DNA of 64,000 nt, taken from NCBI RefSeq assembly GCF_021155765.1, contig NC_060118.1, positions 6,944,001 to 7,008,000 on the forward strand. Direction: 5' to 3'. Position 1 is the stretch's first letter; every line of letters begins with the position of its first letter. The notes under the pieces were generated by a model that was given only the letters and a program-made list of their open reading frames with translations, did not search any database and had not been told where the DNA came from. The stretch is from Diprion similis (taxonomy: Eukaryota; Arthropoda; Insecta; Hymenoptera; Diprionidae). The translations under genes were made by a program, and so were the position numbers. Below are positions 1-64,000 of this stretch, piece by piece.

Positions 1-580
1 TTCACGTTCGTCTTCAGGTCTGACAATCACACTCCAGAGTCCCCGTCAGCAGAATTGACTAATCTATTAAACCAAGTCATAGCATCGAGAACATTGAATG
101 ATTCGGATAGCCATGAGGAGCAATTTAACGAAGAGCATAGAGTGCAAAAAAATATGGCACAAGGTGTTGACCTCAATGGAGATAGAGTCACGAATTCCAA
201 ATGCACGGAAACAGTGGAGGGAAACGGGAGACCTGTGGAAATGAAAAAACGTGAATCTAGCGAAAATTGTACAGGTAGTACATTGAATTGTACTTAACAA
301 TTTTTTTTCCAGTTATACCTAATTTTTTCTATCTTGATATAGAGCATTCGAAATTATTTTCCAACTGATCTGCTGTTTTTACTTTTCAGTTTCCCTGGAG
401 GAAGAGAATAGAAGACTAAAAGAAGCTCGATTGTGTAAAATCTGTATGGACAGAGAGGTAGCAGTAGTTTTTCTACCGTGTGGACATTTGTCAACGTGTG
501 TTCATTGTGCCCCATCTTTGAAACATTGTCCAATGTGTCGTCAAGAAATTCGAGCTACAGTCCGGACATTTTTAGCATAA
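1..580 (+). CDS. Iap2: Inhibitor of apoptosis protein, Diap2/cIAP-like, 3' end (partial)
   Basis: This is the last part of an IAP E3 ubiquitin ligase; the BIR-coding exons lie left of the window. Coding runs in frame 1 from the window edge to 274, an intron with GT..AG ends occupies 275-389, and the last exon is 390-580. Splicing in phase 1 gives a C-terminal RING of C3HC4 type (LCKICMDRE, then FLPCGHL, then CPMCR) ending in VRTFLA. The RING and tail match the Diap2/BIRC2-type family better than Diap1, which ends in a VYFS-like tail. Family knowledge: such proteins ubiquitinate caspases and, in insects, act in Imd immune signalling. The stretch before the RING (1-274) is polar and low in recognisable domains. 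A Diap1-like IAP follows on the same strand at 8277. Confidence 0.85.
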
Positions 581-721
581 TTTTCATGATATTATTGGTG
601 ATGTATCAAGCACCTAACGAAATTGTATATTTTATTTCTTATTATAGCTGTTTTTGTGCCAATTTTTTCATAGCACCAACCAAAATAACCAAAGCGAAAA
701 AATCTGAAATTAGTGTAGAAA

Positions 722-727
722 AATAAA
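722..727 (+). terminator. Poly(A) signal of the Diap2-like gene
   Basis: A canonical AATAAA lies 142 bases after the stop codon at 578-580 and is followed by a T-rich run, as expected at a 3' end. Confidence 0.5.
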
Positions 728-1746
728 TGTTTTTTTTTTTTCTTCTTTCAAATTATTTTCTATACACCGGATCATGTCTATATGATGATGACTATCACAA
801 TTTTTATTTACTGAAGTATAAGTACTTATAGATCCTAGTCGTCGGTAAATCATAGTTTCCAATATTATTGTCGATAAATTGAAATATTTACAAGCTGATA
901 TTTGACGTTGATGTTAACAAAGTTATAGAAGGCAGGTAATTTACACGAATATTTTGCAAACTGATTATGCAATTGTTCAAACTAAATCGTCTAAAATGTA
1001 TACTTAGAAATATCAAAATCTGTTCCATAGTTGTAAGAAGACATGTTGATATATACTACTTTATCATAATATAATCAACTGAGATTGCACTATTTATTTT
1101 TTTCCGAGATCTTTACATACTTATTTATTTTGTTGAATAAAATACTATACAGATATAATTATACTATTAAATGTTAAATTGAGCTATATGGGCTAAATAA
1201 ACTCTGAATATTATTCATCAACATTTCATTCCGAAATTATAATTCCCAACAGTTTCTACGCGAACGATTTCATTCGGAGAATTTATCTCTATCATATAGC
1301 AAAACAACTCTCCTTGAATTTATTGTTCTTAAGGTTATTGTCGAACGACCGGTTGATAGCTTATCGTTTACAGGGTATGCCGATGTTAAATATATATGAT
1401 AAGATATTTTCAAGATAGAATCGTTGGCAATATTTCGCGGTTGTTCCATGGAGGAAAATTACGGGAGAGTCGCAGACACACACTGACAATGTAATATTCC
1501 CGTAATGAAAGAACGGATTCACACATGCTATAAATGTCCCTCCAGCTAGTGTTTTCTGATAATGAGTATACCACATAAATCCAGCGAGTCTTATTGTGCT
1601 CGGCAGTCGGCACCAGGGTACAGAGTTTCGAAGTCATTGTATATTTAAGACCTTTCATATTCCTTTTGCGTGAATTTTCATTTTTCCGGATTCCATCGGT
1701 AAGTACAACGATTCTTCAATTTCAATCATTATACTTTGTATACTGT
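728..1746. other. Intergenic DNA, possible upstream noncoding exon
   Basis: There are no convincing ORFs. A somewhat GC-richer patch at about 1585-1698 ends in a good splice donor (ATCG then GTAAGT at 1699), so it could be a noncoding first exon of the downstream Diap1-like gene. Nothing else supports this. Confidence 0.3.
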
Positions 1747-2631
1747 ATGTACATTAGGGTGGGTAAAAAAAACCGACTATTTTTTTTTTTTTTTTACTTT
1801 ATACTCTGAAAAATCGGTTGCTATACACCTCTAAAAAATACTCACCAAATATGAGCTCTTAATTTTGATAGGAAGGTTCTCCGCTTTATAGTTTTCCATT
1901 TATTCCTCAGTATTAGAAACGAAAATTTGTATCTCTCTATTAAATGTTCGTTAAAAAATATCTCTTTTCATATTCTTGTAGGAAATTGAACGCTCTACAA
2001 AAAAGATCTTTCATAATTTTTCCGTAAACCTCACCGTTTAAAAGATATCCAAGGTTTAACTTTTATTATTTTAAGACAAATTTCTGTTTTGCTTATGAAT
2101 TTTATAACTCGTTAAAAAATTTTTTTTCTGAAATGCACAGTCCATATTTTTGTAGAAAATTAACTGTTCTACAAAAATGGTCTGTTATGATTTGTCGATT
2201 AAATTAAGCGTTTCAAAGATATTCATCGTCAAACTCCAATGGTTGCAAATTTAAACTAAAAATTTTTTTTAACGAGTTATAAAATTCATAAGCAAAACAG
2301 AAATTTGTCTTAAAATAATAAAAGTTAAACCTTTGATATCTTTTAAACGGTGAGGTTTACGGAAAAATTATGAAAGACCTTTTTTGTAGAGCGTTCAATT
2401 TCCTACAGGAATATGAAAAAAGATATTTTTTAACGAACATTTAATAGAGAGATATAAATTTTCGTTTCTAATACTGAGGAATAAATGGAAAACTATAAAG
2501 CGGAGAACCTTCCTATCAAAATTAAGAGCTCATATTTGGTGAGTATTTTTTAGAGGTGTATAGCAACCGATTTTTCAGAGTATAAAGTGAAAAAAAAATA
2601 GTCGGTCTTTTTGACCCACCCTAATGTACAT
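1747..2631. mobile_element. Foldback (long inverted-repeat) non-autonomous transposon
   Basis: An ~885-bp element consists of two near-perfect inverted arms, about 1747-2120 and 2258-2631, around a ~135-bp unpaired centre. The ends read ATGTACATTAGGGTGGG at the left and its complement at the right. Inside the arms, segments such as GGAAGGTTCTCCGCTTTATA recur inverted in the right arm. There is no coding capacity. The termini GGGTGGG flanked by TA on both sides are compatible with a TA target duplication (Tc1/mariner-type MITE), but the superfamily is inferred. It lies between the two IAP genes. Confidence 0.85.
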
Positions 2632-4452
2632 GGATTGAAAAAAATAACAAACAGATGCGATTAAGGAACTTCGCTTTACATTTCATACGAAAATGCACTG
2701 TTAGTATTTTTATATTGCATATTATAAATGTGCTGTACTACTAAATGGAAGAAATTAAAGTTTCTCGTATCTGGTTCGGTTTCTCCTGTTTCTTTTTTTT
2801 TTTTAATTCTTTTTTGTCCATCTCAGATCTATTATTCAGGAAGATTTTATCCCTATCATTTTTTATACTTGAAAGCTCTCGATTTTCAGCTACCTGCAAA
2901 AATTTATTTCAGTTATTCCATTCTAATTTCGGTAAAAATTCAAAGGTGGTTAAACTATAAAGCAAGAAAATTGAAGAAAATTGATTGAAAAAGTTAATGA
3001 TAACGATTATTATTCATATTTGCAGCGGGTCTTTGGTTCTCATGTTTTGAAATTATTCGAATTTCAAATTCCGCCGCCGTAACTGTTATTATCAACTCTC
3101 TTGCGACTCACATGGTAAAGTACCAGCTTTTTTTATCGATAGTTCATAGTTTGAAATCGATTTACAATAATGTGGTGAATAGCTTCGAAAATATGAGATA
3201 ATGATTAAAAATTTAAGAATGTCATAAGGCCAATGAGGACATCGTTTGAAGTTTAGACATTTACGAATTCCTAACAAATTCGTGCGTTCAGTGTGCCCGC
3301 GGCGTTGATTAGCATCGGCAGGTGCGTATGTAAGCGGTCCAGAGATTAGCGCCGTGCAATATGTGCGCTTTATTATTGATTAAATTTTAAATTGATAACG
3401 AGTCGATTACAGCAGGGCTACGTGAAAATCAAGAACGCAAGAACTTTCGTGCTCACAAATTAACGGATATTTCACAACGCAATCACTGTTCACGTGCTCC
3501 TATCTCGGTCACGTATAGGGCGGTGCCTTCCACATCCGGTTCCTGTTGCTGATTAGCGAGCATATTTTGAATTTATTATGAACTCAAGGAAATATCATTA
3601 TTAACAAAGCCATGGTTGAGGATATGTTTCTTGAGTCATTTAATGACCGCACTGACGCTTGTTGTGGGGACAAAATTTCCGCAATATTCTTACTCAGCGC
3701 CATTTTCTAACCATGAATGCGTACATTGAAATACCTCGAAGTTTAATACGAATCCTAAAAAAGATGGGAGGGGCCCCAAGGACACAGAATATGAAGACAT
3801 CGCTTGAATCCAACTTATGACGGTCAATTCTAAGAAATTCTGATACGCAATACCTTGTCGCTTCGTTTATTTATGTTTATTTCCTCATTTCCGCCTTTAT
3901 TCATGCACTTTACTTTTGGAAATATGCATTTTCTTTGAATATATTTCATAAGAGGCACCTGATGCCCCGTCGATCGATTCCATGTCATTTATAAACGATT
4001 TTTCATCAATTACGATTATATTACGCATATTATACAAAGCAAATAACTATAATCTTTCCGTGGCTTATATATCTACATCCATGTGTTGCTGACGTAGTTG
4101 ATTTTAAGTGCGATTGTATAATCGTAGAGCCAGGCACGGAGTGTACGGACGCATGTCATTTTAATCACTTGTTTTTCCCGGTAATTTTTTGAAAACGGTT
4201 TATTACAAGAAACATTGAGGAAGAAAAAATCAGAAGTGGATCATATGTGTTTTGAGAAATGTAAAATATAATTCTATTTGTGAAAATCAATCATTCAAAA
4301 TTCACAAATAATTGCACATATAGGTAAGTCATCATTTGAACTCGAATTTTTGCCAGTACATAATATTGTAGATAAAAATTTTACCTAAGTGCGATAACGA
4401 TATTGGGATTTATGTAAGATTATGTGGCTGATTCCGAGTGAATAACCCCGAC

Positions 4453-4503
<51 letters not shown>

Positions 4504-4505
4504 TC
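4453..4505. repeat. (TA)n microsatellite
   Basis: About 50 bases of alternating TA with no function indicated. Confidence 0.9.
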
Positions 4506-5703
4506 TATAGATATAATGACGAACGAATAACGTGGAATTTACCGGGTGTGCAATATCTGATCACATGTACCGACAAAGAAAGCTGATGTTTGCACAAATC
4601 ACATTAGTCATTCTCATTCATATCGATACTAGGGACTAGCCCTGTGCAGCCGCAGAGTTGTCTCATCTGTTACCGCAAGGTCTTGCACTAATAATCAGAT
4701 TCAAAGTATTTTAAACGAGGCTGCGGTTTTTCGCACCAACTGATGATACTAAGAATACCGTAAATTAACATACGTCCTTGCACTTATGTCAAGGAGTTAA
4801 ATGCAAAATGTAACTGATAAGTATTTCTATGTCACATTCTTCGAATGATTCAAAGTACAACAATCGATACTCGCAGAAATTGAGCACAAGGAAAAATCGA
4901 TTTTTAGGGCAATTTGTGCTGGTCAAGAAGGGTCGAACGATCGCATGCTCTGACTTATAACCGAAAACTTTGCGATCCGTCTTATCGATCCCAGTCGACG
5001 TCGGTAAAACAGGACGATAAGCGATCCGCCATACGGCAATAGTTAGTCAAAAACGGCCCTGCGTAAATGTACATACGTGCCGTGTGGTACAAAATCTCCG
5101 GAATTTCTCAGTAAAACGATCGCGTTCGTTGCTCGTGTTCGCCTCAGGGTAAGCTTGCATGGCCAGTAATATTACTTTAAAATCGCGGTTATAAAATTTT
5201 TGTTTCCGGCGGAAGTGGAGTGATTAGAACGCCGTGGGTGGATCAAACGAATATTACCTGTACTAAAAAAAAAAACTTATCACGCTTCGCAATGTTTCAA
5301 TTCCCAGTTTGAACAGCCTTTGTGTTAAATACTAAGAGACTCGGTAGAGAATACACTTTAAGCCATGACCGATAGATTCCCAGAAATGTCAAGATAATCG
5401 AAACGAAAATATTATTTTCTTGAGAACAAGATACCTATAGCTGCAAGCTCGTATCGACGTCACTTCACAGCTTATCGTCGATAATAATCGCTTTGTCCGT
5501 ATACAAAATCACCCGTCAATATATCAAATGGAATAAGAGAAATTAGCTCGAAAACGACAAACGGTGTCGTTCATTTTCAATCTTTTGCGATAGCGCGACT
5601 CTGTTTGTGTGTCTGCACTTGTGTACGAGCGTGTGATAAATGTAAATAACTTAGCCTGGCTCGTATGATTATTGTTATAGGTATAGACAAGGCATGCAAC
5701 TGT

Positions 5704-5746
5704 ACACACAACAGACACACACACACACGCGCGCGCGCGCATACAC
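5704..5746. repeat. (CA)n/(CG)n microsatellite
   Basis: Alternating CA passes directly into alternating CG, a purine-pyrimidine tract able to adopt Z-DNA. A related CA-rich patch lies at 6158-6200. Confidence 0.85.
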
Positions 5747-7597
5747 TACAGCACCCACAACCGCCCACCTCATCATCCTGCCGCCTTCTGATATGCATAA
5801 TGAAATCATGCATTCTCTCATGTTGATCTCGTGTTTCAGTGACGTGAAACAAAACAATACCGTCACTTTTGCTATTTTATCACGGAAAGTCCAGAGTTCG
5901 AAATTCACGATTACTTACTTGTCGTTGCGACAATGTTTCCTCTTTTTATATCGTTCGATGTACATACTACATACATACTACAGAAAAATAATGAACGTCA
6001 GTAATCATAAATTGCTCGTTTATATTCCTTTGTAAAGACATACATCATACATGCATATGCCTATGCACGCAAGATTCATCCTCGGCATGATCTCGTCTCC
6101 CCGAAAAGAAATCCTTCACCGTGGTATGCGGAGATATAACGTTATGTATACTGCGCGTCACACACATACAAACACAAACACAGACACACAGACACGCACA
6201 CGAACGCTCGCTTTCACATCCTGTTGGGAAGGGAATAAGATGGTACCTTCGTGCTACAGAGGACAAGAACACTCTGTAATCTGCTTCGTAACCGACTGAA
6301 ATTATCATGATGGCAATTTTTTGAAATAATTAGCCTGGAAATAATTGTATCAAGTTGCTAAATGTAGGAGTGAAATCGATTTTCCTCAACTCTTACCCAA
6401 TACAGACTTACTACAAGAATTATAACTAACAAGGAAAAAAATATTAATACATGCATCATATGTATATTTTCCTTATTTCGTTATATTACCAACAATATGG
6501 TAGATATTTCGAAATAAGAAAAAGTCGAGTCTTTCATAATCTCTTATACATACTTTGTTTAACCCAGATGTAAAATTGCAGCGTAGTTGGAAGTACTGTT
6601 TGAAATTTAATTGGTATATCGTGACTGTTAAAGGTCACTTTTTTCTTTATGCAACATTTTTATCTGGAGTCAAGACCTCTTCGCTATGGATCATCAAATG
6701 CGAGTAAATTAACTTGATTCCGTTCTATTTGTTGGGATTCAGTGTGAAAAAAAAAATATATATATAAAGATAGAGATAAAATAAACCTTATTTGCGAAAC
6801 AGTAGCAAAATACCACAATTTTGTGGTAAAAACCCATATAAGCATATTCCAACAAGTAACAACCATATACAATATGGTTATAGAAGTTTTACAAATTGAG
6901 AACGGAAGACAGCGCATAACACACGCGTAGGTCATCCATGTGGTGAAAATGTTATCGAGCGAATTTGCCGGGAATTTTTTTATCCAGTTATTCTGTAAAA
7001 CACGTATGAATAATAAAAATAAAAATTTGTTGCCTAGCTTAGTCGGAATTGTCACACCAACGGTGATTAATTTCTACAGAGTATGCGATAAAAATGTTGT
7101 AGAGCGACTACGAAGCTGAATCGGGGGTTTGGCAACGCTGCCGTCTCGAATGCTTCATTCTATTAGGGAGTACGGGAGGCCAGAGAGTTCAGTTTCACAC
7201 GAGCCCTTCACTCTGCTTCGCTGCCTCTCTCTCTGCACTGTAAAGTCTACGCCAGGCTCAATCGTAGCAGCCATACCCAATATGGAAGTGCCCAAGTCCT
7301 TGCTCGTTGTGTTGTTTTAAAACGTATACGCCATAAATTCGTTGTAAATTCACCCCAGTCATTGATCATTGTACATACGTATTTATCGTGCCCGATGACG
7401 TCTTTGGTACAATAACAAATTTCAAAATTACCGTAAGTCTATTTACCCTTCCCTCGCCAGTCGATAACTTATCTAGTTTTTATCTTATTTTATTATTATT
7501 ATTTTTTCTTTTATTACAACACTTTATAATTGCGAGATCGGTGTCCGTGTGTATTGACAAAGGCTAAAGTTTATCGTGTTCGCCCATTCAACCAACC

Positions 7598-7620
7598 ACC
7601 CCCCCCCCCCTCCCTCCCCC
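7598..7620. repeat. Poly-C tract
   Basis: A run of C with two T interruptions in the upstream region of the Diap1-like IAP. Confidence 0.85.
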
Positions 7621-8276
7621 GCTTCTTCGTCACTGCTATTACGATCTCTTCCAGCGCCTCTTCGCGTAAAAATTAGTCGTATATAATTTCAAAGGAAAAA
7701 AAGATGGAAAAAACGGTTTAATTTTTATGCTAGCACCCGAAACCAAAAAAAGGGCAGACATAGTAGGTCTTTAACGCTTGGGGTTCGCGCTTTATTGTCA
7801 CCTGTAGAAAGAGCAGCTGCGACGATGTATTCAAAAGCGATGATGCCAGACTGTGTAGCGTCCTGTGCTAATTTATCGACAAAGAAAAACCGTTAATGCA
7901 GAGTCTGACTTTTAAAACTCGTACACGAAACTAGAAAGAAAGTTTTTATGCTTGTTTTCAGACTGTTAAAATTTCCATTGATTTTTTTTTTAATTTTTTT
8001 TTTTTCACACCAATTGTTGCAAGTCTATGCATACACTTTGTTAGAATAAACAAAGATGATATACTAGAATCGAAAAAAGAGTGACATAAGTGCACAATGA
8101 GTAATACACAGAAAAAGGTGGGGGATTTGAGTCGGCAGAAACGCGATTGTACTGCTCGAGCAATAATAATAATATTAGTTTCCTTTTTGTTTGCTTTAGA
8201 TTCATGTAACAACGATAAAGATTTCTTTATCGTACACTTTTTCCTCACTACACTCTACGCACTTAACTGCCTTGAA

Positions 8277-9861
8277 ATGACTGACTGCTATCAGTCTCGT
8301 TATGGTGGATACTCTGCGATGAATACGCCGATGTTCGGAGACTCGTTACCTTATATTCAACCACCTCCGCCGCCAACACACTGTGAACATCCCGACGAAA
8401 CAGACGACCACAATGATTTCCGGTTCGAAGCTGTGCGAAGAAGAAGCTTCGCAAATTGGCCGCTCAGGTTTATGGATCCGAAGAGATTGGCGGAGGCCGG
8501 ATTTTACTATTTGAACGAAGGTGACAAAGTAAGGTGTTTCGAATGCAAAATTGAAATTTGCAAGTGGGTCGAAGGTGACGATCCTCAATTCGAACACCAG
8601 AGATGGTCCGAAAGATGCAGATTTGTCAGGAGATTACCGTGCGGTAATGTACCTTATGGCGCTGACGGTGCAAACATTCCTCCTGTGCCACGAACCAGAG
8701 ACGTCTGCGGCCCCTATGGATTTAACGTCGAATCAGACAATGGACCGGACCTCAGCTCATCCCCACCAAACCTTCAGAACACCGTCAGTACTGCGACTCT
8801 CGGGAGCTGGGGTATCGGTGTACCCAAGGAGCCCAAACATCCACATTACGCCAGCCGCGACGCAAGACTAAGAACCTTCAACTCTTGGCCAAAATCTATG
8901 AGACAGACGAAAGAGGAATTAGCTGATGCAGGATTCTTCTACACCGGCAAAGGAGATCAAACACTCTGCTACTACTGCGGGGGTGGTCTTAAAGATTGGG
9001 AGCCAACCGACAATCCGTGGGAACAACACGCCCACTGGTTTTCCAAGTGCTTTTATCTATTCATGGTAAAAGGACAAGCTTTCATTGACGAAGTTAAAGG
9101 TCTCACCAGGGAACAGCCTTCGGCCGAGGTGAATAAAATAACTTGGACTTTCTATCGTCAAATTAAAAGTATTTCTCTGTCGAGGGTAATCAGATTAATC
9201 ACTTTTCGAGAACTCTACAAAATTGTGAAAGCATTGTTAAAGGGGAAAAAATGAATATTCAGGGTGCTTGTAAATGTTAGAAGTTTGAAATACAAAGTGC
9301 CTATTAAAGTTAGAGTTTTAGTAAAAATGTACGTTTTTCTTGTGACAAAGGGAACAGAAGAGAATATCTATCGTAATGGGGTAAAATATTTTTTACTCAT
9401 TTACCTCATGCAAGTTTCTAAATACTTTTTTGAGGCAAAAATGATATCAGGATGCAACCTTGAAAGGCTACTGTTTATCAAGTAATTCATTCTGCTTCCA
9501 GGAGACACAGAACTTGACTCTACCGAATTGCATAAAGAAGGTAGAACGGCCTGCAGAATCTGAGCCTGAAGAACATTGTGCGATTGCTGAGACTAGTGAA
9601 TCTGGAGCAAGTTGTAGCAAAAGTGGTTCATTAGAAGAGGGGCCGCATAAAAGCGAGGATTGTTTGCATCAAAACCTAGAGAACGATGAGAAGAGAATGG
9701 ATGATGGAAGACTTTGTAAAATCTGCTACACGGAAGAACTGGGAGTTGTATTTTTACCTTGTGGACACATGGTAGCTTGTGTCAAGTGCGCGCCAAGTTT
9801 GACAACTTGTGCGGTATGCCGGAAACCTTTCACAATGACTGTGCGGGCTTATATTTCATAG
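8277..9861 (+). CDS. Iap1: Inhibitor of apoptosis protein, Diap1/thread-like
   Basis: Caspase-inhibiting E3 ubiquitin ligase. Exons are 8277-9128 and 9502-9861 (GT..AG, phase 0), giving 403 aa. BIR1 is at about residues 51-118 and BIR2 at about 191-261; each has the zinc-binding pattern CxxC, then H, then C (CFEC..H..C; CYYC..H..C) and the AGFYY/AGFFY core. A C-terminal RING (LCKICYTEE, FLPCGHM, CAVCR) starts at about residue 354 and the protein ends VRAYIS, as in Diap1. Length is close to the usual ~400-440 aa. I chose the Met at 8277 because the in-frame sequence upstream (to 8097) is hydrophobic and crosses a pyrimidine-rich acceptor ending at 8200. Family role: binds and ubiquitinates initiator and effector caspases and is displaced by Reaper-type proteins. 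Confidence 0.93.
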
Positions 9862-11731
9862 CTTTCCATCACGAAAGGAACTATAAATTCGATAAAATGC
9901 CAGAATAATGTCTAGCATTGTAATAGATTAGCCAAGCCATGACTCTTGGCATATCACTGAAATAGAGGCACAGTTCATCAAAGTTTAAAAATATTTTGTG
10001 ATTTATTTTCTTTAGTTGCCAGCTGTTCTTATAGTCAATCAAGATCCCGAGAGCTGGAAGTTCAGATTTATCAGTCTCGCTTCACAACATTAGACATGGC
10101 ATCTTTTATGTTTCGTTTCTTTTACATTTTTTTTCCTTCAAAAAAAATTTTTTTTTTCTCTGTTATTCATAGATTCGGTTTTATTTTTCTTTTTTTTCCT
10201 TTGGCTTTTAAAATTTTATGAATTTCATGTATTTCGTATCTAAGGACTGAAAAAATTTTCGTATCACATATTACATAATTGTGCCTCTGGCTAAAAGTTA
10301 CAACTGCTTGCGAGAACACTAACATGTTTAAAAAATCAGTAACAATAGAATTCTTGCTACACCTTTATACTAATCGATCCTTAATACAATGCCCATGGCT
10401 TATGTTATTCATCCTGCACATCACATTATTTCGTTAATGAGATTTCTGTGGCATTTATGTGTGATTCGAAAAATCAAGGGAAGAGGACAAAGTAAGATGA
10501 ACAATATAAATTTTTTTTTTTTTTTTTTTAACAAAATTTTAGTGTTTTCACTTTAACAATTTGAGGGGCGGCGGTACATATATATGTTTATATATATATA
10601 TATGTATATATATGTATACATGTATGTACATATGTATATATACATATACCAGTTATTTCATTATTTCCGTTGTAATTTGCAATACCTTTATACTTGTAAG
10701 TATTTTCTAGATTCTTAATGTGCCCCTTAAAGGGTTAAATGGAAAAAAATAGCAACTTGACTGTTGACTCTGTACATATTGAAAGCACAAAGATTTCATG
10801 GGAAATTGTGATTGGTAATTACTTACCACCTGACATATTATTATTGTTTTAATTTTTTTTTATTAAACGTAGTGATACAAAAATATAGGAGAGAGAATTA
10901 AATTTTCAAAAGCATTCACACTCACCTGTAGATTACCAACTGTCATTTGCAATATCATCCAAGTAAGAATTGAGTGTAAAATAAACGGAATAAACTGTAC
11001 ATGTCGAACCAACTGTACAGTAAATAAATTATTGACTTTTGATCCACCTTAATAATTAAAAATTTAAGCAATTATTTGATTGGTTTCCTTTTTTTTTCGA
11101 TTTACTTCAATAATTTAAGGTTTTTATCTACGAGAGTCTGATACATGTTCCCAGGAATACCGAAAAAGGAACATAGTATCACATAAACCATATTTTAATA
11201 CACTTTCATATCTAAATAAAACGGCCATTGAAAGCACTTCAAACTAGGTAATATTAACAAATTATATTGAAAGATATCACAGTCCCTGTGAACCATAGTA
11301 ACTTGTAAAACTGAGTATATGAATCATATTAGCTTTTAAGTATAATAAGTAAAGAAAGTTAGTCAATGTCGCGACAAGCATACTTTGAATAGAAATATTT
11401 GCAAGTCCCAAATTTAGGAAGAACCTTTTTTAATAACATTTTCAATTTTCAGTAGTAACGAATTATACAATCTTATAAATGCACAAGAAGGTATGTCGGG
11501 TAATAATATTTTGGTTTTAATGGAATAACAAATTGCGTGAATTCGTTAAAAAGCAGTATTATTAATTTCATGTACTATAAATATAAATTTAGGAATATCG
11601 AAATCCGAAATTATTAGCGACATATTATGTCTATATTGTATGATTAAACTAAGTATAATCTCAATGAAACTAAATAAATACTGAAACAGAATTTTCTTGA
11701 TTTTTACTCTCTTGACAAGAACACCGGTTTT

Positions 11732-11762
<31 letters not shown>

Positions 11763-13268
11763 GAAAAGTAATCACTGACTATAGTCATCTTTATTGAGCT
11801 ACCTCAATGTTTATGCTTCACTGATTTTTAGTTGATAATTTATAGAAGTTGAAGTTTATATACTATCCGACTAACACTGAAATACGAAATTTAATTTCTT
11901 AAGGCATTTCGTTCCGAAATTTTCAACGTTGACGACCATCTTCTGATTACCAGCGTTCTCTTGTTCTTACCAATTAATACAATGCAATTTAGAAGGGTGA
12001 TTATAAATTTTATTACTAGCTCGTAATATCACGGAGAAGAAAACGGAACTTTCGTGGAAATTCTTGCTAAATCGCCTTTGGATACAATTGTAAGGTTTCT
12101 AAACCAGGTAAAAATCCACGAGTACATGAAAGATATTGCTTTGTGGTGAATGGAGAATGTTTCAAGTACTCCACAGACCTCTGGCATTCCAATGATCATT
12201 TTTTCTTTCAGGGCTGAAAAACGTAGCCGACCAAACCAGTATGCAGCACACTAACGCAGCAGCATCATAATAAACTGGTTTGGTCGGCCCTTGGCTGCAT
12301 TCCTTTCCCACGAAGGGCGTAGGCTTCTCACAGAGAAACTGAACCCGTGATCTCATCAAGTACAAGGAATTCATTCACGCCAACTGATGCAGGTCATTTG
12401 ATATAGCCCGTTATTGGGATTGTTTTGCAATTATTTTCGTATCAAGATTTTTTCAATTCAACACTAAAGTTTAAAACAATTATCCATTACTGTTATTCAG
12501 GAATAACAATAAGGATGATTCCGTTTTAGCTCGAATAATCACGTGAATGGATGCAAGATTGACGGATTATACATACTACATAGATTGATCTGCATTCTTT
12601 CGTTAGGTCAAATTCATAAAGTTACAGGCGTTTCTTTATCTTGCTGTATCCGTTGTTAATAACATCGTTCCTAATGACTACAAATCGAAGTCTTCTTGGA
12701 ACGAGTAATTGCGATTACTTATACTCGTGACGCGGGTGTTGCGGCTCGGCAATCTTCATGAGGCAACTGATTTCAAACGAACAGTTTAATAAACATACGA
12801 GTTTATATTAACATATCATGTATATAATTCCCTTGATGTTAGGTCTTCATTCCCGGCGAACAAACTAATAATAAATTTGTAATGTATAGGTTTCTACAGC
12901 TTTTACATTTTATTTTCAAATATAAAAATATAAAGTACAGGATCAGTGATCTAATATTAATAATAATAAAAAAGTAAAAAAGTAATAATACTATGACAGC
13001 CACGTAGGAAACAACTTTTTTCCTCCATATTTTCTACAAAATTGTAAAGGAAATAAGGAATAATAATTCTGTGAATTTTAAAATTCCATTTAACACTTTG
13101 CAATGAGCAATGAAACTAAAAAAAAAAAAAAAATATCGCGGTTGATTTACGTGAAAAAAGGTAAACTAAAATTTGAAATAGTAGGTACTAGTTTTGTAAC
13201 TTACTTGTTTTTTCTTCCCTTGCTTTTTTGTTTGTATCCTTTACAAAGCGCTCAAGATATCAATGGTT
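9862..13268. other. Convergent intergenic region between Iap1 and MSH2
   Basis: AT-rich 3' flanks of two convergent genes. Contains a TA/TG-rich repeat (about 10575-10645), T and A homopolymers (for example 10509-10530 and 11735-11762) and a hairpin at 12226-12288. No coding sequence is supported. Confidence 0.6.
12226..12288. repeat. 15-bp perfect inverted repeat (hairpin)
   Basis: GCCGACCAAACCAGT at 12226-12240 and its exact complement at 12274-12288, separated by 33 bases. The surrounding ~200 bp is GC-richer than its AT-rich neighbourhood. The function is unknown; it could be an end of an old mobile element or a structured RNA. Confidence 0.6.
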
Positions 13269-16200
13269 TCATGGACTCGCCAACAGTGCATTTATATAAG
13301 GATTGTTGTGAGAAAGGATCTCTTCCTTGTATAACTGGATTTTGTTTTCAATTTCTGGTTTCGTTAATGATGGATCAAGTGCTTTGCATTTGGCTGCAAA
13401 ATTCGCGATCAGCTCGTCTCCAGCCTAAAAAAAAAAAAAAAAAAAAAAAATACAGAATAAATAAAATATACTCCCATATCGTCGTGGATTATAATTGCTG
13501 CTGAAGAATAAACTTAGATTTTAAACTGTGAACTATTGATGTTATTTTCAGCTATGCGTATAATAGATTTACTTTTATAATTTTTCTTCTAACTGCTGGG
13601 TCGTCTGAGCCTTCAAAAGTCACTTTTTGACAATCTTCCAATTCAATCAGTTTTTTCTCGGCGACCTGTAATGAGAATATGAATTTTCCAGAATTCAGAT
13701 ACATTCTTTTTCAATGTTACTTATAATTGAGTTAATATAATTTCAATCTTATAAAATGCTGCTTATGTGAACATGATTATCACCTCCACAACGTCGTCTG
13801 GAAAGTTTGCCATTTTAGCAACATGTATTCCGAAACTTTGGTCGCAAACACCTGGTTTAACGCGATAGAGTAAAGTGAGCTTGTTGTCTCCAACGACTGC
13901 AGTGACTTGGAGGTTCTTTACTGTTGGTACATCTTCTGCTAGTCTCGTTATTTCGTGGAAATGAGTAGCGAAGAGGCAGTAAGGTTTGAGTTCTGTGGCC
14001 AAATGACTGTGGGGAAAAAAAAGTGAGAAGATGTTAGGCATATATCGATAATAAATTGACTTGTCCTTCGGAAATTGGGTAACAGAGAAAGGCTGTGATT
14101 CAGGGCCCAGTACAGGTGTCCTGTTTCCAAATAATATACATGATTCTGAAAATTCTACCAATGAAATCACTATTCAAACGTGAAACACTCACTCGGCTAT
14201 AGCCCAAGCTATTCCGCAACCCTCATACGTGGAAGTTCCTCTACCAAGTTCGTCGATTATGACAAGAGAGTTAGAGGTTGCGGTCTAAAACAGGTAATCG
14301 AAATGTTACTAGAAAGTCAAGTTGAGCGATTACTAAAAGCAGAACTAGGATCCTTGAATACCCTCAAAATAGCCGCTGTTTCAATCATCTCAGTCATGAA
14401 GGTAGAAAGTCCTTTAGTTTGAGAATCATCGGCTCCGACTCTCGCCAAAATACAATCAAGTATTGAAATCTTTGCACTGTCACAAGGCACAAAACAGCCA
14501 ATGTGAGCTAGCAGAGCAACAACTCCTGTTGTTCGAATGTACGTACTTTTTCCGCCCATATTTGGCCCAGTTATTATATGAAAGGTGCATTCTTCTGTAA
14601 ACAGAGTTATTTTCATCATCGAAATATAGTATTCATAAATTTGCACGTGTAATTTGAAAATTTATTCTTATCAAAAATATACAACTGAAGCTGACGGAGT
14701 TATTTTCCATTCAATTCACTAAAGTTACCTTTTTTGAAGCTGACATCGTTTGCGATGAAATCCACCCCTTCCTGGAGTTCTAGGCACGGATGCCTCGCCT
14801 GGATAAGATTTAACTCGCCGACATCACTGGGACACATTTCTGGTCTAATGTAAGCTCTCGGAGCATTAGCTGAAGCTAATGCAAAGGCTGTAAGTACGTC
14901 GAGCTGAGCTGACACAGAACCAATGGAATGAACTGGTCCGGTATATCCGGCTGTAAAAAAGGAACGGAAAGGAGTTATTACATTTGCTTTGGTATAGAAG
15001 TTAGCAGATTATTAAGCGCACTATAGAAATGTGCATTTTTTTGATATGTTCAATTGAGAATTAATTTGGTGTAAACCTGCGATGTTGATGATTTCTGAAA
15101 TGACAGATTTTTGTTCTTCGAAATACTGATCCCTGACGCTTACGAAGTCTTCGTTAAGAGATGTCAGTTTTTGGTTTGTAAACCTCACGCCGCTTTTGTT
15201 CGAATCTATAGTTGTGTAGCCTTTCTTGTTCCTGATAGACTTTTCTTCTTTCAACGTTATTCGGAAGTAATATCCGAACTGTTGATTCGATTCCAATTTC
15301 AGAACTTTTCCAGCTTCAAGAGATAAGTCTGTGGCAACTTTGTTGATCAGGCCTTGTATTTCTTCCTCCAAATCATTCATTTTCAGCTTAAGCTCTGCAA
15401 TAATGCAAACTCTGTTAATTGCACAAATCTGGATAAATGATGGCTTTACTATTCTAGTATGAAGCACACATTACACTTTAAGCATGGTGGCTACTCAGAG
15501 ATATGTAAGTTTTTTTTGTTTGACAATTTCTCGATGGGTAAAATCAATTTTAATCATATGCAGGAATTTTTTAAATTTGTTTTTTAAATGGCGTTCATAC
15601 CTTGCAAATCGTTATTAAATTCTGGTTTCACCATGTAATCACCCTTCTCTGCAGCTTCCAGATCAATAGTTTGTTCTATCATTTGTTGATACTTATCCAT
15701 ATCAGAAATAAGCTCTCTGAGTGGATCTACAATCATTGCTTTCATCGCCGCCCCATATTTTAGATTAGACAATTGCTCGGCGAGTACTGGCAAGTGCGAG
15801 ACGCAAAAGTAAATTCTGAAAACGAAATAAATTTATAATTTTATGATTACGTGATATTGCAAAAAACTATGTAAGAGATTAAAAATGAAAACGAAATTAT
15901 TTTAATATAGGGTGTGTGCAAGTAATCCAAGTATACATATTTCTTCTTCCTTAATGAAAGTTATGCCCATTTTTGGTTAAAATAAAAAATGATTAAAGGG
16001 CGCTTATTTTCACCTGCAACAGTCCTGTAGAGTGACTTTCTTTTTAGCCAACTTTTTTGCAAGCTGCTGAAGATCGGGTACACGTCTCAGATGATCTTCC
16101 ATCAGAGAGGACCTCAATTCGTTGTCTTTTACCAAAGCTTCAACAATATCGTGTCGTTCTTTGATCAATGCAATATCTCGCAGCGGTTGTCTAATCCACT

Positions 16201-19200
16201 GAGATATCAATCTGTGTCCTTGCGGGGTTCTGCATCGATCCAAGAGATTCAGTATGCTATTCGGAGCACCTGTACTTGTCCCAGAAGGAATATCGCTTCG
16301 TGGTTCAATGCTGAGCGCTCTCACTGCTGCTGCATCTAATCTGACGAATCTAGACTGTTCCAACTGTTTCACCTTGAACTGATTGAAATTTCCTTCGTCT
16401 GATGTCAACTAGAAATAACGAGATTCGTTAGTTAGTAATATTTTTCTTTGAACATAAATATTTGTGAGATTGGTTTGTTTCTAAGGATAGTTTCATAATC
16501 ACATGATAATAAAGAAGAAGTTTCCTCAGTACAGAGAATAAAAGTCTTTTATTTGGATGTTCGACCAGGTGTGTTTATCGATTTTTTTAGTCTTTACAAT
16601 ACTAGTTTATTTTTGGGTCTGTATCTGGAATTATATACATTCAGCCCATTATATAGAACAATCAAATTAATATTTCGAAAACTTCCAGGCAAAGAATAGC
16701 TACGAAATTGTAAAGAAGTGCAGCTAAGAAATTTTTTCATTCATATGGTATATTGTGATTTCATGTATAGCTGAGAGCTGATAATTACCTCAAGATATTT
16801 AATAATCGCTGATGTTCCCGCCATAGCCGCTTTTAAATTCATTTCCACAAGCGTTTGGGCATTTCTTTGCTGGCCTTTCTTGAAGTTCAGAAGCGTGTTC
16901 ATGTCTTGAACAATTGAATCCGTTGAAAAATCACTTTTCTTCCTTAGTGTGACCATGATGTTACTTCGTTCCATTAACTACAGACATTATTAGAATATTA
17001 TTTAGCTATATATTATTAATTGCAGATTCTATACAAACAAAAGTAAATTCGTCACCTGTTTTAAAGTTTGAAACTCTTGACTGCCATCCCCTTGAATTAT
17101 TAAGCATTCTTTTGGTCCGAGGGAAATCACAAGTGCTTCTAGGTTCGAGAACAAATCGTCGTCAGTAAATTCGCAAACAGATATTAAACGCTCAACTGAA
17201 TCGACGCAACTTACTCCGACTATCTGTAATTACGAAATAAAATTTTATCCAAGAATTCATTATAATCGTATGTATTACATTAAGCATAAATGCAACGGCA
17301 AGCAGCTTTGCCGTCCAAATTTCTCGTCAACTATTATATTCTTACCCTATTTTTCGCCTCACCACCAAGTTTCACAGCCATAACCGAGGTACTAACTGCG
17401 ACATCATTATTGCTGAATAAAATATCCTCAAATTGAACTAAATTCCCTGGAGATCCTTTGTATTCCAGAATCCAATCCTGATTCTTTCCTGATCCTTGAT
17501 TAACGAATACTTCTACTCTGTACTGTTTCACAAGCAACAAGTCACGAACAAAGTTTTCAAAGTTGGACTTGCTTAGGATCAATCCTTCCGTTTTGTATGG
17601 CTCTGGAGGGATGAATTTGCTCAATTAACGGTGGACATATAAATCCCAGTGAAAAGAATTTCTTAATGTTGATTGAATAAGGTAGAATTAAATGTAATAG
17701 ATAATTTTTCTCTCACCGGCGCCAAGCATCTTGCAGCCAGCTGTACTTTTGTAAATCTCCTTAGCCGCGAATAAGGCATCGCTGCCGTGTAGCGTATAGT
17801 AATCTGTCCTATTGAAAAATCGTATTGTACTAGATGGTTTCTGAAAGAAGAAATAAGAAATGATTGAGCATATGACTCTACACCTTTGGTATAATATAAC
17901 AATCTACTGTCAAGAAATTCTGTCTTGCCGTTAAACGATGCTTAAGAGTTCAATGAGACGGTGAATAGATGCTTTATTTTATATCGCACCTTAATTAATC
18001 AAGATAACAAGTACACACAATGCATTTTCTGATTGAAAATAGTTACAGTTGCTGGATAATTTTATGATAAATTATCAACTGACTTCTGGGAAAATGAACC
18101 TTGACACAGATAACGATATATCAGGATTTATCAGCAGGTCATGGGGCGATAGGTCATATCCACTGCCATTACCATCGCTTGTTACTCAGAAAAACAAATT
18201 CACGGAATTCTGCAGATTGACGAACAACCGTTTGTTTATTGTTAAAAAAACCTAGTAAAAGTCATATTTTTGTAAAAAATCTCACTAACAAAATATTCAA
18301 CCAAATTTTTTCTACGTTATATTGAGTAGTTATCGCAGTTATTTACGTTTGATATACTCAATTCGAGAGCGAATTATTCAATAGAATACGATCAGTTTCT
18401 CATATAATAAGATGCTACTTGGTAACTGACTATTAATTCATAATACTAAACGAGTAAATTCGACGGTTCAAGAATGAAATGGAATCGAATGCTCGAAATG
18501 AGTTTATTAAATTGTTCAACATCTACTGTGTGATTTAATTCGATTGAATATCGTTAAAACTTCGTATAATCTGTACAAAATATTTTCTTACACTCAGATC
18601 TGAGAATGGTGATTTCTTCTTCTGTTGATTAGTTTTATGGCTAGGAGATGATTTTCAGTCAAGCTGAATGAAATATGGCTATTATAAATAAATATTTGTG
18701 CACTCCATTAATTGTTGAATAGTAAAATAACTTGGGTCAAATTAGTTAATACAGTAACAATAATCGAATGACGAATTAGTAAGAAAAAACATGGAGCTGA
18801 GAATAAACCGGCAGTAATGAAAAACAGGAATGTTGAAACACCAATTACATGGTGGGTAAAAAGGATCATAAAGATCCGTAATGATTTTAAATAAGAAGTG
18901 ACACATCGACTTACTATAGACCTACAAAAGGTTGCTATGAACTTCAGTAATTCATGCTGTTACTCAGGAAACTGGAAAGTCCATAAGAAAGAAGGAATCT
19001 TGGAATGGTTTATTCATAAAAATTACCAATATGTCAGTTACCGCTACTGTATAGCGTCATTTTGTGGTTGTTGTGATGAACTAATGAATTGCAAAAATAC
19101 ATACACTGTCTTAATACAGCTTATGTCAAGGTCGAACTATGACTGGGTGACTGGGTGGTCAAGCCAAGCCTTGCACTTTACCTTGGATTTCACCGGGACG

Positions 19201-22200
19201 AGTAAAATAATAATTATAACTGAGACATCAATAGAATAATAATGGTATGAGTAACGATAATATAGAATTGTTTTATGAAAAGGAAAATGCAAGTTATTTA
19301 TTATTTGAGATATGGAGCGGTCGCTGCGGTCTAAAAAATAAAACTAGACCAATTGCAAAGTTTGTTTAACATTTTAGTTTTCCTAAAAAATTCAGCTTTC
19401 TGTGAATTGATGAACAAATAACTTCTCTCTAATTAAACGTATCAGCTATTTTTTTTATAGTGAATGACACTCGAATATTGCTAAAAAATGATTAGGCTAA
19501 GTAAACAAGTGGATAATCAGAAACGATGTCTGCGAATGATGGCAGAGGATCTTTCAAGAGTCCAAGATTCAAAGAGGGGGGGGATCCGCATAAAGGGAAT
19601 AGCTGCTGACTGCTACTGTTAATAATCTGCGAATCGTTTCAGTGTTAACATCCTCGATATAATTATAAAAACAGAGTAAGAAAGTGGCAGTTTTGGCTTT
19701 TATGATAAGGTAATTAACATTTTGTCAATCTACAACGGTACATATTACTAATTTCTTACTTCTTTTGCATTTGATTACTGTTCATTTACATTTTAAAATC
19801 AGATGAGGCGTGACTTTATTTTACTAATTATATGTATTTGATAAAAGATCTAAAGTTTAATTTGAAATGTGTATTTCTTTACATCTTTTACACGACACAG
19901 TATCATTATTTTACATATTTAATATTCAGTACCGGTTTAACCAAGAGCACTTAATATTGAAATGGTAAAATGTAATTTATTTCATTGTAATTTAAAACTT
20001 GAAAACGACGCAATTGTTCGCGGGAATTTCACTCCGTTCTGTATGTTTAAACACATTTCATTGTTCTCCGTTGAAATTGATCAGGAGTTTTGTTACGTTA
20101 TATTGCCAAACTGAATTGGTAGGGAAATCTCCATTCAATCATTATGGGTGTAAAATTAAAATGAGCAAATAATGATTCAAATATAAAACCTTTTTTATAA
20201 CGTAAATAAAAGTGAAAAGTATATATTATAAAAATAATTACAAACAAGAATTCTCATTAAACTGTCAATAAATCTTTTATCATTACTAACGCAGTCCATA
20301 GAATGATTTATCTAATCTGAGACAATTTTATTTTATTCAATATATAAATTACGTTGTCATTATAACTTGAATCACGATAAAATTATTATATTTCTAGGGG
20401 TCAAAGCTCAAGCATGGCGCCTGCGGCGGTCGCTGTTTTCGTAATATGTCTGTTCGTAGAATCGTTCTCAGCTCCGAACGGGTGTATCAGATGTGTGACA
20501 TCGAATACTCGCGATGCCTACCAAACAAACAGTGGATACGATTGGGTAAATAGCAACAAATTATCGCAGAGATCAGAAAACTTGGAAGATTTGACACAAA
20601 CAGTAGAGAGTGAGCTCGCTGGATCTCACAATCAGTTAGCCTTTGACAATACCAGGCCTGGAAACTGGACGGATGTGAATCAGTATCGAACAGCTGACGG
20701 TCATGGTAGGGTATACGAAGAGCAAGGTCAACGAGTTCAAGGACCAAGCCGAGTGAGATATTACAAAAAAAATTCAACCTCCAGCTACAGCAGCGGAAAC
20801 CTAGATGGTGTTGAAGCACCGTCTTTATCTAGGTTCGAATCTGAGAACATTGGATACGGTAGTGGTTCAACAGCGCGGTATAGTTTTGGCCGGGAACAGA
20901 ACTCTGCTTACGATCAATCTGCAATCCGTGAAAATTCATACGCTTCGCAGGGCCCTTTGCATTCGGCAAATCCACTCACTAGTTCGAATGAAAGACTAGA
21001 AAGTCATCGCCGACGTGTTTTTAGCAGTCAGTTTGGGGAAAATGATTACGGTTTAAACAGTCAGTCGACGCAGCAAGGATTGTCTGAGCAGGAACGACTG
21101 AGGCCAAGAAACTGGACCACAGCTAACACCTATAGAACTGACGGAGGTAACGGCAGGGTGTACGAAGAACGAGGACAAATTGTTACAGGACCGCGACAAG
21201 TTCGTTTCTACAAGAAAAATTATACCTCGACTTACAGCTCGGGTGATGGGTTTCCACACGTAATTCCAGAGTCTGATGGAGCTACAAACTTTGAAAAGCA
21301 AGAACAGCAATTGCAGAGAGAGATTAATCTTATAGGGTCAGAGGTTTATCAACCTGGTCATCGTCCCTCAAATAGTTATTATGCGCAGCAACCTTCTGGA
21401 AATTATGGGCAGACGAGTCACACTGTGGACGGTACAAACGTCAGACAGGTGTCAAGAACAGGTACTCACGGGTCGCGGTACTACAATAACTTGGGATTAG
21501 ATTCCCAGCAAACACAGCATCGTGCTGTTGACAGCGAAAGTCAACGTCTACTTCAGACCGAGAGTAGTTCTAATGGGCAAATAGAAAGTGGAAACCAAAG
21601 GGGTCAAACTTATGGCTACATGACCGGCAGCTATGACAATACCAATGGATATGGTACCGAGGGAGTACGAAGAACGATTTACCCACAATCAAATATTCGG
21701 CAAACTCAGCGTCATTATCTTTCTCGGTCTGAGCTAGAAGAATACATGCGCAATTATGGATCTCAAGGTCGGAACCAAGGTCCATTGTCTACCGGTGATT
21801 TGAATCGTGAGCAGCAAACCCAGCATTCTGTATCACATAACGCAAGAATACGACCAGGCCAACTACGGCATTACGATCAATTTCAAACCACCTCCTCACA
21901 GTCGTCGTCACAGTATCCCAATATTGATCGAAGATTTCTTCAAGCTGATGAGAATGGAGCAACACAACAGATACATGGTGTGAGCCAGGATCAAACTGTC
22001 AGTAATAATTATAACAGGAATTACAGAATTCAATCTGGAACACTAAGTACACAGGGTATTGATTTAGGGCAGCTGGCACATGGACCTGATTGTACAGACA
22101 CTGCACATGGACATACCTTGTATCAGCAATCCCAATATCGTACACAATATAGACGGAATACTAAGCCTGAAGATTTTGGTCAACAAACCCAACAAGTCAA

Positions 22201-25200
22201 CCAGCATACGGAAGATTTTAACCAGGAAACAGAAGACCTTACCCAACAGACGGAAGACTTTAGTCAACAATCGCAGGGTGTCATTCAGCAGTTGGGAGAT
22301 CTTACCCAACAAACAGAGGACCTTACTCAACAAACGGAGGATCTTACCCAGCAAACACAGGACCTTACCCAACAGACGGAGGACTTTAGTCAACAATCGC
22401 AGGGTGTCATTCAGCAATCGGGAGATCTTACCCAACAAACGGAGGATCTTACCCAGCAAACACAGGACCTTACCCAACAGACGGAGGACTTTAGTCAACA
22501 ATCGCAGGGTGTCATTCAGCAATCGGGAGATCTTACCCAACAAACAGAGGATCTTACCCAGCAAACACAGGACCTTACCCAACAAACGGAGGACTTTAGT
22601 CAACAATCGCAGGGTGTCATTCACCAATTGGGAGATCTTACCCAACAAACAGAGGATCTTACTCAACAAACGGAGGATCTTACCCAGCAAACACAGGACC
22701 TTACTCAACAAACGGAGGATCTTACTCAACAAACTGAGGATCTTACCCAGCAAACACAGGACCTCACCCAACAGACGGAGGACTTTAATCAACAATCGCA
22801 GGGTGTCATTCAGCAGTCGGGAGATCTTACCCAACAGACAGAGGACTTGACGCAACAAACAGAGGACCTTACCCAGCAGACGGAGGACTTTAGTCAACAA
22901 TCGCAGGGTGTCATTCACCAATTGGGAGATCTTACCCAACAAACAGAGGATCTTACCCAGCAAACACAGGACCTTACCCAACAAACGGAGGACTTTAGTC
23001 AACAATCGCAGGGTATCATTCAGCAATCGGGAGATCTTACCCAACAAACACAGGACCTTACTCAACAAACGGAGGAGTTTAGTCAACAAACGGAGGATCT
23101 TATCCAGCAAAAACGGGACCTTACTCAACAAACAGAGGATCTTACTCAACACACTGAGGATCTTACCCAGCAAACACAGGACCTTACTCAACAAACAGAG
23201 GATCTTACTCAACAAACTGAGGATCTTACCCAGCAGACGGAGGACTTTAGTCAACAATCGCAGGGTGTCATTCAGCAATCGGGAGATCTTACCCAACAAA
23301 CACAGGACCTTACTCAACAAACGGAGGAGTTTAGTCAACAAACGGAGGATCTTATCCAGCAAAAACGGGACCTTACTCAACAAACAGAGGATCTTACTCA
23401 ACACACTGAGGATCTTACCCAGCAAACACAGGACCTTACTCAACAAACAGAGGATCTTACTCAACAAACTGAGGATCTTACCCAGCAGACGGAGGACTTT
23501 AGTCAACAATCGCAGGGTGTCATTCAGCAATCGGGAGATCTTACCCAACAAACAGAGGACCTTACTCAACAAACGGAGGATCTTACCCAGCAAACACAGG
23601 ACCCTACCCAACAGACGGAGGACTTTAGTCAACAATCGCAGGGTGTCATTCACCAATTGGGAGATCTTACCCAACAAACAGAGGATCTTACCCAGCAAAC
23701 ACAGGACCTCACCCAACAGACGGAGGACTTTAATCAACAATCGCAGGGTGTCATTCAGCAGTCGGGAGATCTTACCCAACAGACAGAGGACTTGACGCAG
23801 CAAACAGAGGACCTTACCCAGCAGACGGAGGACTTTAGTCAACAATCTCAAGGTGTCATTCACCAATTGGGAGATCTTACGCAACAAACAGAGGATCTTA
23901 CCCAGCAAACACAGGACCTTACCCAACAAACGGAGGACTTTAGTCAACAATCGCAAGGTGTTATTCAGCAATTAGGAGACCTTACCCAACAAACACAGGG
24001 CTTTACTCAACAAACGGAGGATCTTACCCAGAAAACACAGGACCTCACACAACAAACAGAGGATCTTACCCAGCAAACGCAGGACCTTACCCAACAGACG
24101 GAGGACTTTAGTCAACAATCACAGAGTGTTATTGAGCAATCGGCAGACCTCACTCAACAAACTGAGGATCTTACCCAGCAAGCACAGGATCTCACACAGC
24201 AGATACGAGATTTCAGGGAACTCCCTCAACAAACACAAGGATACATTCAACAATTGCAAGATTTGACTCAAGAGACAGAAGATCTTCCTCAACGAACAGA
24301 AGGATTTATCGTAGAATCCGGAAACCTTGCCCAGCAAGCTGAGGATCTTACCCAACAAACTGAGGATTTTACCCAGCAAACGGAAGATCTTACGCAACAA
24401 ACTGTAGATATGACACACAGTCTTCAACCAGAATCTGGAAATTTCATTGATGTAGGGGAGCCAAACTATGTGCCACATGTATCAAATTTTAAAGATCTGC
24501 ATCAATCATTTTTCGATCGCGAAAAACAAGACAATAGTCGTCAACAGAGAGAGAAGTTCTCTCCACAAGAGAAAGATCTCACCCAACAAACACAAGATCT
24601 CAACCAAGAAACACAGGGACTCACTCAAGAAACGGAAGACCTTTCACAGCAAATTACTGGTGGAAATGCAGACTTTGGACAGCAGTCTAATTGGGGCTTT
24701 GATCGTTTCCAAATCGGAGATCAACAGGTTGAAGATCCAAACCAAAGAACACAGGGTCTTACTCAAGAACCGGAAGACCCTTCACAGCAAATTACTGATG
24801 GCAATGCAGACTTTGGGCAGCAGTCTAATTGGGGCTTTGATCGTTTTCAAGTTGGAGGTCCACAGGTTGAAGATCTAAACCAAAAAACACAAGGTCTCAC
24901 TCAAGAAACAGAAGACCCTTCACAGCAAATTACTGGTGGAAATGCAGACTTTGGACAGCAGTCTAATTGGGGCTTTGATCGTTTTCAAGTTGGAGGTCCA
25001 CAGGTTGAAGATCTAAACCAAAAAACACAAGGTCTCACTCAAGAAACAGAAGACCCTTCACAGCAAATTACTGGTGGAAATGCAGACTTTGGGCAGCAGT
25101 CTAATTGGGGCTTTGATCGTTTTCAAGTTGGAGGTCCACAGGTTGAAGATCTAAGCCAAAAAACACAAGGTCTCACTCAAGAAACAGAAGACCCTTCACA

Positions 25201-28051
25201 GCAAATTACTGGTGGAAATGCAGACTTTGGACAGCAGTCTAATTGGGGCTTTGATCGTTTTCAAGTTGGAGGTCCACAGGTTGAAGATCTAAGCCAAAAA
25301 ACACAAGGTCTCACTCAAGAAACAGAAGACCCTTCACAGCAAATTACTGGTGGAAATGCAGACTTTGGACAGCAGTCTAATTGGGGCTTTGATCGTTTCC
25401 AAATCGGAGATCAACAGGTTGATGATTTTAGTCAACAATCAACAAGTAACTCAGAAATTTACAATGGAAATTTAAATCAATTCAGACAAGAACCAGTACT
25501 GGGCTACCCATCACAAGTAGGAATACAGCCTGCACCGAAACCAAAACCAAAACGTCCAAAACACAGAAACTCTTATCCCACCCAAGAATTCTCCACAGAA
25601 CAAGAACAGCCAGTAACGGATAACGTACAGAAGAGTGCTACAGAAATCAGGGTATCTGCAACATCAAACAGAGGAGATCAACCCAGTTATGACACAATTA
25701 CCGATACAGAACTATACGATAGGGATGAGTTGCATCGAGTTCAGCCAACTAAAACTGGGGGTCGCCGGAGAAATGGGTATTATGGTGTTCAACGCAAGCC
25801 TCAAGTTAACCAACGACAACATGGGGATGATTCACTAGTAGAGCATGTTCTAAACGAGGTAACGACCAGCCAAGAACCAACTTTAAGGTACACCCACATA
25901 AATCAACTTCAGGTGAAGAACCAACAAAATTCAGGTGATTCGAACGCAAATCCAGAAAATGTACAACCGATTCCTCAGATTGAATCCAGATTTGTAGAAG
26001 CATACGGAGCAAACGGACCATACAACACTGACCATGATCCAGATTTATTTGATGCTGTTACACCAAATCCGAGTACAAGATTGCCACCTCTTATTGACGA
26101 CAAGCCTCCTTTCGACGTTATTTGGTCCAGTATAGTTCCAAAAATTTTTACTAGTACTGCTGCTCCACCTACAACACCAGAGCCCGCAACTACGACCACC
26201 GAGGTCTCAATTCCAACAACCACTGAGCCCCCAATTTCTACAACTACAACACCCGACCTCCCAACTACAACTGCTGCTCCCTCGTTCTGGCGTAGATTTG
26301 GAAACAGAGTCAGTAACACAATAGAGAAAGCCAAGGAACGTGCAAGAAGTTTCTTTGGTTAATTAGTGCTTATGAATGACTGCAGTTTTCTTAGTAGTTC
26401 TACTAAATATCAACATTCTTTCATTTCGACTAAAAATAATGGTACAGTCATAACTAGTTCAGAGTTAATATCATAGCTATTTATCAATAATATAAATGTA
26501 GGACGTTTTAACAAAAGGTGAGACCAAAGAATCTTACGCACCATGAGTTACTACAAACAGTTCACATTTCGTTTTTTTCTTTCGCGCTATATTTTGCTTC
26601 TAAGCCGTTCGATGCTTTGTAGGTATTCTTACTTGAAGGTCAATTTTTTTTATGAAGTCAACTATTGCCGAAATTTGTATACTGTGTCAGGTAGTCAATG
26701 GTGAGAAAAATGTTTGAATGTATGTTTGAATTAATTGATTCTTCAGCAGTCTGGGAAAAAAAATTTTCATAAATAATATACAGTAATGATATGAAATATT
26801 GTTAATACAAAGAATAACTGTTATATTTACTTAGTATTAAAAATTTCGTGACATTTAATGACTGTGTGAGAAATTGTAATGCATTGTAATTTACGTTTAC
26901 TTCGGTGAACAAATCTTTTTATACAATTAAGCAACTGTTTCTTTACTCCCTCAAATTAAACTAAGCAAAAAGTAAAAATGAATTCTTAGTTTTATGCAAT
27001 AATGAACTGTTGTTGTTGTTGTTGTTGTTGTCGTTTTTTTTTTTTTTTGGTAAATATTGCAGAAATAAAAGAGTAATCTAATCTGACTGACATTGAGCAC
27101 GGAGTAAGAGTATTGACCCAACGATAATTATGAGCAGTTATCTCGACTTGCTTGGAAGTAGTCAGAATTTAATTTGACAGACATTGGCATTGATAGGAAG
27201 AATCTGAAGACTTTGTACTTGTACTGTTACATTTTTTCTGTTTTCAACGTAAGACACATATAATTATAAAATTTTTGTCAACGAATGAATAATTCAGGTT
27301 TGAAATCATGAAAATTTATTAAGCACTTTATGATAAATAATGAATTACTCATTTTAAACAAATATTGCTATAAAGTTATAGGCAATAATCGTTAAGAAAT
27401 ATAGCAAGCAATCAAAGTATGGCTTAGAGTAAACAAATGCTTTTAAGGAAAGTTTGCGGTATTTATCCAGTGCAAAGTGAAAATTGATTAGCCACCAAAA
27501 GATAGGAATTTATAGTTCTACTGGTTAATTTTTTTTGTTCAAATGTTCTATGGTTAATTCATTCATTAAGCAGGTATCATCGTTATTGTTTATTCTTTTC
27601 TTAAGATCGACAATAACATTTGATCTGTATGATTTTCCAATTTACAAATATTTCTATTAATGAGAAAACTAAGCAGTTGCACAGGAAACAAATTTGCAAT
27701 AATTTTTTCGAGAACTAAAAGTAGCTTAAAATTTTTTTTTTATTGAAGGGTATCTAATGCAGTTCTTGAAATACATTCAGACTATAATTTTTTTTCTCTA
27801 AAATTCGATTTAGTTTTCTTACGGTTGAGTTGAAAATAATTTTGGACAGTAATTTGAACCAATGTTGAAGATGATGAATACTTACTTCAGGAAGATTTTT
27901 GAAGAATCTGATAAAGCTCTGTTGCGTCGCATTGTCTGAAAGTAAAAATAATGATTTTGTAGTCTGAAGTAAATGTTGTCTTTCGAGTTAGTGCGGTTAT
28001 GTTTTTCATTTACTGACCCATGTTGAACTGTTGATTTGGTTGAACAGCCAT
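13269..28051 (-). CDS. MSH2: DNA mismatch repair protein MSH2 (15 coding exons)
   Basis: MutS homologue, partner of MSH6 in nuclear mismatch recognition. Exons in coding order: 28018-28051, 27886-27935, 17717-17840, 17346-17602, 17056-17223, 16789-16977, 16014-16408, 15601-15815, 15077-15394, 14729-14950, 14362-14594, 14193-14284, 13784-14006, 13573-13665, 13269-13424. They total 2,769 nt in consistent phase, 922 aa (human 934). The start MAVQP and the [19 protein letters not shown] junction match the N-terminal mismatch-binding domain. Walker [10 protein letters not shown] is at residues 667-675, Walker B VIIDE ends at 747, followed by the GRGTST signature and THFHE. The two tiny N-terminal exons lie ~10 kb from the rest, across an intron (17841-27885) that contains another gene on the + strand. 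The last intron uses a 24-T tract as its pyrimidine stretch. Confidence 0.95.
13427..13450. repeat. A24/T24 homopolymer at an MSH2 splice acceptor
   Basis: 24 consecutive A on the + strand, so 24 T on the MSH2 strand, ending at the acceptor AG of the last MSH2 exon. It serves as the polypyrimidine tract. Confidence 0.85.
17841..20413. other. MSH2 intron 2, part upstream of the nested gene
   Basis: AT-rich intronic DNA. A pyrimidine-rich acceptor ending at 20398 (TATTTCTAG), 15 bases before the nested gene's ATG, suggests that gene has a noncoding first exon within this stretch. A TATAAAA-like box lies near 19665. Neither is proven. Confidence 0.4.
20414..26362 (+). CDS. Giant secreted heptad-repeat protein nested in MSH2 intron 2
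   Basis: Single exon, 1,982 aa, unrecognised family. In order: a signal peptide ([20 protein letters not shown]); two copies of a ~45-residue module with NWT, GRVYEE and VRYYKKN-type motifs (about residues 84-130 and 233-278); a Gln/Ser/Tyr-rich linker; ~107 seven-residue repeats of DLTQQTE type (587-1338); six copies of a 46-residue repeat containing [13 protein letters not shown] (about 1387-1674); a Pro/Lys-rich linker; a Thr/Pro mucin-like segment; and a cationic, probably amphipathic helical end ([20 protein letters not shown]). NxS/T sites (NWT, NST, NYT) fit secretion. It is most likely an extracellular structural or mucin-like protein (cuticle, silk, glue or eggshell); the role is inferred. 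It is antisense to MSH2. Confidence 0.85.
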   Translation: MAPAAVAVFVICLFVESFSAPNGCIRCVTSNTRDAYQTNSGYDWVNSNKLSQRSENLEDLTQTVESELAGSHNQLAFDNTRPGNWTDVNQYRTADGHGRVYEEQGQRVQGPSRVRYYKKNSTSSYSSGNLDGVEAPSLSRFESENIGYGSGSTARYSFGREQNSAYDQSAIRENSYASQGPLHSANPLTSSNERLESHRRRVFSSQFGENDYGLNSQSTQQGLSEQERLRPRNWTTANTYRTDGGNGRVYEERGQIVTGPRQVRFYKKNYTSTYSSGDGFPHVIPESDGATNFEKQEQQLQREINLIGSEVYQPGHRPSNSYYAQQPSGNYGQTSHTVDGTNVRQVSRTGTHGSRYYNNLGLDSQQTQHRAVDSESQRLLQTESSSNGQIESGNQRGQTYGYMTGSYDNTNGYGTEGVRRTIYPQSNIRQTQRHYLSRSELEEYMRNYGSQGRNQGPLSTGDLNREQQTQHSVSHNARIRPGQLRHYDQFQTTSSQSSSQYPNIDRRFLQADENGATQQIHGVSQDQTVSNNYNRNYRIQSGTLSTQGIDLGQLAHGPDCTDTAHGHTLYQQSQYRTQYRRNTKPEDFGQQTQQVNQHTEDFNQETEDLTQQTEDFSQQSQGVIQQLGDLTQQTEDLTQQTEDLTQQTQDLTQQTEDFSQQSQGVIQQSGDLTQQTEDLTQQTQDLTQQTEDFSQQSQGVIQQSGDLTQQTEDLTQQTQDLTQQTEDFSQQSQGVIHQLGDLTQQTEDLTQQTEDLTQQTQDLTQQTEDLTQQTEDLTQQTQDLTQQTEDFNQQSQGVIQQSGDLTQQTEDLTQQTEDLTQQTEDFSQQSQGVIHQLGDLTQQTEDLTQQTQDLTQQTEDFSQQSQGIIQQSGDLTQQTQDLTQQTEEFSQQTEDLIQQKRDLTQQTEDLTQHTEDLTQQTQDLTQQTEDLTQQTEDLTQQTEDFSQQSQGVIQQSGDLTQQTQDLTQQTEEFSQQTEDLIQQKRDLTQQTEDLTQHTEDLTQQTQDLTQQTEDLTQQTEDLTQQTEDFSQQSQGVIQQSGDLTQQTEDLTQQTEDLTQQTQDPTQQTEDFSQQSQGVIHQLGDLTQQTEDLTQQTQDLTQQTEDFNQQSQGVIQQSGDLTQQTEDLTQQTEDLTQQTEDFSQQSQGVIHQLGDLTQQTEDLTQQTQDLTQQTEDFSQQSQGVIQQLGDLTQQTQGFTQQTEDLTQKTQDLTQQTEDLTQQTQDLTQQTEDFSQQSQSVIEQSADLTQQTEDLTQQAQDLTQQIRDFRELPQQTQGYIQQLQDLTQETEDLPQRTEGFIVESGNLAQQAEDLTQQTEDFTQQTEDLTQQTVDMTHSLQPESGNFIDVGEPNYVPHVSNFKDLHQSFFDREKQDNSRQQREKFSPQEKDLTQQTQDLNQETQGLTQETEDLSQQITGGNADFGQQSNWGFDRFQIGDQQVEDPNQRTQGLTQEPEDPSQQITDGNADFGQQSNWGFDRFQVGGPQVEDLNQKTQGLTQETEDPSQQITGGNADFGQQSNWGFDRFQVGGPQVEDLNQKTQGLTQETEDPSQQITGGNADFGQQSNWGFDRFQVGGPQVEDLSQKTQGLTQETEDPSQQITGGNADFGQQSNWGFDRFQVGGPQVEDLSQKTQGLTQETEDPSQQITGGNADFGQQSNWGFDRFQIGDQQVDDFSQQSTSNSEIYNGNLNQFRQEPVLGYPSQVGIQPAPKPKPKRPKHRNSYPTQEFSTEQEQPVTDNVQKSATEIRVSATSNRGDQPSYDTITDTELYDRDELHRVQPTKTGGRRRNGYYGVQRKPQVNQRQHGDDSLVEHVLNEVTTSQEPTLRYTHINQLQVKNQQNSGDSNANPENVQPIPQIESRFVEAYGANGPYNTDHDPDLFDAVTPNPSTRLPPLIDDKPPFDVIWSSIVPKIFTSTAAPPTTPEPATTTTEVSIPTTTEPPISTTTTPDLPTTTAAPSFWRRFGNRVSNTIEKAKERARSFFG
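22172..24427 (+). repeat. 21-bp tandem repeat coding ~107 heptads
   Basis: Tandem 21-nt units code [21 protein letters not shown] and GVIQQSG/GVIHQLG. They are arranged in a 105-nt higher-order unit of five heptads. The 752 codons equal 107 heptads plus one three-residue interruption (near 24216). A 252-bp segment starting at 23033 is repeated almost exactly from 23285, showing recent expansion. Confidence 0.93.
24574..25434 (+). repeat. 138-bp tandem repeat (46-residue unit)
   Basis: Six copies of a unit containing [30 protein letters not shown] and [10 protein letters not shown]. Successive copies start 138 bp apart (for example 24893 and 25031). Central copies are nearly identical, the outer ones more diverged. 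Confidence 0.93.
26363..27885. other. 3' flank of the nested gene and rest of MSH2 intron 2
   Basis: AT-rich, no ORF of note. Includes a TGT triplet microsatellite (27008-27031) followed by a T run. Confidence 0.5.
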
Positions 28052-28662
28052 TTCGCTTCCTTTTTTAAGAACAATTCGTTAACGAACGATAGATAAATCC
28101 CAATTACTCCTTTTAATAATAATTCGTTGATTATTTATCGAACGGTAACACGGCGAAAATATTATGTCATATGACGTCCTCGCTGTTCCCGCCGTTTTCG
28201 CATAACTACTATGAAAGACACAAATAATCGATTATTTTCTCCCGATTGATCGAGTAAATTCGATGATTAAAACAGATCGATTATTTTAACTCAATTAATC
28301 GAGTAGAATCGATTATTTTTCAAGTACCGCCAAATTTTAAATAATAAGGCATTGCAGGTAATAATGGAAAATTTTAAAAACAATATCGAAACTGCATGAA
28401 CATAATATAATGATTCGATTTCGTGGAAAAATAATTGAGTACAAAGGATTTTCCACAACAATTTTAATCTTCGGTGGGACTCCTTTTGGAGCAAGCAGTT
28501 AACTCCGAACGTGTCAACTATTTGTATACATAATCATACGTCTAAAAAATATCGTATTTCAAGGTAAAAATCAAACTTATTTTATTCATTATTATATGTA
28601 TTTTCATATATTTACAACATAGACAGTTATGTGGTAGTGAAAACGATTAAGTAAACCGTAAT
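28052..28662. promoter_or_regulatory. MSH2 upstream region with ATCGATTA cluster
   Basis: The 612 bases between the MSH2 start and the SON stop hold the MSH2 promoter by position. Between 28224 and 28320 the motif ATCGATTATTTT appears three times, together with ATTAATCGAG and GATTGATCGAG variants. This is a local cluster of ATCGAT-type sites resembling DREF/BEAF or homeodomain-binding sequence; the factor is not known. Confidence 0.35.
28581..28586 (-). terminator. Poly(A) signal of SON
   Basis: AATAAA on the minus strand, 77 bases past the SON stop codon. Confidence 0.45.
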
Positions 28663-31600
28663 TTATGCTGCGAGCAGTCCCAAAGTTTGCAGACATATTT
28701 GAGCCGCTTCTGCTTTAGCTTGCTTCTTGTTCGGGCTGGCGACACTTGGTTTGTATTCTATCCCATTTACTTTCACCTGCATTCATATTATCACGTTATC
28801 GGAGAATTCAATTTTGTAATGGTTGTTGAAAATCAGAAAATATTTATGTCCTGTTGGCAACAGAACTCTTTACCTTGAATAGAAAATTCTTTTTATGGTC
28901 CGGTCCACACTCAAAACACAGTTCATATACCGGTGCTCCAAACTTTCGTTTCGAACAATATTCACCCAACAACGAAACTGGATGTTTTCCTAAAAGTTTA
29001 ACTTGATTAAACGTACATGCATTGATCAGATTGGTTCACAACTGTGTAATTACTTAAAAAAATTCAGACTGGAAGAAAAACCTTTTGGAGTATTAGAGTA
29101 TTAAGTATTTAATATTTATCCCTGATCAATAGTCAAGAATAACTGAACAAAGATGATAGAATCTTACAACATCACGTGTAGCGTCACCAAGATTTGAAAT
29201 TCCCAAATACGGACAGGTTATTCATTCATGAATAAGAAATAAATGATTCACCTGAATAATACTCCACGAAAACTAAGATTTTTCTCTCAATCTAGGTAAA
29301 GTGATTTCGATCTATCTTTTCTTGAAGCTGACTTACCCTCAAGAGTCTTGATCGTTGGCACAGCTGGCTTTACTGTCTTTCCAACTCGACTATCGATATC
29401 CTGATCAGAGACAAGACCTCGTTTGTCAAGCTTCACTTCCAACTGTAACGGCACTAAAGTGCCCTCCTTATTTTTGCCTAAACCCTCACCAGGTCTCCAT
29501 CCCATTTTTTGCAGTAGGGCCATTCCCATTCCACCAGAGACAGGTTGTGCAGTTAACAATTGATCCTAAGTAATTAGTATAATTTCGTTGTAAATAATGC
29601 AGCAGGAATTACCTATTTGGTTTTGACTAACACAGAAAATTAAGCAAGTCTCAGTTCATCTCACGAGAAATTTATGGTGTATATCTATATAGTGGTGTTG
29701 TGTAATGCTTGAGTGTAAAGTAAAGGAGAAATGTAACATTTCTCATTCATTTGCCAAGGTAAATTGAAGATTGTTACGAGTATGTATATGATTCCTTGTT
29801 CGCTAGTGTCAACTTTTAATCAGAGAGAGTCATTATTCGAGGAAAAAACCAAGTTCAAAAACGTTTAAAAGAAATCTAAATTTTCCAACAAATTTTTTTT
29901 TTTTTTTGATAATACTTACCAAACAAAGATCAACGAGCACTGCGCTGCCGAGGTTGTTTCTTCTCCAATGTAGTTATGTGCCTGTAACAAACCCTCAGGT
30001 GGATACAGACCAATGCTAACTAGTCTCAGCTCGTCAACTCTTTATTTCAAATAAATTAAAATCAAAACATTTTCTTTTATATTTATGAAACACAAAGATG
30101 AGCAGCTGAAGATTAATTAGCATTGATCTCACAGGAGCAAGTTGCCAGTTGTATAGATATACAACAAGGTTCATTCGTCGATGTCGGAGAGGTGAAAATG
30201 TAGCAAAGTGAAGAAAAAATAAATAGCATCGACGAATGAATCTGTGTTGATGACAAGTGATCGTCATTTTTTATTTTTTTAACTATATAGTTATCATTAA
30301 TTCGTTTATGGCAACAATGCTCTTGTGTCCGTGCAGACACAGAGTCCACCTCTGCACGAGAAGTGGTCTGTGCCTGCAACACAGTCTCGGTTAGACCAAA
30401 GTCATTCTTTATGGATGGTCTGGACTGAGACTGTACCTGAAAACTTGCTATAGGCAATTTAGATAATTTAGACCAAACAATACAATCAAATAGTGGGCCT
30501 AAGCGATGCATAATGTGATAAGTGAAATAAATGAAATGTTACACTAGTTTTTTTTTTAAATCGTCCTAACGACAAGATTTCCAAAGTTACTTGTTACATT
30601 GTAATAATCTAGACCCACGATGTTAAAGGTTTGTTTTTAAAAAGAAACAAACACTAGTAATCAAATGTTATACATAGGATGTCCAATTATAATCGACGCT
30701 ATTGTCATGTAAAAAATGAAGGCAAAAATGTTACTTTGAGAATTTTGTGTCGTCAAAATATGTATTTTAATTATTTGCATTTTAGAACATGAAAGTGAAA
30801 ATTTGATATTAAAGTATGCAAGTAAATTGAATAGTGATTTTTCATTGCACATTCGATTCGATGCAATTTGCAAATTTTTCCCAGCATTTACCTATTAAAA
30901 AATCTGATCAACTAAGAAAGCTGTACTTAGGGTGCTAAATTGTATTCGCTGTAAAGTGCTGAAACTTAAATTACTGGGACAAATGAAAAAGACAAAGATA
31001 ATCGATCGTGTTACCTTACGGGCCCATGCTTGATAGCCAGCAGATAGTTCAGAGGCCGATAGCACTTTGACTCCAGTGCTACCCGTGAACTGACCTGGCA
31101 TCTGTTTACTCTCAGCCCAACTCTTCATCTGAACAGTAATTATTCGAATTAATAATTTTAAATTACATCCAACGTGTCTTGTTGTATTATTCTTTTGATT
31201 ATTGCTTGCAGTGAAAATTATTTACCCCACTTTGAGCTCTGTACATTTCATTCATTGCTTGTACGTCGTTTGGATTTTCTCTGAGCTTTCTCATCGCAGC
31301 TAATCTCTGAGATACGATGCAGCCTATGTCAACATTCTGAAACATAAACGATATAATGGGTTAACGGTTCACTGTGCCATTTCAAATGTTTGAAAGAGCT
31401 TTTTTGCGTTACATACCTTCAATGGGGAAGGCTCTGAAAATATGGGCAATTGTGGTGTAGGTGTAGGTGGAGGTATAGGTGCAGGTGCAGGTGTAGGTAC
31501 AGATGCATGTACAGGTGCTGCCGCTTGTGTTGGCGCTGGCATTATTGCAAGCGGCTCAGATGGAGCTGTCGCTGGAGCAGTCGGCTTTTTCGGTCCAGGC

Positions 31601-34577
31601 TTCTTCGGGTTAACTGGCACCCACTCGTTCTCTGTGTACAAAGAACGGGAGAAAATTTTAATGCGCTTATACCACATATATCCAGAGTTTCAAGTAGGCT
31701 GAATAATTTTTTTAATGTATTTTACGAAAGAACATAAAAGCTCCTAGATTTTTTTTTTGCATAAACGAATGTTTATTCCACAACTGTGAATATCAGTTAC
31801 ACATTCACTTACCAGTTTTTCTGTGAAGTTGTCCGCTAGAAACTGGAAACTGTAGTCGTAACTGGATCGACGACTCTGCTGCTTTTTCTTGGAAAGTTTT
31901 TGTCGGTAACTGTTTTGCATCCTGCAATAGCAATATGATCATTGAGCATGAAACTTTGTTCTAAAGCCTTGTTCGATCGTATTTCAATGTCGCGACCTTG
32001 CGATATTTAATCACGAATTTGGAATGAGTAAAGTTTCGTATTTGATTGTTATTCAGAAGCTACTGGAATCAACATTCCTACACACGCTGCCAACTCACCC
32101 GAATGTTCATGATTATTGAATTGGGCCTATCTTTGACAAGGAACGGATGATGAAAGCCTTTTTCAGAATTACTGCCATCGTCGTCTGACGATATGCTGGA
32201 CAGTTCTCCCAAGGCTTCGGATTTTGATAAGGATTTACAAAAATCTGTGAAATCAACAGACAAAATTAGGATAGTCCATCAGTATTTTTTTTTCTAAGGA
32301 TCATTACGCTTTCAAAGATCATCACCTGTGAGTTCATCGACAGACTTTCCTCCAGCTTGTATAGCGGCAATCACTTTGTCTTGTTGAGCAAGCGGAAGCG
32401 TTCCTTGCTGAATCATGCTTATAGCATTCTTTCTAGCAATTTCGAGCAGCTTTTTTTTATCAATCTCTATTCTTTCCCTGAAAATTTTGTATAATAATAG
32501 AATCAACACGACATCATTTTGAGCTGAATGCTGTAATATTTATCTCACGAATTTTAGGTAAAATAAATGCATGACTAACTTTCTTTCTCGGCTCCTTGTT
32601 CTTCCACGATTATTACGCCTGTCTCTGCTTCTATCCCGACTCCTGCTTCTGTACCTATCCTTGTCTCCGTCTTTGCTGGCTTTCCGTCTATCCCTATTCC
32701 ATTCGTGATCCCACGTATCTCTGCTTTTCTCTCTATCTCGTCTGTCTCTGCTTTTCTCCCTAGATCGTTCCTTGCCGTTGCTCCTGCTGCGCTGAGATCT
32801 GGAATGTGTTTTTGACTTGGATCTTTTTCTCTCACGAGACCCGCTTTTCCGCTGATGTTTTTCTCCGTGATCTTTGTCGTTGGAATCCCTATGCGTCTTG
32901 TGTTCTCTTTCACGTTTGCCGTTTCTCAACTTAGACTTCATTTCCTCCCGACGCTTCTTTTCTTTCTCTTTTAAAATCATCCGCAGATCATTTTTTGGCG
33001 TTAAACCCACTTGCTGCAACCTTAGTATCGGACTTGGCGTTCTTACAATTGATCTATTCGATTCAGGGCTCAAGGATGGCGTTCCACGATCATCGCATCG
33101 TGACGGACTTGGACTCAGCGTTGGAGTCCTATCGATACCACTGCTATCAGACAGTTCACCATCTTCCATGCGAGCAGCCTTCTCCCTTGCTTTGTTCTCA
33201 ACTTCTTTCACGACTTCACTGTAAACTATGCTATGCTTTAGGTTCTTGATAAGAATTTTTCCCGGTGCTGCCTGCTTCGGATTTTCTGTATAAAAAAAAG
33301 TATACTTTAATTAGTGATTTCTTACTATCAATACCTTACAGATGCTGAAAACGAAAATCGATAACTGACAAACAAATGACTAATAGGAAGAAAATGAAAT
33401 CGATACAATAACATGTTATTAGTGGTTCTCTAGTATACTTTGCCCTTCCCACAAATATAGGACTGATCCCTCTTTGCCGACGGTACTTTCAATTAGTAAA
33501 AAGTCATTTTTATATAATCGATTATTTGCTATTGGAGGAGGAATGTTGATGATTCAAATGGTATAAAGTGTAGACATTTGTTACTGAAAATCATGTCTAA
33601 AATAGCGGAAAAATTTGCAAATAAGAATTCAATAGTATAATCCTTATTACTGAATCCTAATATAGGAAATCCTTGTTTAATATAAAATATATTTAACAGT
33701 ATGAAACTTATGGATGAATGAATTGTTTTCGATTTATTTTCTAAAAAAAAGTATGATTGTAAAATTTGATTTTAATACGCACCAAGTAATCTTGGCATAA
33801 CTATGTCCTTCGAGTCATCCTTGTTAATTTTATTTGCTACGAAAGGTTGTCTGAGACTTGATGGTTCCAGAAGTGCCTCATCCTGACTCGCTGAATGATC
33901 AGGCTTTGCTAATCCTGGCTCTGTTTTGATCAAAGGAATTTCTGCGAGCTTTGAAACTTTCTTATTCGCATTGCCTTTAGTAGCTTTATCGATTTCATCG
34001 TTGAGGTAGTTTTCAGATATTTTGGAGTTCTCCTTAAAGCCATCACCATCGATCTTTTGTACTTTTTGTTTCTGCTCATCTGATTCGGAAGTTCGACTCG
34101 ACGAAGAATCTCGCTTGCGCTTAGATTTCTTTTTATGCTTTTTTCGCTTCTTCGAGCCTGAAAATTAAGCGCAAAATAAGAGCAAAATAAAAAGGCGACG
34201 AACTTGAGATTCATTGAACTAATATGGAATCGTTGATCCTAAATAAATGTCTCCTCACCATCTCCAGCTTCGCTATCGCTATCGGATGAATTTTTCTTAA
34301 TTTTCTTCTTGCGTTTTTTGTCTTTGTGTTTGTGCTTCTTCTTGCTCTTCTTCTTCTTAAGCTTAGCCGATTTCTCGGTCTTTACGCTTATATCTTTGGC
34401 AATCTCGTTATCGCCGCTTCCAGGTGAAATTATTCCTTCGTCGGCGTCAAACGTACTAAAAAGTTCGGTCAAAATTTCATTTGACGATTTCTCGGGTAAC
34501 CCTGGCTCCGGTTTAATTTTAACCGCATCTACACCCACCGTCGTAATTAAATTTGCTATATCGAATAAATTGGCCAT
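28663..34577 (-). CDS. Son: SON-like splicing factor (RS region, G-patch, dsRBM)
   Basis: Nuclear-speckle splicing cofactor. Coding exons in order: 34259-34577, 33783-34157, 32580-33285, 32326-32477, 32099-32244, 31813-31921, 31417-31631, 31226-31336, 31015-31128, 29337-29565, 28874-28989, 28663-28776; 2,706 nt, 901 aa, all phases consistent. The N-terminus is acidic then Lys-rich. Exon 3 codes an Arg/Ser/Asp-rich RS-like region. Conserved SON segments follow: IDKKKLLEIARKNAI, MKSWAESKQMPGQFTGSTG, and a G-patch (GMALLQKMGWRPGEGLGKN) starting at about residue 757. A double-stranded-RNA-binding domain ends the protein (about 826-901, CSKRKFGAPVYEL...KKQAKAEAA). Human SON is far longer because of a central repeat region, absent here as in other insects. 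Exon 7 codes a short Pro/Ala repeat. Confidence 0.92.
30170..30240. repeat. 14-bp perfect hairpin in SON intron 9
   Basis: TTCATTCGTCGATG (30170-30183) and its exact complement (30227-30240) with a 43-base loop, inside the 1.4-kb intron 29566-31014. Confidence 0.5.
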
Positions 34578-34832
34578 CGCTAATTTTCTTTCCTAACGAT
34601 TTTTAATAAAACTCCGTACACCTGCAGAATTTAAAAAGATAAAGTTGTCAAAACGCAATCATATCCATCCCCCCTCATATTTTGTGTCCTGACCCAAACA
34701 CCAGATTCACACAGCCAGTGTTACCAACTGCGGAGTAAAACATATCGCTATAGCAGCATGCAAAAATCTTTAAAAATCCCTAGGTATTACACCCCAGAAA
34801 TCTCCTGTATTCACGAACGAACAATCTACTGA

Positions 34833-34963
34833 GGGTGCGTTCCGAAATTAACTCTCAGTGTTCTCAATAATCTTTTATCTCTTTTGCGCCGGCGATTTTG
34901 TGGGTCGCTTTGCCTCGGTCCTAGGGAGTTTTTAGCGTTGTCAGCTAATTTCGGAATGCACCC
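34833..34963. mobile_element. GGGTGCGTTCC-type MITE, copy 1
   Basis: A 131-bp element starting GGGTGCGTTCCGAAATTA and ending in the inverted AATTTCGGAATGCACCC. Internal core shared with the other copies: AATCTTTTATCTCTTTTGCG and CTAGGGAGTTT. Confidence 0.8.
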
Positions 34964-35289
34964 ACAATAGTCAGATAACGAAGAGAAAATTTACATTGCA
35001 TCGATAAACAAAACACACTAATTTATTTATTATGAATAATTTTGAAGTTATTGAAATCGAGTTCTCTCTTGCACTCATGTTTAACCCGCAACTATAAAAC
35101 CCTATCAGTGAAAATACTTGAGGAAATGTAAACTACCGACGGTCGATAACAAGAACTATATGATCAAACTTTTTCGGATATCATTAAAATTTCGTTCACA
35201 TTTTCATGGGCAGTAAAATGTTGCGACTGCAAGCAGCTAGGCTACACTGTAATAGCGAAAACCTGGGTGAAAGTGGGTCTACAGTGGTT

Positions 35290-35353
35290 GAACACCAGCT
35301 CTGTCTCTGTTCTAGGGAGTTTCAGCGGTGCCAGCTAATTTCGGAATGCACCC
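35290..35353. mobile_element. GGGTGCGTTCC-type MITE, copy 2 (truncated)
   Basis: The right half only: CTCTGTCTCTGTTCTAGGGA through to TTTCGGAATGCACCC. The left terminal repeat is missing or unrecognisable. Confidence 0.65.
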
Positions 35354-35643
35354 TAAATGGCGTTTTCAATTTGCTGCACAGACTGCGCACCGAGTGTATT
35401 TCCCCTAGGGTTACACCTTTGCTATTGGTTGAAAGCTAGGGAAATCGTACTGAGTGTAGCCAGCTGAAAACGCTGGCCGTTACGCTGGTCCGAAACGTGC
35501 GAAGCACAACTACGACCGCTACAACTATAGCCTTGAACTTGACTAGCACATTATCAGCTAAAGGGAGTGTCTCGAATATTTTCAACGGGTCGGCATACCT
35601 GTCAAACTTATCTTTTATATTTCATTATTTTCGAAATATAATC

Positions 35644-38600
35644 ATGGATCCGGCTGTCTTCCCCGAGGAAATATGGATTAAAATTCTTTTATACTGCGAC
35701 GTGCCTGACATTATTGCCTTCGGGAGCACATGTAAATACCTCAGGAAAACATCGGACACCGATTACTTGTGGTAAGTTTTGAGGTTATGTTCCTCAAACG
35801 CCCTTCGTACTTTACCGTGCCAAGGCCTTATTATTAAGAATGACAAGCTAATTCTTTAATGATTTTTCAATCCTCAACACTTATTGAGGTATTATTACAA
35901 GACTATGTAGTATATCCCAAAAAGTTTCTCAGGCAAATGATCATAAAATGATGGTGTAGCATGTACAACTGAAAGTAATCAAGGCAAATTTTTTCCAAAT
36001 ATTACCTTCAACATAGCCTGCAATTACACAACCAAAATTCGAACCATGGAAACCCACCTATCAACGAATTGACGACTCGTTGTCTTGTCTTGATCAGGAA
36101 TTTGATAAGTTGGTCGGTAATTCAACTATAAGATAAATTTCAAAGTGAAGCAAAAAATTGCCTCATAAAGATCGTTTAAATGAAATCATTTTCCAATACC
36201 AAAAGTATGTGATTCAACAATTTCGAAGAATTTAAGGGGGTGCTCTGGTCGATTTCGACGTTGACTTATATATTTTTAAATATCGAATTCCACATATCTC
36301 AAATGCGGAAAAGGGCTCAACAACATTATTTAATACACACTTCTGAACAAAAACATTCCAACTGTAAAAAAATGAAGAAATCGCATGGATTCTATGAATT
36401 TACTATTACGATTTCATAGAATCCGTGCCATTACTTTATTTCTCTGTCAAATGAAAATGTAGTGGAGCATTTTCGTTTAAAAAGAAGTGAATTATATCTA
36501 ATAGTGAATAAAAATTTTTTCAATGTATTTAAATTTGTCATCCTTTATCTAAGATATTTGACTTTTTTCTAAGTTTTCCTAAATCTGTATAAAAAGTTAT
36601 GTCCATTACAGTGGACACGTAATGTTCTTTAACTTGACAACGTTGCATTGATAAGTGCCGAGTTCATATATTCTGAAAACGTAAATTAAAATTGATAAAA
36701 ATATATTCTAGGCAAAAAACTTCATTTTAAATAGCCTACAAAATCAGATCTTTTTTCTCAGATAAGATGGCATCTTTTTTTTAATACTTTAGCTGCACTT
36801 TCTCAACTAGAACACCACTCAACGGGACACTATTCAATATATTTTGATTCAGATAGGTATTGGACCTGTTGACAAAACCCATCCCATAAAAACCAACTTA
36901 ATGAGTGAAAATTTGAGTATGAATTTTTTAAATGTATGCTCACTGGAATAGAAAAACATTCTGATGAAAGTTTCAAATTCTCATTTCTACGTGAAGACAT
37001 TCCCCCTTTTTTTTTCCTAAGTAAACGAGAAGTCTTTCATTTATAACAATTGAAATTTAAAGTTGCAATTTTATATCCTTATGCAGGGTATTTTTCTTTG
37101 TAAAAATTAAAACCAACCAACTCCAGCCGCACCGATGAATTCTAGATTTAATAAAGCATGCACGATTCGGTACATAAAAACTTTTTTATTTCAGGAAAAT
37201 CAAATGGCTGCAGCTCATATCCAAAGTACAATTCAAATTTCCTGACATGAAATGTCTCCAGTTACTAAGCGTTAGTTTTAAGGCGATGTGCTACCGACTT
37301 CACATGGTAGTGACGCTGGGGGAGAGCGTTCCATTCCCTAAGTGCTACCACTGCAGTGGTTACACGTGTCAAAGGAACTGCGTCGAAGGTTCGAGTTCAA
37401 AGGTGGTCATTGAAATCGGAAACAAATACACATGGGTCATAACACCTCATTTCGGTCTAAGACGGCATTTCTCTATGTTTGGCATACCGAAATGCAACAC
37501 AGCTAACGCAGAGGTGCAAACACAGGCGCCGAGCATAGCGAGTAGTAGCAGCAGGTTAAAAACGGATGCAAAATCAATTGCCAAAAAGCTGAAACTGTTG
37601 AGGCTATCCGAGCTAGCAACGGCAAAAATTCCACGACCCAGTGGACCGTTTTGCGTATTTTGCAATCCAGTAAAATTGTATCGTGAGAAAAAACGACTCG
37701 CATCGCACCAGAATGATGTACAAAAATACTCTAGTACAAATCCTATTTATCAAAAATTATTGAATGGATATTGCGCCGATACCGTGGAGGTTCTCGGCAT
37801 TCCTAACGTCGATGTTGTTAGTCCGGCGGAAGCCCTCCTAAGCGACGGAACTTTTCCGGTACTAAAGACTTTTGTCGATCACTTGTTTCATCAGATGGGT
37901 TTAACGGCGACGTTGAGAAAACCAAACGCTGTACTTATGTTCTGCGAACCACTCGCCATGCATCCGTTACTCAGAAAACAGCTACTTCATTACTTATTTC
38001 AAGAGGTCAAAGTTGCCAGGTAATTATTTTCACTGAACTTACAAGAATACACTCAAGTGCAAGTAATTATGTAGCCAGTTCTTAAATATTTGAAGTAAAA
38101 TCTTCACTGATGTAAAGAAAAGATTCACTTTTTATGTTCAATACTACCAATTTCAACTCTTTCACGATCTTTTCAGGGTATGTTTAGTTCCAAAACCCTT
38201 GGCTGCTTGCGCAATGCTCGATGTAGAGACTTGCGTTGTAGTAGACAGCGGCGCTCTGAGTACAACAGTTGCTGTCGTCATCGGAGGAAGGGTGATGCCT
38301 GATCGGTGGCGTCTATTACCTGTCGGTGGATATCATGTAGCCCATCATTTGAAACAAGCGATGCATTGGCAGCCAAAAGAATACCATCAAATTCCTGTTT
38401 CTTATCTGGACACTATGGCTGTTAAGGAGAGATGCAGATTGAGCTATAACATCGAAAATGAAGAGCGGAAAAGAGGGCCAACCAGAAGAGAACACATTAA
38501 TCTTAGGGTCGATAGTTATGCAGATTACAAACAGTTTTGGGTAGGTAAAAAGTAAATGAGAAAGTGATTGAAAAGTATGAAATCTGTTATGGAAATCTTT

Positions 38601-39673
38601 CGCATTCCATTGATTGATATTAAATTAAGTAAGTTGTAATTGAAAATTGATATGCTTAGTTGAAAGGCGTTGAGATCAAATCAAATACTTCAATGTTCGG
38701 AAGGAAGCCTGTAAATTCTCTGTAGCGATTGGTCAAATATTTGTTATTATTACCCAATAATAGATTGATAGAACAAGAAATTTATTTTGGCAGAGAGTAT
38801 CGCTGGGTTCTGAACTGTACATCGCACCTGAGATGATGTACGTTAGCCTCGGGCTGCCCGAAGTGATAAAGGAAGTGACTATGGGCCTTTCGGAAGAGTT
38901 GACCCAGGATTGTCTCTCCCATATTCTGTTGACCGGAGGTAACACTGATTTGTCGGGATTTGAGCTCAGGCTATCTAAAGATTTGCGTGAACTACTTCCG
39001 GAGCACAGTCCAATCTTGGAGGTCAGAAGTTGCCCAGGAACTCACAGTTGGAATGTCGCTATGGGATCAACTTACGTACCTTTGGCCGTACATCCTGGTA
39101 TGTCGTCGCTTTGTTTGATAAACATGATTTTTTTTTACTTTGATCGATCAGTTTTTTAGATTGTTTCAGGAATTGAGAAAATGAGAATCAAATTATAGAC
39201 GTTTCTCAAAAATAATTCTAAAAGTCTCTCGTTATTTTTATGTACGGCGTAAATATAGGGAATTGAATATCACTAAAGCATAATGAGAAAAGCATTAAAT
39301 GGATTTAGGAAAAAGGTTTAAGGAAATTTGTGTCTTCGTTTGAAATACCTGAAATTACAAGGCTAAAAGCATATTAATTATTGTGAATTCTCATGCTGAA
39401 CAATTAACATCGTCCAGCTTCAATGTCGATTTGAAAATTATTCCGCAAGATTTAATTGTATTTGATACGGAAAGTACTTTGCCGTGATTTTCTCGTTCAT
39501 CTCAGAACCACCATTTATTCACTTCCCACCTTTTGTATCCATTTATCATTGCATTGATAAACCATTCGTTTGTTCGACTTGCAGACAAAACGCCACCAGA
39601 ATATGTGGAAGGGAATCCGTTCTGGTTATCGCGGGAAGAGTACGTCTTATTTGGATGCGAATCGCTTGAATAG
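35644..39673 (+). CDS. F-box / actin-related fusion protein
   Basis: Exons 35644-35771, 37195-38019, 38177-38540, 38794-39097, 39585-39673; 1,710 nt, 569 aa, consistent phases. An F-box (FPEEIWIKILLYCDVPDI..) occupies about residues 5-45. The rest aligns with the actin fold: a phosphate-1-like VVIEIGNKYTWV (~112), KTFVDHLFHQM (actin subdomain 3 region), phosphate-2-like VVVDSGALSTTVAVV (~337), the nucleotide motif LLTGGNTDLSGFELRLSKDL (~484), SWNVAMGSTYVPLA and a C-terminal FWLSREEYVLFG. Actin loops are replaced by a Cys-rich patch (CYHCSGYTCQRNC) and CVFCNP. Inference: a substrate receptor or scaffold joining SCF ubiquitin ligase to an actin-like module. The exon 3/4 junction has an alternative donor four bases later. 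An in-frame upstream Met at 35497 exists, but the start at 35644 places the F-box at the N-terminus. Confidence 0.82.
36383..36428. repeat. 16-bp hairpin in intron 1 of the F-box/actin gene
   Basis: GCATGGATTCTATGAA (36383-36398) pairs with 36413-36428, with one mismatch and a 14-base loop. Confidence 0.5.
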
Positions 39674-42600
39674 TAAGAAAGTAGTAAATAGGAGATAGAT
39701 ATCAATGATGAATGATTAAAATCATGAATACTAGTACCTTAGCAATGATTATGCAAATTAGCAAACCAGTACATATGTCAAGACGTAATATCAGGAAGAG
39801 AAATGTTACCAGTGTCAAGTATATTCTATTCCTATATTGTCTATCAACTCGCAAGGTATGAATTCTCTTACAATATTATAATAATGTTGAATTAACTAGA
39901 ATGACTTTATACATTATCGAATGCATGTATGTCGTACGGTTTTGAGTACGCCTGCACATTATCGTGTGTAACCAGCGTCATATCTTTAATCTAATTTCAT
40001 CAAATATTTTAATAGACTAATTGATCAGATACCAACTCGAGAAATTCTTTGCAAATTAACTTTATTCAAATATTAAATCGACATTAAGCAAACTTGCACC
40101 TGTAAAACTATTTTAACGTAACTACGTTGCATTATAATACATTCTGAACCAAATAAGAATACTTAATTTCAGAATGAACGTATGAAATCTGAATCTTTTT
40201 AACTATAATAATATATGATATATGATATATATATATAAAATTTGAATATATTTGAATGGAAGTTTAAAGTGTTATTTTAGCTTCTCCGCTCATGATACCT
40301 GCAGGAACTTCAGAATTTCTTATTTCACCAGGTTCTAAATTCGAGATTCAATTAAAAATTGATAATATTATAACTAGATGAAATTGAGAATCTGAACTGA
40401 TTGAAATGTCGAATGAATGGTTTCACTGCCTTATTTCACTATGGTAAATTTATTATTTATGTATCTCTAGCAAGTGTTCAATACGATATTACATGACAGA
40501 AGGCTAGAAGATGTTACTGATGTTAAAAATTTACCAATGAAAATTTTGAAACTTTAACTACTTGGTAAAGTTTTCTACGCGCAATAAATAATTTCAGTTC
40601 AATATATGACTTCGTCTCTTATCTCTCAGCTATATTGGATTTTTTTAATTCGCATCCAAGAATGATACGGAAAGTTGAAAGTTTAATTAGAACAATTAGT
40701 ATCATTCAATTTTGTCCGATAAATGAATTTTTAACTTATAATAGTATTCTGAGAAATATGTTTTGTTATTTGGTAAATTTATATTGGATTTTTTGCCAAA
40801 ACAAGAACACTATACGAATAAAAGAAGAATATATATAGTATATATATATACACACATATATGTATGTAGGGATTTTTCTAGTCATCATAAACCTACCTAA
40901 AATATTAAGAAGAGAGTATACTTCCAAAATAGTAATATATACGTATACATATGATATATATGTATTGAGTAATAATTAGTAATGATAATTAATTGAAAAA
41001 AGTAATAATATATTAAACTCATGAGTCTCTCGTTTATAGGTTTATACAAAGTAAGAACAAAGAAGTAATTGTTATAATAATTTATACGTCAAGTTTCATA
41101 ATATTTATTAATAATTACTATACCTAATAATGCTGCTTATGATGAGGTATAAAAAATAATTAATATTAGTTCACAGCAACGAGCTCAATGAACATATTTT
41201 GTTACATATTATAGCAGATTTTTATCAGCTTACTATATAATTCCATCGATACAAAATATTTTCGATAAGATATTGTACAATTTAATGATAAGTTTATTGA
41301 ATTTTACTAGCACAATGTTTTGTTTGTTTTTTTTTTTTTTTTTTGTTTTTGTTTTTTATTCACGTGTTTTTCCTTCTCTTCGTGTCGTTCCTCGAACGAC
41401 TGAAAACTTTTAAAGGAACTCACAACGCTAAATCCGCATTTTTTTTTTTTTTTCTATAACATGTTAATAATTTCATCATTTCAGTTATAATTTCTTCAAT
41501 ATCGAGATCCCAAAATACTTCAATCTGTGTATTTATTTCAATGCTATACATTTGGCATCTTGTTGTGATTTCCTTTTAATAGATTATTCATTATGTTAAT
41601 GTTCTAAACATAAAATTTTTTTATTATAATCAGTGTTCTGCTACTGTTATGAACAAAGGATAATATACCAATGTCAAATTAGAATCGGCTCTATTAAAAA
41701 GAACAACCAAAAAAAAAAAAAGAAAAGAAAAAAAGCTTCAACCTGAATCCTAACAGTCTAAAATCTCACTGACAATGGACGAAAAGAAGAAAAATTGTTA
41801 AATAATTATTCATTCGGCATCAGATTTGACAAAAAATATTTATGTATAACCCTGTAATTATTGTTGCTTGGCACAAGTTTTTCATCAGATTGGAAAATAA
41901 ATAAATAATTATATGTGAGTGAAAATAATATGTTATGATATTACATCGACGCATTTAATTAAGCATATAGTTTACTACTTGTTGTACACTTAAGCTTTTA
42001 TAATTTTAACATTTGTTTTTTTGTTTTTGTTTTTTTATTGTGTAAATAACAAGAGAAACACATTTATTCAATAATTTATTTCATCACATTTTACATCAAG
42101 AAATCTCGTTATATTATGGATAAAATGAAATACAACGGCATGCGCACAATACACATACATACACATATATATTTATGTTTACATATACGCACATGTATAT
42201 GTTCTTCATGCATCTATATACATATGTATATATATATACGCACACAATATTTACACACACGCACACACAAATGCCTGTGTTTCTATCGATGTATACTATT
42301 TATGACTGTATATTTTGTGAATAAAATATTTTTTTTTTTTTTTTTTTTTTGTCCCAAGATTAGAAAGCCAATAAAAAAAATAGTTTTATAAAACTTTTTT
42401 TCTAATTCTTCTATATTTTATCAACTCTCGTTTCCGCTTTATACTCGTAAGAAAATTATTTCTTCATCGTTCAGTCCAAAATATTAACGTTTTTTAATTT
42501 GTTCATACTAATTGAATAGTAGTAGCAATAAAAGTTAAGAAAATTCGAGATTCGAATTGTTACAAATGAAACCAATAAACAAATAACAAATAAGGATACA

Positions 42601-43020
42601 TCATAGTAAAGTGAATGATATTCATTTTCCTAGGATTTGCATACTCGTTATATAAACTCTAAAAACCTTTGGCTATAAATGTGGTAACAATTATTCATAT
42701 CATTTGCAAACAAACATTATTATACCTGGTAATAATAGAAGACATATTTTCTACTCTATGGTCTGTGACGTGCATGTTTATGACTTACGATAAACTCTTG
42801 CATTTAAATTTATTCCGATGATAAAAAATACGACCAGAATACAAGAGCCAGGTAAAAGCCTGTCGGAGATCATAAAGGCAAGTTACGTTCATCGTGATCG
42901 ACAAATGACTCTATTTTTGCAAATCATAGAATTAGTATAATCTTATTCTATGTTACTATCAGTTAATCGTTTATTTTACTTACTTTAAATAAATGTTTTT
43001 TTATTATTTTTTTTTTTTTT
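39674..43020. other. AT-rich 3' flank / intergenic DNA
   Basis: Very AT-rich with TA/CA/TATG microsatellites (40830-40970, 42150-42270), T homopolymers (41322-41344, 42330-42350) and no supported gene. Part is probably 3' UTR of the F-box/actin gene. Confidence 0.5.
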
Positions 43021-43024
43021 ATAT

Positions 43025-43225
43025 TTGGTATTAGGTAAAACTACCCAAGCCACTGAACTTAAATCTTTGTTAGATATGCCGTATAGACGAACGCGCGTGT
43101 TTATAAACTGTCGCACTAGATCGCCATCACTTGACGTCTTAGTCGCATTTGAAAAATTTGCTAAAAAATTAAATGCGAATTTCCACGAAGATGTTTTATT
43201 TTACTTAATTTACTTAGGTATTTAA
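43025..43225 (+). CDS. Short ORF or orphan exon, function unknown
   Basis: About 66 residues (VLGKTTQATELKSLLD...IYLGI) open to a stop at 43223-43225. The core (TQATELKSLLDMPYRRTRVF) looks protein-like and its DNA is less AT-rich than its surroundings. A T-tract and an AG (43033-43034) just before it resemble a splice acceptor, so it may be a terminal exon of an unseen gene. I recognise no family and no partner exon, and chance is possible. Confidence 0.25.
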   Translation: MVLGKTTQATELKSLLDMPYRRTRVFINCRTRSPSLDVLVAFEKFAKKLNANFHEDVLFYLIYLGI

Positions 43226-44837
43226 AATTCTATAAAAATTAATGAAAATAATCGCCTCAATGAATATAAATATAAGTCTCGTGTTTTCGTTTTATAGGAA
43301 ATATGAACGATTAAGAATCTATAGAAAAATGACGTTTCAAAGATGTAACAAAGTCTGTAATCTTTATATTCAAGAAGCATGTATGCTAGAACTATAAATT
43401 TCAAAGTACAAACATTATGGTTTATGACAAGTTTTCTATTAGAACTATATGTATCAAAAAACGTAACGTGGGAAAGTTTAGTTCTCTCGAATAAGAAATA
43501 AATAAATAGTTTAAGATATATCTGTCTTATTTTGGCATTGTTTTGTGTCTCAGGATGCTTGGTTTTCGTTTTAATACGAATGCCAATAAATCACAATTTT
43601 GTAAGAGCTTTCCATTACGATGAAGTAATTAAACGGACAGTGATTTACATGTAACCTGTTTAGATGTAGACTTTGGAGTATTAAATTTTTTTCTATTTCC
43701 AACAGCTAGTAAATGTATGTATATATGTATGTATGTTTGTATGTATGTTCATGTATTTTACAAATTAGAATATATAAAATATATCCTAAGTTTTGGAGAA
43801 TATTTTAGTTTTAGTTTCTTCTACCTCCGTACTTGTGATGCAAATTTGGCTCACAATTGTTGTTGTCAAATCATATATATTATCTATGTAATGTAGCGTT
43901 TCAAAACTATTCGACAGAATCGGAGTGGTATCAAACGACGACGATTTATTCTTGGTACTAAAACTTGATGAATTTATATCGATAATTTGACTAATTACAC
44001 ACTGACTTTTTTAATAATAATTATTGTAAAATACTATGTCTTTCAAACGTTAACGGGGTAACTTTTGTTAAAAAAAATTGATGAAACTGTAAAGCAAACG
44101 ACTAAAAAGCCGTAAGGGTACTGAACAATTCTTCTCTGATCAACCAAACGGCACTTTATGTATTTCGCATAGGTACTATCGCGTTATTAAAAACAATTTA
44201 AAAATTATAAGGCGCTTTCTATATATATGTAAATGTGTCAAGATTTATCTAGAAAGAGATATTTCACTCATCCGCCATGGGCCTGAAATTTTTAAAGTTC
44301 GTTTGAACGAAACTATACCAAGATAGTTATTTCGCATAACTTTTTCGCTAATTGTAAGTGCGAAATTTTTTTTCAAAAATTATTACAAACTGATAATTGT
44401 AATTTAATTTTTAAAAAAGCGTGCCGACAAAATGTGTGTGCCATAAATTACACTTACATTTTACCTTTCAAACGAACGTAGGAAACTTCAGGCTCATCCT
44501 CTAATCTATTGATACTTCAATATTATACATATTAGTTTTTTCATATCAGTATTATTATTATATATATACAAATTATATACAAAATTGTTATAATAATTCT
44601 GAACAAACTATTTCGATGCTTATAAATTCTCTCTGTTAGTCTTTTTGCTTTATTTTTACGAATATGGATGTATAAGGTTTGATCAATTTCACGTCAAGTC
44701 TTTGAACAAGAAATAGAACAAAAAAGATATATCTTTCGGCCTCATCTCAACTGTCGCTAACAGCGCCTAAGTGTTATGATCCTAAAAAGTTTTTACCTCT
44801 AATATAAATTTGGGGTAATAATAAACTGCGGCTATTA
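43226..44837. other. Intergenic and RAB39 3' flank
   Basis: AT-rich DNA. A minus-strand AATAAA at 44649-44654, 184 bases past the RAB39 stop, is a plausible polyadenylation signal. TATG repeats lie at 43720-43750. No coding sequence seen. Confidence 0.5.
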
Positions 44838-47088
44838 TTAGCAGCAAGAACTTTTTGCCGGTTCGGCTTCAATTAAATTGAAATCCAACCCTCCGGGTCT
44901 GGCAAATCCGGTTTTGATGCCGTCCCATCCATCCTCCAACTTATACTCACCAGTTTGTATTCTGTTGTATACTTCCTGTGTCACCGTTTTAAAAGCATCT
45001 TCAACATTTATTCCTGTCTTGGCGCTAGTCTCAATGTGGTGAACTCCGTGCTGATCGGCAAACGCCCTTGCTTCCTCCTTCGAAACCTCTCTTCTGCCTC
45101 CATTGCTCACTAAATCTACCTTACATCCTACCAATGCAAAAACGGGACGATGAGGCTCGATATGCCTCCGTGCTTCCATCATCCATTGCGGTATGTGCTC
45201 AAAACTCGCTCTATTACATACATCGTAAACTAGAAGTGCTCCGACTGAATTTCTGTAGTAAGACTTCGTTATGGACCTGAAATATGGAGAGATATGTATT
45301 TTTATTACTCATTCGAATTTTTTTTTTTTTTTTTGTCTTATCTTATTGTTAAACATTTCAAGAATATATTCTCAAAATTTTAAGTCGATCTGAGCAAAAC
45401 TCTTGAAGGGGGGTGGGGGGGGGTAAGGGTTTCAGCGTAGAAAAAAAACTACTTTTTTTGTGAATTTTTTTTGAAAATATGGATTGAGCAAATTTATTGA
45501 AACCTTTTGTACATTATTAAGCATACTTTTAACAATATTCTGTAATTTTTTCATGCAGAAATATTGCAAAACGAGCCGATGACAGAGCTTTTTTTCTTCA
45601 CTTTTTTAGCTCAATAAACTTTAAACGCGTTTTTCTCAAAACTACTTTTTCAAAGTCCGTGTTCACTGCCATTTACAAACTACTTGACCGATTCATTCCA
45701 AACTTGGCACTCATTTTCTACATATAAAATACCTCCCCCCAACGTTTAGTTAAAAATTTTTTTTTTAACATTAAGAGGGTTTCCCACCCACAAAATGGCG
45801 GAATTTTTCGTGGAAAATAGCAGTTTACACTTTAGATGGCCACCAAAAATTTTTGAATGAAAAAAAAAAAATAATCGTAGAACGTTGGGGGGTGGATTTG
45901 ATAATACTTTGACTAAATTTTAATGGATTTTGATTTCAGATAATTTCCGACCGAGATATAGTGAACACCGCAAATGGTTTTTTTTCAAGACGCTCTGGGG
46001 CAAGCTCTGTCACCGGTTTATTTTGCAATATTTCTGCATGAAAAAATTACAGAATATTGTTAAAAGTATGCTTAATAACGTACAAAAGGTTTTAATGAAT
46101 TTGCTCAATCCATAATTTCAAAAAAAATTCACAAAAAAAGTGTTTTTTTTTACGCTGAAACCCTTACCCCCCCCCCCTTAAAGAATGGTTGAAAAAAAAT
46201 AAATAAAAATTGTATAATGTATGGAATTTGACGAAGCAAAAGAAGTGAGAAATTTGAATAAATTGAACGTCCGTAAATATTTGGTTTGTTTTTTAAAATG
46301 CTAATTAGAAAAAAGATGTAACTCCTCTGTAGAAAAGCTACCTAAATCTTTCTTGGCCTGCTGTGTCCCAGAGCTGTAGTTTAATCCTGGTCCCATCTTT
46401 GACCTCGATTAATCTGGCAAAAAAGTCTACTCCAACTGTTGGGTCCGATAGCTGTAATGAGAAAGTAAGCTTATAGTTTCCACAAATCAGAAAAACAAAC
46501 AAACCAATGTTTGGTTGTGAATCATGCTGTTTATCTGGGATTTGGGATTTTGAAAGGTTATTTGCGACGATTCATGTTTGCACTTTGACATACAATAATC
46601 AGTGATTCATTCTTTATAAATACGCCGATCAGAGGTCGTGGAATTTGTTTCAAACTGAGCGTTATAGTATGGAAAAAAAATTCCTAAAGTACGATTAAAC
46701 GACAAAGAAAATTCCTCTGATAATCAGCTCGGCATCTGTATAGTAATATCTATGATTTTCAATACATGTTTCAGCGTGCCAAAGAAAAATAATTAACGAT
46801 CGAAATTTTTAGGGCAATAGATTAAATACTGGAGTGGAATGTACAAGTTTGGACTACTTATCATGCATATTCGATATTGATAACAACGAAGTACGAAGAT
46901 CAGATGCGATACAGGGTCAAGAGCAAAGATAAATATGCGTATGGAAAAAATAAAAATTAATCACAACCAGACGTACATACCTCGGCGAATTTACCATCGG
47001 TAAAATATTTGAGCAACGAACTTTTTCCAACCGTACTGTCTCCGATGAGAATCAATCGGAATTGATAATCAAAAATAGGTTCCACCAT
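44838..47088 (-). CDS. Rab39: Ras-related small GTPase RAB39
   Basis: Vesicle-traffic GTPase linked in the family to endolysosomal transport and autophagy. Exons 46981-47088, 46342-46451, 44838-45276; 657 nt, 218 aa. Motifs: P-loop GDSTVGKS (residues 14-21), switch [10 protein letters not shown], switch [11 protein letters not shown], guanine-specificity GCKVDL, and ETSAK. The C-terminus ends KSSCC, a double-geranylgeranylation CC tail. [16 protein letters not shown] and the IKTGF stretch near the end are typical of Rab39 rather than Rab2/4/14. The G4 motif has CKVD in place of NKxD, as Rab39 proteins use HKCD-type variants. Intron 2 (45277-46341) carries a foldback transposon. Head-to-head with MOCS3. 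Confidence 0.94.
45335..46180. mobile_element. TTAA-flanked foldback element, copy 1 (RAB39 intron 2)
   Basis: A non-coding element whose left sub-terminal part (about 45413-45620) recurs inverted at about 45985-46180. The right end reads ACGCTGAAACCCTTAC, then a C run, then TTAA. The left end appears truncated at a T-run compared with copy 2. The middle contains CCCACAAAATGGCGGAATTT, shared with copy 2. Confidence 0.8.
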
Positions 47089-48293
47089 TTTGAAGTTTTG
47101 GCTTTTTGAGGCGGCGCGATTCGTTCAATTACTGAGCGATAAAATCGTGCGTCGTCGCGTTAAAAATAGCGCATCTTTGTAACCTCCGTACGTTTCCCAG
47201 CAGAGTGTGAATTTGCACAAAACACGAGAGTCCTTTCAGCTGACCGTGACACATTAATTGTTACTTCCTCTCGCACTAGCTTGGTTTGATTTGATTTGTA
47301 TTGTTTATTACGACCAAAGCTACGCGACTCGTGTAGGATTTCAATTCAACTGCGCATGACGCGCTTGTTCCTATACTTGTAAATCAACTACGTCTTATCA
47401 CTAGTTCGACTAACGTAAAATTTCATTATTTATGTATTTATTTTGGCAGACGATTACAATTCACTGCCGATACACTATCCCCCACTCTATACCATAATTA
47501 AACACGGTATCTCATTGGCCACCACTCTACTCCAACTTATCAGATGCGCAGTTAGAACTTATTTCGTTACGTAATGCGATTTTGAGGTTAATAAGCATCG
47601 TAGCACGGCAGCGCTGATGCATAGACAAAACATTTGATTTTCTCGATTCTCTGTTTTTCTCTTGTTTTGCTATGGTAAATATCGACCAACAACAAATACA
47701 TTCAATTGATCACTATTTATCACAGCTGACGTAACATACGCATGCTGACAATGAGTTGATACGAGCGTAGGCTGCTTATCTACATCTGCTGCGTATGAAA
47801 AATTGTAACCATGACAAGATTACGTGTTATTTCAAGCGTGTAACGTGTTCCTCACTGAAATATAATCATGTTTCAAGGGGTTGTTCCTACTGGTTCCTGC
47901 CCAGCCATCTTTAATAATGCAAGCCATCTTGGATTTTCAACCAATCGGATTTGAAATCATTTAGCGCGCATTTTAAAATGTCAAAATCTCCACGTGTTGA
48001 ATCGGTGATTGTTGAATCAACTTTTCAAACCATAACATTTGAATGAATAAAATTCTTTGAATTGATTAATGCACACTACGCAGAAGCGTCGAAAAATATA
48101 TTCTTCCTTATTTCTAAGTCCGTGATACGGAGTAGTACCGTAAATCCGTGATATCGACGATGTCGAGAAATTCAGGGTTGGGTTAGGTCAGGTTAGGTTA
48201 ATTCTAAGAAATCCGCACGTTCTCAAGACAGATTTTTCAGAGCTCGCGTTAGATTCTGAGTTGATTTTGATTTGTCATAAATAATTGTAAGCA
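47089..48293. promoter_or_regulatory. Head-to-head promoter interval RAB39-MOCS3
   Basis: 1.2 kb between divergent start codons. No TATA box is obvious. Contains an interstitial TTAGG-like stretch (48175-48200) about 95 bases before MOCS3. Otherwise nothing recognisable. Confidence 0.45.
48175..48200 (+). repeat. Short interstitial TTAGG-like repeat
   Basis: GGGTTGGGTTAGGTCAGG followed by GTTAGGTTA: degenerate copies of the insect telomere unit TTAGG. Confidence 0.6.
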
Positions 48294-50951
48294 ATGAACG
48301 AAGAGGAATTAATACGAGAAATTGTTGCTCTGAAGAAGACATTACGCGAAAAGAAAGATACGCTTAGACGCTTACAACGAGATAAGCATGTAGTTCAAGA
48401 ATGCGGTTTGACCAATGAAGAAATCAGCAGATACAGTAGACAGATTTTAGTGCCTGAAATCGGGGTGAAAGGTATATAAAATATATCTAACCCATTTCAC
48501 AAGTAACAATAAAATATCCCAGTTTCTATTCTTAGGTCAATTAAAGTTGAAGAATTCGTCGGTGCTGATCGTTGGGGCTGGAGGCTTGGGATGTCCTGCA
48601 GCACTATATTTAGTTGGCGCCGGAATTGGGCACATTGGTATCATCGATTATGATGAAGTGGAAATAAACAATCTTCACAGACAGCTATTACATTCCGAGG
48701 ATAGCATCGGGGCTTCCAAAGTCGAGTCGGCTATTGCAGCACTGACTCGGTAGCTTTTGTAAATATTTCGAGCATGAAGCTTTGTCGGATCAAAAGACTA
48801 TTCATGAGTTTTTCATGAGAAATACATTGTTGCATAGTAGTCGATGTATTTTTTTATGATACATAGTACAATCTATGAAACAGATTTAAGGGGGGGGTAA
48901 GGTGTAAGGGGTAAGGGTTTACACTTTCGAAAAATCGATTTTTTTTTTTGTCATATCTTATTGTTAAACTTTTCAAGAATATATTCTCAAAATTTTGAGT
49001 CGATCTGAGCAAAACTCTTGAGGGGGGGGGGTTCCAGCGTAAACAAAAAAAAACACTTTTTTTGTGAATTTTTTTTGAAAGTATGGATTGAGCAAATTTA
49101 TTGAAACCTTTTGTACATTATTAAGCATACTTTTAAAAATATTCTGTTATTTTTTCATGCAGAAATATTGCAAAACAAGCCGGTGACAGAGCTTTTTTTC
49201 TACACTTTTTTAGCTCAATAAACTTTAAAACGTTTTTTTCTCAAAACTACTTTTTCAAAGTCCGTGTTCACTGCCATTTACAAACTACTTGACCGATTCA
49301 TTTCAAACTTGGTACACATTTTCTACATATAAAATACCTCCCCCCAACGTTTAGTTAAAATTTTTTTTTTAACATTAAGGGGGTTTCCCACCCACAAAAT
49401 GGCGGAATTTTTCGTGGAAAATAGCAGTTTACACTTTAGATGGCCACCAAAAATTTTTAAATGAAAAAAAAAATAATCGTAGAACGTTGGGGGGAGGATT
49501 TGATAATACTTTGACTAAATTTTAATGGATTTTGAATTCAGATAATTTACGACCGAGATATCGTGAACACCGCAAATGGTTTTTTTTCTAAGACGTTCTG
49601 GGGCAAGCTCTGTCACCGGCATGTTTAGCAAATAGTAAAACAAGTCCAATGCCTTCTACCATATCGTAGTAAGCTCTCAGCCAACTCTGAAGCATGAATA
49701 TTAATTATTTCTAGAATTCGAATTATTAAAAGCAATAATTATTATTCCCAGGTTGAATAGCAGCGTTAATATAACACCTTACAAGATTCAGTTGGACAGC
49801 AGCAATGCATTGGAAGTAATACAACAGTATGACGTTATTTTGGACGCTACCGATAATGTTGCTACCAGATATCTATTGAACGATGCTTGCGTGTTGGCTG
49901 GAAAACCACTGGTTTCAGGCTCTGCTTTGAAATTTGAGGGACAATTAACTGTCTACAACTATCGAGGTCCCTGTTACAGATGCCTTTTTCCAATCCCTCC
50001 ACCTCCTCAAACTGTGACTAACTGCGGAGACGGAGGTGTGCTGGGCGCAGGTACTTTTGACGCTGAGTATTAAATTGAAAAACGTGCAACAAAGAATTAC
50101 TAGTTGCTAGTAATTATTGATCCAAATTGGGAATCTGCTAAAAATATCTGCACTATTTTCTAGCTGTAGGAACAATAGGTGTTCTGCAAGCCTTAGAGGC
50201 AATGAAGATTATTTTGGGAATGTCTGGCGTGCTGGCTGGCAGATTGCTACTGTTTGACGGAACAGAGGCATTATTTAGAAATGTGAAATTGAGACCGAAG
50301 AATCCAAATTGCCTAATATGTGGAGATAAATCTACAATTGATAAACTGATTGATTACGAAGAGTTTTGCCGCGCTAAAGCGAATGATAAAAATCCAAGTT
50401 TAAAACTACTCGAGGAATCTGAGCGACTCTCTGTTGAAGAATATCGTAAGTTCACTGATAGTAGTGGAACAGCTCATGTATTGCTTGATGTTCGATCTCA
50501 CGAAGAATTTGAAATATGCAAATTGCCCAATTCTATTAATGTTCCGTTCACCCAAATTTCTAAACCTGACGGCCATGAACTTGTGGAACAGGTTATTAGA
50601 AATATGAGAAACGGGGATACTCCTATAGAGGGTAAGTCAGTTGAAATCTCATTCATAAAATCAACGATTTCATTTATCTAAGTGGAATAAATTATTTCAC
50701 GATTTAAACAGTCAAATTTGTTCCCGATTAACTTCAATATTAACATTCTTGTGCAGAGTCAAACTATCTTTCACATGAAAATTTGTTTTTCATTTTCAGT
50801 AATTGTGATATGCAGACGTGGTAATGATTCCCAAAAGACGGTTAAAATGCTCAAAGAATTGATCCAAGACAAAGCTGTGAAAATAAGAGACGTAATCGGT
50901 GGTATTCACGCATGGGCAAACAACATCGACCCGACATTCCCAATCTATTGA
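48294..50951 (+). CDS. MOCS3: Adenylyltransferase/sulfurtransferase MOCS3 (UBA4)
   Basis: E1-like enzyme that activates URM1 and MOCS2A by adenylation and thiolation, serving tRNA thiolation and molybdenum-cofactor synthesis in the cytosol. Exons 48294-48471, 48536-48749, 49752-50050, 50164-50631, 50800-50951; 1,311 nt, 436 aa. N-terminal coiled segment, then a ThiF/E1 domain: ATP site GAGGLGC (about residues 74-80), DATDN, zinc Cys pairs CYRC and CLIC, catalytic Cys at about 221 (VTNCGDGG). A C-terminal rhodanese domain has active Cys391 in [12 protein letters not shown]. It ends with [17 protein letters not shown], as in orthologues. Intron 2 (48750-49751) holds a truncated foldback transposon. 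AATAAA at 50966-50971 is the likely poly(A) signal. Confidence 0.95.
48886..49619. mobile_element. TTAA-flanked foldback element, copy 2 (MOCS3 intron 2, right end missing)
   Basis: Starts at TTAA (48886-48889) followed by a G run and GTAAGG. From about 48950 it is very similar to 45335 onward of copy 1. Similarity stops at 49619 (GTCACCGG), so the right inverted arm is absent. Confidence 0.8.
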
Positions 50952-51173
50952 TGTTCAATATCGTTAATAAACAATCTTTAATTTCGTATTTACATATACA
51001 TCCTTTCTATATAATCATCAAAAAATATATAGTCAATATTTTAAAACCAGAAATCTATTTCCGATTATTTTTTGGTAAATAATATTGCTAGAGGTCAGCT
51101 ACATATTTACATGATAATTGGCAGATAGTGAAATGTATATCACAATCATTATAATTTGCTAATTGATTAGCCT

Positions 51174-53115
<1,942 letters not shown>

Positions 53116-53697
53116 CTTGACGTGTCAAATTGATTTTTCTTCTCAGGGTCAGCGAGTATTTATGCGGACGTTATGTCATTAGAAGTTTTTTCAACTAGAT
53201 ATTAGATAACATGAACATAGCTAGGTAGCGTAATCCAAATCTGATAACATTGTCGGTTGTTATCTCGGATCATGCTGCCAGATTATTACAACTGTATATG
53301 ATGAAAATGTAGAAATTGGTCATCATCGAATGACAATGAAAAGAAAATACTTCAAGGAAGTGTATGTTTATATATTCTGCAAAACAAATATTTATTGCTT
53401 GGTTGTCATTCAATTTTTCTAGAAGAAAACTTTATACTTGCTTATTGACGTAAGTGCAAAATAAATTTTTTAAGCCTCGGCAAGGCAGAAAATTTAACTG
53501 CTCATTTCGTCATTTGATCTGATAATTTCGATTTTCTAAACATGTTTATTTTCGAAATTGACAATTACTTGGATTTAATTTCAAAATAAATACTTTTGAA
53601 AGTGTCAAATGTTAGTCGAATGGGTCGAATGTGTCAAATCACCGCGGTTTCAGAACCAGAACGCAGATGTCGCTTATATCGGCGGACGGGCAATAAA

Positions 53698-53820
53698 GGG
53701 TGCGTTCCGAAACTAGCTGGCAGCGTTAGAAACTCCCTAGGACAGAGACAGAGCTAGTGACAAACTCAAAGACGCAAAAGAGATAAGAGATTGCTAAAAG
53801 CTAATTTCGGAACGCATCCC
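53698..53820. mobile_element. GGGTGCGTTCC-type MITE, copy 3
   Basis: GGGTGCGTTCCGAAACTAGC at the left, GCTAATTTCGGAACGCATCC at the right. The core is in the opposite orientation to copies 1 and 5 (AAAGAGATAAGAGATT). Confidence 0.8.
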
Positions 53821-53872
53821 AAATTTCATACATGGCGGCACAAGAGGTAAAAAAATTAAAAGCAAATATCCC

Positions 53873-54036
53873 TAGATGCGTTCCAAAACAACACCCGGGT
53901 TACTAAAGGTGTGCTCTGATATTATTTTCCAGTGCTGCCAACAATCTTTTATCTCTTTTCTGCTGTCGAGTTCATGAATAGCTCTTCCTCTGTCTTAGGG
54001 AGCTTTAGCGCTCCCAGCTAATTTCGGAACGCATCC
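53873..54036. mobile_element. GGGTGCGTTCC-type MITE, copy 4
   Basis: Diverged left end (GATGCGTTCCAAAA) and intact right end (CTAATTTCGGAACGCATCC), with the core ACAATCTTTTATCTCTTTT. Confidence 0.75.
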
Positions 54037-54129
54037 GAAGTGATTTTATTGGTCGGATGTATGGGAATAGGCCAATGAAATCACTTGGTGTCGTGCAGTG
54101 TCAAAATTAAGGTAAAAAAAAGCTAACTT

Positions 54130-54260
54130 GGGATGCGTTCCGAAATTAGCGGTCAGTGCTGTAAGCAATCTTTTATCTCTTTTGCGCTATCAAGTTTGTA
54201 GGTAGCTCTGTCTCTGTACTAGGGAGTTTCTAGCCTGCCAGCTAGTTTCGGAACACACCC
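54130..54260. mobile_element. GGGTGCGTTCC-type MITE, copy 5
   Basis: GGGATGCGTTCCGAAATTAG to CTAGTTTCGGAACACACCC, 131 bp, same length as copy 1. Ends 94 bases before the PSMA6 start codon. Confidence 0.8.
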
Positions 54261-54326
54261 TTGCTCATTCAGGTGGCGTTTTGGAACGCAGCCCCTTTGC
54301 AGCAAAACGAGCAAAACCAATTGTGA

Positions 54327-56036
<1,710 letters not shown>

Positions 56037-56170
56037 TTGGAGAAATCAGGTCGAAAGGATACGATCAAACGTGTAATTAATTACAAAGTGTCATCTGATT
56101 TTTTTTTTTTACTGAATAATGAATGTTATTGATGATATGTATTATGAATGCGTAGGTCGAAGTACGCTGA

Positions 56171-56209
56171 AATAAACACTGTCTTACGGCTTAAAGTAGA
56201 TTCTTTATT
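56171..56209. terminator. Overlapping convergent poly(A) signals, PSMA6 (+) and SNRPD2 (-)
   Basis: AATAAA on the + strand at 56171-56176 and AATAAA on the minus strand at 56204-56209. Cleavage downstream of each would make the two 3' UTRs overlap. Confidence 0.6.
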
Positions 56210-56265
56210 TTAGTATAATCATAGCTTGTTAAAAGTAATTACAAAATTCTTACAAACTAGTCATA

Positions 56266-56959
56266 TTATTTTCCCGATGCTGTTGCGAGTGGGTTTTTCA
56301 GTACCAAGATAACTGAATCACCTCGCAGAAACATTTTCGATATGAACCGGTCTTTATTCACTGGTTTTGCCTGTAATTTTCAAGAATAAAATTACTAAAT
56401 TTTACTTGCAATCAGTTATGAATTTGAGGTTGAGAGAGGTTGGATTAATCTTATCACCTTTTTCTTTCCTTTTCCAGTCCGTGGTAATTCTGTCCACATT
56501 TCTTTGATGTTTTCCAATACCATATTACAGTGTCTGTCGAATGCTTTGACTCTACCGAGCAGTTTCTTGTTGTTTCGACAGTTGATTAAAACCTGGGTAT
56601 TGTTTTTAACAGACTGAGTTAGAACTGACAGGGGACCGGTGTTGAACTCCTCTTCTTCCCTTTTGGAAAGTTCCTCAGGTGTCATTTCAGACTTTGGTTT
56701 AGTCAGCGACGCCCTGCAATCGAACACGAGTTGAAACGAAATTGTTGCGTTACGTTTAAAACAGAGTTAAAATATTATCCAAAGTTATCACATCAATATA
56801 ATTATAAATCGTGTTTTCAAATATCCTCGAGCTCGATTAGAAGCTAAGAAAAGTTAGGTTAGTTTTTGTTCGTGACTTCTAAACTTGAAATAATTCGCCT
56901 ACCTTAAGCTACCAGATTCAACGATATTTTAAGAAATATTATTGAAAGTACACTCACAT
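56266..56959 (-). CDS. SNRPD2: Small nuclear ribonucleoprotein Sm D2
   Basis: Sm-fold subunit of the heptameric ring on U1, U2, U4 and U5 snRNAs. Coding exons 56958-56959, 56458-56713, 56266-56370; 363 nt, 120 aa (human 118). Exon 1 contributes only AT of the start codon. The donor GTGAGT follows, and exon 2 supplies G then GCG TCG, giving [16 protein letters not shown]. Near-identity to animal SmD2 continues ([54 protein letters not shown]-like end). The first-exon region is tandemly duplicated upstream (57164-57338), with the same split-AT and donor intact, so two alternative promoters could yield the same protein. Confidence 0.93.
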
Positions 56960-57157
56960 TGTATTGATGAAAAAATTCCTGCGGTTGATAAACTGCTTCA
57001 ATTGATCATTAAATTGTTCTCGAACACCGAAAAACAATCAGCGCGTTGTGCAAACGTTGTGCCGGATTCCGTATTTCTTCGTTTGTTTCATTAGATACAG
57101 CATTGCCAGTCTTCAACCGCAGAATTCCCTAGGATATTGACTTGAATGTTTGACATT
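56944..57157. repeat. Tandem duplication, copy A (contains SNRPD2 exon 1)
   Basis: From GAAAGTACACTCACATT to TTGACTTGAATGTTTGACAT. Almost identical to copy B except for ~39 extra bases in the middle. Confidence 0.9.
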
Positions 57158-57163
57158 CAAGTT

Positions 57164-57338
57164 TGAAAGCACACTCACATTGTATTGTTGAAAAAATTCT
57201 TGCGGTTGATAAACTGCTTCAATTGATCATCAAATTGTTCTCGAACACCGAAAAACAATCAGCGTATCTAACTAGATACAGCATTGCCAGTCTTCAACCG
57301 CAGAATTCCCTAGGATATTGACTTGAATGTTTGACATT
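57164..57338. repeat. Tandem duplication, copy B
   Basis: Repeats copy A, starting six bases after its end. The AT then GTGAGT exon/donor (minus strand, around 57177) is preserved. Confidence 0.9.
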
Positions 57339-57444
57339 AGAATCCCCCAGATCTCATAGGTTATGCATCCAGTTCTTTGAGATCCAGATTGACTGTTGAT
57401 GAAAAACCAGGAATTTATTACTTCATTATCACCGAACGAGAGAA

Positions 57445-59844
57445 ATGGAAGTCAAACCAAAAAGTGAACATTTATTAGCGTTAAAAGGTGCGTTTGAACA
57501 ATCTTAACCAATTAGTTCTCAAAATACTGTATAATTGAATAAGTAGGAAAATTTATGTCGACCGCATCTGAAGCCTAAATTATTTGTAGATTTTTGTGTT
57601 TTAATTATCGAAAACTACTTCATCAAATTCCATTTATTTTTAGTTATGCGGCTTACGAGGCCGACACTTGCAAGTCCAATAATTGTATCTTGCGACTCGA
57701 CGGATCTTCCGGGAAACACGCTCAACAATGAGCTTAAGAATGATAATACTTCCCTCCAGGGAATGGAGACCCTTGCCGTTGGTCAATTCATGATGTTGCC
57801 ACAAAGTTTTGGGTAATAATTGATAACAGTGGCCGATATGATAAATTTTTTTCGATTTTCTTCTGGTAGCTTTAGTCTTAATAACGAGTAAACAAATGCT
57901 TAAAAATTGTTTCAGTAATATCTACTTGGGAGAAATATTTTCCAGCTATTTATGTGTTCACAATGGTAGTTCCCAATTAGTTAAAGACGTGATTGTGAAG
58001 GTAAGATTCTCTCATTGATCAGTATGCGTGATAATATTTAAATTGGCATAAATAATACTTCAACCAAAATCTATTACAGGCGGATCTTCAAACTAGTTCC
58101 CAACGAATACCTTTGTCTGGTCATAACGGCGTGCCTAAGGAACTAGGTCCTGATAATACAGTGGATGAAGTTATTCATCACGAAGTCAAAGAGATTGGGA
58201 CACATATGTAAGAGAGTTGTAGTATTCTATAATATTGCAATTTTCACACTTTGGTGTTTTGCAGTACAGTAAGATTTTTCAATTTTTATTTTGTTGCTGT
58301 TTACGGGTAGTAATTTTGTGGATTCCATTTTGTAAAATCTATTGTTATTGGCATTGACATGATAACTTCAATTTTTATCAAATCACCGATTATTATCAGT
58401 CCGTGTTGCTTCTTTTTTTGAAAATTTCAGCTATCTGGTGCACTTTTGTGACGAAAATCAGTCTCTGCAAATCTGAACAGCAAACTATCTAGAATAAAAA
58501 TTCTGATAGACAATTTCATTTGCAGATTGGTTTGCGAAGTCACGTATACTCCGACAGTTTCTGAACCTGTTCCATTATCATTTCGCAAATTTTTCAAGTT
58601 CCAAGTCGTCAAACCGCTCGATGTTAAAACCAAATTCTATAATGCAGAGGTAAATGATCTTCCCTTTAATGTATCTTTGTTTGAAAACTATGACGAAGAA
58701 CGCATTAATGAAAATTCGTTACGCTATTTCTTTTATATTTAAAGGACCCGGTTATAAATTCGTCAAAAGTTTTTTAATAACCTTATGATTTTTCTAGTCA
58801 GACGATGTTTACCTGGAGGCTCAAATACAGAATCAAACTGCTGGTCCGATTTGTTTGGAGAAAGTAACACTCGAGTCATCCCATTTATTCAACGGTGAGA
58901 TAAATTTCATAACTATGGTAGGGGAAAGAAAAAAATTTGACTTAAAATGCTTTTTTCACAGTAACAACCTTGAATACCAACATGCAAGGTGAGTCTATCT
59001 ATGGGCGAGTGAATCTATTAGACTCTGGATCGAGTCGGCAGTATTTATACTGCCTTACTCCTCAGCCGAGCTTAACCAAGGATCCAAAAATGATGCATAA
59101 TGCAACTAACATAGGAAAACTTGATATCGTTTGGCGGAGTAATTTGGGTGAAAGAGGACGTCTACAAACGAGTCAGCTGCAGAGAATGGTTTGTTTCAAA
59201 AGCATCAATATGCGTTTAATGTGTAAGGCTCAGCTGGTATTCGATCTAATTAATTTTTGTTTGTCTTTAAGGCTCCAGATTTTGGGGATTTGAGAGTAAC
59301 AATGAAGGACATTCCACCTATAGCATATCTGGAAGAACCAGTGAACTTCAAATGTCGTATTGTGAATACTTCGTGAGTAATTAAAACCATTCATTGTCAG
59401 TGACAAATGTGTAGAGAACCTTTCTAATTTATCGAATTCAAATTCAAATAAAACTATCAAGCAATGTACGTTGTGTTTACAGAGAGAGAAGCATGGATAT
59501 AATGTTGGGTCTAGAATCTAACAAGTCTATAGCATGGTGTGGCGTCTCTGAGACTGTGATAGGCACTCTTAAATCGGGAGCATCGTGCGACATTCCATTG
59601 TGTTTAATTCCGCTCGACACAGGGCTTGTTGTGAGTATTTATTTTCAAAGATTTTCATATTCAAAGCCGCATGTATAATGACAAGTAGTAAAAGAAATAA
59701 TTTTCAATATATCATAATGAGAAATGGTTTCACGATCATTTTTGCCTTTAGACTGTTTCAGGGTTGAAATTAGTGGACACATTTTTAAAACGTGTCTACG
59801 ATCATGATGACTTAGCCCAAATATTTGTACATCAAGTCGAGTAA
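57445..59844 (+). CDS. TRAPPC13: Trafficking protein particle complex subunit 13
   Basis: Subunit of metazoan TRAPP III, a Rab1-activating tether complex. Exons 57445-57487, 57644-57812, 57916-58000, 58080-58207, 58526-58649, 58798-58894, 58962-59188, 59272-59372, 59483-59630, 59752-59844; 1,215 nt, 404 aa (human ~417). Starts [19 protein letters not shown]. Conserved stretches: [87 protein letters not shown] and [20 protein letters not shown]. Head-to-head with SNRPD2; the 485-bp shared upstream region is largely filled by the tandem duplication. Confidence 0.95.
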
Positions 59845-61312
59845 TTAATAATTATACAAATAGAAATTAATACTGGGAAAAGAGATTCTAATATAATATT
59901 TATTGTATAAATATGTAAATATGATCAATCATTAAATCTAATGATAATTACCTATCATGAAAGAAAGTTTATTATCAATTTATCAAAATTTTATACAATT
60001 ATTTGTAAGGAAAACTCCTGTAAAACCTTATTCCGTTTTCATCCCTACAGATTTGTCACGGATTGACAAATTTTAAGAAGTATGAAGTTTGAATTTGACT
60101 AATTGCCGCGGATTCTTTCGATCCATCGAACATCGATACGTAGTTTCGATAGCATGCGTCGACCGGAAGTTGTTGCATAAAACGTCATCGAGTTTCGAGG
60201 CCTCGATCAGCATCGTTAAACTCCTCCTTTTCCGGTGTGGTTGTGTCAGAGGGTCTCCGGGTAATATTTTTCGTCTTTCATTCAGTACAAATTACACTTG
60301 TCCTACTGCTTGGAAAAAATTTACGTTACATTTCATTGGATTGGGTAAATTGAATGTACTGTTTTAACGCAAAATAATTACGCATTTATGCCCTACAGAA
60401 TATTGTATAGACAATAATTACGCTCTGCTTTTGGCTCGATCCCAATCTAATGGAAAATGAAAGCTTTGTAGTTTACTAGTCCGCCTTAGAGCGGCGCTTT
60501 GTACCTGCATGATGACGTCACTAACACTTTACATAACGATGGATGCATGCCTGTATGTATGCATATACACATACATATAGGTATGTAATTTCCTACCTAC
60601 CTACTTATAGCTATACCTACTACGTATTGCAAATTTTGAACATAAATATTGTTCTGTTTGAATTTCATTTCAATGGAATATTCATTGTAGCGAGAGTCGC
60701 GGCAGGGGGGGGGGGGGATTCTCTGGGCTCACTTATTTGAAATCGAATCTTTCTCTGTCGCAAGACTCATCGAACCCCCGGTTACACGCGCTAACGATAC
60801 AAAATGGGAACAAACCGATGTATTTCAATTAATTCTCTGAACCGAATGTCACGATAGGAAGATTTTTCCAATTTCGACACTGCATCGCGGGCAAGGTCGT
60901 TATAAAGAAAGAAATAATAATCATAAAAATCGTATAGCATTCTGGGTAAATTTCAGGCTTTCCCTAGACTACAATTAAAAATGGTAGCCGAACAGTTGCG
61001 TCTCGATGCTCAATTTTCTCTGTTCTACTTCGATTTTCTTTTCTTTTCTTTTCGATTCATTGTTCAATGACCCAAATGTTGTGACATTGTCGTCACGCGA
61101 TCAATTAATCAATGATGAAAATTACTTTAGTTTCGCGTATATATACATAAATCTTCGACGGATGTATATTATCGATCTGAACGTTGCGGGATATTTTTTC
61201 TTCAATTTTAATCTCCCATTATTAATATCGTATTTTTCCCTTTCTTCTCTGTAACTGGGCAAGAAAAAAATGTCCTCCCGAATTGTTTACCCGTAATATG
61301 TTTCATTTAAAC
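59845..61312. other. Intergenic DNA
   Basis: 3' flank of TRAPPC13 and upstream of the next gene. Contains a G13-type run near 60706-60718. The short ORFs present show no family resemblance. Confidence 0.5.
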
Positions 61313-61688
61313 GCAGTTAGAAATCGTGACGCAGCGGCGCTCGCCTGAGATGGTCATAGCGGCGGCTGAGGGGCGAGGGGAAGTCCCGCGCGCGCAATGC
61401 ATGACGGTACGTCATGCCGCCAAGCGGGACGACGGGGGGGGGGGAGGAATCGAGGAGGGCGACGAACAAGACGGGATCACAAAATGGCGGCCAAGCTCGG
61501 GCCCGTGACCATATAGTACGGGAAAATTAGATATTATTGAACAATGTCGGGATATAATATAGCCAGTGATATCTAGTATTGTGAATACGTTGTTGTTTCG
61601 CATTCGGGAGGGTAAACAGGGGGTGAAATAGTGCATAATCGACGGTTAATACGGAAGTTGATTTTACTCGTGAAGGGGAATGATGCAG
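61313..61688 (+). promoter_or_regulatory. GC-rich first exon / promoter of a gene leaving the window
   Basis: A sharp local rise in GC and CpG, with a YY1/Pho-like CAAAATGGCGGCC at 61480-61492 and a palindrome ATGACG-GTA-CGTCAT (61401-61415) carrying two TGACG half-sites. It ends in a consensus donor (ATGATGCAG then GTGAGT at 61689). Several upstream ATGs each open short frames. Most likely a 5' UTR exon. Confidence 0.55.
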
Positions 61689-63952
61689 GTGAGTGGACGG
61701 GTTCGAAAAATAGTTAATTTTCGAGCTTTCCTCGCTATTATCATGAATAATTCTTTGTTTTTGTTTACGATATGAGCGTTACCGTTTATCTGCGATACAA
61801 ATTTGCCCGATGCGACCGCGGTGTTGTTTGGAATAATGTAAAATACCCCCTGCGACGTGCGTTTTAGAAATCTGCGGCTAGAAAAAGCTTGTTAATTGTT
61901 AAAATTATTATTTACACCTTTATTTCAAGGGTTTCTATGTGTAGGGCGGGGCCTTGTGCCCCGACTGAGCCCAGGGACTTGACTCTCTGCTGAATGAATT
62001 TTTCACAAATTAACAAAGTCTTGATCATCCAAATAACCTATAAGTTTGTTTACATTCTACTAACAACGAGTTTTTTCAATTAAAATATCATTGTTCCAAC
62101 CATATTTTCCCACAAAACAATTCCTCATTACTTTTCCCAGCCTTTGGTAACAGTTATTCAAATATTCGTGACGGACCCATTTTTGCAAATTGAGCTTAAA
62201 GTTTGGGCCGCACGCTATCCACATAACCTGCAACTTTTTACCTTGTGACATTACATCAAAAATCATAATTCTTACTGCTATTGGTTTTGGCAAATCTTCC
62301 AAACTCACCTGCAATTCTATTAAAACTTCGACCATCATTTTCCACATCATTTTCATATACTTTTACTCCTTCAATCGCTTTGTTTTATTGTGCGTAAACA
62401 CAGCAGTGTTTCCAGTATTGATAAAACATTGTACCGATCTGTTTTGCAACCGTTTCATCCTCAAACCCACTTAAATTATTCATTTTTCTATCAGGCAATA
62501 ATATCCGCATCGCATAGTATAAAAGACCAAAATGAACCTGCTTTAATCAAGACATCTATTTGATATTCTACAGCCATACTCGTAAGCTAAGAAATGTTGT
62601 TTTCGAGCTTAGTGTCGTCTGATTTTCACTGCAAACAAACCGTTCAGTAAAACATAAATTCGTGCAACATTCAATCTAAAAAAGTTATTGCAATGCTATT
62701 GTAAAAGCATATTTTATGATCGACAAAAATATTGTAAAACTTTTTTTTTTTTACAGTTAATCGATTACTGCTTTTAATGCTATTCAATTTTTCTGACAAA
62801 ATAAAAAATGTTCTTGAATATATATATATATTTTTTTTTTTTTACATCAAGTTCACTGTGCCACACAAACTATTTTTACAAATTGAACTATAAAAATTAC
62901 TGCGGCTCAATGCTAACTTGAACAAAAGAGATAAAAGATCTGAAAAGTGAAAGCATATCGTGTATTTGGAATTATATGCATTCCTAGTTGTTTTTTCTTT
63001 TACAAATTATGATAACTTCTCTGGTTAATAATACCGTTTGCTCATATTCCTAAACTCAATTATATGCTTATAATGCAAATTAATACTTACTATTGAGGCA
63101 CTGGTATTATTTTCTTATAATTCGATCGGGATGCACGATTTAATTCTTACATAGTTTTGTTTCAAATTAGTGATGAATAATTGCATTACAGTGTATATTC
63201 ATATTTCTTTTATCGAAACGTTTAGAAGTCAGTTTTTTTTATCGCTTAATATTATTTCTTTGATCGTTGATCAATGATTTGCTTTTTACATGTCTAGGAA
63301 TCTGCATTCGATATTTGGAAGAGCTATCACATCACGCATATAAATTTTTTTCTCCAATCTATCACCAAACTGTTAAGACATCCAAATATAAATAAAGTTA
63401 GCTGGAAAATATTTGCCGGATAAATTTTGTCGGAGATCCTAATCACAACTAATCAATAGCTAATTTAAGATTACCTTATTTAAACACCTGGATTTACATA
63501 TTGTACCCAAACGATTGAATCAACACTGAAATGTTGATGTAACTTTTGTATGTTTAAATAAACCCACTTATTATACATTAAAAAAAAAAAAAAAAAAGTA
63601 TATAAGTCATTTTATTTCCATCCTTCTTGTATGTAATTATCTAGGCTTAGTACATAAGACGAGGTAAAACTATTAACAAGGTTGCATCGTTTGTCCTGGA
63701 ATCTGATTCCAAAAGCTAAGAATGCTCATCGTCGATATCTGTGGATCAAAGGAATTTAAGGTGGATTTTCGCATGCCTGCTGTACAACTCCGATAAGACT
63801 GCAGTGTCGAAAAAAGGATAGCAAAATAATTTTAACTCTGGATAAAAGTATCAGATTTACTTCGCGGCGATAAAGAATAATTATAGAAGCAATACAAGCC
63901 ACATTAGCAAGCTATAATTGTAATAAATTCGTTACTTCTGTTATACATACAG
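61689..63952. other. Probable first intron of the right-edge gene
   Basis: AT-rich, bounded by the donor at 61689 and the acceptor ending at 63952. Contains A/T homopolymers (62821-62845, 63581-63597) and no supported coding sequence. Confidence 0.4.
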
Positions 63953-63962
63953 CGTAAACAAA

Positions 63963-64000
63963 ATGGCGGATGAATCTCACAAAATGGCTGCTGAGAAATG
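63963..64000 (+). CDS. Start of an unidentified protein, cut by the window edge
   Basis: An acceptor (TATACATACAG) ends at 63952; ten bases later ATG opens MADESHKMAAEK and runs off the window. The ATG context (AAAATGGCG) is favourable. Only 12 residues are visible, so the family cannot be named. If the exon ending at 61688 is joined directly, an upstream ATG there would read a nine-residue ORF that overlaps this start. Confidence 0.45.
   Translation, partial: MADESHKMAAEK

Follow-up and report, generated by a model that had tools for sequence, protein, structure and literature searches.

A five-exon gene model within the 64,000-nucleotide window (the whole stretch of DNA analysed, to which all positions refer) predicts an insect protein of 569 residues that joins an N-terminal F-box to an actin-like domain. 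The protein is probably a non-canonical actin-related protein (ARP) that serves an SCF ubiquitin ligase as substrate receptor; we infer this role, which reaches beyond the sequence, from the domain architecture and by analogy with plant SUSA2. An F-box combined with an ARP in an animal, as the earlier note had proposed, is supported at the level of the gene model, and the 7tm_6 and Chitin_bind_4 families in the genome identify the host as an insect.

Gene structure and coding potential

The predicted coding sequence begins at the first methionine codon of the exon 1 frame (ATG at 35644) and runs to a stop at 39673, with the reading frame maintained across four introns, all of the GT-AG type, and without internal stop or frameshift (Table 1). 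The donor of exon 1 reads GTG/GTAAGT.

Table 1. Exons and first intron of the F-box-actin gene.
Feature	Positions	Strand	Content
Exon 1	35644..35771	+	Residues 1-42 plus two bases of codon 43; carries the start codon and the F-box
Intron 1	35772..37194	+	Phase 2; 1,423 bases
Exon 2	37195..38019	+	Completes codon 43 and continues to residue 318; holds the linker, CYHC at 93-96, the N-terminal third that is not recognised (CVFC at 196-199) and, from about 282, the first part of the actin homology
Exon 3	38177..38540	+	Up to residue 439; phosphate loop 2 (DSG, 341-343), K401-E402
Exon 4	38794..39097	+	Residues 440-540; adenosine-binding motif LTGGNT (485-490)
Exon 5	39585..39673	+	Residues 541-569 and stop; FWLSREEYVLFG aligned to actin MWISKQEYDESG

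The frame of exon 2 stays open for 281 codons, which none of 20,000 base shuffles did. When scored for codon usage, using 1,956 codons from neighbouring genes for training, the proposed frame was the best of six in exons 1-4 (0.124, 0.026, 0.132 and 0.179), and in exon 5 (28 codons) it reached 0.049 compared to 0.077 in another frame. Relative to a background of 240 scores from 300-base pieces in the three plus-strand frames (mean -0.173, 95th percentile -0.044, maximum 0.078), exon 2 was weakly coding-like, exceeding the 95th percentile and falling below the maximum.

The join between exons 2 and 3 is supported by the best actin-matching stretch (residues 282-382), which spans their junction at residue 318. 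The join between exons 1 and 2 is supported at the gene-model level, by the intron phase, the splice sites and the lack of any other visible first exon. The locus could alternatively comprise two transcription units, an F-box gene with missed downstream exons and an ARP gene starting from Met61 or from an unseen exon, which would fit with a join known from the gene model, with the 1,423-base length of intron 1 and with an exon 2 that by itself gave no Pfam match at E 0.1. We consider this very unlikely, as the junction from 35771 to 37195 restores a single frame and rebuilds a TGG codon, exon 2 encodes no methionine ahead of residue 61, and intron 1 contains no ATG-started plus-strand frame longer than 38 codons among the listed frames of 25 codons or more. 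A short alternative first exon inside intron 1, below that listing floor, is possible.

The F-box domain

The profile search suggested as a check in the earlier note placed both the F-box and the Actin family above their curated Pfam cut-offs. In the full protein, F-box (PF00646) matched residues 6-44 with 25.4 bits (cut-off 20.5) and F-box-like (PF12937) matched residues 7-44 with 25.8 bits (cut-off 24.3), bearing out the clear F-box that had been read in the first exon. Exon 1 by itself gave an F-box score of 28.6 bits; the score is thus not raised by joining exon 2. A six-frame search of the genome yielded at least 34 F-box matches, with that of the F-box-actin gene at 30.3 bits (above cut-off), and the same genome encodes one match to SKP1 and 26 exon matches to the cullin family.

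The actin-like domain

The Pfam Actin family (PF00022) matched the full protein with 62.7 bits (cut-off 27, E 3e-17) in two stretches, and of the individual exons, exon 4 scored 31.9 bits, above the 27-bit cut-off, and exon 3 scored 22.3 bits, below it. Against an actin-family profile built from seven proteins of the same genome, some of them incomplete, the full protein scored 78.7 bits (best of 200 shuffles 3.2 bits) and residues 282-569 scored 79.5 bits, whereas residues 1-281 (-1.7 bits) and 106-281 (-2.2 bits) were within the range of 200 shuffles. Using hhalign, residues 290-564 were aligned to actin 104-367 with a probability of 98.85 and 19% identity over 256 columns. The later part of a predicted actin fold is accordingly present in residues 290-564, corresponding to the second half of subdomain 1 together with subdomains 3 and 4. 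The N-terminal third of actin appears to be either beyond recognition or replaced, and its first phosphate loop and D-loop would lie within residues 106-281. With E values of up to 1 allowed, NCBIfam returned six matches, none close to its cut-off, and the models predicted for two exon pieces, each folded alone from a single sequence, were far too low in confidence for use (mean pLDDT 35.9 and 32.6). Two CxxC pairs were observed, CYHC in the linker and CVFC in the unrecognised part of the protein; as a guess, these could bind zinc.

The protein was compared with the nucleotide-site residues of actin. D154, S155, G156, G182, G301 and G302 are retained, Gln137 is replaced by Lys (K324), D157 by Ala and H161 by Thr, and K213-E214 are matched in the hhalign alignment and off by one in that from MAFFT. 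The change of D11 to Glu falls in a doubtful stretch, where the alignment of phosphate loop 1 is not confident. Since exon 2 lacks a Pfam match and residues 106-281 score like shuffled sequence, the motifs that can still be identified are phosphate loop 2 (DSG) and the adenosine-binding GG. The actin fold with phosphate and nucleotide motifs described in the earlier note therefore holds for the later part of the fold, DSG and GG, and is not confirmed for the first third and phosphate loop 1. Its designation of the protein as an actin-like ATPase is not supported, because phosphate loop 1 is unrecognisable and Gln137 is a Lys; judged by these residues, ATP hydrolysis would be weak or absent.

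The divergence from actin also bears on the alternative that the protein is a chiefly cytoskeletal non-canonical ARP, for example of the germ line, with the F-box serving in its own turnover or in SKP1 binding outside SCF. Compared with the genome's own conventional actin, just 14.7% of positions are identical (52/354), or 19% over the 256 hhalign columns, and the D-loop region, which serves in actin filament contacts, is unrecognisable; on these grounds we regard a cytoskeletal role as unlikely. It would be in line with the non-canonical ARPs of Drosophila and mammals, which PMC8291977 describes as often young and fast-evolving and expressed mostly in the male germ line.

Relationship to other actin-related proteins

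The searched genome comprises 269 Mb in 60 contigs, and the window lies within a 14.3-Mb contig. The F-box-actin protein is encoded in a single copy, its best other match being the Arp6 gene (25% identity over residues 265-508, E 8.7e-8), followed by two matches with E of about 0.02 in the Arp10 and Arp5 genes. Separate genes were found for Arp1, Arp2, Arp3, Arp5, Arp6, the INO80-type Arp8 and Arp10/11. The Arp4/BAF53 class is represented by two genes on one contig, and for each of them the closest PDB sequence is Actin-like protein 6A. Nine of the 14 actin-family loci (L005-L013, with the Arp4/BAF53 pair as L006 and L008 on contig C10) were compared with PDB sequences, and the remainder were judged by translated pieces (L004), translation (L014), length (L015) or Pfam scores only (L016 and L017). 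As Arp1-6, the INO80-type Arp8 and Arp10 all have genes of their own, the F-box-actin protein constitutes an extra, non-canonical ARP. The possibility of a canonical ARP (1-6, 8 or 10) misread as a fusion was rejected, since another gene matches each class far better.

Arp6 is a subunit of SWR1/SRCAP. In addition to being the best paralogue in the search of the protein's own genome, it was the sister of the F-box-actin protein in an eight-row tree (97/96), and its own gene (L007; E 9.2e-134 to PDB Arp6) has no F-box match among those listed. The placement is unsure owing to the very long branch of the F-box-actin protein (4.11 changes per column), and in the PDB sequence search Arp2 chains (E 1.5e-8) came first, followed by Arp1, Arp9 and Arp6 among the best 60 of 147 rows. 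Such a branch might also be expected if the fusion were non-functional, either decaying or put together only recently. That explanation appears highly improbable, as the 569 codons are free of internal stops and frameshifts, the splice sites are GT-AG and the codon usage of exons 1-4 is coding-like.

Other non-canonical animal ARPs, Arp53D among them, are likewise divergent extras next to the canonical set. Arp53D has a 40-residue N-terminal tail, with no F-box mentioned in PMC8291977, for which a count of the term F-box gave 0, whereas the insect protein carries an F-box; the term is likewise absent from the text of PMC2441452.

Comparison with plant ARP8/SUSA2

The insect gene shares its architecture, an N-terminal F-box followed by a C-terminal actin domain encoded by one single-copy gene, with plant ARP8/SUSA2 (At5g56180) as described in PMC7562919 and PMC11096116. 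The spacing of the nucleotide-site residues is also similar, being 55 and 86 residues in SUSA2 (G258-K313-G399) and 58 and 86 in the insect protein (G343-K401-G487). In actin itself the equivalent spacing is 57 and 88. As the values are thus near those of actin too, the likeness to SUSA2 says little about origin. The two proteins differ between the F-box and phosphate loop 2: with the SUSA2 F-box at 40-86, by the published numbers, this distance is 172 residues in SUSA2, compared to 299 in the insect protein (from the Pfam F-box end at 44 to G343). The insect protein thereby has about 127 extra residues, which include the two CxxC pairs, with the F-box borders set by different methods in the two cases.

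The F-box and actin combination is called plant-only in PMC7562919 and exclusive to multicellular streptophytes in PMC11096116, whose Fig. 3 covers the green lineage and is silent on animals. An insect gene model with the same domain order contradicts a restriction to plants. A literature search, with most subscription journals outside its coverage, returned no paper in which we recognised a description of an F-box-actin protein from an animal. Some insect database entries may bear the name 'actin-related protein 8'; if this is so, the gene may already be present in annotation, unremarked.

We see an about even chance that the animal F-box-ARP is either convergent with plant ARP8, an SCF actin-fold receptor having been invented twice, or the product of a fusion that predates plants and animals and was often lost. 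Independent fusion, as suggested in the earlier note, ancient shared fusion and old transfer are each possible. A recent transfer from plants is not favoured because the actin part is 15-19% identical to the insect's own actin, which is below the approximately 30% to conventional actins reported for SUSA2, a published figure obtained by different methods. The insect gene makes it possible to test if ubiquitin ligases took up an actin fold as substrate receptor on two occasions or on a single early one.

Among the prokaryote genomes and viral contigs covered, a single-protein search with a reach limited to close relatives found no relative of the protein; two stretches fitted a pattern and encoded no relative. 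Contamination is unlikely, given the 14.3-Mb contig and a genome with 103 exon matches to 7tm_6 and 87 to Chitin_bind_4, which represent insect odorant receptors and cuticle proteins, respectively.

Proposed function

The preferred reading as an SCF substrate receptor is based on an F-box and an Actin domain above cut-offs in one frame across four GT-AG introns, an actin match far above 200 shuffles, and the presence of SKP1 and cullin matches in the genome. It also draws on SUSA2/ARP8, a protein with the same domain order which is reported to bind ASK1, a homologue of SKP1, and to remain able to complement when its nucleotide site is mutated (G258A, K313A, G399A/G400A), so that the tested function survived changes at these positions. 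Weighed against the receptor reading were the flat F-box score on joining exon 2, the undetectable N-terminal third of actin, the weakly coding-like codon usage of exon 2 and the unusable fold models.

In the proposed mechanism, the joined exons would be transcribed, the F-box would bind SKP1, and the actin-like half would hold the substrate as a scaffold and not as a working ATPase, with the N-terminal third and the Cys-rich linker perhaps providing a further binding surface. The substrate of plant ARP8 is called unknown in PMC7562919, and the insect gene would offer an animal system in which to seek one.

Genomic neighbourhood

The same window encodes BIR, RING, MutS, G-patch, Ras, ThiF/Rhodanese, proteasome and LSM pieces, and scanning it with Rfam and for tRNAs returned nothing. 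The minus-strand frames at about 29287-34592, which by eye make up a single gene with a G-patch domain at its end, are arranged head to head with the F-box-actin gene (35644, plus strand) at a distance of about 1 kb, and a promoter common to the two genes is possible. Further upstream, an open plus-strand frame of 1,993 codons (20381-26362) encodes a repetitive protein with a start that resembles a signal peptide by eye, and contains tandem arrays at 22201-24201 and 24594-25426 (6 copies of 138 bases, 95% match).
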